From Membranipora membranacea (Eukaryota; Bryozoa; Gymnolaemata; Cheilostomatida; Membraniporidae): a stretch of DNA of 64,000 nt. Position numbers and translations under genes: made by a program. Below, one piece after another: positions 1-64,000 of the stretch. A model generated the notes under the pieces. The model was not told the origin of the DNA. It worked only from the letters and a program-made list of their open reading frames with translations, and did not search any database. The stretch covers positions 40,300,001-40,364,000 of the forward strand of contig OU612065.1 in the NCBI GenBank assembly GCA_914767715.1. The letters are read 5' to 3'. Each line of letters opens with the position of its first letter. The stretch's first letter is position 1.

Positions 1-189
1 AACTTATCATTAAATTTTTGTTTTATAGAACCCGAATTACCAATTATTTAAAATCCGTGCGAGAGAGTGAGGTTGTAAAGGCGGCTGTTGGGAAAAAGCC
101 CACACCCAACTCAGAACCAAAAGCAAAAAAGGTCAGAAACAAAACATCAAAGCAGCCAGCACCAAAGACGAAACATATCGAGCCAATAA

Positions 190-922
190 TCATTAATCAT
201 TAGAGACTCGGTGAAAATTGGACCTGCTGCTGTCAGGTTGAATAACGCACACTTCTTCAATTGTGAGTATAAATTCTTTATCGTTTTCTTCTCAAGAGTG
301 AGGAATGTTAAATGCTAATTGTAAAATCATATTTCAGTGATTCTGATTTGTGCTTGTGTTGTTTCATGTTTCAGTTTATTGTTTATATGGATGGAAGCTT
401 TTAACAAATTCTCATATCTGTATTTGCAGTTGTATTCAAGGAATACAAGTTCAATACGAACAAAGCAATCGGCTTTCAATCGAAAGTCACCCATCCGGAT
501 CTTAAAACGTGGATTCAGGAACTCTCTGCACAAAATAACACAGAAGAAACAAAGAGCTATCGCACTAGTCAGGGGGAAGCCTACTACTTCCGACTAGTGG
601 ATTCCCCTATGTGAGTTTGTATATTGACCTATTATCTTGTGTCAAAAGGATTGTAACAAATGATTATGATTGATGATTGATTCTATCACTCAAATTTGCT
701 TGCTTCCATTATAGAATATAAGATAGAGGGGTCGAAGTGACAGCAAATAATATCGAGGAGGAGTACTCTGCTTCGACAGGAGATGTACTCCTCCACCTGG
801 AGGATCTGAGATTCAGAAACGGCAAGGGATATCTCAATTTGAGGATCGCGAGAATTTCGCGTAAAACTATAGTTGATCATACCCATTCAAACCCTCTCCC
901 TAATGATTTAGGTGATTGGTGA
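190..922 (+). CDS. possible three-exon gene, unknown product, broken or open 5' end
   Basis: I do not recognise this product. Three blocks join in one frame through plausible splice sites: a block ending at 262 before GTGAGT, a block 430-610 after TATTTGCAG and before GTGAGT, and a block 727-922 after GATAG, ending in TGA. The joined stretch is about 149 codons, with an acidic middle and a C-terminal part containing LLHLEDLRFRNGKGYLNLRI, which looks like alternating beta strands. Immediately upstream, in another frame (18-203), lies a Lys/Pro-rich stretch (VGKKPTPNSEPKAKKVRNKT) that stops at 201-203. A one-base shift near 187-203 would connect the two, so the 5' end is either broken or wrongly read. 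The block sits just before a Maverick-like polymerase-associated remnant and may belong to the same element, possibly as an accessory DNA-binding protein. That role is a guess. Confidence 0.35.
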
Positions 923-1037
923 TTGGACATTATTTACTTTAAATTATCTTTTGGTTTTTTTTATGTTTTTAAACTCTTATCATTGAGAAAAAAAATCTTA
1001 CTTATAGATTATTGTAACTGTTTCGAGGTCATTCGTT

Positions 1038-2301
1038 ATGTTTTATTGTGACCTTTGTATCAAAAAATTCACGAGAAAATCTTCATTAAAACTTCATAAA
1101 AACTCTGTTCATTTTGGAAAGAAACACGAGTGCAACACATGCAATAAACTTTATTCTTCCAAATCTTATATGAAAAAACATGAAAAAACCCACCAAACAA
1201 TCAGCCCTATACCAACTGTCAGTAATCCAACACCATTACCACTCCCTGTCAATCAATCAAACTAACGTAATACCTCACAATCGTATTTCAGTGAATCAGT
1301 AGATGCCATTGTTCGCGAGCATTTCAGCAGTATAAAGCGTTACAAAACATTGCGCTCAAGGTCTAATATATTTAATATTGATATTTTGATCGGTTCCCTT
1401 AACAAAGAAGATAGATATGTTTTTAAAATCAATGCTAGTGCAGGATTCATAATAAGACATAAAGTGACAGGTGATTTTACAATAATTTCACTCTTCATCC
1501 GGAAGTAAAGATACTATTTTACCTTATCCCGTAACAGTTACAAACAAACAAGAGTTGGAATAATTTTCAGATTTGATTTTATCTATTGATATTGCTGATT
1601 GATTAAAAGCCCGTGTTCCTTCAAGTGCCTGGCAGATATATATACTCACTAATCTAACAATCTATACATTATTTTGACTGACCAACCTCTACGACATTCT
1701 TAAAATGGTTTCACGCCTCCCAAAATATATCAAATGTAACAAAGGTATAATTTCATTGTTTACAAAGCCATCAAATGGTAAATGCTATCATGATAATTTA
1801 TCAATTTTTCGGGCTATCTGTTGGTCTATAAATCAAGGTGTTGTCAGTAAGAGAAATACTAAATGTCTCTTTGAGATATTCTGCATGCAAAAATATGGGT
1901 CTGTAAATGGGGATGTTCCTTCCAAAATTACCAGTGAGGATATTACCTTAATGGAAGAATTATTTTCCATCAATATTCACATGTATAAAATTGATAAGGA
2001 CAGAAAATGTACTTTGGAACGTCTCTCTGCGAATAACCAACCACACAATCTGTCTCTGAATGTTCACCAATCACACTATAGCATAATCATTTATTTTGAG
2101 CTCTACGCTGCATCATTCATTTGCAAAACTTGTCAGAAATACTTCAAAAGACGATCGACAATGAAGCATCATAGGAAAAAGTGTGATGGTACACACAAGA
2201 AAAGACATAAGTTCAAAAGGAAATGTTTCACAAAAAAATCTACAATATTTGATGAACTAGAACTCAGACTAAAAACTAAAATTGTGTTATTGGTGCTTTA
2301 A
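1038..2301 (+). pseudogene. Maverick/Polinton-like remnant: zinc-finger and pre-polymerase region, broken
   Basis: The order of motifs resembles the region upstream of the exonuclease domain in type-B DNA polymerases of Maverick/Polinton and adintovirus-like elements. There are two C2H2 fingers at 1038-1265 (CDLCIKKF..., CNTCNKLY...). A conserved block at about 1290-1500 contains RYVFKINASAGFIIRH. The ORF 1705-2301 has an OTU-like opening motif (CYHDNLSIFRAICW), an NLSLNVHQSHYSIII motif, a C2H2 finger (CKTCQKYFKRR) and, last, a TIFDELE segment that normally precedes the polymerase. The reading frame is interrupted by a stop at 1263-1265, a frame change near 1495-1505, and stops at about 1560 and 1600. 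The exonuclease and polymerase motifs that should follow are absent, because unrelated LINE-derived sequence begins after about 2300. This is a dead, 3'-truncated copy. Family assignment is from motif memory, not alignment. Confidence 0.5.
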
Positions 2302-2423
2302 TAATCATATGGTAATTAACATTAATAAGTCACAATTTCTGCTGCATAACATTCACGATGATGTCGGTGGGTTCTCCTTGTCATGTGGTGGGAGGGGGTT
2401 GTCGCGTAAACGTGAAACATAGC

Positions 2424-2575
2424 TTTTAGGTTTCATTATAAATGACAAGCTAACATGGCATGACCATGTTTCCTATATTGGTAAAAAAGTTGCAAAGGCA
2501 GTTACACTACTACAACTTTGTAGGAGAAGTGGCTTTCAACACAGCAGATCAGATTGACAATTAACACTTGCTGGA
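2424..2575 (+). mobile_element. LINE fragment, 3' end of reverse transcriptase ORF
   Basis: In the forward frame, LGFIINDKLTWHDHVSYI is the conserved segment just after the RT palm in CR1/Jockey-type non-LTR retrotransposons. It is followed by a KKVAKAVTLLQLCRRSG stretch and then stop codons. Only about 150 bp are recognisable. Its orientation is opposite to the larger LINE copy that follows, so this is a separate insertion. Confidence 0.6.
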
Positions 2576-3069
2576 ATCTAACTGTTCCTTTATTAATCGT
2601 CGGATTTGAGTAAACTATGATGCTGATTGTAAAAACTGTAAATAATGACAATAGTTGATAATTATGGATAATATGTGTTATGCAATTAATTGTGAGGTAC
2701 ATCAAATGCTGAGATAATAAGTATAAAGGTTTGAACATCAAATTAATAAAGGATTAATATCTGTCGGCGGAGATGAAGACAAACCTCTGTAGTCTCTTGT
2801 ATACGTTGTCAGTAGTATTCTTTGGTAGCTTGTTTGATATGACAAACGGATAGATAAAATGACAGCGATCTGTGACAAGTGAGCACTGTTTAGTAAACTG
2901 AATTCTAGATGAGTAAGTCAGTGCTTTTTATATGATGATGATGTGTTTATTTGTCTCATCAATTAGAGAAATAAAATGCTTCATGTGAGTGCTCTCTTGT
3001 TAAAAGTATGGACGGTAAAAATAAATGGATAAAAATTCATATAAAAAGTTTACTTTTTTGAAAAAACGC

Positions 3070-5830
3070 TATTTAAATAGTGAACACAGTTAGCTCTAAA
3101 ACAAAGTTTGCGAAGGTTTACTCTGTACCGGATGGTGGAATATCGGCCTGATGGGCATTGAGTAAATGTCAAAATGGGAGTTTGTTCGGTTTCCACCATG
3201 CGTAGACTCTTTGTAGCGATCGGCTACTGCGGTGAAGGTGATATCTCCTGCGAGGCGACCGGCTGAGCGCACCACTCGCTGTAGATGTTTTTTAGAGTCT
3301 GCACTAAGATGAGAATATATCACTACTAGATGGTAGAGTAGGATGCTTTCGATGAAGGATTTGTAGCATGATGTAATCAATCTGGTATCTATTCCCAGAT
3401 GTTACAGCTTGCTCATAATGTGAAGTCGAGTTCTAGCTTTCTTTACAGTTTGGTTGGCAGAGGCTGTAAAGTCAAGTTTAGTAGTTAGCGTAGTACCAAG
3501 ATACACGAACTCCGTTACTTGATCGATCGGGGAACCATTTATTACCAGCTGTTGTGTGGTCGGGTTATCCCGTGCATTGCTTAAAACCAGTTCTTTGAGT
3601 TAAGAAGCAGGTCATGTTCGCAGCACCAAGCATATAGATGATCTGCTTCTTGTTGGAGACACGATGGCTGGGTACTCGTGAGAAACTCTAGTATGACTGT
3701 GTCATCAGCATATTTGAGGATTTCGGTATTGGAGTTGAGTGTTGGCATACTGGATACATAGAATGAGAAAAGTAGCGGACTGAGCACACAGCCTTGAGGG
3801 CTCCCAGTAGATGTTGTCGTAGATGCTGATACATTGGACGTTGTTATAACACGTTGTGTGCGATTTGTGAGGAAACTGTAAAGCCAGTTAAGAATATTCG
3901 GATGAATATCATAGTCACAGAGTCTGGAGATTAGCAGGGACGGATTTATAGTATTAAAGGCGCTGGTGTAGTCAATGAATAGTGTTCGAACATAGTTTTT
4001 AGCATTATTGTCTAGATGGAGACTTACTGAGTCAATAAGAGTGATGAGCGCATCTTCAGTCGACCGATTCTGCTGATATGCGAACTGTCATCGAGATGTG
4101 GGGCTATGCGCCTCACTTTCATCTTCTCCATACACTTTGCTACGACTGATGTCAAAGCTATGGGCCGGAAGTCTTTCGGTTCTGATGCACCGGACAGTTT
4201 TGGTAAAGGCTTAATAGTGGCTGCCTTCCATGCTGATGGCATAGTACCTTGCTTCACTGACATATTGAATAACGCCAGCAGCGGTTCGGTGAGCGAGGAT
4301 GCAGCTGTCTTCAGCAATCGTGCAGTCAGATGGTCTGGTCCAGGGCTCTTATTCTTCTGGAGACTGCGCACTACAGCATAAACTTCAGAAAACGTAAAGA
4401 AATCATCACAGTTTACAATATCAGGCAAAAAAGGACTTTCATTAGCCTTTTCAAAACGATTATAGAAAACATTCAAAATATCAGCATCGAGAGAGCACTC
4501 TTGTTTAGAATCTTTCAATTTCAATAAAGATTTCAAATTAGACCATGCCATTCTGCTATTAGATTGCATAGATTGTTCAACAGTGGAGGCATATTGTCTC
4601 TTGTCATGTCTGATTTCCCGTTGGACCTGGGCTTTCAGTTTAGGGTGGTCAGAGGACTGATCTTTAAAACATTCATTTCTGTTATCAATCACCCTTTTGA
4701 TTTTTGGAGTGGTCCAGGTTTTATCATTTGCTGGGATTGTCACATTTACTGTTGGAATGCATTCTTCAATGCAAAAGTTCATAATTATAGTCAATGAAGG
4801 TATCAGTAGCTAAATTGACATCAGCATCAGGTGAGTTGAGAAGAACAGGCCAGTCGGTATCATCAAGGCAGCTGAGGAGCTTGTTAGTATTGGTCTCATT
4901 CCAAACCTGCCTGGCTACTTTGACAGGCTTACTGGTCAGGGCTTTATGCTTGTATGTTGGTAGGAGCAGTACAGAGTGGTGGTCAGATTTACCCACTTTT
5001 GGCAGCTTGGTGGTAGTGTAGCTCTTCTTCTGGATATTAACATAACATTTGTCAAGGGTTTTCTCACCCCTGGTTGAACAGGTCACTTGCTGTTTGAAGT
5101 GAGGTAGGCTGATGGATGCACTGTTGAAATCGCCCATAGCAATGATAGTAGCCTGGGGATTTCCTCTCTCTAGTGTTTCTATTCGATAGTTTATCTTTGA
5201 AACTGCTTCCTTGACAACGGTTGAAGTTGAAGGTCCAAAAAGAGAGCAGTAAATAACCAATAAGATGATACAAGGGATTTCCCTTGGCAACCAGAATGGT
5301 CTTAGTCTGATTGCCATCATCTCCAGTGTAGGATCGGTGTGGATCGATATTTGATGACCTATGTTGCACCAGCTATTGTTTATATAAACAATTAAACCAC
5401 CACCCTTTGTTTGATCAGTGGCTCTATTGTCTCTATCGTGCCTTATAGACCAGTATCCGGTCAGAGTGATTAAACTGTCTAAATGATTTTCAGTGAGCCA
5501 TGTTTCAGTCAAGGCTAACACACAGCAATTCTGGAGGAACTTTGATGTCACTATGGCCTCCAGATGATCTACCTTGTTGTAAAGTCTATTCACATTTGAG
5601 AGATAGATGCTAGGTAATGCTGACTTGATCTTGCCATGGTATTTTGACTCTCTTACTCTGTTCCTGGTGCCTGATCTTTTGCCTCTTATTTTACTCCGCA
5701 AAATCTCAGGTGATTGTGCTTTCACTAAATCCTTGTATTTAGTGCTCCAGAGTGTCTTTTGGATGGTTTTAGACTTCCTTCCTATGCTTAATAGTGTTCT
5801 ACGATCAATGTTGATACAGTAGGCTGTTAT
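3070..5830 (-). mobile_element. CR1/Jockey-like LINE, endonuclease plus reverse transcriptase, decayed
   Basis: Reading on the minus strand, 5725-4766 encodes an apurinic-type endonuclease: LSNVNRL near the start, LTETWL, GGGLIVYINNSW, MGDFNSA and KSDHHSV mark the Asn, Glu, Asp-Phe-Asn and Ser-Asp-His catalytic blocks in order. The frame then shifts into 4794-4024, the RT N-terminal half (NKSPGPDHLTARLLK, PLPKLSGASEPKDFRPIAL). A further broken piece at 3787-3581 carries the catalytic KYADDTVILEF box, and 3380-3096 carries the C-terminal tail. Several stops and frameshifts separate these blocks, including one between the RT fingers and the YADD box, so the copy is dead. The 5' end lies near 5830 and no intact ORF1 was seen. 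Confidence 0.85.
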
Positions 5831-6236
5831 AATGTGCCTATACTGATATAAAACTTGATAAATTCAGAGAAACTTGGAGAGCAAAAGTCAAAGCACGGCT
5901 GCCATTTTTCGGCGCCAAATAAGGGGGGTTGTTGTTACTGTACCAGGATTATTGAATCATCAAAAATAATAGAAAAGGTAAAAATAGGGCTTGATAGTGT
6001 CACAATGTTTGGAAATTGATTCACGCTGGACAATGAGACCCAAAAAACAAGGCTAACATAACCGGACACGTCGAGGCAGCCACCACACTGTAACAGCTGT
6101 GGTCACACAAAGGATTGCAAATCACCCAGAGATGTGCGGACAGTAATGAATCAACATGTTTTGCAATTGGGAATCAAAACACTAAAATAAAGCTGTTTGC
6201 TGTTTTGTGTTAAATGTAAATAAAAGGTGAATAATC

Positions 6237-6856
6237 ATGTATGAAAACAGATACTTGCTTACACCTTTTCTTGACAACAGAACAGCTATTATATTTTACC
6301 ATCATTTTATTTTTTGCCACATCATAAGTGGTATCCATATTTACTACAATCTATCACCAAACTATATACTAAAGGACTTATTTTTACTCCAGAAGAGAGC
6401 CTTCAGGTTGATATGTAATATACAAAAGATCCCTAATCACCTGGTACCAACTAACGAATTATCAAGGTCATTACACCTATTACCTTTGCCAGTGCTCAAC
6501 ATATATTTTACTAGCATTACTGGACATCAATTGATGAACAAGAAATGTCCAACACTTTAGTTAGAACATTTTAATTTTTCGCGCAATTTCAATCTGAGAG
6601 ACATGTTCAAGCTACACCCAACTTCAAATAACTTTTTAGATAATATCGTAGCATCTACTTTTAACAATATTCTATATAATTTACGTTCAATAATCAATTA
6701 TAAATCATTCAAACTCAATTTTTCTGATTATCTTTTTCGTCATCTTGATTGAAAGTTTTTGGTTTTTTTTCCCTTTCTGGTTTCTTGGAAGGCTGATTTT
6801 GTAAAACATTCTCATCGAATGAAAATTATGCCAATAAAGTTAAAAAAAAAATTAAA
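6237..6856 (+). mobile_element. LINE 3' fragment with A-rich tail
   Basis: The forward ORF 6237-6560 and the frame after it resemble the thumb and C-terminal region of LINE reverse transcriptase ORFs. An alternating aromatic stretch (IFYHHFIFCHIISGIHIY) matches the usual position of a histidine-leucine-tyrosine-glycine motif, and LLQKRAFRLICNI is the conserved QKRAIRII-type helix. The coding remnant runs to about 6750 and the copy ends with AATAAAG followed by an A-rich tail at 6833-6856, as expected for a 3' end. The RT palm and endonuclease are missing, so it is strongly 5'-truncated. Confidence 0.65.
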
Positions 6857-6903
6857 AACTAGAAGCGGTATTATTTGCAAGCAGATATGAAGTCATACAA
6901 CCA

Positions 6904-7298
6904 GCCATATTCGATATCGGGTCATGGGACATGAAAATTGATGATGACATAATATTAGGTATATGCCAAAACCCCAATCTCCCAAGTTTTAACTCAATCG
7001 CATGATAAGAACTGTGAATCGACAGCAATATACAGTTAATGGCGGCCATATTGGATATCAGGTCATGTGACATCAAAATGGATGATGTCATAGTATTCCG
7101 TATATGCCAAAACCCTGATATCCAAAGTTTTAACTCAATCGCATGATAAGAACTGTTAATCGACAGCAATCTACAGTTAATTGCGCCATATTGGATATCA
7201 GGTCATGTGACATCAAAACGGATGATGTCATAATATTCCACATATGTCATAAGCCCCATATCCCGAATTTTAACTCAATTGCATGATAAGAACTGTTG
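6904..7298. repeat. tandem repeat, about 141-bp unit, 2.8 copies
   Basis: Three successive units begin with GCCATATT at 6904, 7045 and 7185. Each contains TCATGTGACATCAAAA-like and TTTTAACTCAATCGCATGAT segments, and the third is cut short near 7298. Divergence among copies is modest. ORFs across it on either strand are by-products of the repeat. No gene is seen between 7300 and 8280. Confidence 0.8.
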
Positions 7299-8279
7299 TC
7301 ATGTGACACGAATTTTGATATCACCATGAGATCAGAAATCTTAAGGAACCCCCATGTGCCGGTTCTCAAGATAGACCTCAAGATATCACCAATGAATAAA
7401 TGTAAAAAAAACCTTCTTTCACCAACTAGTTTAATTAGCATTAATTATTACATAACATTTCAAAAATTTGTTATGTAATTTCTCATCTAGACATATGGAA
7501 CCATGTTGTGACCAAGTTCCATCGAATTCTGCCAGGTAGTTCTTGACTTATAAAAGCTTGATGAAACAGTAAAAAGAGTTGCGAGGCGAAGAATATTAAA
7601 CTCAACCAAAACAAAAGGAATACAACTTTGTTGTAAACCTAATAACTTATTGACCTCATGGTACGAAGGGAAAAGATGGTAGGAAGGTAGTCTGAGCATG
7701 TGCACAGTTTTAACTCGCAGTCTATCCTTAGTTAAAGAGATGTTCTTGTACGATTACTAGCTACCGGCATTGCGTTGTGCGTTGTAGTTGTCAAAATTTG
7801 TTCAAAATATTAGGGCGTGAATAAAAAAGCCTGAATATGAATATGATCTACATGAACCTTACAAGTCATGCATCTCACAAAATAATCAATCAGGGTACCT
7901 TAAGTGCGCGGCAAACATTTAAATTAAGCATAATCTTGTCCTCTTAAAGTCTCAAAATCTGTTGCAAAATGAGCCTGGTCATTATTGCGCTGCCTAATAA
8001 TTGTTATGGTGAGTTGTGGCTTTTTTCTGTTTTGAAAATCAACGGCAAATCGGAGTTCCATCCAATGAAATCCTTTCAATAGAACATTCTAATTTGTAGA
8101 CACATATTCAGTGGTAACAACAAAAAATGCTTGTAAGTATATTGTGTAAAAGATTGTGATCGAAAATGGTTGAAAAGCATTTACTTCAATCAGCTGTAGA
8201 AACATCTGATAAGAAGTCATAATAAAATCAACGTAAATTATGAAATATTCGATTCAAGTAGGCAAAATAAATGGTTGAA

Positions 8280-8660
8280 AATCTCATAAAACCAGGCGAA
8301 ATTTTTTTTGATCTGGGGTTGGCGAGTAAATAGTCTGGGGTAGAAAATATCTGGGGTCGAGCTCACAGATCTGGGGTTGAAATCAAACTTTTCTTTTTAT
8401 TAAGTGGTAGGAGCCAGTAAGAAGAAAAAAAGATTAGAGCGAATGTTCCAATGTTTATCAAGGATACCTTGTTGTCTCCTCTTTTTCCTTATATTAACAA
8501 TATGGCTGCGCCCATAGGCCCATACAGTGAGTGACAAGTTGGAGCTTATTTTTAGCCTGTTGTATTTCTCAATCCCAAATTTTTTTCCCCAACCCCCGAT
8601 ATATTTGACCCCCGAATACCTGGGGTTAAAAATTTAACCCCGCATAGGCCTGGGGGTCTG
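8280..8660. other. intergenic stretch with CTGGGGT-rich ends
   Basis: Between 8285 and 8390 the word CTGGGGT occurs four times. Between 8580 and 8660 both CTGGGG and its complement occur, with ACCCC runs. This may be the remains of an inverted-repeat element, but the arms do not pair cleanly by eye. No coding region is seen. Confidence 0.3.
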
Positions 8661-8705
8661 AGGTACTCACACACCTCTTTCTTGACCTCAGTTTATATTG
8701 TTTCC

Positions 8706-9282
8706 AATACATTTTCAATTGCTGTTTAGTAAGAGACAGAAGATTGGGCTGCCCCTAAAGAGGGACGCAAGATGCCCTAAATCCTCACACTGAGAATGTG
8801 ATACATCCGAGAAAAACTAGAATGCATCCTAGAGGTGAGGCCATAGAAGACCTCCTAATCTTGGGTGTGCAGCGAGCTGCCAAAACTAAACTGGCACTAA
8901 TCGGCCATTGGCAGTGACACTTTGATCTTAGCTAGGTGGCCGAGAATACATTTCTAATTTGCATTCTTGCAAAGCTATTAGCCTTTTATCTTAGCCAATA
9001 GGCCGAGAATACATTTTCAATTGCTGTTTGCTAAGCAACAGAAGATTGGGCTGCCCCTAAAGAGGGACGCAAGCTGCCCTAATCCCCATACTGAGAATGT
9101 GATACATTCTAGAAAACTAGAATGCATCCTAGAGGTGAGGCTATAGAGGACCTCCTAATCATATGTGCGCAGCAAGCTGCCAAAATTTAACTGGCACTAA
9201 TCGGCCATTGGCAGTGACATTTTGATCTTAGCCAATAGGCCGAGAAGTTTCAATTTGCATTCTTGCAAAGCTATTAGCCGAT
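8706..9282 (-). repeat. 302-bp tandem duplication with U2-snRNA-like segments
   Basis: Two direct copies (from 8706 and from 9008) share a body with GATTGGGCTGCCCCTAAAGA and CACTAATCGGCCATTGGCAG. On the minus strand each unit opens with a segment matching the 5' region of U2 spliceosomal RNA: TCTCGGCCTATTGGCTAAGA at about 9245-9226 has one mismatch to the U2 5' stem-loop region. Diverged copies lie at about 9008-8985 and 8946-8921, and the last also keeps GATCAAAGTGT. Downstream of about 33 nt the sequence no longer resembles U2: there is no branch-recognition or Sm-site region. It is therefore a U2-headed repeat, probably SINE-like, rather than a functional snRNA gene. Confidence 0.55.
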
Positions 9283-9289
9283 TTATTTG

Positions 9290-10950
9290 TAGGCAGGCTG
9301 TGTGTTCTATCAAGTACAGTGTAACTTCCATAGATGTATCGGGGAAACAAAATTAAATGTGCTCAGTTAACATAGTAAAGGGAGAATGGAAGGTTATTCC
9401 CTGGTTTAACAGAATTAACATTGATCAGTTTGAGTTAGCTGTTTGTATTTGAGGTTACTCTCCCTCTACTTATTAGATGCAGCCTACCAATAGAAGGGGA
9501 AGCGACTCTGACTCAAGATTTACCTGGAATTGATCTAGCTGTCTAGTTTTGAAGTGATCAGCACAAGCGCATACTTCTATCATCAAACTTGTGCTTAGAT
9601 TTAATTTCCCCATGAATTCGAATATTGTATTATGTATTATGTGTTCTTTAGACCATACTGAATGAATAATCAAAATACTGTTATTGCTGTAAGTACTTAT
9701 AATAATTTTAGAGTAGGTGTTCCTTATTTCTCACTATTGTTGTTTCATGGCATTGAATAATTTGTCATCTGCTCAGAACCACTACACTTAGTTAGACAGT
9801 ACGTTCTTCAATAAGTGGACAGAACCCAACAGGGCTGTCTGCTGAATGATGATGTAACTTTGCTCTACTCCTATAAGCGTCTGCCAGTGTTTTAGTCTGT
9901 GCTGCTTACTAAGAGCACACCGCCTATCATATTGACCACTTTTTCTCTTCATATTCCATATCTTCTCCATTTTCATGGCCACCTCCTTATATTTTAAATA
10001 TTCTCCACTTGTTTGTATCCCACTCTGATCTCGCCTGGCACTGCTATGTCCCTCTTATCGACAACATATAAAAGTACAAAAATTATGTTTATGGAACTGA
10101 TAACCATCATCATCAAATTTGACATTGTAACATTTTTTTCATAGCTTACAGTTTTCTAGCTGTCGGTTCGAAAAATTTTTTCTAAATTTCACTAGTTTCA
10201 AAGAAAATTGAGCTAGATTCCAGCTTAAAAATGTTGACACTGACCTTGAAGATTTCAACCAAATTTTAACCCATTCTTGAAAAACTTAGAATAAGCCGCC
10301 TGGGCTTTTTATAACATACCCACTAAATGAATACTAATATTTGTATAACAGCCAATCGAATGACATTTTCTTTTAGAAGCCTTTACCTTTTTGTGTATTA
10401 TTGTTCATTCAAACGATTCAGTTTTACATTTCAGTATCAGTTTCTACTTTCAATTTCCAAAATCAATTTTCACTCACTATGAGGAGGAAGTGACAGTTAT
10501 TTGTGAGAAATGTCTAAATAGACATAATAGACATGTAACTATAAATAGCTTTGAGGATTCCTGTTCTACAGGAAATATCTCTTATTCTTTATCCTGCTCG
10601 AGGATATTTTCTTAAAGGCTTTACGTCATCAAGTTATACGAGGAGTTTCTGGCAACTGTGGTGTTGACTATAAGTGGGGCCTCTCATAAAATCTCTGCTC
10701 ATTTACAGTGACCCATTTGTAGGGGTGTGAAATGAAATAATCAGATCTGAGTCCAAGTTGGGTGGAATTAGTGCCCAACCACGTCCAGGCAGCTCACGCC
10801 TCACCAAATCCACCTGATTTTAAGTCAGAGCACCGCACGCAGATTATATTAACAATATAAGTGTCCGGCAGCTGTTTTACTATTTTTCACCTTTCTCTGA
10901 TGCAGGCTTTAGTTAGGCTGTACCACTGAATAAGTTGAGACATTACTACT
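9290..10950. other. intergenic region without recognisable genes
   Basis: I see no convincing coding exon here. At about 9310-9460 there is a diverged stretch with AACAGAATTAACATTG and GTTTGAGTTAGCTG, of the kind seen in pogo/Tigger-like terminal sequences. It is too decayed to delimit. The rest is AT-rich unique sequence. Confidence 0.4.
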
Positions 10951-10956
10951 CTGAAG

Positions 10957-13512
10957 ATGCTGAATCTACTGTATAATCTCTGCTTACTCGGCGGGATACT
11001 AAGCGCCTATCCAGGTAAGTGTCTCATGTATACTCTACAATTCAATTTGTGCTTGAAGGTTGAGGGTAGCGAGTTCGCTCGATGATCAGCTGTAATTTTA
11101 CTAACCCAGACTTCTAGCCAGACGATCTTAACTTGTAATCTTTGTTCTAAGCTTATGAACAGGGAAAATGTGAGATATATATATTATAGAGATAAGTATA
11201 TTAAGTCTGATATAGATGGTTTTGGCCTCAAAATAAACTAAAAAATCTAAAAGAAACATGGATGTAACCATGGGCGTCACTAGGGGGGCTTTTGGGTCTC
11301 TGCAGAGCCCCCCTGAGAATTGCAAAAAAAAATTTGTACTACTCTTTTTTTTCAGTTGTTTACACTTGTTGCTATGACTGATGTAGTGATTGATAGATTT
11401 AGCAAGGCTTACCCCACCCGTATGGAGCTTAGCAGTGTTGTTTTTGAGTAAGTTAATGTTGAATCCTACTTGACTTTCTGAGAACTTCTTTCATGTGCGT
11501 ATGAAACAAATATATGACTGATAATAATAATGCTGGAGAACCTAGTAATAGCTGAATTAATAGTAGGCCTAATGTTGTGGTTGTATTTACCTTAAATTTG
11601 TCAATAATAATAATGCTCATTAAATTTCATAAAACAAACATCAGACTTTTGTTGTGTGATGTCGATATGTAAATCTGTTTCCTCTTGTAATCCCGAGTTG
11701 TTGCCCTTAAAACATCTTCTTTCTGCGCCTCAAGTTTTACTCTCATTACAAGAATTATGTTTGTCTTGTGGACTGTGTGAAGATGAGCCATTCCAAGGTG
11801 AGTTTTGATTATGCTCTCATTTATACATTGAAATGGGCTAAACGCTCAGGGCTCCGGCAGCTGGAGGGGACACCCCCAGTCCCCCCGCAGGGGCTGCGCC
11901 CCAGCAGAGCCCCCCTTTCAAATTCCTAGTGGCGCCCATGGATGTAACATATAGCTTAGCATTGCATCCCAGAGTGTGCGAAATCTGGAGACCTTACATG
12001 CATCAAGGTAAAAAAGAAATGGTTAAGTTATAATAGGGTCGGATTAGCTCTTGCAGTCCAAATGGCGTTAAGTCTAAGGTAGGGCCCTTGACAAGTGGTG
12101 AAAGTTATGTGAAAGCAAGGCGAAGGAGGTATTTTTCGGGTATTATTAAAAGATAGACTGATTAACACAAGATACAGCAAATTTCCACAAGATAACGGCA
12201 AGTTTTTGAATAAAATGAAGCTGTGCTACCCTCACCTCATAATCACAGCTATTGCAAAAGTAAGACATAATAATCATCTGAGTGGAAGAAAAATTCTGAT
12301 GGAGATTATGAAAAATCACCTTGAAAACTGCTGCGGATGGGTAACATAATTTATCTTCTTGTTTGGATACCTACATTCAGCTGGTCCATGATTTTTATCT
12401 GTTTTAGCCGCTGCAGCTACAGGACATTGGCTCTTTGCTAGGACGTGCAGACCTAATGACATGTCTACGCCCTCCTTCAGTGGGCGGCTAGTAGATTATG
12501 TGACAGATAATTCCTATAATCCAGAATACTCTGCCACCCCTGAGGGTCTATCGTGCACCAGCGGAATTAAGTTTTACGTAGACTATGTAGGAAAAGTCTC
12601 TGAAGCTCGGCTCCTTTCCAGAAGTGAGTATTTGTATCAGTTACAAAATCTTTTAGGAATGGAAAGTCATAAAGTCATGAAGCCATAAATGGAATGATTG
12701 AAAATCTATTTATTGTCAGGACTTGAGCAGAAACTTGGGAGGCTACAGTATACTGTGGTCATCTGTTGGACATCCAACCCCCCCCCCCCCCCCCAGTACA
12801 TCGAGTTAATTAAATAATAAGACGTCTTCTCCTGGGGAGAAGAACACACAACTCCTCATGAATGTTAACCAACAATCATTGTTGCTCCTTTGTAGGTTTG
12901 ACAGCAGTAAGTGCCTCATCTGTTCATGCTGCTGCATTTCCACCAGTCAATGCTTTTGATGGTTATGCAGGGTCTTTTTGGCATTCTATCTCTGAACAGA
13001 ATCCATGGCTTAAAGCAGATCTTGGAGAAATGTACGGGATCGTTGGTGCAGAATTCACAAGTCGATCTTCAGGCGGAGGTAAAGGTTATCATCTGACCTC
13101 TGACCTTAGTTACTGTGATGCTTTATTAGAACAGCCTGATTAGTATTCCTCTCAAAATTTTCAATCCCATACTCTATATTATAAAAGTATCTGTAAAAGT
13201 CTGGCTGGCATATTACCCCTAAATCTTCTTTATAGAATCGGCGCCACTTTGTTTCCTCAAAAGAGTTATTAAAATGATGTCTGATTCTTAGATAGAACAG
13301 TTAACCTGCATCTTCTGGTAGCTGAATCTGATGCAGGGTTGGAAGACTACAACTCAAGCTTGTGTTATGAGTATCCTGGACCTGCACTACAGAACTCACA
13401 AGTACTATACCTGCCCTGTACTACTGCCAAAGTGGGCAGATACGTTAAGGTGATGATGATGACCAACTACAGTATACTACAGATAGCAAAGTTTGACGTG
13501 TTTGGTTATTGA
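10957..13512 (+). CDS. secreted F5/8 type C (discoidin/fucolectin-like) domain protein
   Basis: Four exons fit with exact phase: 10957-11014, 12408-12623, 12896-13078 and 13292-13512, totalling 678 bp (225 residues plus TGA). Exon 1 is a signal peptide (MLNLLYNLCLLGGILSAYP), so the product should be secreted. Exon 2 encodes a Cys-containing stretch of about 70 residues starting GHWLFARTCRPND that I do not recognise. Exons 3 and 4 form one F5/8 type C fold: NAFDG and SFWHS at the usual N-terminal positions, then NPWLKADLGEMYGIVGAEFT, and near the end a VGRYVKVMMM strand before the final FDVFGY. Such domains bind sugars or phospholipids outside the cell. Donors are GTAAGT, GTGAGT and GTAAAG. 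Intron 1 holds a hAT-like insertion. A polyadenylation-like AATAAA lies near 13878. The ligand is unknown. Confidence 0.75.
11269..11940. mobile_element. hAT-like non-autonomous element (MITE), 672 bp
   Basis: The ends are inverted repeats: CATGGGCGTCACTAGG at the left and the complement of CATGGGCGCCACTAGG at the right. The element is flanked on both sides by the 8-bp direct repeat GATGTAAC (11261-11268 and 11941-11948). An 8-bp target duplication and a GGGCG-YCACTAGG terminus are typical of hAT elements. No transposase fragment is visible inside. It lies in intron 1 of the F5/8C gene. Confidence 0.8.
12778..12796. repeat. poly-C tract in intron
   Basis: A run of about 18 consecutive C residues sits in intron 2 of the F5/8C gene. 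It is a length-unstable homopolymer. Confidence 0.9.
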
Positions 13513-14048
13513 AGTTTGTGTGCTTTGACTTCTTATCTACTTAGTGTGACTCCCATCATGCAATGAAGAGAATCAGGCAATCAATAACATAAAATAATTT
13601 GACATGCTTACAATACTTTACTTCAATATGTGCAGCAGCATGCTTGCCTTTTTGCAGCAATTGTTCTGCTCTTACAAATGTAGAATATTTAACACATTTA
13701 CTCTTTCCAATGACATAAAAACGTCTAGGCAACTTTTCGTAAGCAAACATTCTAAGTCTCTTAGAGCTTTTATTCACCAATCTAACCAAGGAAGCCTTGG
13801 TTAATGACTCACAAAGCACTTCATTTATTACTATCTGGGATTTTCTTCTCTAAATATTTTTGTTGTATTTTGTTGTATAATAAATCTGTTGTATTTGGGC
13901 ATAACCGCAATTTGTATAATAGTTTACGCCACGGTATATCTCACTTCACATTTGATGTAGAAAAATTGTAGGAAGTACACTACATATTATTTTTGGCTAT
14001 ATATTAAAAATACAGTAGTGACCTGTACTAGTCTACAAGCATTCCACA
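13513..14048. other. gap between two convergent genes
   Basis: This AT-rich stretch lies between the stop of the F5/8C gene and the end of the minus-strand D8C gene. The minus-strand ORF at 13819-13556 has no recognisable domain. I see no gene here beyond 3' UTR sequence. Confidence 0.4.
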
Positions 14049-14681
14049 TTATCCTGTATAGCAGCCAACATTTCCTTCATATTTGTACACAAAATCACTA
14101 ACTTCATTGGAGCAAAGAATGACAGTCGTCCTAACACTCAAGCTCTTACATGCTGTACCATATGACCCGTAAGCAGTGAATCCGGTCTGGATTCCAACTT
14201 TCTCAGGCATGACACTGTCACTCCAGAGTGCGATACCTATACCAAGTACCACAGCTTTGGTAAGGTGGGCACGTGTTCAGTAGACGATTTCCTGCGTCTC
14301 CGCTGAACCGAAACCAAGGTCATGTATCTTTCATTCTTAAAGTGTCACAGTTCATCCCTTGATTGAGCCGTGATCCGTTGTGATCCATTCTATAGGCTGA
14401 GGGCCCGAGGTGGTCTTGGTAGGTTTGGTTGTGGTGGTGAGTTTATCTTTCCTGCACTTGATGAGAAGGTCGATAAGACGAGCCTCCAGCTCAATCAGGA
14501 TTCCGTCAGTAGAAGTCTCAGGTAATTCTCTCTTTTTATACTCTGGGCAGTTCTCAGCGACCAGCTCCTCATGTAGGATCTTACTCTTCTCCTTCAATCT
14601 CTCCAGCTCATTACTACCAGAAGGGGACACCAGGCTGCACTGTACGACTGCTGCTAATACTAGCATCGCTCCCGGGATCAT
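14049..14681 (-). pseudogene. secreted protein with D8C (uromodulin-type) domain, frame-broken
   Basis: The minus-strand ORF 14681-14352 begins with a signal peptide (MIPGAMLVLAAVVQC). It continues with a charged helical segment with Cys (NELERLKEKSKILHEELVAE) and a Thr/Lys/Pro linker (LTTTTKPTKTTSGPQP). Downstream in another frame is PWFRFSGDAG...NTCPPYQSCGT, the start of a D8C domain as in uromodulin, GP2 and OIT3 (family: WYRF.G.AG, C, CGT). After a further frame change near 14245-14255 it continues as IALWSDSVMPEKVGIQ to GNVGCYTG at 14052, with Cys residues fitting the rest of D8C. Lesions seen are a frame change near 14352, an in-frame TGA at 14322-14320 and the second frame change. Either it is a recent pseudogene, or the assembly has indels, or unseen introns are present. 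An acceptor just upstream (near 14705) suggests a 5' UTR exon. Confidence 0.5.
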
Positions 14682-14709
14682 GATAAGACTTCGTCACATG
14701 GTTCTGTAA

Positions 14710-16800
14710 AATACAAATATAGAGAGATAAAAGCTGGCAAGCTTAGTTATAGTTGATTCTCCTAAAAAAACTTGGACATGAGAAACATTTGCATGATTAT
14801 CCTAAAAATTGCCAAGCCCACCTAACCCAGATAAGCTTGTCCACAAAAAATATGAGCAGCATCTGAAATTCTGAGATACAGGCTTGAATCTAAGAGTTGT
14901 CTCTAGCTCCTTGCTTGAATATAGAATGTAAATTTGTGTTGAGCAGCTCCGAAAAGATGACAAAGGAATGTGCGAAACAGAACGGCTGACACAGATCAAG
15001 CAAACTGATTGATCGACATATTCATGCAAACTTTTTTAAAGAAAGTTCACTTCAATTAAATTTTGCATACTAATACTCCCATCGAATCAAAGGTTATCAT
15101 GGTATGGCTCATGGCTTGGCATTGCAGCAAGATTTAGCACCTTTCCACAAGGCTTGACTATTATGAACGAGGAAAAGACGATTCCTAACTGGGCACCCAA
15201 TATTTCCGTCCTCCAGAAACGGAGTGTGCACAAAATTACGTTCATCCTACCTATGCGGTGTATCGTGATATTTTTGGTAAACTTTTTACAACTGCGCACT
15301 ATTAGTCTGTCTTCAATACCAGAGGAAGTGACATCATACATACATACCTTCTGACTGAAGCTCACAGCAAGAATCTCAGGTATTCCATTAACCTCTTTGT
15401 AAGGTTTAGCAGTACAAATTCTCTCGCCGCGAAGCTGACCTTACACTTTGATGTACCTCGGATAATAGATCCATCAATAGAAGCATCCAAAACAAGAGCT
15501 GTGTCATAAGATTGATAGTATGAGAAGTGGCAGCTGTTTGTGGCTAATAGCTATGACTACACCTTAGGACACGAGGTAAGCTAAAGGAGTTCCATTATAT
15601 CAGCAATGAACTAAACCTTAGGTTTAGTTCATTGATATCAGGAATGCTATATTAGATTGATGCAAGAGACAAAGTAACGCAACTTGAAGTGAGAGGAAAT
15701 TTGTTATAAATTGATCCAGAGGGCAGATTCCTGAGTTCAGCCTTAAAGCATGTGCAATAAAACAGGAGAAGGAAGTAAAAGGTTATCTAGGTATTTTAGA
15801 GTGAGACTCAATCACCATGCATAACGCAGTGTTACATGCCCAGCAGCGGTGGCTGCTGACTAAAATATATGTTATGCACAATGTCAAAACTGCTTATTTG
15901 TTACACTGCTCTCATTCAGACCTAAATATTTTCTTGGCGTTTGGTGACATAAAAGATACTCGGATACCTAGTCAATGGAACACAAAATGTGTTGTTCATG
16001 CTATGCTGCCCATTTTTGCTCCGTAGAAGAAAGGGTGTCCCGAAACCTCTGAATCCCTTTAATCATGACTATTGGTTGTGTGATGGGTAGGCCATAAGGA
16101 CGTAGATGTAGATGATACATTATTCTATAGAAAGATTGTAGGCCTATTATTATGTGATATTTCGACGAAATCAAAACCGACAAAAGATATTACTGAGGAC
16201 TTACACAAAATGCTGTGAATCACAGCCTGTATTATCTCTACTGTGTACATATAGTGTGTGTATAATATATTTATATATATGATATGTATATTATTATATA
16301 CATATTATATACATGAGCGCAAGTTTGCAATAATGAATATCTGACTAGAGCAAGACGCCTTAAAAAGCAAAAATAAGTACTGGTCATCGATTTTAGAGAT
16401 TACTATCAAGTCAGAGTAAGTCACATTTTATAAAAAAGGACAAAACTGATAGAAGAAATGCGCTCAACAGATTCTCCAACACAACCAGGAATAATGTCTA
16501 GAGTTTTAGTTCAATATAAATTATATAAACGTGCATAAACATGTGGTGTTTGGTCTAAATCAAAAGCAAAAATAGTTTAGAGATAAACTAGTATGAGTGA
16601 GCAGCTGATGGTGTATATATACATAAGTAATCATTAAGTGATAGTGGCCGGTGTACATTACATTAATATTGTGTTATAAAGACACAATATGTGAGCAGTG
16701 TATGAGAAAAATGTTGTATGACATGATATAAACGAGAAAATATGTCATGGAGAAGGAGCGTAGTGCATATAAGCAAAGGTGAGGATCAGGCAAGGAGTTA
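14710..16800. other. intergenic region without recognisable genes
   Basis: No coding exon could be supported here. A near-palindrome (13-bp arms, TTA loop) is at 15605-15633, and an AT-rich dinucleotide-like tract (TATATATGATATGTATATTA) is at about 16258-16320. The part nearest 16800 is probably the 3' UTR of the LAP gene on the minus strand. Confidence 0.4.
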
Positions 16801-17359
16801 TCATACATCAGTAGGCTTCAGCATCCTCTCTATAACCATAGCTACCCTGGTGGGCTGCTGCTTCAGAGACGCCACGGCAGAATTGTGCTCCATATGAGTG
16901 AAATCTTGTCCATTCACAGAGAGAATCTTGTCTCCTGGATGTAGAATGTTTGTTGCTGCACCGTTAGCATGTAATTTTGTCACAAAGATTCCCTGCAAGA
17001 ATAAAAAATATCCACTTTTTGAGCAGACTAATAATTGTCTTCTTTGGGTGAATATATAGAAGTGATTTGCTCATATGAAAGGTGCATACAACTCCAACCA
17101 ACAGTGCTATCATTATCTTGATTAACCTCATATTGGTCATATATAAATCATCTTATTCTATCAAGTTGTTTCTCTTCATATGGGGTCCAGTGAAGAAAAG
17201 GGAGGAGAAGTAAGTACAGGTAGGTAAGTAGGTGAGAGATAATGAGTTTCTCTGATCTGGCCTTACCTCATCATGTGGTTTGTAAGGGTTACCTTGTAGA
17301 CCGACTCCACCCGCTACACTAAACCCCAGTCCCGGATTCTTAATTATCGTTATATTCAT
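16801..17359 (-). CDS. LAP gene exons 20-21: C-terminal PDZ domain
   Basis: Exon 20 (17359-17267) encodes [16 protein letters not shown], whose GLGF loop binds the C-terminal carboxylate of partners, followed by [12 protein letters not shown]. Exon 21 (16992-16801) encodes [31 protein letters not shown] and [12 protein letters not shown], ending ERMLKPTDV before TGA. The order and the insert after GLGF match Erbin's PDZ closely, and the His at the start of helix B (THMEHNSAV) suggests class I ligand preference. The domain ends only a few residues before the stop, as in Erbin. Confidence 0.9.
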
Positions 17360-20300
17360 CTAAAATTAAAAGATAAACTAATAGTGAGAATAAGCATCAA
17401 TATGATATTATCATAATTTCACTCTAGATAGGCTTCTCAGACTTCAATGTTCTGTAGTTGGGAAATCAAATTTTCAGCACCAAGGGGCTTTTACTATTCA
17501 ACAAAATACACAGCAGAGTGCAGTGAAGATCTATCCAAACATATGTGCACAAAGACTTGAGAATCAAGGCAATTATCCTTCTATTCTATTCTAGATCAGA
17601 GAAATACTAGCATACTACGCAATTTAATTACAGCATTGATAGAAAAGTAGAACAAATTTGGTGGCTGGTAGCTTGCGTTCTAAATATGTTTTGTTGGAGG
17701 GGATAGAGCGGTGCCTCTAGTACCACCAACAAACAGCTTAGGAACTCAAGCTACACAACTCGTGATGAACAATCAACAAATGGGTGCGTCTCATTGTGGA
17801 CAGAGTGCGAGCAGACCTTAGCGTGGTGTCAACACTTCTAAATCATATCGAGAAACATTTTTTCAAACCTACATTAAACATTACTTTAGTCACAATAACT
17901 AAAATGTATTGATGTGTAACTCTATACTTACATGATATGCACACCGATAGGGCTACCAGCCTCATCACGTATGCATGATTATATTTTTGAGTATTAAATT
18001 AAAGAAATATAAAGTTTATTTTCAGCAAAATATTTTTTTGGTTTCAGCTTGATTACATTTTTGACTAAATTTTGCTCAGTAATCAGAGCGTTACTGTTAA
18101 GCTGTGTGTGAATGTTACATGTGTCCAATACCCCAGCGGTTATGTGCTGTACTCGAAGATGTTTAAACATCCGTTTTGAGAAATGAGTTAAACTTGTTCT
18201 TGGACAGTGACGCGTATGGACTTACAATTTTTGTGTTTTGTTCCAGTTCGATGCCTGTGGGAGGCATCATCTGCTTGTGAGGAAGTTTTGGCGATTTTCT
18301 TGTGGGCGGAGGGAGATAGCTATAATTTGATTGGTTAGCGAGATGGCCGTTTGAGAGATTGTGTCTGGACGATGTAGGCGTTGTGGGTTGCTGATGATAT
18401 GAGCGACGTTGTGCCGATGGAGTATAACTGTTAGGTATTGCATAGTTTCCTGAGCCATTCAAACCAGAACCATTCTAGTGTAAAAAGAGCAAAAAAAAAC
18501 AACCATGAAGCATAATCTCTAAAAATTACATCAGCAGCAGCTTTGTTATTCCCTGAGCTGATTAACTTTGTCTGAGTGCTTAAACCTCAAATTGGGTTGC
18601 AGTAGAACTTGGTGGAGCTTACTCCACCTGACTGGAGATCTGAGCTAGCCGAGATGCCAAGACATTCGTGCACAGCAGAAGGGTGGTTAATCAGGGAGCA
18701 CCACTACCCTGTCCATCCCTCCCCATGTCTTGGCCCCTAGTCTGAGCATATATACCTGAGGGTTAGCTATAAGCATATCAGTTATCAAATGTATGAAAAG
18801 ACTTTGCAACAGACATCATGATGCTTTCAACACATTAATATACAGAGAAGCTCTATTATGTTGTAAGATATATAGCCGAATAAGCATCATGCGAGCAAAT
18901 TGGTAAAACGATATACAACCACAACCATTTTCATTAATTGTTATGTTATATGTATATATATTAACCTTGGTTCCTACAACTCCGTACAGCTCACTGCCCG
19001 CTGATTTACTCATGTTACTCTGGCCTTCATTCTGAGCACCACTGAAAAGGGCTGGGGGTGGGACCGTCTCGTTAGGATCACCACTAAACTGAGGAGGAGG
19101 TCGAGCTAAGCGCTTATCAGACTCTCTGTTATATCCGAGTCGCCCTAGACTCTTAGATATCTGAGCAGCATACTCTGTATCTACCGGAGTATCCTCCTGT
19201 AATAGTACACAGATATAAATCGGGATGAGCAGGATAGCTGTTTGTTTTTGCTGAGGATATGATATGACATCACCTAGTCAACGAAATAGAATAACTCAGT
19301 CTATTTTTGATGGATTTTAGGCGCTTATATTACAAATTTAGGAACACGAATTTGGGTAGAAACCGTAAGCAATTCATAACTTACCTGGTAGTTTGAGTCA
19401 TAGAAGCTGGACCTCTGCTGCACCTGTGGTCTTTGCTGTGGGTTATTAGTGCTGTCTCTCCTTTGTGGATTGCTGCCGTTACGCCTGACTGGAGCTCGCT
19501 CGTTATAATTCTCTATGGGCGAGTAATAACTAGATGGCATACTGTTTCTTATATCAGGCCTGTGATTGGGCGGTATATCAGGCCTGTGATTGGGCGGTTT
19601 ATCAGGCCTGTGATTGGGCGGTATATCAGGCCTGTGATTGGGCGGAGGAGGCCTGCTGTTTCCTGTTTGCTGTACTACTGGTGTACTTGTACTCTGAGGG
19701 TCCTGTTTAGGTAATGTATCGTTTATATTAATCACATTGGCTCGCTGTAGCTTTTCAGCTTCTGAGTAAGATTTGAATGGCACATCTTCATCGTGTGTAG
19801 GAGATGATCTGGGTACTCCATCATTACTGGCTCCATCTGGTCCCTGATCTCTGGGTGGTGGTTTGTATGGTGGAGGTGGTGGGAATACTGTGTTCTAAAA
19901 GAAGGTAAAAATAACACATAGTATCAGGGATTCATAAAGGTGGAGATCAGAAGTTAGATCCCTCAATGGATTTTGATTTGGACACCAAATACCAAATACC
20001 AACCAAAAAATTAGAAAAAATAGTAAATGTATTTGATGTTGTCTGCTCATATAACATTTTGACTGGAGCCCTCATGTATATCATACTGTTATAATTGACT
20101 GTTAGATCCAATATAATATAGAGATAAATCAAAGCGTACAGACTTCAATGAAGGATCTGTGTTTGAGTAAAATAAGTAGGTACACCTAATACCTTAACTC
20201 TCACTATGAAGTGAGCAAAATATTTTGGTGGACATTAAGAAGATTACAATATTGTAGTAACCCTAAACAGTGAATGTCTCGCTCAACAGAAATTTTTACC

Positions 20301-23300
20301 ACCATCTTATCCAACGGCAGTAGAAATCATCTAATGGGGAATCAGCTTCGCGTATTACATTGTAAAAGGGCACCGTGTCTGAGAAGTAGTATTATAATTT
20401 GACAAACCTCCATTTGTCTTCCGTCCGTACGTTTAGCCATGGCTGTATTATAAGACGGGGGCACTGCAGGCCTGTTCTCATTCACACTATGCCGACTGAT
20501 GTTATAGCTCTTCTGTGATGTGGGCCTGTAAGGGCTCTGCATGTGATTGGATACATGGTGCATTCTCTTACCTAAAAGTTAGATAATTTATAGCTTGCCA
20601 GTAAATGTACTAACATCACATTTGAGTTCATGATTGTAAATAAATAATTTTTCCCATAAAGCTTGCAGGCATATCATTTGATTTATATCATGTAACCATG
20701 AAACAAGACAAACTTTATGACCTCACCATAAATCACAGTTTTTATAGCTCTCAAAATGTTGGTTGATATCAAGGGGTCATATCGCTGGCCGCATACCGGA
20801 GACTTGGCGGGGCACTAGTGGTAGCCGGAGACTTGGCGGGGCACTAGTGGTAGCCGGAGACTTAGCGGGGCACTAGTGGTAACCGGAGACTTGGCGGGGC
20901 ACTAGTGGTAGCCGGAGACTTGGCGGGGCACTAGTGGTAGCCGGAGACTTAGCGGGGCACTAGTGGTAACCGGAGACTTGGCGGGGCACTAGTGGTAGCC
21001 GGAGACTTGGCGGGGCACTAGTGGTTGCCGGAGACTTGGCGGGGCACTAGTGGTAGCCGGAGACTTGGCGGGGCACTAGTGGTAGCCGGAGACTTGGCGG
21101 GGCACTAGTGGTAACCGGAGACTTGGCGGGGCACTAGTGGTAGCCGGAGGGGCGAGACCGAAGTTACACTATTAATGACATTCCTCACATACATACCAGC
21201 ATAGTTGAATCCCTCGACGTCGCTGGCGTATCCATCACCGACACTCCGCTGGCTGTACCGCTCCCACTGATCGAAGCCATCACGCCCCTGCTGTAGGGGC
21301 CTCCGGTGACGTCCCGACTCACTCTGTGCTTTAGTAGAACCACTACCATATTGATCGTTGTAGTAACCAAGGTCAGATTTAACCTCTGGATTTTTTCGAT
21401 GTTTCCTCATTCTTTGATAATATTTGAACCTGATAAGCAAAAATTACATTATTCGTTCAATCAATTGACGATTTTCTTATACAGGAGCTTCCAACGCAAC
21501 TTCCAATTCGTTTAAAATAATAGTATTGTAGCCCATCAGATGTGCTCACACAAAAAAAACATCCTTAAGGAGGGCAATAGTGGTGATTAATGTGATCAAA
21601 TTCCAGATAAATATCTTTTCAGCTTCAAAGGAAATATCAGTGGCCTAGCGGTTAGAGTGCCCGCCAAACCTAGAACAGAACGAACTGAATACGACCCCAA
21701 ACAGCTCCGCTGGGGATGTAAGGAAGGACATTTGGTCACATTAGTGTAACAGACTGTAGGAGGGTAAGAAATAAAGACACAAAAAGTCCGCATTCTAATG
21801 GTAATGAACTATATCTTAAAATTAACTGCAATTGCTATTTAAGAAAACTCACCTGCGTTGATATAACTTTGGATCTTCATCAGAGGCGAATATTCCGAAA
21901 GTATCCTCCGAGTTGAGTATTTGCTGACTGTTATTCTGTTGAGAAGGTAATCTAGGATTAGATCCCCTCGTATCGCTGCTGACGTTACGCTGTGACGTGT
22001 TTATCGGAGCGTGACCAACGTCAGGATTGTCATTCTGTAGGCTGCTCAGATACCTATCATGGGGTTGTCCTCTCAGTGAGCGCTGACTTCCTATAGGAGC
22101 TGCCGCTGCGTTATTAACAGGAAATGTCTGACTATGAGTGAGTCCTGATGAGCGTATACTGGACGACCTCTGAACCTCGGCAGCGTGCTGCCTATGCTCG
22201 GCTGCAGCTCTGGCTGGTGACGCAGCGTAATGTCCGTTTTGTATAACCCTTGGTTTATTTTGAGGAGTGGTGGGTGTGTCATATGTCTGACTCATGTTCT
22301 TCAGACTGCCGTTCAGTTTCTTGGCCGAGGTAGGAGTTTGCTGCGGGTGTTGCTCGATGTCTCTCTCTGAACCTTTAGAGTTTCTTCGTTCCTTGTCTAA
22401 AACAAATATTTGACATAAAACACAGATTCCTCCAATATTAAGCATGCTGATGTTTCATACATACACACTTTGTATCTACAACATCTGCTTCATTCAAGTC
22501 TCTCTTTAAGTTGATTTTTGTGATTATAAACATAAATAAACAGAAGAAATAACAGTGAAAAGTCTAATAGTCTCACGTTTATGTGAATGTTTCTTATGTG
22601 GTGGTGCACTGAGTGATAGCTTCACATCCTCTGGGTTAATTTCCTGAGATTGACGATTGATTCTTGCTCTGTCCTTGGCCTGTTTCTCCTGAATAATCAA
22701 GAAGAAATAAAGACATGCAGCTAGCCATATAAAGTGAATTATCCATAAACATATAAATGAGTATTTATATGTTTATAGAATTATCCGATCGGGGATTGCC
22801 ATCAAAACTCATGTGTGTTTTGTGAGTGTTTGACATTCATTCTGAGATTCATGACCTTTTTGTTTGGAACTTTGAATAACCTCTCAGACATCACTGATAA
22901 ATTGTGAGTTATCCTCCCAAATAAACAATTCTAAACAAATGACAACTCCTCGCTCTGTTAACAGACCATACTGACTCTCGTGATCTGACTGGGCATGTAG
23001 ATCACTGATAAACTAGGTTATCATTACCACAAAGAGAATGTCGTAAGGCTAAGTATGTATCCTGCGTGACTTGAATTTGCGCATGTGCAAGAACAATGAG
23101 TTTAGTCTGGGTTCTAATTGCAATTTTGGTCTAGGGAGAGAGGACACCCCCTGCATAAGTTGGCAGTCAAATTTAGCTAATAGTGACAATAGAAGATAAC
23201 TCTTTCTAACAATTCCGCACGCATTTGAGAGTGTGCCACCAGAGCAGGTAGCCAATCAGATGGCTTCGGAATTCCGAGGCTCAATTTTGCAGAGATCAGC

Positions 23301-26300
23301 TCATGCCCAGAGCTGAGCATGCGCAGAATGTTAACAGACTATAAACCGTTACCATTTTATATACATGCATAGGTTAACAACACAAGTGAGACACATTAGG
23401 CACATAGACAGCCTACCTTCTCCAGTTTAACGAGCCTATGTGTGGCTATTTTTGGTTCAGACTCGGAGCCAAGTAACAAACCATTCTCGTCATGTTCCTA
23501 AAACATGAGGATATTAAGCACATACAGCAGCAGCACACTGGTGAGACAAACACAGCACAGATAATCAGTTTAGAGGCAGCCAACACAAGATAAGCATGTT
23601 ATCATAATGGAACACAGCTTGTGAAGAGTTTAAACCAACCCAAAACTTTTACTCTTTCTTATTCAATACAACCTCTACCAGATCAAACATGTTACCATCG
23701 ATTTTGTTGTATGGGGAAAACTTAAATACCTGTTACCACAAAAACCACACAGAGCAGACAGAATTTATGAGAAGGAAAAATAAACTTACCAGATCTTTAT
23801 CGTTTGAGGTGCTCTTCCTGATTGCCTCATTCTGTACATGTCTGCTCATAACTCTCATCTCCTTAGGATAGGCTGAGCCGTCCTCCTGAAATACGAAAAT
23901 AGTTTATTTTTGTCAGGTCCGATATTTGATGTATGAATTTCCCAGCCTCACACAGGACGCTGCCAGTGCCAAGTAGCATATGACGTAAAACAAGAACCTG
24001 AAGGCCAAATCCAATCCAAACCCAATAGTCAAAAAACGCTACAAATCATCCAACAGTAATTACATTCTTTATGCGATTTGTTCTAGCTGAATATTCATTA
24101 ATGAGGAGGTCATCGGTAACATAAGGGTGCTGAAGTCAGGCGGACACAGCATTAAACTATATTTGCAACACCTGCTTTCTGCACTTGAACTCGGTCAAGT
24201 AGGAAGCTATCAGCACAGAGTATTAAGTACAGGCAACAAATAAACAGTAGCTACGCAGTTAACAAGATTAATATACACAGCATAGCATCTAAGAAATCTG
24301 ATGCCTTGGGGCGGTATATCAACAGTATCAGTGTTACAAGCTGTCTAACTGATAATATTCCGCTGTTATTGTTATTGAACTGCTGTTTAAGTGCTGATAT
24401 GTGAGGCTGATATGTGAGGCTGATATGCGAGGCGGATATGCGAGGCGGATATGCGATGCTTACATGGGTCGCCTCGTGTGGCTCGTTATCCTCAAACTGT
24501 ATCTGAACTCGCTGCTGACGCTGCTCCTCCCATAGAGAGGGGTGGAAGCTCTGATTATCGTCTCCTCCGTAAGAATCTACAGGGTCCATACGCTGCTGAG
24601 GCAGCAGGTAACACGTCAGGCAGCGACGCTGCGTCTCGAGATCTATCGCTGACTGTAGTCTTATCAATGCTTTAGACTGTGAAAAGAAATTTTATTTGGT
24701 TAGAATCTCAAAAGTAACACTGCCTGAAGGCTTTGTCACCGTAGTTTCAGGCTGTCTCAGTGAGCAGTCAGGTTGGAGCACACTGTAGCCTGAACGCCAA
24801 AATAGGTTCTAGGTCCCTCATCACTTGAGTGAGAAAAATACAGGGGCTTGAATAACCTGAGCCTGCCAACTGCCAAATGTGGTGATTAATCACAAACACA
24901 AAATTACCTTGAGAAAATAAAACACAAAATTGATTGATTTGATCTTTCAGTTTTTACCACACTATCAGACCAGAGACTATAGATATAATATCTATAGTCT
25001 CTGATCAGACTATAGAGCAGGCCAGAATATAATTTACAGATAGATAGGTGTGGTCAATAGATTGAATAACGGACCTAACTCAAGGAAAGGAAGAAAATAC
25101 AGCTCACTACTATATCAGTAAGATTAGAAGGGTAGGGTGGGATATCAGGCCCACACACAGAATGTATTTTTAGTATGCAAATATGGTCTTGTTGGCACAG
25201 TTAATTGAGCAATTTATCTGGATAATTGTCTGAACAACAGATATTATTACTATGAGTGTGGACTATGGTTCTTTTGAAGCTGATACACTGCTAGAGTTAT
25301 TCAATAATGGCAAGTTTGTGCACAGCTTGCGTTAAACAAACTCTTCAAAATCTTTTTAATAATTTAATTGAGTATACAGGGTTCAAAGGAGTACATAATT
25401 ATTGGTCTTACAAAAGACACCGATTTATTTTGGCTCTATTAAGATTTAGCATTACTTAGAGGTAAATGACACAAGCCCATATGGCTCATGTCTGAGTAGA
25501 GCTCGTTGTAATGAGAGTGTGTACATATATATGACTTATCCCATTAGACAATGTGATAGTGACTCTCCACTTGAGAGATCAGTGGTATATAAGTAATAAT
25601 ATGGTTCAGATATCTGATAGAGATCTGATAGTCACGCTCAGAGAGGGTCAGAATCGACTGCCTAACCCGATCAGAGCCGTGCAGTATGTGATCAGAGCTG
25701 TTAGTCTGCTCATCCAGTCACAAAATTGAGACATAAGACTCTTCCAGAGTCTCAATAGGGTGTCTGCAGGGCTCAGATTAGAACAGTAAAACACAAGGCA
25801 GGACATTGTGTGTGCATGTGTAAAATCTGTTAATATAACATCATATAACAGGTTAACTCGACTCTACAATGCAAAGCAAGTCAGCTTGCAGTGTCAATTT
25901 TGCCCTAAAACCGGAAAGGTCAGAGACTTAGAGGGGACTGATACTTGTTGTACTTGTTGACTCAGATTTTATGAAATTTGAGTGGCTCTTTTTGCAAGAA
26001 AATAGCTAACTCCTAAAATGTTGACCCTTTCAGTTGTCACTTTGATAGAGGTCATTCTCGAGGTTTACTAAACCTGTCTGATCAGCTATTAGGGGTTAAG
26101 ATTGTCAGCTGAAAACTCTTGAAAAAACCCAACAGTTTACTGTCCTGTGATAAGCAAACCCAACCCATCAGGTGTCAAATTAGAGTACGTTACAAAAGTA
26201 CACAACATTTCAAAACAACTCCACAGATTTCACTTGTCCTCGATGAGATGAAATTTCACTTAATCACAGTGCTGTTATTCAGTAATAATAATAACTGCAC

Positions 26301-29300
26301 TTCAGATGAATGGCTATGATAACAGATTGGTGTAATAAGTAAACAGTGCATAACAAATATAAGCTGCAGCCTACACTACATACATATTTAGCAGATTTAA
26401 AAATCAAACCAACACTTGAATTCAAAGAATGCTGATGGCCTACTGCTGTTAGAGTCCCTGGGCGATTAGAGATGCCTTGAAGTGCATTTATGAGTCAAAT
26501 TGTGTTACTTTCCCTTTTAGAATGTTAGCTACATGAATACTCTTTTTCAATGTTGAACGAACAAGTCAAATTTGTTTGAAATGATTTCAAAACAAGAGGA
26601 GTTAAAAAGATGAGACATGCTGATTGGGCATTGTTATCGGTGCTAACACAGTCACAGATCTCTGGCCAGGGTTGGGCGTTATTATCTTCTGTGTAACAAT
26701 AAATAAATCAAACACTCGCTGGCTGATCACGCAGAATAATGTGGGCTCTGATACTAAGGAGAGCTTGTTTTGGCGATCTGTTTTGACTGGGTGAGCTCGA
26801 CACGTTTGAAAATAGATTTTAGATAACTATAGCATGGCTAAAGACAATCTAGACACAAATTTTTATATAATTTGACACGCCCAAATATTGAAAATTAGCC
26901 CATTTGGGGCAGAAAATGTGCCAATCAGGCATCGGACATCATTCAGGCAGGTGGCAGAGCGTGAAGAAGAATTCGTTAATTGCTGAAAATGACTGCCAGG
27001 TTGGCAAACAACTCACACAAGCCCGACGACGGCCACCAGTTAAGTGGTCAAGTGTAACCAAAAAACATTCTCAGGCAGTTACTACTAAGCACGTAGACCG
27101 TTACTGTTTAACATTTTTAAAGCTTTTCTGAGCTGACAATAAATTATTCCACACAAGGAATTTAGAATGCGTACAGATCAAATCGTTTATACTACTGGTA
27201 ATTGAGCTATCAATCTGCTGGGTTCTGAGAATTCATAAACCATTAACATCTTATCCAGATTTAAAATAGAGACTTGTATGGAAATTTACGCACATTTACC
27301 ACAGTGGTAGCTTCAAATGCAAATCCAGAGTATGGGAACTTGACTTACATCATGATTTAAATTAACATAATTTTCTATTTTAATAATTTTATGTCATGGA
27401 AAGGATTATAAGTTTAACTTGCCAACTAGCTACTACACAATTTGGCATAATGTCCACATGCTCCAACGATTCAATGGATACTGGGACACTTTTTTCCCTA
27501 TCGATGGCAAAGTTACATAATGGTAGATACGACTAGTTTTCCTCTGGGAGTAAACTAATCCTTGATAGAATGATGCATTTATCAAATTCAATTTCTGAAC
27601 TTAAACACGGGTAACCAAACCCCCAATAACCAGAACCTTACTGAGAAATCAGTACTGCCTGCCGCGCCCAGTCCTGGCTCTCAGCATGGCTGTATTACAA
27701 ACTGACCTGATTTTCTGCGAGCCACAGAGCTTGTAACTCTTTGAGATTCATGAGACTATAAGGCAGAGTTTTTATTTCGTTATCACTGAGAGTGAGAACT
27801 CGTAACCTGGGTATCCTCCCTATCTCATCAGGTAAGTATGTCAGCTTATTACTTCTCACTGTAATACAAATAATGTACCACGTATATCACATAAGGCCTA
27901 GGTCTGCATAGAACAGGAAGAGCAGAGCAATCACCCTTTTACCTATGCCAGGTAAGTTTACTGGTCGCAAGTGTGGTTGATGCTTAGGATCTGAGAGTTT
28001 GCGATTGCCAATTTGCTACGGGTGTGTTCAGATTGGACGACTTTGTAAACATCTTGAATCACAGAATCATTAGAATTCCTCCTGACTCTGGTCCCTCACT
28101 CATGTGTCGACTTACCAGACAGTACAGTGAGACCGGAGCAGCTGCCGAGCTCACAGGGTATATCGGAGAGGAAGTTCTCGTCAGCGATTAGAGTCCTCAG
28201 GTGTCTGAGTAATCCTATAGTAGGAGGTATCTCCTCCAGATCGTTAGCGCTCACATCCAGCTCGGAGAGGGAGACGAGGCTGTAAGGTAAAAAAAAGTCA
28301 GGCGTCAGTTACACTTTCACTATGGTTCCGTGCTTCGATTTTGTGGTTCACTCCAATTTCGAATGGTTAGAATCCAGTGGATTCTAACCATTCCCATGAT
28401 GAGAAAAACATGAAAAGGATCTGCCACGGCCAGGACTTGAACCCCAGGCTCCCTCTTGTAATCCCTTTAATGGCATCGTGTGCAAGCGCCTAACCATTCA
28501 GCCACACCGCCATTCAGGCAGTCTTTCGAATAAACACGGTATGAATATTCCGTCCAAAAAGTCATTCGTCACAATCGGAATTTGATTTTAATGCCATTTC
28601 CATGGGGCGATTACAAAATCGAACCTTGGAAACATAGTGAATATGTGTTATCTTTTCAGAGTTTGTATTGATGGTGCATCCTGGGGGATGTGTAACATGG
28701 TGAGGGTATGAGCAGATAGGACTGTAGTGTAGCCATCTCAGAACATATGTACAAGGTATGTATGGTGTAACTCTGCGGGACTACAACAACTCATCACAGC
28801 CAAATGCAAACACGGTCAACTAGGTGAGAAGAAACTGTGCAGCAGGATGTCAGGTCCATTTAACATCTACCCCGTTTCCAGGCCATTCAAGATCACCTCT
28901 CTGAACTTGGCAACGATTTATTATAATGGGAATTTTTGCCATCTACCCTCCCAAACATACACTATGTGATGCTGTTAGTTAGTCATTATATGCTCCTGAA
29001 TGAGTAAATAATGTGCCATGTCACATTCAAACACAGCAATCAACATCATCGTAAAATCTATGATTAAGAATCACAACTGCATAGAAATGCAACTTGAGTG
29101 TTGACAGCATCACAATGTATACAAAAGGGAATTTATATTGTTTTACACATGTTTGAAATCGGCAACACTTTCCACAACCTTCAACTTACAATCTCAGGAC
29201 CGACAATAGAGATAGGGGTTTGAAATGTGTACGTATTATCGCTGACAACAGTAATCAAAGTGCATATCTGCTGTTCAAAGTTAAACTTAATTTCACTTTA

Positions 29301-32300
29301 TGGAGGTCAATGATGCTTCACATCAACGCTGATAAAACTGGAATCGGTGACAGATCTCAAGTCAGCGCAAATTCAAGTGCTCTCAAAGTTCAATCACTCG
29401 ATGGAAAGTGGGAGTCTCTGCATTGTTCTAGTGGCCTATATACTACATTCTACATTACATATACTAGGTTGTATGGAATGAGGATGGGCACCCATTGTAA
29501 GTCATGATTTTTTCTTCAAAACAAGTCGCAGTAGTTTTACATTTTGAGTTCAGTCCAAAAAACAGACAAATAAATCAGACAAAACCGTGACTGCTCTTCG
29601 CTCATGTTTTTTATCCGCAAAACAGTCCACATCCTTCATTAACTTGACAAGAACAAAACCCCATACTGTATTTTCGATTAGCCTCGAGCAATTAGGGATT
29701 GACCGGCGCTTGGCCAACACAGGTTATTCCTGTTCTTAATTTGATTGTGGTCAATCTCTCCAGCCATTGTCTTACTCCTTTACTCATTTATCTTCAGCAA
29801 CTGACTTGTAAAATCTAATTCTAACAGTTGGCCAGCAAGCTCAATGACTAATAAAAAAAGATTTGGAGTGGCTGCACCCTTTGATGTTCAATAATAAGTA
29901 TTGAACAGCTGCTGTGTACCAATAATAAGTGCTGCTGCTCACAACATACCCAGGCCAAACACAGGTAAGGTTCTCAAGCTGCTGTTTAGGCTTGTAAAAT
30001 GTGAATTACATTAATGAGTTAACTTTTACAATAAGTCAATGTCCAGGGTCCCATTCACTCATTGTGTAGGCCTGGTGTATTGACTTTGTGGCTTTGTTCC
30101 AATGTTTTTAACAAACTGTTGGGAGTTTTTAGGTGTCTGGAGGCTTTTTCCAGTTGAACTATCCCACTTAAAGTTCTGACACAGTCGTCACAGGTAATTT
30201 ATATAGTTTAAAATATATTTTGCGGTTTGATATCAGTTCATCAGGTAATGAATGTGATTGATTTTATTGCATAATCTCTGATAGATCATCTCCTAGCTGT
30301 ACCTGGGAAAGGTTCTACTAGTATAAAGTTGGCCTCGTTCTTCACTGTTTACGCTTTTAGTTAATCATCTGACAGCAACGGAACATGATGGCTGGACTTT
30401 GTTTTGAAAGCCTCCATCGTATGAGTGAGAAATTAGCTATGATTATGCTAAAGAAGAGATGGTAGCCACTGTCATGTCTTGCCCTGCCCTCTATCTCCCA
30501 TCAGAGAAAGAACACAGACTTATTGTTGTAATAATCTGCCTGACAGTGAGAGGACAGGCCACAAAGGTTTTGGCAAATAAGCAAAACATTCCGATAAGTT
30601 TAGATCTGGCGCACGTAGCATCTCGCAGCCATCCTTACATTAAGCGCTCATTGCATTATGTAAGACCAAAGGGTTTCAGACTAAGTTCTGTTGCAAGGTA
30701 AAGGATGGGGGTTTGACTCACCCTCCGATAGAAGAAGGCAGGGAGACTAGCTGGTTGTCGTCCACTTTGAGTGTAGTTATATTACTGAGCCTGCCGATAC
30801 TGAGAGGTAAAACTTTAAGTAGATTAGTCGAGAGGTGAAGGTCGCTGAGTGAAATACAACCATCGATTTCATCTGGTAACTCGCCGATTCTGTTCTTACA
30901 TGCATCGAAATACATCAAATGTTTCAGGTTACCGATCTCCTATAAAATTAAAGAGGGAAATAATATATAAACATGTGTACTGAGATGAACTGATGTAACT
31001 AGGGCCTAGCATAGGGCAGCATAGTGAGAGATAGACTGAGTTTCTATAATAACACTGTGGGTTTGTGAGTTGTTTGTACGTACACTATACTAACGGGTGG
31101 AGAGAATCACTAGCTGGACATTGTGAAGCCTAACTTCACCAGTACTATCCAAGGATCATCAGAGGAAACCCTCATATAATTAGGTCAGTAATAACTTCCT
31201 CTGGTCAAAAGGCCCCATATCCTGGGAGGTAAGTCTCTGCTTTCTAATCAGACCAGGGATTGGTGACTACATATTATGAGTTGAGCGGTTGTAGTTGGTT
31301 ATAATCTCAATAAGCGATTCAAGAACATGCTGGGATAGATCAAGATGCAAGTTGACTCTTCTATCCCGCTAATAACCGTTAGAACATGCACTAATTATTA
31401 GCCTGTAACCCTATAAGGGTTGTTATCTGAGAGGATTAAGCGTATGATTAAAGAGAGGTGGCACTCATGTACATTCCAGTTCACACTATTTAACTAAGGA
31501 ACCCAGCAATCTGGTTCATCCGTGCAAGGTCTCCTCTCTCTCTATCGTAGTAAAACACCGGTACATAGGTGTTCATGCTTAGTACATGACAATGCGGATT
31601 GTGATCGACAGGTATGATAGGTAATATTTGCAAGTATGGGGTGATTGACATTACGATAAACGATGAAATTTCACTTTTTGGCTTTGGGTGGTGATTACAG
31701 TTATTGAGGATCAATCTGCCTATGATTCATGACAAATGATATCATAACTCAGACAAACTATTGATTGTAAAGAGTCAGTATGCCTCACTTTTCCAATAAA
31801 ATCCTGCTAATGCGATAGTCCAAACCTCGATTAAACCCATCTTTGGATACAGAGGGTCTTTGTGTCCTTTATTTGCTACGAAACAATATCACAACACCCC
31901 CCTGTGTGTTTAGTATTGAAACAGCTACATCTGATACTGTTAACAATATTGTATCTCTTCTAAGCTTTCCGCAACCACGCTATCCGAGCAATCCCTGCAG
32001 CTCCAAACAGCCTCAGGCTCAACAGTGACAAACATCTGCAGACGGTTTGCCTGGGCGAGTGCACGAAAAAAACACTAGCCTGGTGGTGGCGATGTGTTTA
32101 ACCTCGGTCACCGCTGAGATACAGGGATTAATTCTGCGAAAACATTCTAGAATCTAGATGAAAGGAACTTCTGAGGTTTCCACGCTTTCGGTTATTGTGG
32201 TAACATAAGATTAATGCGCCCATGTTTGCATAATCGGGATTAACGCTGCCTCTATTGTACTAAATCACAAATCACAGTTGTCTTTACAAAGTTTATCTAT

Positions 32301-35300
32301 TACAAATTTACCTATAAAATGCCTAAGGTTTCCCCTTTTCACTACATGCATTGAACTAGAGCTGGCCATGTAACACTATACAGTACCTTGGGAACGCTTG
32401 TGATTTGGTTTGAGTCACACCACAGCTCTAAGAGATTCCGCAAAGTCCCGACGACGCTACCGGGCTAGAAAAAGAACAGAATAGCAGAGTTATTACAGAA
32501 GAGGACATGTGTGTAACCAGCACCATGGATACAGGATGGGATGTGTATTTACTATCTAATAAATAGATAACCCTCTAATAATAACAAATCAGGCTATAAC
32601 TATCACTGCCACATTCTCATTTTCGGTTCTATCCTACCAGATGTTACATCACTTCTGGGTCCATGACCAGAAACAGAGCCAGACATTGTCAATCACTATG
32701 TGTGGAAGCACTTAGAGTCAATTTGATACGCCAGGTAAAAATGTGGACAATTTGATACGCCAGGTAAAAATGTGGACAATTTGATATGCCAGGTAAAATG
32801 TGGACAATTTGATACGCCAGGTAAAATGTGGACGATTTGTAGTCAAATTTGTTCAAGTGTAAACCCGACACTTTTCCAATCCTAGAGAAACAGTCTCAGA
32901 GGTAAATCTGTCCTGAGCAGCGCAGCCAGGTAAAACGTGAACCTAAGTCTGATTACAGCTTCGTACAAGCTAGTCATGATTTACCTGGTCTGCTCCTTCA
33001 CAAGAATTAATGGGTCTAAATTTTGATTTCAGTGATTTATGGACTGTGGCTCACCCTACACTAAAATAGAACTCATATAATTAGTGAGAATATAAATCAC
33101 AGCTCATAGCCATGTGATACAGAGACACCCATTGCTAATATTAAGGCCAACTCATATCTGACTATCCTACACACAACCGAGTCTGCTTCTAGCTAGTCAA
33201 GGTTCTAATTGGTCCTACCGATTTTATTAGCTACTTATATTTAAGCTTCATGTATTTTAGTGAAATTTGGTTTCCGATCACAATCATAATATATATAAAA
33301 TTATATTGAGGCTAGTAGGGTTTTTTGAGTATTTATATGATTATAGATTCAATCTTGACAAGCTAAGTCTGTCAAGAGTATCCGAGGATGGAAGCAGTAA
33401 TGGGCCTTTTTCTACTAAAATGAGTAGATATTCACACATTGTGAGAATAATTGCTCTAGATTAATGGAGATTATCAGCTTATCCTATCGTTGGCCTGACT
33501 AAGGTTAACTTATTCCTACTATACTATCTGAAGTAGCCAATCAGATACAGTGAATAGAGATAAGTAGGTTTATGCAGTAATTAGAGTCCCAAATCGCCTG
33601 ATCCATATATTGTCACTTGGAAAAATGAATAGTAGCCTGAGACGAATCTCTGGCACAGTACTGCTCACAGATTTGTCTGCCATCTATAATAGATACCCTT
33701 ACACTCAGAAGGCAGACCTAATTTGTGACACCCCATGGCTTGTGTTTGGTCAGAGCAATGAGTGCATCGATTAAATTAAATTTAATTTAATAAGCATTGT
33801 TTTCCCTATTCTCAGGTACCGCTGTGTGGATCACAGAGAAGATTTCCTGTTGGTATAAGTCGCTTCTCTCGCTCTATGGACAGGACGGTGTGGAAGAGGG
33901 AGGACAGCTGCTGCTGTGTGTGAGCTGCACCACATCCTGCAGGGATAATCCTAACCACCATGAATCTGCAGCAGGCAGAGAGGTTATTGTACATGTATTT
34001 TAAGTAAAGCCGTTGATAAAAGGGTCGGTAGATAGGGGATGTAAATCTATGTTAATCCTGGACACATACCAACTCAGTAAACTCGTTACAGCCAATGTCG
34101 AGCCTCTCCAGTTCTGTGAGTCGAGAGAGTGAATGAGGTAGTGTCTTTAGATGATTCTCTCTCAGCTCTAATATCTTTAGATTAGACAACCTGGAGATAT
34201 AAGTAGATAACAAGTAAGGAAGGAGGGTCAGTCGTAATAATGACTAGTAATAATACCCTGTAATACAGTATTCCAATACAAAAACAGTGCTACAGTGAAA
34301 TACTACACAGTACACACTCCACAGTGTTATTATGTTGCCCCATATACACTTTGGGTGGAACAGCGGGCAGGAAGACATTAACTTAATGACTCTTTGTCAA
34401 ATCAAATCTACTGGAAGTCTTGAATTAGGATTTCTGCCCATTGAATGCCTCTTATAAGTGGAAGTAACTATTCAAAATCACTTTCAGCTCAAAGTCAGGT
34501 AGAATAGGTCGAGGCCCATTTTTAATATAGACTGATAAAAAGACCTTCAGCTGAGCAAACCACAAGTCATCTCAGTGTTTTGACTTCCCTTGTCAGAGTT
34601 TGGCTCACAGACAAACCTACATTCATTATAAGCAGGCAGGATTTCTAGCTTTCTACTGTGATCTAGCAGTGATAATCAAATAGAATTTATATATATTTGA
34701 ATGAACTTTTCCATTCTTATCATGTTAGCCAATTAATTGGGTTAATAATAGGGTATATATAATTTAAAAGTACATCAATCGTTTCGCCATGTGATGGAGG
34801 TCTAGTGGGAGAAGATGTCCATAATCTCACATTTACATAAAGTGTGCAACACAAGATTGAGAGCAAAGATATTAGTCATGAAAATTACTGATTTTCTATA
34901 GAGCTATCATCAATCTACAGTATACACAGTGAATTTTGACTGACATTGCTTTGTTTCATAGTGACATCTCTATGGCAGGTGGTTGGCAGCTAGACATAAT
35001 ATAAATGATAATATAAGGATGAGAGACTGTCACAAAGAAAGCTGCTGGCATAGCTACTCACCTGCCAAAGTTACCAGGTAGCCACTCTAGGAAACAGTCA
35101 TTGAGACATACTTGTGTTAAGTTGAGAAGCTGAGTAAAGCCCTCTGGTAACCTGGAGAATAATGAGGACAAAGTTGTATTAAGTGGTCAGAGACGCTAAA
35201 ATTAAACTCACATCTGTTTTTGAAGAAGTAATACAAAACATTTATTAGACAATCTTAGTTTCCGGTAGTTTTGGATGTTGCAGTGCATCAAGTGAACAAT

Positions 35301-37885
35301 GAACAACACCTTTTTTTCTCTGATAAGAAGCATAAGAAATAAAATACTGCAATCTACAAGTTACTCATTGGTATTGTTATCATGGTTTGCAACTGCATTC
35401 AATAACCCAAGAGCTACCTCTTCTACATTAATGTAAAATAATTATATAAAACAAAGGCCTAAAAGGGCTTTAACTTAATCCCCAAAGCTTCCACCTTTTA
35501 ATGATAATTTAGAACAAGTGAAAGGTGATAATTAACAGGAGGAATGTACTTAGACTATAGAAATATCACCATACTTAGTCTTTGTGCCGCACCGAACAAA
35601 AGGCCTTCATGTAATATGAATCATCTATAACATCGTTATCAAGGCCTCTTGTTCAGCTAGATGCAGCAACTTTCACTTTACACAAATTCCCATTGCAAAC
35701 ACTGAGAAGCCCTAGAGCTTCTTTCTGCTTTTTCTTTTTATCTCAAAAGATTGCGGAACAATTTGGTATTTTCCTTTTCTATTTTTAAGCGTGCCAGCAT
35801 AACTTTGCCATTGTTTTGCAGATTGATATCAAACCAATGAAATTTCAACAAAATGCAAATCCAGCTGTAGATAACATAGAATTTTGTTTGCAAATAGGAT
35901 TTTGCATGAGCTTCATTCATTATTCATTCACTGACAGTAAATATCAATCAATCCAGTCTACCAGAAGTCTACCTACGTATAAAGTTGTTGACATCTTGAC
36001 ATGTTTGTAATTAATTCAGGAACAAAAAATAACATTTATTAAACCCTATTGTGTGAGTTAGATTAAAACTTCACTTAGACTACTTATAAGCACCCAGTAC
36101 TTACTTCCCGAGAGGATTGACGCTCGAATCCAGCACTGACAGATATTTCAATGTCTTCAGGTTGTCTGGAAGCTCAACGATACCTACAGAAGAAAAGTAA
36201 ATCCAAGTACAAGTTAAGCACTGAGTTAATGATTCAACAGTGAAACTGACAGCATCCTAACCAAGAACTATGTAATATCAGTGCACTCTGGGTCCAGGGT
36301 TGTCTCCAGGCAGAGAGACGGGCAGTATATTGGATACATCAGACTATTTACACATCACTTGTTAAGTTACACACCACAGATCTGTGAACCTCTGAGCAGG
36401 GAGAGTGGGATACCCTCTCCCACCCTCCCTGCTCTCAGTGAGGTATGATAAGTTCAATAACCTCAACAGCAGTATCAGAATCTGAGATCTGGAGTCATGG
36501 GTCAAAGGCAGCCTGCTGCTCTGTTGTCCTTTGAGCAATTTTGAGGCCCGCATGGAATGTTTAGGATGAGGGCCATGTGAACCTCCAACCACCCTCCAAA
36601 TAGCTGGTGTGTTTAATTCTGGTGACACGCCACCATTAACCTTCAGAACTTTGATATGTGTCACATAATTAGAATTCCTCATTGATTTACAAATTTCTTG
36701 ATAATCAAAATACTTGCCAAATTTAGGGAAAAACAACTAGAGGTTATTTATCCCATTAAATAGTGGTATAAATAGCAGAGCGGAACATTATTACTGATCC
36801 TAAACATTTTATGTTACCTAAAAACATTTGACATTTGGAGGCTTTCTAGTGAGTGAGCATGGGGTGCAGCCAAAATCATATTATTAGTATAATTATGCGA
36901 CACTGTTACTGAAGTTACACACCCTCCATGTAAGAACAGGAGAGATAGGGATAAAGAGTGAGGCAGCACTGATGATATTACACTACTGAAGATTAGGAGC
37001 ATCCGACAAAGAAAGCGCAATAACAAGACTTCATTTCGATTTACAATCAGCAAGATTTGGGTGCTTTCACCCCGGGCAGTTTTTTCTATCAAATTATCCT
37101 TTTGATGTTGGATGTACGGTAACTTCCATCAAATCTTTCACTACTTCTTTGATATCTCTAACTAACTCAGTGTGTATAGAGTGAGACACCATGATAAGCA
37201 CTCTACATGACTGAAATCCCACACAGTCTGGAGGGTCCATTACTGGCCTCCTATACAAAAACTGGTCTTAACAAAGGTTGTAGATGGACTCACCATTCTT
37301 GCTGACGTCGAGTTTCTCTAGATTAGTCAGCGATGAGATGGCAGCAGGAAATGAAGTGATCTCATTATCGCTGAGAGTGAGACTACGCAGTCCATGGCAG
37401 TGAAATAATTCCTGTAAAATACACCATCAATAAGTATAACTTATACCATGATATGGTAAGTGGGACACTGTATAGGCTATCCGACATACATACTACTGCA
37501 TTATGTCAAATTGGACCAAAGCAGAACGGCTGAAAACAGCAAACATTGGCTCTAACTCTTCAGAGAAATGCATAAGTCAACGATAGGTTTTGCGGCAAAT
37601 CTGATACCTAAATAGCCAGACAAATCTTATAACTTCTTTCATGCCAACTTCCAGCCAGCAAAATCTCTCACCATGATATAGCTCAGGAGGGTTGATCATG
37701 ATTGTGTTATTACTAAGCACACTTACCCTCGGTAAAGATTTAATTTGATTGGAGTCTAGATAGAGTGTTTCGATGGTGTGGACAGCGTTGAATACTGCGT
37801 TAGGTACATTACTAAGTCCACTGTGCCTGTAATCCAGAGATTTGACATCTACTACTTTCCTTATACAACAGCCAAACAGCGGCAT
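16801..37885 (-). CDS. LAP family scaffold (LRR + single PDZ), Erbin/Densin type
   Basis: Twenty-one coding exons on the minus strand join with consistent phase into 3897 bp (1298 codons plus TGA), from ATG 37885 to TGA 16803-16801. Exon borders: 37885-37727, 37411-37294, 36183-36105, 35151-35062, 34190-34070, 32464-32387, 30939-30722, 28279-28116, 27858-27707, 24676-24464, 23885-23790, 23497-23417, 22688-22577, 22396-21853, 21429-21197, 20571-20408, 19894-19385, 19196-18966, 18474-18226, 17359-17267 and 16992-16801. The LRR block (residues 1-393) starts with the LAP-type MPLFGCC and ends LWLAENQ. A LAP-specific segment ([13 protein letters not shown]), a long low-complexity linker and one C-terminal PDZ domain follow. 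One PDZ rather than four points to Erbin/LRRC7 and not Scribble. Human Erbin is of similar length (about 1400 residues). Such proteins sit at basolateral membranes and junctions and tether receptors. A 5' UTR exon is implied by an acceptor at about 37898. Confidence 0.9.
18226..24676 (-). CDS. LAP gene exons 10-19: LAP-specific segment and disordered linker
   Basis: Exon 10 (24676-24464) carries [18 protein letters not shown] and [20 protein letters not shown], the conserved segment after the LRRs in Erbin and Densin. Exon 11 contains [16 protein letters not shown]. Exons 12-19 are rich in Ser, Pro, Gln and Asn, typical of an intrinsically disordered linker. Exon 17 (19894-19385) contains a [10 protein letters not shown] run and four tandem copies of an 8-residue PPNHRPDI-type unit, each a near-identical 24-bp repeat at about 19552-19645. 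Pro-rich stretches such as [10 protein letters not shown] may bind SH3 or WW domains (inference). Confidence 0.85.
20797..21148. repeat. 29-bp minisatellite in LAP intron, 12 copies
   Basis: The unit is CCGGAGACTTGGCGGGGCAC followed by TAGTGGTAG. Twelve near-identical copies lie between exons 15 and 16. Variants (GGCGG or AGCGG, TAG or TAA) recur every third copy in part of the array, giving a weak 87-bp higher-order unit. The GC content is far above that of the surrounding intron. Confidence 0.9.
21633..21785 (+). mobile_element. tRNA-derived SINE-like sequence in LAP intron
   Basis: GTGGCCTAGCGGTTAGAGTG has the form of a tRNA A box with flanking D-arm, as in many invertebrate SINEs. The 3' end has AATAAAGACACAAAAAG. 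A B box is not clear, so this is a diverged or unusual copy. It lies in the intron between exons 14 and 15. Confidence 0.45.
27707..37885 (-). CDS. LAP gene exons 1-9: leucine-rich repeat block
   Basis: Exons 1-9 encode about 16 LRRs of the LxxLxLxxNxI/LxxLP class. Examples are [16 protein letters not shown] (exon 1), [15 protein letters not shown] (exon 2), [16 protein letters not shown] (exon 5), [18 protein letters not shown] (exon 6), [12 protein letters not shown] (exon 8) and [15 protein letters not shown] (exon 9). The N-terminal MPLFGCC has two cysteines at the position where LAP proteins are palmitoylated, which would anchor the protein to the plasma membrane. This role is known for the family and inferred here. 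Introns are 0.3-3.2 kb and often cut within repeats. All phases match. Confidence 0.88.
28361..28516 (-). mobile_element. tRNA-derived SINE with adjacent perfect palindrome
   Basis: On the minus strand, GTGGCTGAATGGTTAGGCGC (about 28510-28490) is a tRNA A box. GGGGTTCAAGTCCTGGC (about 28447-28431) is a B box, at a spacing fitting a tRNA-Ser/Leu-like head with a long variable arm. Next to it, at 28361-28393, is a palindrome with 16-bp arms and a 1-nt spacer. A functional tRNA is unlikely because the acceptor stem does not pair. It lies within the LAP intron between exons 7 and 8. Confidence 0.6.
32728..32840. repeat. about 29-bp tandem repeat, 4 copies
   Basis: The word CAATTTGATACGCCAGGTAA recurs four times with GATATG and AAAA/AAAAA variants, in the LAP intron between exons 5 and 6. 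Confidence 0.8.
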
Positions 37886-37897
37886 CGCAGCTACCTG

Positions 37898-40800
37898 CTA
37901 GTGAATAAGTAAAAAACATTTAAAACATCAAATTTCTCAAATATTCGATTGTCGAAGAATGGTGACAATGTCAGTGGTGAGGAAAATGGAGAATTAATTT
38001 GACATCACAGCACAAGTTTGGGCAGGTTTGCAGTCTTCTATGAGAAGCAGGTTCTGTTTTGGATATTAAGGTTATTCAGTGTGTGGTCAGTCCTGTCTGG
38101 GCTCTTTAGAAGACACAACATCCATACAGTAAAGGACCTAACGGCACTATTGTAACATTCCACTGGTGGGTGTAGCGGACATTGGAAGTCCACCAACCTC
38201 CTGTAGACGGCCGCTGTCTAGCACCTGGGCCATAACTTTGGTCTATCAGTATCAAATACGGGTTGGTTCTGTTGATACAGTTCTAACAGATAGTCCTATC
38301 ATTGTTGATGGACATACCAATAGGTGTGACAAAGTTTGATAGATCTTGATATTGCTATGAACATTTACCATATCACCACCTAAACCAAAGGAAACCTACT
38401 CCTTAGATTTCTAGGTAGATAGCGGCGTCAGGTCAACACCAGTAAGAAACAAACCTAGTCTTCTCCACTATAGTGTCTGAACAGGACAGTCAGTAAGACT
38501 ACAGACAGGGAAAGTCTACATCGGATAATTAAGAACACAAGAGCCACGGCTAATCCACCTATTATCCCCGGGAATAGGGAGGCCTTACATGGATCCTAGG
38601 TTGCTTAATAATTTAGCCCAAGCTTTCACAGAACCACATAATACCAGTGATGAATTTAATAAACTTCTGTTAGACTGGTTACAATACACAGTGGAGGGCA
38701 TTGGGAGTATTCCACTTGAACCTTCACACAATCAGATTAGAATAATGGTGAAAAATTAATCAGATAATCTGATCAAGTGATTGCTTGTCGATACTAAATG
38801 CTTCATCACAACCTACAGTCAGAAACAGGTATTTGGTTGTGGTAGACAAATCAGAATTTTTAAGTAGATTTTGTGAAGTGTATCGAAATGAGGGCGTTAT
38901 ATACTGATGAATGACTCAGGACATGGGAGAGTTAGATGGTAAATGGGGTTTATTTTATTGAAGACAGTGGTCCCTGGCTCAGCTCTCAACCTGTTGGGAC
39001 CATAAAAATATCTATTTACATGTATATGACTAGGTCTGACCAAATCTCTGTCTAACATGGCTGGTGGATGAAAGCATGCCTCCAAAACTTCACTTGCTTT
39101 CATTTGACACCCCCCCCCCCCTTCCCTCCATCTCCTAGGCATATGTGGTCTCACTTCTTACATAACGGCTTTCTTACAGGCAAAACTGACTGAATGTAAT
39201 TTGACACACTTTTTGTAAGAGCCCAGCCACATTTATTTATCACGTATTCATGAACAAGGGGACCCGAAGAATAGACTGAATCATCGATGATGTTTTCTTT
39301 TACTCTAAGTAAAACAAGCAAGTAAATTTCAATAACTGCAAAATGTATCCACAAGTTTTACACAGTAATTACTCATGGCTTGCTTTGGCATTCAACTGCG
39401 GAACAAAGACTGCTATTAATACTATAAAAAGCGCTTTGTCAAAAGTATAATCTTTGTTTCCATCAATTGAGCAATTTATCCGCAGTTTTTGTGATCCTGA
39501 ATCAGAGGGTGCAGAAACAGTTCTACTATGCATATTTTGGTCTGGATGAACTAAAGTCAGGGGAGGGGGGATCGTCGTCACTGAGCCCCCATCTATGATC
39601 ACACTTTGCTAGCCTATTAAAGGTAGGCCTTTATTACATGAAGTCATCGAGATAGCTTCTCAGACCTCAAGTCCTGTAGACTTTGGTATTTTCACAGTAA
39701 ATAGCACATCTATGTAAAAGTGCAGTCAGTGGATTAATTAATATCTCACACAAGTCAGCCTGCAGCAGGCAGAGGCTGTCAGACGGCAGCGGCGGTGAGC
39801 TGTCTGTTCACTCACAAAGGTTAAAATAACTGCTCGAGGAGTCATAATCCCCTCTCTAGTATCAGTCAGCATATTATGAGTCAAACCCATAGACTTCATT
39901 ATACCAAAGACTCACAAATTAGTCGGCATGTTTGATTATCATAGTCTACATAAAATATAATTAGAACATTGAAGATGATTCAAGCGTCTCACAATCCACC
40001 ATCTGGTCTTTCAAATGCCTAATTCCTCCCTCCCCTCTCTCCCTGGGTCTAGTTTGCCCACACAGTGGAGTCAAGGCGATGGGATGTAATAATACCACTG
40101 TTCATTTCCTAACTGTTGACCTCTGCGTTCCTGTATTGCCCAAATATAAGATAATTTATAACCCAATCAAAACCAGCCCAAAGTATTAACATGTTTCCAC
40201 ATGTTAGATACCTCCCTGCATTGGCCACCTTGTGTGATCAAAGACACATAGGATTGAATACTATGATTATTACGTATAACATTATGTAGACTTCAAGGGG
40301 CCAGACTGCTCAACTACCCATCAATAAGTCTCCCAGGGTGTCAGGTAAGTGTCTCACTTTAGATGAGTACAAAGAGTATAGTATAAAGTATATAGCCCTA
40401 GGTACAGCTACACCTAAGTTAGGCGGGGTGCTATCTTATAATGTAATATTGTACTGGGTAATGTCAACCAGCAATCATCACTCAGCCTTTTTGGCAAGAG
40501 AAAGGACCGATAAAATGGAAATAATTGGAGGATTATACCCATTGTTTTGATAGATTACGCCAAGAAAATGGCATTGCGAAGTCACCTTAGCATTATTCTA
40601 GCGCTTAATTTGTGATGCCATTATTTTTTTCAAATGGCAAGCTATAGCATTAAATTTATGGCTTAGATGACGGTTATAAAATGAGAAATTTCAGTATTCC
40701 CAATGAAGGACAGTGTAAATGTATTCAGATTGGAAACATTTAGGGTCTGCACGAGGATAGGTGGAAATTTTAATAGTGCTGGTAGAAATTAAGACAAATC

Positions 40801-42100
40801 ACCCCAAAAAGTCTTGAAGAGAAGGAATGTCCATCAAAAATTTAATGTAATGATGCAATTCATCATCTATTACATTTTTATGATGGCAAGTACTCTTTGG
40901 TGACGGTAAGATGCATGCCACAGATTGAGCTGACGAAAATTGACGCACTGGAAGAAATTTCAATAGCTTGGCTGAGACTAAACCTGTCGACAAGCATGGT
41001 TTGCCTGGAGCAAGTAAAAGCATAAGGAGGAATACAGTCATCCAACTACAGTGCAGTTCACTTAATTCATACCTCTTGGGACCACAAAAATTTGTTCTAA
41101 TTAAGCAGGGTTTGAATTAAGTGAGATTAGAATGCGTTGAGATCTGGCTGAAGGGTCCAGTCCAATATTCCTTGTCTGAATTAACAGGAATCTTGAATTA
41201 TAAAGTTTGAATTAACCAGCTTTCCCTCTCTCTCTTCGAGTTACTCCGACGCGCCTTTGGGGAAAAGCATAAGACTGTATAACATTGTAGTTATGTAACT
41301 GCTAAATGAGCCTGAAACTCTTGGCCTTACTTTATACCAGTTCTAAGCAATGAACTGATTGCTAGTTTTTTGGTCTAACAGGGCAGGGCCTCTGTACGCT
41401 CATCATTGACCCTCATAGCTAATCTTAGCTAGTCAAGACAGGCTAAGCTAATCTATGACTATACTATGAGATTATAAATAATTCCTCAGCAGAACAGGGA
41501 GACACACACACAATTTCTTCACTACAACATTCTTGCTCAAGTCTCATAGACATACCTGCACTGATCCTGCTGAAGCACTCTTTAGCTATGATACTAAGAA
41601 GATTCCAGAGATTTGAGATGAACACACAACAACAGGGACAGGTTGTGCTGTGAAATTATTAGATTTGTATGTAGTGTAGTAGTGTGTTCTCTTTCTTCTT
41701 GAGTCATAGATAGAATAATTCCAAGCCAGCAGTTATAGTGAAGCTCCAGCTAGATACAATGAGTAGTGTTGTAGATATATCCTGTACTTTCAGGCCATTA
41801 ATGTAAAGAGTTGATCTAGCTGAGTTAGGTCTGCCAGATCTGAGATATTACCTGAGCACCTTAACTCACTTGCACATACTGATCATTCAATGACAGTTTC
41901 AGGTTTGATCACGTGATTATGCTCACCATGGGAGTCGTAGAATACCAATTGAGAAAACTTTGAAAAGAGAAGACAACTCATATTTATAATCACTCTAAAG
42001 ATAGTACTTGTGTGAATATCAATACTTAGATTAGGAAAGTCTAAGCTAGGAGCTAGGGCCAATTCATATATAATATAATGGATAGCAACTTTTTTTAATG
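37898..42100. other. region upstream of the LAP gene, no coding exon recognised
   Basis: This stretch probably includes LAP 5' UTR exons and promoter, which I cannot delimit. A poly-C tract lies at about 39109-39121. At 41050-41225, words such as TTCACTTAATTCATACCTCT, GTTCTAATTAAGCAGGGTTT and GAATTAACAGGAATC resemble pogo/Tigger-type terminal sequence. No domain was recognised in the short ORFs. Confidence 0.4.
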
Positions 42101-42107
42101 CCTTTAA

Positions 42108-42474
42108 AGGGCAACCAAGGTTACAAATAACTTCTCATTGATTAATAGCAGATTGCACCTTATGCATAGGGAAAAATACGAAATCTAATTCGGATGATTA
42201 TTCAGCTAGAATTCTTGTGAAACATTTCATCCATCAGGTACTCAAACTCAGCTTAAATAGAATACCACAGAGCAGTTTCCTGTTCCTGTTATTATTTAGC
42301 CTGTGCTCTATCATTATTCCAGCAATGTCTTGGCACCTCCCCTAAACTGAAGTGTTACCCAGCTTAGAGTCAGCAACTACTTTGAGTTTTGCACCGGGTC
42401 ATGTACAAAGCTGATGCTGCATAGCGCATTCTTTACTACCCGTTTATGTATGGCTGCGAAACCTTGGTTGCCCT
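42108..42474. mobile_element. TTAA-flanked MITE, 367 bp
   Basis: The left end AGGGCAACCAAGGTT pairs with the right end AACCTTGGTTGCCCT, giving 15-bp inverted repeats. Each end is bounded by TTAA (42104-42107 and 42475-42478). A TTAA target duplication is characteristic of piggyBac-type transposition. The terminus begins AGGG. There is no coding capacity. Confidence 0.7.
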
Positions 42475-42479
42475 TTAAT

Positions 42480-44365
42480 GTAATCATGCTGCTATATTAT
42501 TGGAGGTAGGAATGAAAATTGTTACCTTGAAAATCTGTGTACATGCATTGTCATAAAATCTAGGAGTAGATCTAACTTCTAAGTTCTAAATGAAATCAGC
42601 AACAGCATCCATCCAAGGAGTTTACTCCTTGATCCATCATCAGTCATTCTCATCAGGACAGAAACTTGGGCGACATCAATGAACTCCCTTCATTGGCGAC
42701 ATGGCCTAACATCCATTGTGTCAAATCAGAAATATTTACTTACTTATTCATATACCTATCTAGTGACTTATTTTAAGAGACTGTTCTATGAGGTTTGGCT
42801 TGGATGTAGCTGTAGGGGAGTATTTCCGTTTGAAGGCGATCGGCAAAGTTTTCCACACACATTGGGAGTTTATCTTCAATTTTCTCATTTTTCTGTTATA
42901 TGATTGCCTTTGTACCAGACCACTAAGCATGCCAGTTTTGCCTGAAAATAAGTTAATTTGTTCCATGGATTTATTTTTTACTTGTACTTTGATTATATTG
43001 CTTTTGGAATCAGAAAAGGCTATTTATGTTGTGTCTGGTACTCAATGAGACCTGAAATTACTAGGAGTAGATGAATGGAGTGCTGAATTATGTTTGGTCC
43101 GTCTGTATTATTGTTACTGGCCACTAAGCACTAACATTTTAACAAGACCAATAATCCAGAACCATACTAGGAGTTGTCTATTTAAAAACAAAGAGGACCC
43201 AACTCCTAAAATTTCACCTCTTGCCCGACAATCAATAAAATTTATCAGTTATGTACAGGACACTTTTTTGTCAACTGCAGCGGTTCTGATGTATCCAAAA
43301 CCACCAGTCTTTAGTAAACATTAAATATAAGCGATTGGTTGGTTGTTTGGACAGATTTGTACCATAAAACGTTGTAATACAGTCACTAAACTTACCAATG
43401 CAGGTGAAATGATGAACGTATACTTGGCTTACACCAGAATCATGTTTTCTTGTTTGTTGACCATAAATAGTGACTTGGAAGTGTATAGATTGATCACTAA
43501 GGTTATGTCTTTGAAACAGTTCATGAGTTGGTTGCAGGCGTGTGGTGACTCATAAGTGTGGGGTCACTTTAAAATGTGTATAAAATTATTTTTGAAAACG
43601 GCAATTCACTGATAAGTCTAGGTTTTATGGTATGTTTGCTCATCTGCCCACTATGTAGGAACAAGCAGGTGCTTAAAATAAATTGATATCGAATTGAGTA
43701 CATGCGTCATTAAATCAAAGTTTTATGTTTCATAAGCTGTCAATAGAGACTCAGGTTTTTGACCTATCTATTTTTCCTGAATTGATGTTATTGAAATCTT
43801 TGTACTTTTTATCGCGTGTCATCTTTAAAGGGTAGTTTCCCTATGGTATATGTCGAATGGGATCTGAAAATATTCATTAATATAATTTGGTTTCTGCACT
43901 TCTTTCATCCCATTGTGCGTCCATTGTACAACGTACAACTGATTTTAAATTATTACTTTTACTCCAAGTTTTCATTTCCGATCCGATCAACTTGACACCA
44001 GATAAACTGGAAATATGAAATTATATAAAACTTCTGCTGCTTACTCCATGGAATATTTATTACCACAATTGCAGTGAAGATTCTTGTCCATGAAATGTCG
44101 ATAACTCAACACTGAGTGAAAAAAAAGTACCTGCACAGCACTTCAGGAAAACTCACCTCAGCAGGAGTGACAAGCTGAACGCTAACCTGGGCACAACTTG
44201 ACATTTACTCAGACAAACAACCATTGATTCTCTACACCAATCAGAGACGTTCAATCTTATACTAGCGTTACAGAGGCACCTTGTGCTAAACTTCGATAGA
44301 ATATGTAAACTGGTGTCCACAATATTTACAGGAATACTGACTAAATATAACATTAACTTACAGCA
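42480..44365. other. intergenic region without recognisable genes
   Basis: Several short ORFs occur on both strands (for example 42788-43048 +, 43094-43324 +), but none shows a domain, signal peptide or splice context that I can support. The sequence is AT-rich and unique by eye. Confidence 0.4.
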
Positions 44366-44872
44366 ATGGAAAATGAAACTAACTGGAAAATCTATAAAGT
44401 GGCTTTACCAGTTGAGTTAGCGGCAGTGACCCTAGTTATTAACACTTGTATCCTGCTTAGTTATGTAATGGTTATACTGACTTTTAGGTTTAGAAGATTG
44501 AAACTACAGCATATTTACATGCTCGGACTGGTTGCAGTTGCAGGTGATCTAATGATACTAATAGGGAATATAAGCGTAGCTGTGATACATATTAGAGGCG
44601 AGGTGAGGCTCAATGCCTGGCACTGTGACCTCATAGGGTTAACCTCCACGATGGCAGCTAACATGAACGCTCTCACCCACACCGCTATGTCTGTAGACAG
44701 ATGGGCCTCTGTCCAGTTTCCCACCAAGTACTTCTCTATTAGAGCAAAAAAGACAACATGATTAATAGTTCCAGCTTTCATAATCGGGTCCTGTTTACTC
44801 CCTGCAGTTTTAACGGTTTTGTTCCTCAAACTAAATCTTGTAGGTACTTATTTCGATCCTTATATTCCTTAC

Positions 44873-45092
44873 TGTAACTTACGAGATGGCAGTAGAGGGC
44901 TGAAGGCTTTACTCATATATCCTGTATTATTTATTGTTATACCTGTAACTTACGGGATGGCAGTAGAGGGCTGAAGGCTTTACTCATATATCCTGTATAA
45001 TTTATTGTTATACCTGTAACTTACGGGATGGCAGTAGCCAGTAGAGGGCTGAAGGCTTTACTCATATATCCTGTATTATTTATTGTGATACC
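44873..45092 (+). repeat. 71-bp tandem triplication within receptor TM5 region
   Basis: TGTAACTTACGRGATGGCAG begins units at 44873, 44944 and 45015. The third carries an extra 7 bp (AGCCAGT). Since 71 is not a multiple of 3, each extra copy shifts the frame of the receptor remnant. Near identity of the copies suggests a recent event. Confidence 0.85.
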
Positions 45093-45148
45093 TGTAACTC
45101 TGCAGGCGATAACTAACACTTCTACATTGTGTAATGTATCTTAGTTAA

Positions 45149-45759
45149 AGACTTTGTTTGAGGCTGCTCTTTTGTATCACATCTTATTCTCCATATTTTA
45201 TTCTATCATGTGAGCGATTTTCAGCTTTATAATCCAAATATTGAGGAAGTTATGGCCTCTCAAACTTCCAAGGTGACGGCAATTTATCGGCAGTAAGAAT
45301 CAGCCGGCAATCCCTAGGGTACGTCACTAATATTGATGATCAAAATGTTCAAATCTGTACGGTCTCGAACCCAGGTCCAAATGGCTTTGCAGGCGACGCC
45401 GCTAATACTGAACTATATTGTCTACTGGCTAACCTAGTTGGTTCAAGTGGCGTGATGGTAGTGTCGTTGCCTATAGGTATTGGGACCCCGATTCCCACCC
45501 AGGTCTGAATTTTGATCATCATCTTATCTGTGTGATTATTAGTGTATTAACTAATAATGTCTATGCCACATGTCTATGGTTGTGACATACCCCAGGGGAA
45601 ACATCCGCTTATTCCCAATGCCGATTGAAGGCAATCACCCGGGAAGTTCGAGAGGCCATAACTTCCTCAATATTTGGATTCTAAAGCTGAAAATCGCTCA
45701 CATGATAGAATAAATGGAGAATAAGATGTGATATAAAAGAGCAGCCTCAAACAAAGTCT
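45149..45759. mobile_element. TTAA-flanked MITE with about 110-bp inverted arms, inserted in the GPCR
   Basis: The left arm starts AGACTTTGTTTGAGGCTGCT at 45149. The right arm ends with its complement at 45759. The arms pair over about 110 bp with few mismatches. TTAA flanks both sides (45145-45148 and 45760-45763). The interior holds two tRNA-like stretches in opposite orientation: TGGCGTGATGGTAGTGTCG with CCCCGATTCCCACC on the plus strand, and a GGGTTCGAGACC-type B box on the minus strand near 45360. No transposase is seen. Confidence 0.75.
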
Positions 45760-45838
45760 TTAAGGGGGTTAAACAGAGCTAAAATGTGTATATCAATAAG
45801 AACGGTAATCTGTACCTTAGGAGTGTATTACATCTGCT

Positions 45839-46232
45839 GGGCTCCTGTCGGGGTATGGCTCCTGTCGGGGTATGGCTCCTGTCGGGGTATGGCTCCTGTC
45901 GGGGTATGGCTCCTGTCGGGGTATGGCTCCTGTCGGGGTATGGCTCCTGTCGGGGTATGGCTCCTGTCGGGGTATGGCTCCTGTCGGGGTAGGGCTCCTG
46001 TCGGGGTATGGCTCCTGTCGGGGTATGGCTCCTGTCGGGGTATGGCTCCTGTCGGGGTATGGCTCCTGTCGGGGTATGGCTCCTGTCGGGGTATGGCTCC
46101 TGTCGGGGTATGGCTCCTGTCGGGGTATGGCTCCAGTCGGGGTATGGCTCCTGTCGGGGTATGGCTCATGTCGGGGTATGGCTCATGCCGGGGTATGGCT
46201 CCTGTCGGGGTATGGCTCCTGTCGGGGTATGG
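45839..46232 (+). repeat. 17-bp minisatellite within the receptor remnant, about 23 copies
   Basis: The unit GGGGTATGGCTCCTGTC is repeated almost without variation. Rare variants are TAGGG, CCAGTC, CATGTC and CATGCC. Because 17 is prime to 3, three units (51 bp) encode a 17-residue peptide unit (APVGVWLLSGYGSCRGM) in every forward frame, and the minus strand is also open. It begins inside the codons for the TM6 CWAP motif. Confidence 0.95.
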
Positions 46233-46409
46233 CTCATGTGGAGAATGATATCAGGCTCCTCTCCCTCCCCCTCCCCACACGGACACTTTGCAGTGCAGGT
46301 GTTAGTAGCTAATAGTGGTATGAGTTTTCCTATCTATGTGCTCACACTGCCGACATTTAGAGATCATTTTTCATCCATGATTGGTTGCAGGGATCCTGTG
46401 CATAGATGA

Positions 46410-47376
46410 AGAAGACAAGTCTAACTAAGAATATGGTCCTAGCCTTGTCACACGGCCATGTGACAAGGCTAATGTGTGCCAGCCAGCAGCTAAGAGATGT
46501 TTGTCCGAATTTTCTCCAGCTATTGTGAATTAACTTGTGTAATGTTTTTATGTTAATAAGTACCCGTGTGTACTTGGTAATTTTACCTGTCATGTCATTG
46601 TTCTTGATCTTTTTAGTTACCTGTCATTTTAAATCTACACCATATTTACTCGATTTTTCTGCTTTCACCATAATAAAATATTGAATATAGGCCTATATTT
46701 GTTTCGGCTGTCATAAAAGTATGCTATTAAACTAACTAAATCCTCATAAAAGCCAATTCATACCCGATGTGCTCTGGAGGCAAACAACTCATGAATATAT
46801 ACAATATATACAATATCAGATCATAAACAATAAAGAGAGAAAGAGCAGATATACTATACCAAAGTCCGCAGACTATGATCATCACCTATCACTGATTCTT
46901 GCTGCTGTCTATCTTTATTTCTTTTATTTCAAATATTCAATTATTGGTAGCATAATCTAGTTTTACCGTATTCATTCACCATTCTATTTTTCCCTGTCAA
47001 TACTGAAGCAGCTCGATACATTGAATCCTACCGTTACAAATAAAATATCTATACACAACAAAAGCTTTGTGGGAGAGACCCAAGAGTCTGAGGGGACTCA
47101 GTCTACAAACATCAGAGATCAGAGTCTATACAATAAACCGTCAAAACTATTTTTCGGTGTAAAGAGCTGTCATTCTAGACCCTGAACTATCTAGTTGCTT
47201 ACTTGCTTTTCATATTGTATATTTTTATTTTATTATTTTTATCATTAGCAGAAAGGAAAGATCACAATAAAAAAACATCACTGATACATACCAATGAACT
47301 CCCTTCATTGTACATACTATACTATACATACTATAAACTTCATTAGTGTCATTTCAATTTTCAAAAAACATGAACT
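46410..47376. other. intergenic region; hairpin near 46440
   Basis: TAGCCTTGTCAC and its complement GTGACAAGGCTA lie at about 46440-46471 with an 8-nt loop, just downstream of the receptor remnant. No coding exon is recognised in the rest. Confidence 0.45.
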
Positions 47377-47633
47377 TATGGAAAGCCCAGGCGGCATGCA
47401 AATTGCAATTTGCAAATAATGTACATTTGTAATTTGCAAAAAAATAATTAGTAATGAAATTCGGGTATAAAAGCTTATTTATAATGATTTTTTTTAAGTT
47501 TCTCAATTTCTAAAATAAAAAGATGGCCAAAGATATTGGCATTTTTTGGAAATTTTGAAGAGGAGGCTGGGTCCAGGCTTCCCAACTTGGAATAGGGAAA
47601 ATGAGTGAGATTCACTCTAAATCCTCGCGTGAG
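47377..47633. repeat. left arm of about 250-bp inverted repeat
   Basis: The arm starts TATGGAAAGCCCAGGCGGCA and runs through GATGGCCAAAGATATTGGCA to TCTAAATCCTCGCGTGA. It is the inverted copy of 50014-50270. A direct second copy of its first about 70 bp lies at 47779-47850 (TATGGAAAGCCCAGGCGACA). Confidence 0.85.
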
Positions 47634-47649
47634 ACATGCATGAATTGAT

Positions 47650-48535
47650 TGGGGCAGTTTTTTCTCAATGATAACATATACCTATACGCAAAAAGTATTC
47701 ATCAGCAGAAGTATTAGCGTTTTTAGCTGTTTTTAATTTCGCTACTAGAAAAAAGTACGCTAAGATAAAAACACATAATATGGAAAGCCCAGGCGACATG
47801 CTAATTGTAAATTGCAATCTGCAAATAATGTACATTTGTAAAAAGATAATTCCTCATTCGTGTCAGTGATTGCAAACAAACCTGCTTAGATCGCCAAAAT
47901 TTCCTTATGGAAGCTCGGTGGCCCAGCTTGACTTTGTGTTCGATGAAAAAGTTATCGAGATCACATTCCTTCAGAGAACTGAGTAGATTGACACCTGTTA
48001 AACATTAATTATTAGGCTACTTTGTTATTCCATGAGTGGATTAGGTCACACCAAACTAATTACTTGATCTAGACGACCAGCCATCCAGCTCTTAACTGGG
48101 GTGTGCAACCAAAGTGGTCTCCTCCAGTATGATATTGCTCCAAAATAATAAAATAATAATGAGATGGGGAAAATGGCTACAAATCTGAGATTTAATGAAA
48201 ATTCCGTCCAGCCCAGACTTGCCAACTTTCACACATTGGGCCGGTGCCTCAAGCAGCTGCCCCACTAGGAATTGTCTTAAGAGTGAGATATGAGTGAGAT
48301 TTTTGCCTCACTGATTGCTCCTCATATACCCTATACACAGAAAAATTAGCTAGTAAAAAATTTGGACACTTGATCAATTTTTCGTTGATGAGCTGCTTAA
48401 AATTTCACTGTTTTTATCTTAGCGTACTTTTTTCTAGTAGCGAAATTAAAAATAGCCAAAAACGCTTATACTTCTGCTGATGAATACTTTTTGTGTATAG
48501 GGTATAAGTTATCATTGAGAAAAAATTGCCCCAAT
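47650..48535. repeat. inner inverted repeat pair (47650-47775 / 48407-48535)
   Basis: The left segment has GGGGCAGTTTTTTCTCAATG and TTTCGCTACTAGAAAAAAGT. The right segment carries their complements at 48407-48535. The roughly 630 bp between them hold a partial copy of the outer arm and AT-rich sequence. This suggests a folded-back or nested MITE. Confidence 0.75.
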
Positions 48536-48629
48536 GTATGTATATATTTGTATCAATTCTCATGATAAAATCAATGTTTCTCTTGTGCTCTGTGAATAAA
48601 AATAAAGTTTTAAAAATTATAATAAAACA

Positions 48630-50055
48630 TTGACTAGATTTATAATAAATGAATCAAGCTATTCGATTGAGCAGTTTTACACATAATGAGCGAAAACAGT
48701 ATTTACGGCAGTTTAAACGGTAGGCTGGCACTCTGTATCTACCAGATGGGAGTTGTTCTAGCGTTATGACAGTGTCTTTGCCCGAAGCGAACATTCTCAG
48801 GCATTTAGTTTTGAAGTACTTATCGAATATATCGTCTATGGTTGTAACTTCAAGCCTGCCTTTGCTTAGTCTACGTGCTGTGTTGATGAGGTGATTGTAC
48901 TGGTTCTTAATATCAGATGAGAGGTGTCCGTATATAATACATAGGTGATATTGTAGGACACTTTCGAGAAATGAGGTGCATGCCAGCTTAACGGTAGTTG
49001 TCTTGACATTCATAAAGGCTAGCTGCTTCATGATGAATAGTCGTTTGTTAGCTTTGCTGATGATGTTTTTGGTGTTCGTATTGAAGTTAAGCTTATGATT
49101 GAGTGTGGTGCCAAGATATTTGTATTCATCTACTCATTCGATGGCGGAGTTGTTGATCATGATGGGTGGAGGGTCAGGATCATCGCGTAGATTACAGAAA
49201 ACAAGCTCTTTGGTTTTCTTTGTGTTGATGAGCAGACTGTTTCTTGCGCACCATGATCTGATATTAACGATTTCAACTTGCAGTGATGATGGTGATTTTG
49301 GCGAGATGAATTCTAATATCACAGTGTCATCGGCGTATTTTATGATGGTGTGATCATCGCTTACTGCCATGTCGTCTACATAAAGTGAGAAGAGGATGGG
49401 ACTGAGGACACATCCCTGAGGGCATCCAGTTGATGTTATGATGCTGTTAGATAGAGTATTACCTACTTTCACTCGCTGTGTACGTGATGACAGAAAGTTA
49501 TATGACCAGGATACGATGTTGGGGTTTACTTTATGAGATGACATCTTTTGGACTAGGGTGTTACTGTTGATTGTATTAAAAGCACTGCTAAAGTCAATGA
49601 AAATCGAGTGTACATAATTCTTTGCAGAGCTATCGAGATGATTAGTGATTTTGTCAAGTAACAACAATAGTGCATCGTCTGTACTGCTGTTACGTTTATA
49701 GGCAAACTGGTTACTATCGGCAATGTGAGCACTGATGTGGGGCGCTACAAGTTTCTCAAGACACTTAGCGAGGATTGGTGTCAGGGCGATGGGCCTAAAG
49801 TCTTTAGGTTCTGTTGCGCCTTTCAGTTTAGGTAAAGGCACTATTTTTGGCAGCTTTCCAAATATCGGGCACAGTGGCACTTTGTAGCGAGATATTGAAC
49901 AAAGTACACATAGGAGCAACTATACAATCTGCTAATGTTCTTATCATCCGTGCCGATATTCCATCAGGGCCACTACTTTTACCAACGTCTACGTTCCTGA
50001 ACACATTGTACACATCACGCAAGGATTTAGAGTGAATCTCACTCATTTTCCCCAT
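48630..50055 (-). mobile_element. 5'-truncated CR1/Jockey-like LINE, reverse transcriptase region
   Basis: Minus-strand ORF pieces 50055-49828, 49919-49134 and 49031-48654 encode RT from the fingers onward: GKSSGPDGISARMIRTLADC, PKLKGATEPKDFRPIAL, FIDFSSAFNTINSNTL, TGCPQGCVLSPILFSLYVDD, the catalytic KYADDTVILEF box, and the C-terminal tail (FLESVLQYHLCIIYGHLS). One frameshift occurs near 49830-49920 and a break near 49032-49134. No endonuclease is present. It is related to, but clearly diverged from, the copy at 3-5.8 kb. Its coding start overlaps the right inverted arm. Confidence 0.85.
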
Positions 50056-50270
50056 TCCAAGTTGGCAAGCCTTGACCCAGCCTCCTCTTCAAAATTTCCA
50101 AAAAATGCTAATATCTTTGGCCATCTTTTTATTTTAGAAATTGAGAAACTTAAAAAAAATGATTATAAATAAGCTTTAACACCCGAATTTCATTACTAAT
50201 TATATTATTGCAATTTACAAATGTACATTATTTGCAAATTGCAATTTACAAGTCGCCTGGGCTTTCCATA
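50014..50270. repeat. right arm of about 250-bp inverted repeat
   Basis: This is the complement of 47377-47633, ending GTCGCCTGGGCTTTCCATA at 50270. Coding sequence of the LINE (minus strand, EIHSKSL region) extends into the first about 40 bp of this arm. That means the arm captured LINE sequence, or the LINE 5' end is the arm. Confidence 0.85.
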
Positions 50271-50274
50271 GTTT

Positions 50275-51460
50275 CTTACTAAACAGCAAGTCAATAAGTG
50301 AATATGAATCTGTATTTTGGATGTTTTATTTTTGTTACAAGGAACATATTAATGGAAATCACAGCCAGCAAATCAGAAAAAAGATACTTAGAGAAAATGA
50401 GCTTCTCTGAATGTATCAATAGAAATCCGAACGTTTGAATGTAAAGCAAGCCAAGGCAGACAGCTGCAGTGACATCAAATCATGTGGAGAGGAAATTTAA
50501 GTTTGAAAAGCTACTTGAATAGCTCGAGTATGTGTTTGCAGTATGAAATCAAAAATTTGTTATTTTACCCCGTATTTAATGACATATAAACTAACTACCC
50601 TTTTGTTAGACGCACAGTCCGACATGTTTTATGCAGTGCTAAGCAAATGAGATCCATAAATGGTAGAAATCGATGCGCAAAAAAGAGCTGCAAAAAATTT
50701 GTTCTGCAAATTATATAATATGGCTAACTATTACCATCATTCATCAATATGTGTGAATTATCTGATACCGTAAATAGGGAGCGCTTCCCTAAAATATTTA
50801 AATTAAAATTCATTACATTTAAATGTTATAATTTTGATATGGGTTAGTTTGCCTACACAATTATAATGAATTCGGGGGTTGGGGAGGGAGGGGGGATAAT
50901 CATGCAATAGTAAATATTAGAACCGGCACCAAAATAAATCATTGCTTTTAGGGAGGGAAAGTACTATTAGAATAATACGGATAAGCTCAATATTTCAAAT
51001 AATTACTTAATTTATGTTACAGCCAAATATGTACAAAATGTTTTATCAAAAAGATACTATCGTCTTAATTAATATGAAATTTAATTCTACATTATATTGC
51101 TAGTTTGTATCAGCGTAATCAGCCGGGGAAGCGTAAGGTCACTCTATCCTTGAGTAGTATAAAGAGTTGTGTGATTAAAATCTCCCATCAGTGTCAAGGT
51201 AGAGAGCTCGCTCATCTCGCTGTGACATCATAGTACATTAGAGACAGCATCCCAGACACTGACTGACTGACACTACGGTAAGGGTTCGGTGGCTCGAGCA
51301 CGAATGAGAGACATTCCTCTATCTATCAACTCTCACAGTCATCAAAACAAATAAGTTAAACAAAACTCTAAATGATCTTTATGCATATGTGTGGATCACA
51401 GATTGAAAGTGTTGAATGAAGCATATTTGTTGAGCTATGCTTTGATTAGCCGTCCCATCT
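50275..51460. other. intergenic, downstream of the RFX gene
   Basis: This is an AT-rich stretch with a G-rich run (GGGAGGGAGGGGGG) near 50882. No coding exon is seen. The part near 51460 is likely RFX 3' UTR. Confidence 0.4.
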
Positions 51461-51465
51461 CTGTC

Positions 51466-54400
51466 TCACTGTTTCTCTGAGGCTCTCGTACTAATTCTGG
51501 CACGCTTAGCTGGAGTTGTATCCCCACTACCCGAAGCTCCAGCTGAAGCTGAGGGGACAACTACTATATTCTTAGATCCCGGAGTGCCCCCATCACTAGT
51601 GACTACTGTCATAGCTGACTTAGTCTTAGTCATCGATGTCTTCACACCATACAGGTGGTCTGTCTTTATTTCTGTCATCTCCAAAAGCTAAAAATAAAAT
51701 AACAATATTAAATTTAGAGGACTTACAATTGTACAGGTATAATCAATAATATACAATGACTGCTCAAGTGATGTCATAATGCCGCCATACACACCAGACG
51801 TCTCCTACTGTGGATGTCTTGCTCACACTTAAGAGCTTCGAACCTTCAACTCAGGACTTTATTGGGTTTGATTTTAGGTTCTTTGACAATATCAGGATTA
51901 CAATAAAATGCATGTTATACAATATTATTTCTCACCAATCAGAGCCTATGGTTTAGATATTCACAAACATTACATGTAAATTTATATTATTGTTGAGTTA
52001 AATTTGAGAAATCAAGCTTGCCCTTTCATTCAAATTATGATGATCAACGCAGAATGACAACATTTTAATTAAAGTCATCATTAATATGTCAATGCTGACA
52101 CTCTCTCCTTTGAGTTACCCTAAATTCTTGTATTGCCCCGCATCTCGGGTAGTGAAATTAAACTTGAGCAAATAATGCTAGGCTTTATCATACTTTCCCA
52201 TTTGTCCTTATTTGAATGATCTAATAAGCCATGTTAAAATAATAAGTAACATTATGTTATGAAGTGATCATCATGTTACTAAGCGGTACACAATGACTTA
52301 CTGACCTCGCCCATGACAGCGATGGGTGTCTGTTGTGTAGCTGCTGCTACTCTATGCTCTACCAGGTAGAATATATACTCATCATACAACAGTCTGATCA
52401 GGTGGAAGGAGCCAAACGAGGCAGCGCTTCTCAGGGTGAGATCACGAATTATCATCGAACTAAAATAAGAAATAATATCATAGTTATGATAGAGTTATTA
52501 CCGAGCATAGACCTAGAGGCACAGACACATCAGTGTCAGTTGCCAGTCATCATAATATGGTGACAGGAGTAACATCAGTTGCACATGTATAAGCCAAACC
52601 TCCACAACCATAAACTAGGGTTGGTATAGACCAAACTGATAGTGTATGACTATGTCCATTGTAGCTTATTAACTGGACCTTATTGACAACAAGAATTAAA
52701 CCCTGTCGCTTTGTCATATGATTCTCTGCTGCAGAAATATTTTATATGAAACGATCTATGATGTTCAATGCAAACTCATTATTCAAATATTTTCAATTTC
52801 ATAACCTTAACAGAATTTGCAAAATGTTATAATTTTGTGTTTAAATTTGGAGCCAGGTCAGCAAATTATAATACAGCGATGATAAAGTAACAGATAAATA
52901 ACCAGTAGTAGTAATAATGATGATGATATTACCTGTAGAAGGACCATTTGAGGAGGAATTGTCTGGCAGCTTTAGTAAAGTTATCAGTATCCTGGTAGGG
53001 TTTGAGTACCTGATTAACCACCGTCTCCAGCCAGGTGCTCCACTCCTCCAGACTGTGCTGCTCCTGTAAAAACTTCTTAAAATCTTTCTCAAGCTGTGTG
53101 ACTAGAGTATCTTCACATTGACAGACCCACGACGCCTGCTCCTGTAATATAATATAATATAATATGTATATATATGAGCTCCGCAGCTAATGTAAGACTA
53201 TGTATGCCACATTCCAGTAGACAATGGCTCTATTTATAGATGTTTAATTACCCATATCAGACTAGTGACTGTAAAGATAGAGATTTTACAGAAACTTAAA
53301 CATTTTAATTTCAATCTTGTTTTAATCTGTAAAAAAATTATCTACAGCTAAGATTTCCAGGCACGTCAAAAACTTATAATGTTATAAAACCGGCAGAGAG
53401 CTACATTTATATCAGCGAAATCTGTTAAGAGGTGTGAAAATAGAAAATGAGGCGTATCTTAATAGCTGCTGAGGTGGGCTTATGGTACTCTATCTACCTT
53501 TGATCTTAATCTGACCATGTCTAAATTACTCTAAAATCGTGTCAAGATTGCTTCCTGCTCAAATTAATCTGAATAGATCGCTGCTAAATTTCAAGCTTGA
53601 CTGCGACTCTTTTTGTTGCTATGTACATAAGAATTTGTCAATTATAACCTAGATAGTAGCAGGCACGCGCTGATTTACTGCGTTGCTATGGCGATTTGAT
53701 GACCCACTACAACCATTCTTCTATGGAAGCCATGGACAGAGGAGAACTGCTGCCTTGGCAACTTTAGCAGAACGATGACAAATGAATCTTGAGAACATGA
53801 TCATTTCAGTGCAAAGTTATTTAGGGCCTTCAAAGCCCGGAACATAATTTTAAAAATGTGATCATTATAAAAATGTGATTACTCAAAAATTTTACAACAC
53901 TTGACAGTTTCTCAATGAAGCCAACAAAGATCCTCATAGGAGTCAAATAGCAGTTCAACTGTCATCGGTTTTACGCATGGGTACGGTTTCCTGTGAGTAT
54001 TAACAATAGTTTCAGATTTTTTTTACGAATTTTATACCAGATTCACACATACTCCAATGAGCCTTACCTGGACGTTCGCGAAGTCGACTCTGTTAAGATC
54101 GGATAACATCTGACCGATCTGAGTGGAGTTTTGTAGCACTGCTCTTGCTGCCTGTGCCAGGTGATTTAGTGATGTATATCGTCGAAGTGTCTGTGAAAAA
54201 GCGCTCACTGCTCCGATCTATATCAGAATTAAAAATTCTTAAAACAGCAATACATGAAACAGCATCACCTATATTTCACTCCGCATCAACCTAATTTCGT
54301 ACTCTCAATCTTTTGAACTTTATTTTCAAGACACTAATTGATATGCGAACATTTCAAGAGACCAGAAAAAAAAACACAGCAAAAATTATTCATTGCGGCA

Positions 54401-56142
54401 ACATGCACATTATTTTTTACTTGCTACCATACACTTAATACATTCACAGCAAATTGAAACACATGGAGGAAATTGTCTCACGCCACAACCATTGAAATTA
54501 CGCATGTAAGGAAATCAAAGAGTTCTTCAAGAAGTCACACATAAAATTCATCACACTTATATGTTCTACAAAAGGAAAGACAACAGCTCAATTTTGTATC
54601 TCAAGTTTTTTACCTTAACAGTAATCATAGCCTCTGGTATACCGCCGATAGCTGATCGTAGAGAAGTCTCCAATCCTTTAGCAAAGTTACGGATTGTCTG
54701 TGTTAGGGAGCCTGAAATGAGAGGATGGTGATTTATTACTAATACAAGAAGAAGTACATCTCAGTTCAAATTTTTTCTCATGGTGCCAGCGATTTTTACT
54801 CACATTGACTAAGGCTATTTTGAAAGCTCTCAAATACTCACTATGATGTAAATAATTAAACAGCTTTTGCATTCAAACTTGGCTGCACCACAACAATACA
54901 TTTATTGTTTTTGTACATAATAAGTGAGGCAATGTATTAAACTATAAAAAGACAGAAATTACATACAACAATGTAACATCAACTTTATTTATCAGCTTTA
55001 TTAAGTCACGATTGCCACATTTGACCATGAGAAAAATATACGACAATTGAGGTGAATTCAATTATCTGTATTTTTTTCTACAACTTATTATGAATTCAAT
55101 TTTACCATTTGCACAGAACACAGTAATAAATGACCATAACTATACTTACTTGGTATAGGCCTGAGTACATCGGGCACCAGGACCTCTACTAAAGCCTGAT
55201 AGAAGCTGTAATCAGCCTCCTTAACAAACTCCTGAACCTCCGGTACCTCCGCTAGCTTCAGTAACTTCTCTTTTGATAATTTAGACTCCATCGTAGTGTC
55301 CGTACTGTAAGAGGTATAATTTATGATTCATTCATCTGTGATAAAATTTTTCATCACATTTAAGATGGGTTATAGATGAAAAAACATTATTAGACATTTT
55401 TTTTCATCACTTAATGATCTTAAATATTATTATTCCAGGTGATAGAATATTAGCATGTATTATTATTATTACTCATCAATTTACAAAATATTATTGTGTT
55501 GAGCTAAAAATAGCGCAATGCTCACCTGACTGAGCTTTTCCTCCAGAACGTTTGCCATAAATTCTCTATTAGGTTAAAATGAAGATTCACAACCAAATCT
55601 AGTATTGCCTGAAAAACAAGACATTATTTTACAGGTAGATTACTGGTGCAATACTCGCTCCTCCTATAAGAGGGGAACTGGAAATTAGAACTGTCATATT
55701 TTCTAATGTTGATTCATTGTAATGAATTCAGGAAGCAGGATTGTTGGAAAGCTATTTACAATTTGATACAATTTTTAAAAGAAAATATAACTTAGACCAA
55801 CTTACTTCACAGTGCTCTTTGTACAAAGTGTCGAACATATTGACGTCATTTATATTAATTCCCTGAGGCAGATTTTTGCTGTCGATACTCAAGTCAACTT
55901 GAGGAATGGCATCGTGAGGTGTGCCCAGAAACTGTCTATGCTGGCCTGAATCTGAGGCACCTGAAGCTGAGTCAGGTTTGGGGGTGCCACCCTCCGCCCC
56001 ACCATCACTTCCAGCTTTGACTATACGGCGCTGAGGCTGGGTTGCCTGCCTCATGGCTACTGGCGTATCATCTGGGACTAGCTGATTCAACGGACTGTCG
56101 GCTTTTATTCTGATGCCATAATAGTGATATTTCGAGTTTCCT
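51466..56142 (-). CDS. RFX exons after the DBD: wing, B/C and dimerisation regions, tail
   Basis: Exon 56142-55806 completes the wing ([20 protein letters not shown]) and ends LYKEHCE. Later exons encode [142 protein letters not shown] and [20 protein letters not shown], all in the order found in RFX1-3. All phases agree to the stop at 51466-51468. Confidence 0.9.
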
Positions 56143-59100
56143 CTGTAAAAATCAAACTTACAGTTGGCCAAAAACCGACACATAGCGTAAAGAATGCAAT
56201 AAAATTACACAGCAATACAAATTATTGTTATGTTTAAGCCACATGTCAGAGTAAAAGTGAGCTGTGAGAGTAATAAAATGTAGCTTAGCAAATGTACATA
56301 AGTTATGTGTGTACTGTACATATTCCACCTGTTCTTATGAACTGTACTGCACCGCCGCAAATAGAACCAAATTGAGAGTCTCGAGCTGGAACAACGACAA
56401 CAACGAGGAACAACAGCAGCAAAGCACCACTAAACCAGGAACACAACTATCATCTCGGCGCGCTGACGGTCGTTTTATAAATAGCTGGTAGCATATCATC
56501 CATGTGAGTGAATGAGATTCCTCTATCTCTTGTAATCTATAACTAAAACTTGTTAGCAAGCAGCCCTAGAGCAGTGTAATCTGTAATCTCCCTGTTATAG
56601 AGCGATCTCCCCCCCCCCCCTCGGTGTGATGTTATGGAGCAATCTCTCCCTTTGTGAGGTTATCTCAGAGCAGCACAGCAGCCTGTCTCCCCGCCGATCA
56701 GCTGATTGATTTACCTAGTGCCGAGTCTCCTAGTTCTCAAACCGACGAAAACAGACCTGATCAGTTTACCAAAGCTAGCTGGGTTCATCGGATCCAGCTT
56801 AGATTCCTGACAATGATGCATGTAGTGACAGTAAAGAGTGGAGCGTGGCAGGCTCACACCCTCAGCTGCATCATAGTTAGCGAGTAACCACTGCACCTGC
56901 AACAATTAAACAATGGTGTAGCATCATGATGTGGGGCTAACTATTACTTTACCTTTGACCAAGTCTTCGGGTCTTCAAGTCTCTGAAAATAGTTCTGACT
57001 AGTTTTCCGAACGAAGCCGGATTAGATGGTTCGATCTTCTCTGTGTTACAGTGATGTATGTAAAAGTTGTAGAGCGTACAGCGAGGTAAACTTGTTCCTT
57101 CACAGCTTTCAAAGTTAGCGAGCAGCCATTGTACCTGTTTGTAAGATTTCAATAATGTTATATGATTATTGGACAAAATTATTCAAATAGGTTTTTCTCA
57201 TAGACCTACTAATAATGAACTTATTATTAGTAGGTCTATGGTTTTTCCTTTTTCGGTAAAATTGCAATAAGATTTTTCCTCTTATTTTCGTCTTTCAATG
57301 TTGCGTTGATTTCCTTGACTGTTTTCATCTTGTCAAATCGGACAAGGATACGTTAAGCGATATAAAGCCTGGCGATTTGTTTTCTGTTACAAGAATACAG
57401 AAGGAGTGGGTTGTGGATTTTGATGGCAGTTGAATATGAGGCAACGGTCCCCACCTCAGATAGGTGTGCCGCATGCATAATACATACATGTCTAATTATT
57501 AGAATTGTTAAAAATGCCCCACTCGCAAAAACTCATCATAGTAGATAATCACAAAGATAACAGCAAATGTTCCGTTTTTTGTTAACATGATAGGCAAAAC
57601 AATTCTTAGAAATGATCAAATATATTAAAAGTTCACAAATCCTTTGGTTAGGTCAAATACAGCGTCATGTTTTATTTACCAAGCAAGGACATTCCTCCAC
57701 CGCATCACAAAGCGCGACGAGAGCAGCAAGAGAAATAAACAGAAAATAAAGATTACCGTTCGATTGTCAAAACTCACAGTAGCTGGGGCAGCCCGGGTGG
57801 TATGTGCTAGTGGATAGCCTTCGCCGTCCATCGTGCCCCCGTGTATCAGGTAGGTGTGACCACCCATCTGTTGTACCATCTGTCCCTGAAAACCCAGCTA
57901 CAAAATAAGTACGGGGGTTTGATAATGTGACAGAGACAGCTTTCAACACGGTGACTACCAGTGGATATAGAGCACATTCAGCACATTATATACACCAAGC
58001 AATAAGTGTCAGCACAAGTACTAAACAAAACATGCCCGTAACATGTCTGAGAGGAGTAGGTGAAAAGTATGTGAGCAAGTAAGACATTGTTATCTACCGG
58101 GAAATCTGTCTCATATTATTATTACATTACAGTTTACGCTATACCCAATTATAACAAGAGGACAACTCCTTAGTCAATCCATTAATGATATAAGTGCGGC
58201 ACACATTTCAAATTAATGTATATTTTATAGGTAACAGAAACCTCAGTATCAATGTCACCGCACTCAGAGCATATGTATACATTAGTATGATAGGATTATT
58301 TACCTGTTGACCAGTCTGGTAGCCATGATAAGTATTATTAGGTGAATACCCACTCTGACCATAATCCTGATATTGTCTACAAAATGAATCCAAATATATA
58401 AGTAAGAACATGACTGTGTGAACTTAATCCTATAGTGATGATAGGTTTGTAAAGATTAAAAACACCTGGAGCAAACATTAGTGGGCCTACACTACTAAAC
58501 ACTGTTGCCTTTGCTGTTCTTTAGCACACCAGTGAATTGAAATTTGTAAATATTTAGATAACTATCCTTTTGTCCTATATGTCTCAGTAGTACTCCCATA
58601 CTATTGATAGTACATAATATAATCTAGAAAGGACAAGCTTGTAATCTGCACTTTTCCTCATATGTGGCTAGATAATCCTTCCCACCATAAGTGAATGTTT
58701 TGGTAGTGTTCGGTTAACTGTGATTGGTGCGGCTATGATTCATAACCTTAGGCCATTATTCACCCCATCGCCACAACATATTACTCAAGATACAAATCTC
58801 AGCTATTATTAGTGACACTGATACAGTAAGCGTGTCCCTGTGACATTACAGCTCTAACCAGCAGGAAAACCTTTCATAATGAAGGCCATTGAACACATAA
58901 ATTGTACATGAATTATTCAACAGACACATTAACATTTCTACCCGCACAGTACTGTAGCTGATACCGAGAAAAAAAACAAGTTATCATTCTTACATATTTG
59001 AGGCAGGTTGTCCGTTAGAGTAGACTATCTGTTCTTGTGTAGGTGTAGCTCTGTTTATAGTATCCACATATTGTATAGGATAGACTGTTTGTCCTGCGCT

Positions 59101-60120
59101 TGTGTGGTCACCACTTTGGTTGCCTGTATTACCTCCATTACCAGAGAGCGCTAGAAAATGATGCATAGAGTTGTGAGCGGAGGCAGCGGGATGTTGATGA
59201 TGATAATATCCATGATTCATGCTACTATCTCTAGCGGTTAAATGCATTAAGCCAGTAGCAGAGAGTGTGTCCTAAAACTAACTCGATTCCTATCCTCTGA
59301 AACTGCTGTCCTGCTGTCGTATCAGTGAGTGTTCAAAGTGCTTCTATGATGGTGAGATTTAGTTAATGAAGATAAAGCATGAATAATTCCGCTTTAAGAT
59401 GCAACCAGAATGTAAATAAAGTAGCTTGTTGCCAGACTTTTTGTTTCATGAAATTCTAATCCGTTTGCCAGCAGAGCACAATCCCATGTGATCGGTGTGA
59501 ACAACATTAGTCATTTAAACGGTTATATCAATCAGAGATATGGAGAGATCAATCACGCCATGCATGGCTGGATTTAAACAACAACCTGATCGGTTTGACT
59601 TGATGGTAATCATATTCATTATGTCACTGCATTGGTCAGAGGATCACAGTGGAGATCTGTACTCACAAACTATCCACACAGCTGGGTACCCACACACTCT
59701 GTTATTAAATCTATTATCAACAGTATTTAAAAAAAGAACTTTCAGCCAATAATGATTCATCAAGATAGAGACAGGGTACTGTGGTGTAGAGCATTTTAAG
59801 ATTTCCTGGTCCTGATTCTTGACTTACACAATATAATAACATGGTCAATATTAGAATAATCAATGAGAGAAATAATAGAGACAAAATCAGCATACATTTC
59901 ACCATGATTAGCTCTAATAATTAATTTACCTGTGACGATGTATTGCTGACTACCAGCGGTGGCTGCTGGCTGTATGATTGTGGTTCCTTTACTCTGTGTG
60001 ACTACAAACTGCTGGCCTGTGCTCATATCTCCAGATACAACGATAGTCTTCTTCTGACCAGCCGCCGGAGAAGCCGCTGCAGCTGTAGCCATTGTGTCTC
60101 TTATCTCAGCTATCAACTCT
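51466..60120 (-). CDS. RFX1/2/3-type winged-helix transcription factor with duplicated DBD exon
   Basis: Exons on the minus strand, in order: 60120?-59930 (ATG 60092), 59271-58994, 58376-58304, 57885-57778, then either 57134-56953 or 56896-56715, then 56142-55806, 55608-55526, 55304-55150, 54711-54614, 54217-54068, 53141-52933, 52459-52306 and 51687-51466 (stop). From the first in-frame ATG of the second exon (59247) the spliced frame is 2025 bp (674 residues) with either DBD exon. Domains: Gln/Thr/Gly-rich N-terminus, RFX DNA-binding domain, then the family's B, C and dimerisation regions. RFX1-3 proteins bind X-box promoters and drive ciliary genes. The phase between the first two exons does not match, so a small exon is missing or they belong to alternative starts. 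The C-terminal acidic tail of vertebrate RFX2/3 is replaced by a short Ser/Gly/Lys tail ending RASEKQ. Confidence 0.88.
53682..53762. promoter_or_regulatory. two X-box-like RFX sites in an RFX intron
   Basis: GTTGCTATGGCGAT (53682-53695) fits RYYNYYATRRNRAC at 13 of 14 positions. GCTGCCTTGGCAAC (53749-53762) also fits at 13 of 14. Both are in the intron between the exons 54217-54068 and 53141-52933. Function is inferred from the motif only. Confidence 0.4.
56715..56896 (-). CDS. RFX DNA-binding-domain exon, copy b (canonical)
   Basis: This 182-bp exon is bounded by GTTGCAG and GTAAAT and encodes [38 protein letters not shown] and [20 protein letters not shown]. It is almost identical in form to vertebrate RFX1/2 DBDs. 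It has the same length and phases as the copy 57 bp upstream in the transcript (56953), so it is interchangeable with it. The following exon supplies [10 protein letters not shown] to complete the wing. Confidence 0.92.
56953..57134 (-). CDS. RFX DNA-binding-domain exon, copy a (divergent)
   Basis: This 182-bp exon is bounded by AAACAG at its 5' side and GTAAAG at its 3' side. It encodes [38 protein letters not shown] and [20 protein letters not shown], i.e. most of the RFX winged-helix domain, entering in phase 0 and leaving in phase 2. Compared with the neighbouring copy about 38 of 60 residues are identical. Structural residues ([23 protein letters not shown]) are kept. Differences cluster in the middle helix ([15 protein letters not shown]) and just before the wing ([11 protein letters not shown]). 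No stop or frameshift is present. Confidence 0.88.
57199..57240. repeat. perfect hairpin, 18-bp arms, 6-nt loop
   Basis: CATAGACCTACTAATAAT (57199-57216) and its exact complement (57223-57240) flank GAACTT. In the RFX pre-mRNA the hairpin lies about 65-105 nt upstream of the acceptor of DBD exon copy a. Confidence 0.95.
57778..60120 (-). CDS. RFX exons 1-4: N-terminal transactivation-type region
   Basis: Exon 1 encodes [20 protein letters not shown] followed by [20 protein letters not shown]. Exon 2 encodes a His/Ser/Gly-rich stretch and [20 protein letters not shown], which parallels the QVQYVEGSDTVYTNG-type segment of vertebrate RFX. Exon 3 encodes [20 protein letters not shown]. Exon 4 encodes [20 protein letters not shown] and ends HTTRAAPAT, exactly the segment that precedes the DBD (HTTRASPAT) in RFX1-3. 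Exons 2-4 agree in phase. The exon 1-2 join is off by one phase (phase 1 into phase 0). Confidence 0.75.
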
Positions 60121-60179
60121 GAATAATACAGATTCATCAACAGGTCACTAATGGGATAATAGGAGGGTATCAATTAAAT

Positions 60180-63100
60180 AATTGGTGAGTGATAAACTTT
60201 AAAAAAAGGTTTATGATATATTTTCATTGGAAAAAATTTCAGGTTAATTATGGTATAAAAGTTTTGAAAAATCATGTACTGTCAATCACAGACAACACGT
60301 GCCGTAATTGTGACTTTTTTGTGGCTAGAATATTTATTGCAGGACTGAATTTTCCATCTGTAATTAAACAGTCTTTGGTAACAGTATCGGTCAAATCATA
60401 CAATAAGGTTATGGGTTAAAATTATGTATCACGCTGAGTTAATGAGAGGTCATAGCATATGACCATTTCAACTGTTAATATATGGATCCCCCACATTGTA
60501 CAAAGGCATAATTATAGCCATATGCACATGACCAAAGATCATTAATATTTTGTGACGGCGATGGTTCACCAGTTCTTCACAGCCCTTCTGTTTCCCAGTA
60601 ATTGCATATGGATGTTGCTAGGATACGTAATGATGTAAAAAGAGAATTTCCATGCTTTAACTTTTAGTCACCACCTTTGTCCAGAGGAAGCTTTCTCGGC
60701 ACAAATTCAAATACTGACAAAAATAGTTTTAATATCATAATTTATATAAAAATGGTAATCAAATTAAACAGGCTCTTCCTCTGATAGAGGGGAGACAAAT
60801 ATAGCTCATGATAGTGATGAATTGTGAAGCAGTGTCAAAAAAATTGATAACTTGTTGCCAAATATTGCAGTTGGCTAGTTGTTGAAAGGCATATATCACA
60901 TGTACCAGGAAAAAAACAACCATTCGTTTAGTATTAAGTTTTGTTTCATTAACCAGCAAAGACCTTAAAATCTTGCTATCTATGTAATAGTTAGACTACC
61001 AAATTTTCTGATTTATGCACTCTTTTATCGTCCTATTGAGCAGGAGGGTCCTAAACTTGCAGAAGCCAACATGATGCTGATAAACACAGAATCTGAGAAA
61101 ATGTTGATGTATTCCTGCAATCAATATTAACATTGAACTGGTGTTTTGGGAGCTTTTGAAAATTTCTAAATCCCATTCTCTGTCTATATATAGAGTAATA
61201 TGCTGAGGTTAATGCAATTTGACCAGGGCTCCCTACAAAGGGAGAGCAATGCTTGCTTGCAGTACTGCATTATAAACCCGCAGTAAAGTGGGATTTCCCT
61301 CAATCTACAGTATAAGGATCTGGTTATTAAGACTTAGACAAGTTGACCAAATTTCCCCTGTTGACATAAAATATTCCATCACCAGTGCCTAGTATCTGTA
61401 GTGCCAAAATGTATAAATGAACGCCTCGATGAATGATAGGAGTCCATGCAAATATCAGTTATTTAAGAGAAAAAGGAGGGGGAGGTTCTATTATAAGACT
61501 CCCTAAGCTCACACTCAGCTGTATTATGAGAACTCAAGTCAGTCCAAAGAAAAGTAATTTGAATTTTGGTATCATCATTCATAAGCTGCTGGTGATTGGA
61601 CACACACAAAAGAGGTATTTATGAAATCAATGGTCATTCATTGTTCAGGAAAATATCAAGGGTAGGTGTAGTGAAGAGATGGCTATCATATATCAGATTC
61701 AGAGTGATTTGAAATTTAGAAATGCAAGCATGTCACCGCCATCTTGGACTTAATGATGCTGTTGCTTTGCAACAACCAATTGCTAAAATCTTAGCAAATA
61801 AAATCAATTTCTTGTCAAAACAGGAGGCCTGAAGTCACAACCAAGCCATCACATGTGTACAGTGAGTTGGTATGTAACAGCACCTTCAGTTTTGACAACA
61901 GTTACTAGACACAAGATTGAAAATTTACCTTATAGTTACAGTCGTCTAGCTACGGTGGCTATGGCGCTTATTCCTAGGGCAACTGTTGCCAGACGCACAG
62001 TAATGGCTGCTGTATTAATTCGCGATGTTTTTGCACCACTAAAAGTGCTTCAAATTTGTTGTTGGAGCTTCAATACCTTAATCAAATCCTCATTTCTCTG
62101 TAAAGACCTCAAATTATATATGATGCTATATCATGTTGTATATTTCCTTGATAAACCCCTGACTATTCATAAATATGGACTTTATTTTTGTGGATGTTTT
62201 TACCTGTAATTTGACATTTCCTTTTCCGGTTTCCATCTTAGATCACGTGATTGTTTCATGACAACTTATCAACAAATGCACATGAAGCTTTGAACCTATC
62301 AGTAGTTTTTACTTGATACATTTTGCAACCTGCCAGCCCATTTCCCACCAGGTAAACATTACTGATACTAGATACTAGTTGCATTTGAATAAGCTTTGAG
62401 GCCATCTAGTCATACTATTGTGGTAGAGATTTGATCTGTGAATTGTAGTTAAAAGCAAAATCTGTGCCCTTGCTAGCTTGGATCTCATAACCTTCTTATA
62501 AGTTTCATTTATTGTGTCCACTGAATTAGATTCTTCTCTTAGAATGGAAATAGTATCATAGCGTTATACGGTTAGGACACCAAACACAGGGACCCATCTG
62601 ACTGTTATCTGATTGGCTGTCCCTAGTAGCATGAATAATTAGCCTGAGAAATTGTCTTGTTTACAAAATTGCAAACAGTAATTATACCCCATACAGTGTC
62701 GATGATTAGGGCATTTCTAGATTGCTACTAGGGACTGGCTATTTTTGCAAGCCCTTTGTTTTGCAAAAGAAAGCTAATGATGCTATTCCAGATATGGAAT
62801 TCAATGATTGTGTCACAATAACTACAATCAACATGGGATTAAGTAGCGCCCATGTAATCCAGGCTAAGGCAGTGAATTATACTTCAGAAGAATATGCATT
62901 ATTTTAATAAGTTCATTTGACCCTCAACACATGAATAAGTTGCTTTGGTTAAGAAGAAGACCTAGCTAGGTACATGAACTCACTCTGAAACATATACCAC
63001 ATCTGTCCCCATAGACATCGATAAATAGATGCCTAATCAGTTTTTGCGGTTTTCGTTATTACTGGTTCACCAAAATCAGTGGTAGGGATTTATAGCTTGT

Positions 63101-63600
63101 TATGTTATGTTTTCCAGCTAGCCCATTAAGTTCATTCTTAATCATTCTTGAACAAATCCCTACACCTGATTTCTTATATATAGGAGATTCACGAAAAGTG
63201 GAGCGACTCCCAAGAGCGGCTGAGGTTTCTATTGGCTCTATTTCTATGTCTGTCCATATGCTCCATACTCCTAACTGTTTGTATCAGTCAGAATTTGTCA
63301 ATGACTATACACCAATATGGCAGTTCGTTCAAATTATCAGTTCTGTACTATCAACTGTGGTCAAAAAGACCTCATGGGATGTGCGTAGATAATTGAACAT
63401 GGTATTAGACCAGGAAGTTTAGAGTTATCTTCAATAACTTCAAAACCCAGTTTAAGTCTCTCAACATAGTTACATATACTCAGTTTGGGAATGCAAGAGG
63501 GAATTTTACAACTATACAACATGTGTGGCCTTTCCATCCATTCACGGTTAAAGTACTGATGTGTCATGCAGCTCACACTTCTTTTTCCCCACAGTGACAG
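60180..63600. other. intergenic region between head-to-head genes
   Basis: This region separates the RFX 5' end (minus strand) from the DRC12-like gene (plus strand) and should hold both promoters. Short ORFs (61853-62209 +, 62722-62907 +, 63102-63392 +) lack recognisable domains and splice context. An everted GGCAACTGTTGCC is at 61978-61990. Confidence 0.4.
61761..61773. promoter_or_regulatory. X-box-like palindrome between RFX and DRC12-like genes
   Basis: GTTGCTTTGCAAC has two perfect inverted GTTGC half sites with 3-nt spacing, one base shorter than the canonical X-box. It lies in the intergenic region, about 1.85 kb upstream of the DRC12-like start codon. Confidence 0.25.
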
Positions 63601-63620
63601 TGTAGAGTTACTAGATCAGA

Positions 63621-64000
63621 ATGCCTCCAAAGAAGAAAGGGAAGAAGAAAAAGAAAGATGATGCAGAGTTACAGCTGGAGGAGAAATACCAGAAGACTAT
63701 GGACGAGATCGAAGCTCTCAAAGATCATCTCGCCAAACGGTATGTATGCAAATATACCGTCAAAGTTCAGCTGTAAATGTGTGAAGTATACAGTCCATGG
63801 ACATCGGCTTTATAGCACTTATTGGCCCAACTTAAAATCACAAAATGGCCTAGAGTCAAGACAGTGTTGTACTTAATAGAAATCGAGCAGTGCAGTAGAA
63901 AAGTTCCTTACTCAAGGCGCATCTAGATCATCACAAATATACATGTATGCAGTTCATGTCTGTGTAATCTGATGATTACAGGAAGGAGGTGGCCAGGAGA
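63621..64000 (+). CDS. DRC12/CCDC153-like dynein regulatory complex subunit, 5' end only
   Basis: Exon 1 runs from ATG 63621 to 63739 before GTATGT and encodes MPPKKKGKKKKKDDAELQLE and a helical stretch ending EIEALKDHLAKR. Exon 2 begins at 63982 after GATTACAG and continues in phase with KEVARR to the window end. A short Pro-Lys-rich start followed by a DHLA(L)R(R/K)E.ARR coiled coil is the signature of CCDC153, now DRC12, a small coiled-coil subunit of the nexin-dynein regulatory complex of motile cilia. Only about 45 residues are visible. Another MPPKKKGK-type axonemal coiled-coil protein cannot be excluded. Confidence 0.6.

What the first reader, a model, noticed from the sequence alone, without database searches (positions are those of the whole stretch)
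56715..57134. Tandem, interchangeable DNA-binding-domain exons in an RFX gene (predicted mutually exclusive splicing)
Seen: two intact 182-bp exons, 56 bp apart, with functional-looking acceptors and donors. Both enter in phase 0 and leave in phase 2, and each encodes the same 60-residue part of the RFX winged helix with about 38 identities. Since 182 = 3x60+2, including both or skipping both would shift the frame in the exon that completes the wing (56142-55806). Only one-of-two gives the 674-residue frame. Conserved core residues in both and the absence of stops argue against a dead copy. Known: RFX1-3 proteins bind X-box sites and control cilium genes, and I know of no described RFX gene with switchable DBD exons. 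Inference: the animal may toggle RFX target specificity or affinity by splicing. The very short 56-bp intron between the exons could itself prevent joining them by steric exclusion.
Basis: partly seen in the sequence, partly recalled or inferred. Interest (0 to 1): 0.9.

Follow-up and report, generated by a model that had tools for sequence, protein, structure and literature searches.

The report
Switchable DNA-binding exons in bryozoan RFX
A sea-mat animal's gene for an RFX transcription factor, a type known for controlling cilia, carries two side-by-side versions of the exon that makes most of its DNA-gripping domain, of which only one at a time gives a readable protein, and two relatives show one version each in the same gene.

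Summary
Confirmed: minus-strand 57134-56953 (A) and 56896-56715 (B) are intact 182-bp exons, 56 bp apart, phase 0 to 2, 38/60 residues identical, in one RFX1/2/3-type gene. The genome is Membranipora membranacea. A decaying copy is disfavoured: the Watersipora ortholog's record carries A (55/60), the Bugula ortholog's B (51/60). A bryozoan-specific second gene (chr2) has only an A-type exon, no B in 19 kb; protein P0228 matches it 115/115 across three exons. A exons form a 100/100 clade; synonymous sites are saturated, nonsynonymous change is low. Both or neither exon breaks the frame; the 56-bp spacer is shorter than the 24 other introns of the two genes. Not shown: RNA junctions, both exons in one gene of a second species, any binding difference. 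Correction: the upstream donor is probably 57757 (adds VSFDNRT, as in both orthologs), not 57778. Mutually exclusive DNA-binding exons are known (FOXP1, TCF3). My searches found no paper on RFX ones, but amphioxus RFX records show alternative versions of the neighbouring wing, so RFX domain switching may not be unique to bryozoans.

The parts
59930..60092 (-). E1, first coding exon ([12 protein letters not shown]...QYIVT)
   Evidence: ORF, splice sites and likeness to the Watersipora ortholog N-terminus
58994..59123 (-). E2 coding exon (its acceptor is the weakest of the model)
   Evidence: frame and splice sites; likeness to Watersipora
58304..58376 (-). E3 coding exon
57778..57897 (-). E4 coding exon up to the first donor (HTTRAAPAT|gtgagt)
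57757..57777 (-). 21-nt in-frame extension of E4 (VSFDNRT) ending at a second donor, ACG|gtaatc; present in the Watersipora and Bugula gene-1 proteins, so probably the donor most used
57199..57240 (.). perfect 18-bp inverted repeat with 6-nt loop in the intron before exon A; role unknown
56953..57134 (-). Exon A (alternative 5A): 60 residues of the RFX winged helix, derived type (R51, D52, Q60 and others)
56897..56952 (-). 56-bp spacer between A donor and B acceptor; leaves no room for a usual branchpoint 50 bp or more from the donor
56715..56896 (-). Exon B (alternative 5B): 60 residues of the RFX winged helix, canonical RFX1/2/3 type
55806..56142 (-). E6: completes the wing ([10 protein letters not shown]) after either A or B
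55526..55608 (-). E7 coding exon (RFX BCD domain region)
55150..55304 (-). E8 coding exon
54614..54711 (-). E9 coding exon
54068..54217 (-). E10 coding exon
52933..53141 (-). E11 coding exon
52306..52459 (-). E12 coding exon
51466..51687 (-). E13, last coding exon ([13 protein letters not shown])
   Evidence: C-terminus resembles Watersipora P0003

Best explanation
The window gene is the Membranipora membranacea ortholog of animal RFX1/2/3. Its exon 5, which encodes helices 1-3 and the first wing strand of the winged helix, exists as a tandem pair of mutually exclusive exons. Splicing picks A or B between E4 and E6. Joining A to B is disfavoured because the intron between them is only 56 bp, and a transcript with both or neither loses its frame. 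The two versions have been kept under purifying selection since before these cheilostome genera (Membranipora, Watersipora, Bugula) split. A is a version of the domain seen so far only in bryozoans, and a paralogous gene (chr2) carries it alone. Shown: exon anatomy, frame logic, selection, A in one relative's ortholog and B in another's, and the A-only paralogue. Inferred: that both are spliced in one animal, the steric block, and that A changes affinity, half-site preference or partner contacts on X-box DNA rather than abolishing binding.
For: Equal length and phase, and frame consequences. Pfam hits for both; the whole A-form protein also has the RFX BCD domain (377 bits, cut-off 24). Watersipora P0003, in the gene-1 clade (100/99), carries A: 55/60 to window A, against 383/486 over the rest compared (40 residues before exon 5 and all after it). 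Bugula P0119, same clade, carries B: 51/60 to window B, rest 250/308. Exon tree: the A clade (100/100) holds window A, Watersipora-1 and three paralogue-2 exons. pS/pN: 0.86/0.27 A-B, 0.97/0.14 A-paralogue A, 0.76/0.32 B-paralogue A. Five A residues together in 4 of 162 distinct segments: three named bryozoan, the fourth (P0228) 115/115 identical to this genome's paralogue. Paralogue locus: same exon borders, no B copy in 19 kb. Other introns of the two genes: 197-926 bp (12, gene 1, B form) and about 122-572 bp (12, gene 2, approximate) against 56 bp. Published steric criterion (PMC5740500 passages). A-type domain model resembles RFX1 on DNA (1dp7, E 9.2e-10).
Against: No RNA junction was seen for either exon in Membranipora. 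No record that I saw shows both exons from one gene: Watersipora gene 1 shows only A (one member sequence), and Bugula gene 1 only B, in a partial 392-residue record. A's acceptor has 9 pyrimidines of 18 against 12 for B, so A could be rare; but its rough score (-1.37) is near those of E8 and E9 and above E2's, so this is weak either way. Exon B is only a little better conserved than the rest (85% against 81%). Absence of stops alone is weak evidence: 12% of simulated unconstrained copies at 40% change are stop-free. Genome-wide intron sizes could not be measured. The exon tree rests on 60 columns.
Confidence: 0.87

Rival explanations
1. One copy is constitutive and the other is a dead or rarely used relic of exon duplication.
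For: Each relative's gene-1 record shows only one version. A's acceptor is pyrimidine-poor.
Against: Both copies lack stops and keep splice sites. A is better conserved between Membranipora and Watersipora (55/60) than the rest compared (383/486); B is conserved against Bugula (51/60, rest 250/308). In a substitution-only simulation, at 40% base change (the observed difference) 0 of 5000 unconstrained copies keep 38 of 60 identities.
Confidence: 0.07
2. Exon A came into this gene from the A-type paralogue (gene conversion or exon copying) rather than by tandem exon duplication before the gene duplication.
For: Paralogue 2 carries an A-type exon with the same borders. The A exons of both genes form one clade.
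Against: Window A groups with the Watersipora gene-1 A (87/76, below the starred level) apart from paralogue-2 A exons (97/88), so any transfer would be about as old as the gene split. It does not change present function.
Confidence: 0.2
3. The pair is an assembly artefact or two haplotypes joined.
For: None beyond the short spacing.
Against: A and B differ at 40% of bases, and both versions occur in orthologous genes of other genera with like flanks.
Confidence: 0.01
4. A is spliced in but makes a DNA-binding-poor, dominant-negative RFX (dimerisation without strong X-box binding), so the switch is on/off rather than a change of specificity.
For: G52 to D and T60 to Q are rare changes near the wing; human RFX4 and RFX8 make isoforms that lack the domain (PMC5838959 passages).
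Against: Basic residues invariant in the 22 aligned RFX (R18, K44, R47, R56, R57 of the exon, and wing residues) are kept in A-type proteins. A second gene has only A.
Confidence: 0.2

Closest known systems
FOXP1 exon 18 / 18b (FOXP1-ES)
   Same: Winged-helix factor with mutually exclusive exons that alter the DNA-binding domain and, in that case, the motif bound (PMC11701043 passages; that forkhead is a winged helix is recalled).
   Different: Forkhead, not RFX; vertebrate. Here the alternative exon covers helices 1-3 and the first wing strand, and a binding change is not shown.
TCF3/E2A exons 18a / 18b (E12/E47)
   Same: Two alternative exons give slightly different bHLH DNA-binding domains, with different DNA affinity reported (PMC12585103 passages).
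   Different: bHLH family. Here a bryozoan RFX, plus a paralogous gene with one version only.
Amphioxus (Branchiostoma hybrid) RFX isoform records
   Different: The wing region, not helices 1-3; the exon-5 product is the same. These are protein records; genomic arrangement and mutual exclusion were not checked.
Animal RFX1/2/3 genes
   Same: The window protein has the RFX DNA-binding and BCD domains; exon B is the canonical domain.
   Different: In a scan of 209 held proteins with both anchors, 46 same-gene-like pairs differed in the domain region: 40 amphioxus (wing) and 6 involving one low-quality bird model, P0118. Human RFX isoforms vary by start site or absence of the domain (PMC5838959 passages).
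Human mutually exclusive exon catalogue (Hatje et al. 2017)
   Same: Neighbouring similar exons of like length and frame; frame shift on joint inclusion and donor-branchpoint under 50 bp as safeguards (PMC5740500 passages).
   Different: That set is validated by splice-junction reads; ours is not.

Membership tests
RFX1/2/3 transcription factor | RFX-type winged-helix DNA-binding domain | tested here: met
   PF02257, 78.3 bits (A) and 82.0 bits (B), cut-off 27; 108.9 bits in the A-form whole protein; 1dp7 match
RFX1/2/3 transcription factor | B, C and dimerisation (BCD) region and placement with RFX1/2/3 of other animals | tested here: met
   PF25340 BCD_RFX, 377 bits, cut-off 24; tree of 27 rows without exon 5 (the outgroup rows were RFX1/2/3-type, so RFX4-7 were not tested as rivals in it)
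Mutually exclusive exon pair | Adjacent, similar exons of equal length and phase | tested here: met
   182 bp each, phase 0 to 2, 38/60 identical
Mutually exclusive exon pair | Joint inclusion or joint skipping disrupts the frame | tested here: met
   Early stops in both cases
Mutually exclusive exon pair | Mechanical block to joining the two (donor-branchpoint under 50 bp) | tested here: inconclusive
   The 56-bp spacer implies it; branchpoint not mapped, genome-wide minimum intron size not measured
Mutually exclusive exon pair | Splice-junction reads for each exon, none joining them in functional transcripts | not testable with these tools
   No RNA reads available here
Specificity-switching factor like FOXP1-ES | The two forms bind different DNA motifs | not testable with these tools
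   Needs SELEX or protein-binding microarrays

The most novel reading that the evidence does not exclude
An early bryozoan RFX gene evolved an alternative recognition module (A) by exon duplication and used splicing to switch a master regulator of cilia between two DNA-recognition states. A later gene duplication froze the A state in a second gene while the first kept the switch, giving bryozoans a canonical and a derived RFX programme. Together with the alternative wing versions in amphioxus records, this would make the RFX domain, usually seen as nearly invariant, repeatedly open to splice switching.
Probability: 0.35. Interest if true: 0.85.

Novelty: new variant of a known kind. Interest (0 to 1): 0.72.

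Why it matters
RFX1/2/3 factors control cilium genes in many animals and their DNA-binding domain is strongly conserved. A splice-switchable domain, with a paralogue that carries one state only, would be a natural experiment on how this domain can change without losing its role. It also links exon duplication to later gene duplication in a little-studied phylum whose feeding and larval movement depend on cilia (last point recalled, not from a call).

Tried and rejected
Chance similarity: rejected. Decaying copy: disfavoured. Assembly artefact: rejected. A hidden B exon in the paralogue: none; the best match to B in 19 kb is the A-type exon itself and the next is E 0.53. Similar switching in other animals: one search compared five groups for the exon-5 segment and found one segment each, but only 3 of the 10 amphioxus records had given a segment. 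Looking at the dropped rows showed why: the other 7 have the same exon-5 product and a different wing. A scan of 209 of the 347 held proteins (those with both anchors) found same-gene-like pairs differing in the domain region in amphioxus only, apart from pairs with P0118, a model marked low quality. This covers only the best 120 rows listed per search.

Dropped rows: of 347 held records, 48 gave no segment and were left out of the counts; I then read all 48 as printed. One is A-type (P0284, exon-5 residues the same as Bugula P0004, running on into other sequence), five are pieces with the bryozoan-like E6 sequence and no exon 5 (P0231, P0250, P0279, P0292, P0293), two are the window exons themselves, and the rest have canonical-type segments, cut starts or changed wings. 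The five signature positions were chosen after seeing A against B, so the 4-of-162 count is descriptive; six further distinct segments have one or two of them. One tree row (Owenia P0167) was dropped because the pattern failed.

The 18-bp inverted repeat at 57199-57240: RNA fold z -2.9 for a region that includes it; whether it is a genomic repeat could not be tested. Splice-site scores come from about 12 sites and are rough. Literature: ten searches of open-licence PMC papers, several with capped listings (20 of 71, 20 of 30, 8 of 10, 10 of 12, 8 of 1,339); no listed title or abstract start describes RFX domain exon switching; subscription papers are not covered.

Full report
What is there. 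The minus strand of the window holds an RFX1/2/3-type gene. I modelled 13 coding positions from 60092 to 51466, with position 5 present twice. Exon A (57134-56953) and exon B (56896-56715) are each 182 bp, 56 bp apart, both entering in phase 0 and leaving in phase 2. They encode the same 60 residues of the winged helix with 38 identities; DNA identity is 109/182, and codon positions 1, 2, 3 match at 41, 45 and 21 of 60. Either exon alone leaves an open protein of 691 residues, 698 with the farther E4 donor; both or neither give early stops. The next best match to B in the window, six frames, is 15/60. Pfam finds the RFX domain in each and the RFX BCD domain in the whole A-form protein.

Which animal. 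The window's assembly has 339,339,785 bases in 18 contigs and the window is C1:40300001-40364000. Contig lengths of 41.07, 39.53, 35.0 and 27.17 Mb for C1, C2, C4 and C8 match chromosomes 1, 2, 4 and 8 of Membranipora membranacea tzMemMemb1 in the genome note, which gives 339.4 Mb in 21 scaffolds (PMC10290214, abstract and passages). It is a cheilostome bryozoan. In that paper the word annotation occurs once, for the mitochondrial genome.

Relatives. The protein search with the A form gave 989 hits, best 120 listed; the three best are bryozoan. P0003 (Watersipora) is the gene-1 ortholog and carries an A exon. P0119 (Bugula, a partial 392-residue record) is the gene-1 ortholog and carries a B exon. 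P0005 (Watersipora) and P0004 (Bugula) are a second gene with an A-type exon. A search with the B form listed no second Watersipora gene-1 record (best 120 of 3593 listed). A fragment search (best 120 of 368 listed) found P0228, identical over all 115 residues to the A-only paralogue of this genome across three joined exons. Its source label is 'merc', which I take, from recall, for a marine eukaryote metatranscriptome catalogue; if so, paralogue 2 is transcribed and spliced. The same search held an A-type piece (P0284) and five pieces with bryozoan-like gene-1 E6 sequence from unnamed contigs. Thus the same gene shows A in one genus and B in another, and this genome has both.

The paralogue. 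A Pfam scan of the own genome gave 7 matches: the two window exons, an A-type exon on C2, RFX4/6-like exons on C4 and at C1:1.03 Mb (two), and an RFX5/7-like exon on C8 (subfamily assignments by eye). The C2 gene was read over 19 kb: same exon borders, an A-type exon only, no B. Without exon 5, the tree puts gene 2 and gene 1 of bryozoans as sister clades (100/100 and 100/99) under one bryozoan branch (100/99), so the gene duplication is bryozoan-specific among the 27 rows used.

Age and selection. In the exon-only tree (28 rows, 60 columns) all A exons form one clade (100/100), split into gene-1 A (87/76) and gene-2 A (97/88); window B sits with Bugula B (89/79) among ordinary RFX. A therefore existed at or before the gene split, or was transferred at about that time. 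Synonymous sites are saturated (pS 0.86 A-B, 0.97 A-paralogue A, 0.76 B-paralogue A), while pN is 0.27, 0.14 and 0.32. Between Membranipora and Watersipora exon A keeps 55/60 residues against 383/486 for the rest compared; between Membranipora and Bugula exon B keeps 51/60 against 250/308. A is clearly constrained; B is constrained about as much as the rest.

What differs. Twenty-two positions differ. Across 162 distinct segments, the set V46, T/M48, R51, D52, Q60 is complete in four (Watersipora-1, Watersipora-2, Bugula-2, P0228), six have one or two of them and 152 have none. A model of an A-type domain (P0228; mean pLDDT 76.7, about 90 over the helices, 72-78 at the start of the wing) has helices and wing in the RFX order, and the alternative exon covers helices 1-3 and the first wing strand; its best solved match is RFX1 on X-box DNA. 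A paper on mammalian RFX says that nine residues touch DNA, that the first is Lys instead of Arg in RFX5/7 and the third is Lys in RFX7 (PMC2533330 passages). From the RFX5 alignment and the RFX4/6-like exons I infer that the first is R18 of this exon, and from a recalled RFX7 sequence that the third is R47. Both are kept in A, as are the other basic residues invariant in 22 aligned RFX. So A probably still binds DNA. Changes lie beside the contact surface (turn 51-54, wing residue 60) and in helix 2, which suggests altered affinity, site preference or partner contacts. This last step is inference.

How the choice may be enforced. The other introns of the two genes are 197-926 bp (gene 1, 12, B form) and about 122-572 bp (gene 2, 12, boundaries approximate), against 56 bp between A and B. 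A human survey counts donor-branchpoint distances under 50 bp as potential steric interference and frame shift on joint inclusion as another safeguard (PMC5740500 passages); a 56-bp intron with a usual branchpoint meets the first and the frame meets the second. A's acceptor is pyrimidine-poor (9 of 18, B 12 of 18; all other acceptors but E2 have 11-15), which hints at B as default and A as regulated; on the rough score A is near E8 and E9, so this is a guess.

Correction to the finding. E4 has two in-frame donors 21 nt apart. Both gene-1 orthologs on record carry the seven residues VSFDNRT made by the farther one (57757), and P0004, P0005 and P0228 of gene 2 do not. RNA checks should use 57757 as well as 57778.

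Another animal. Amphioxus records (names: Branchiostoma hybrids) share the exon-5 product but come in two wing versions joined to the same following sequence: of 13 records read, 5 have GNSKYHYYG and 8 have GSSKYHYYG. This looks like alternative exons for the wing in another RFX1/2/3 gene. It means that alternative DNA-binding-domain exons in RFX may have arisen more than once.

Known or new. Mutually exclusive exons in DNA-binding domains are known: FOXP1 18/18b, with changed motif (PMC11701043 passages), and TCF3 18a/18b (PMC12585103 passages). Human RFX isoforms differ by start site or lack the domain (PMC5838959 passages). Ten searches of open papers listed nothing on switchable RFX domain exons, and the one for RFX with bryozoan listed two cnidarian papers (several listings capped). 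I call it a new variant of a known kind: a known splicing device in a factor family where I found no paper on it, with a paralogue fixed for one state.

Limits. No RNA evidence for gene 1, no second species shown with both exons in one gene, no binding data, no genome-wide intron sizes (machine unanswered). Watersipora's A record may be a gene model rather than a sequenced transcript; the Ensembl annotation described for that genome drew mainly on transcript alignments (PMC12902671 passages), but P0003's own origin was not checked.

Noticed in passing
P0205-P0227 (amphioxus records): Amphioxus RFX records share the exon-5 product but carry one of two versions of the wing region ([20 protein letters not shown] or [20 protein letters not shown]) before the same following sequence: apparently alternative wing exons.
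   Followed up: partly
window 57757-57777 (-): Two in-frame donors at the end of E4, 21 nt apart; the farther adds VSFDNRT just before the DNA-binding domain, seen unchanged in Watersipora and Bugula gene-1 proteins and absent from P0004, P0005 and P0228 of gene 2.
   Followed up: partly
window 57199-57240: Perfect 18-bp inverted repeat with a 6-nt loop in the intron before exon A (64 nt from its acceptor); could be a mobile-element relic or a splicing element.
   Followed up: partly
L004, L014, L015 (G000:C2:17096001-17115000): A second, bryozoan-specific RFX1/2/3 gene carrying only the A-type exon.
   Followed up: yes
window 45840-46239: 17-bp tandem repeat, 23.5 copies, 97% matches; long open frames cross it on both strands.
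   Followed up: no
window 44357-44761 (+) and 44872-45099: Rhodopsin-type 7TM receptor open frame (Pfam 7tm_1, 31.7 bits, cut-off 30.5), followed by 3.1 copies of a 71-bp tandem repeat.
   Followed up: no
window 49134-49919 (-): Reverse transcriptase open frame (RVT_1, 108.3 bits), possibly a non-LTR element, downstream of the RFX gene.
   Followed up: no
window 56897-56952: In the RNA fold, the start of the A-B spacer pairs with sequence before the B acceptor; not tested for significance on its own.
   Followed up: no
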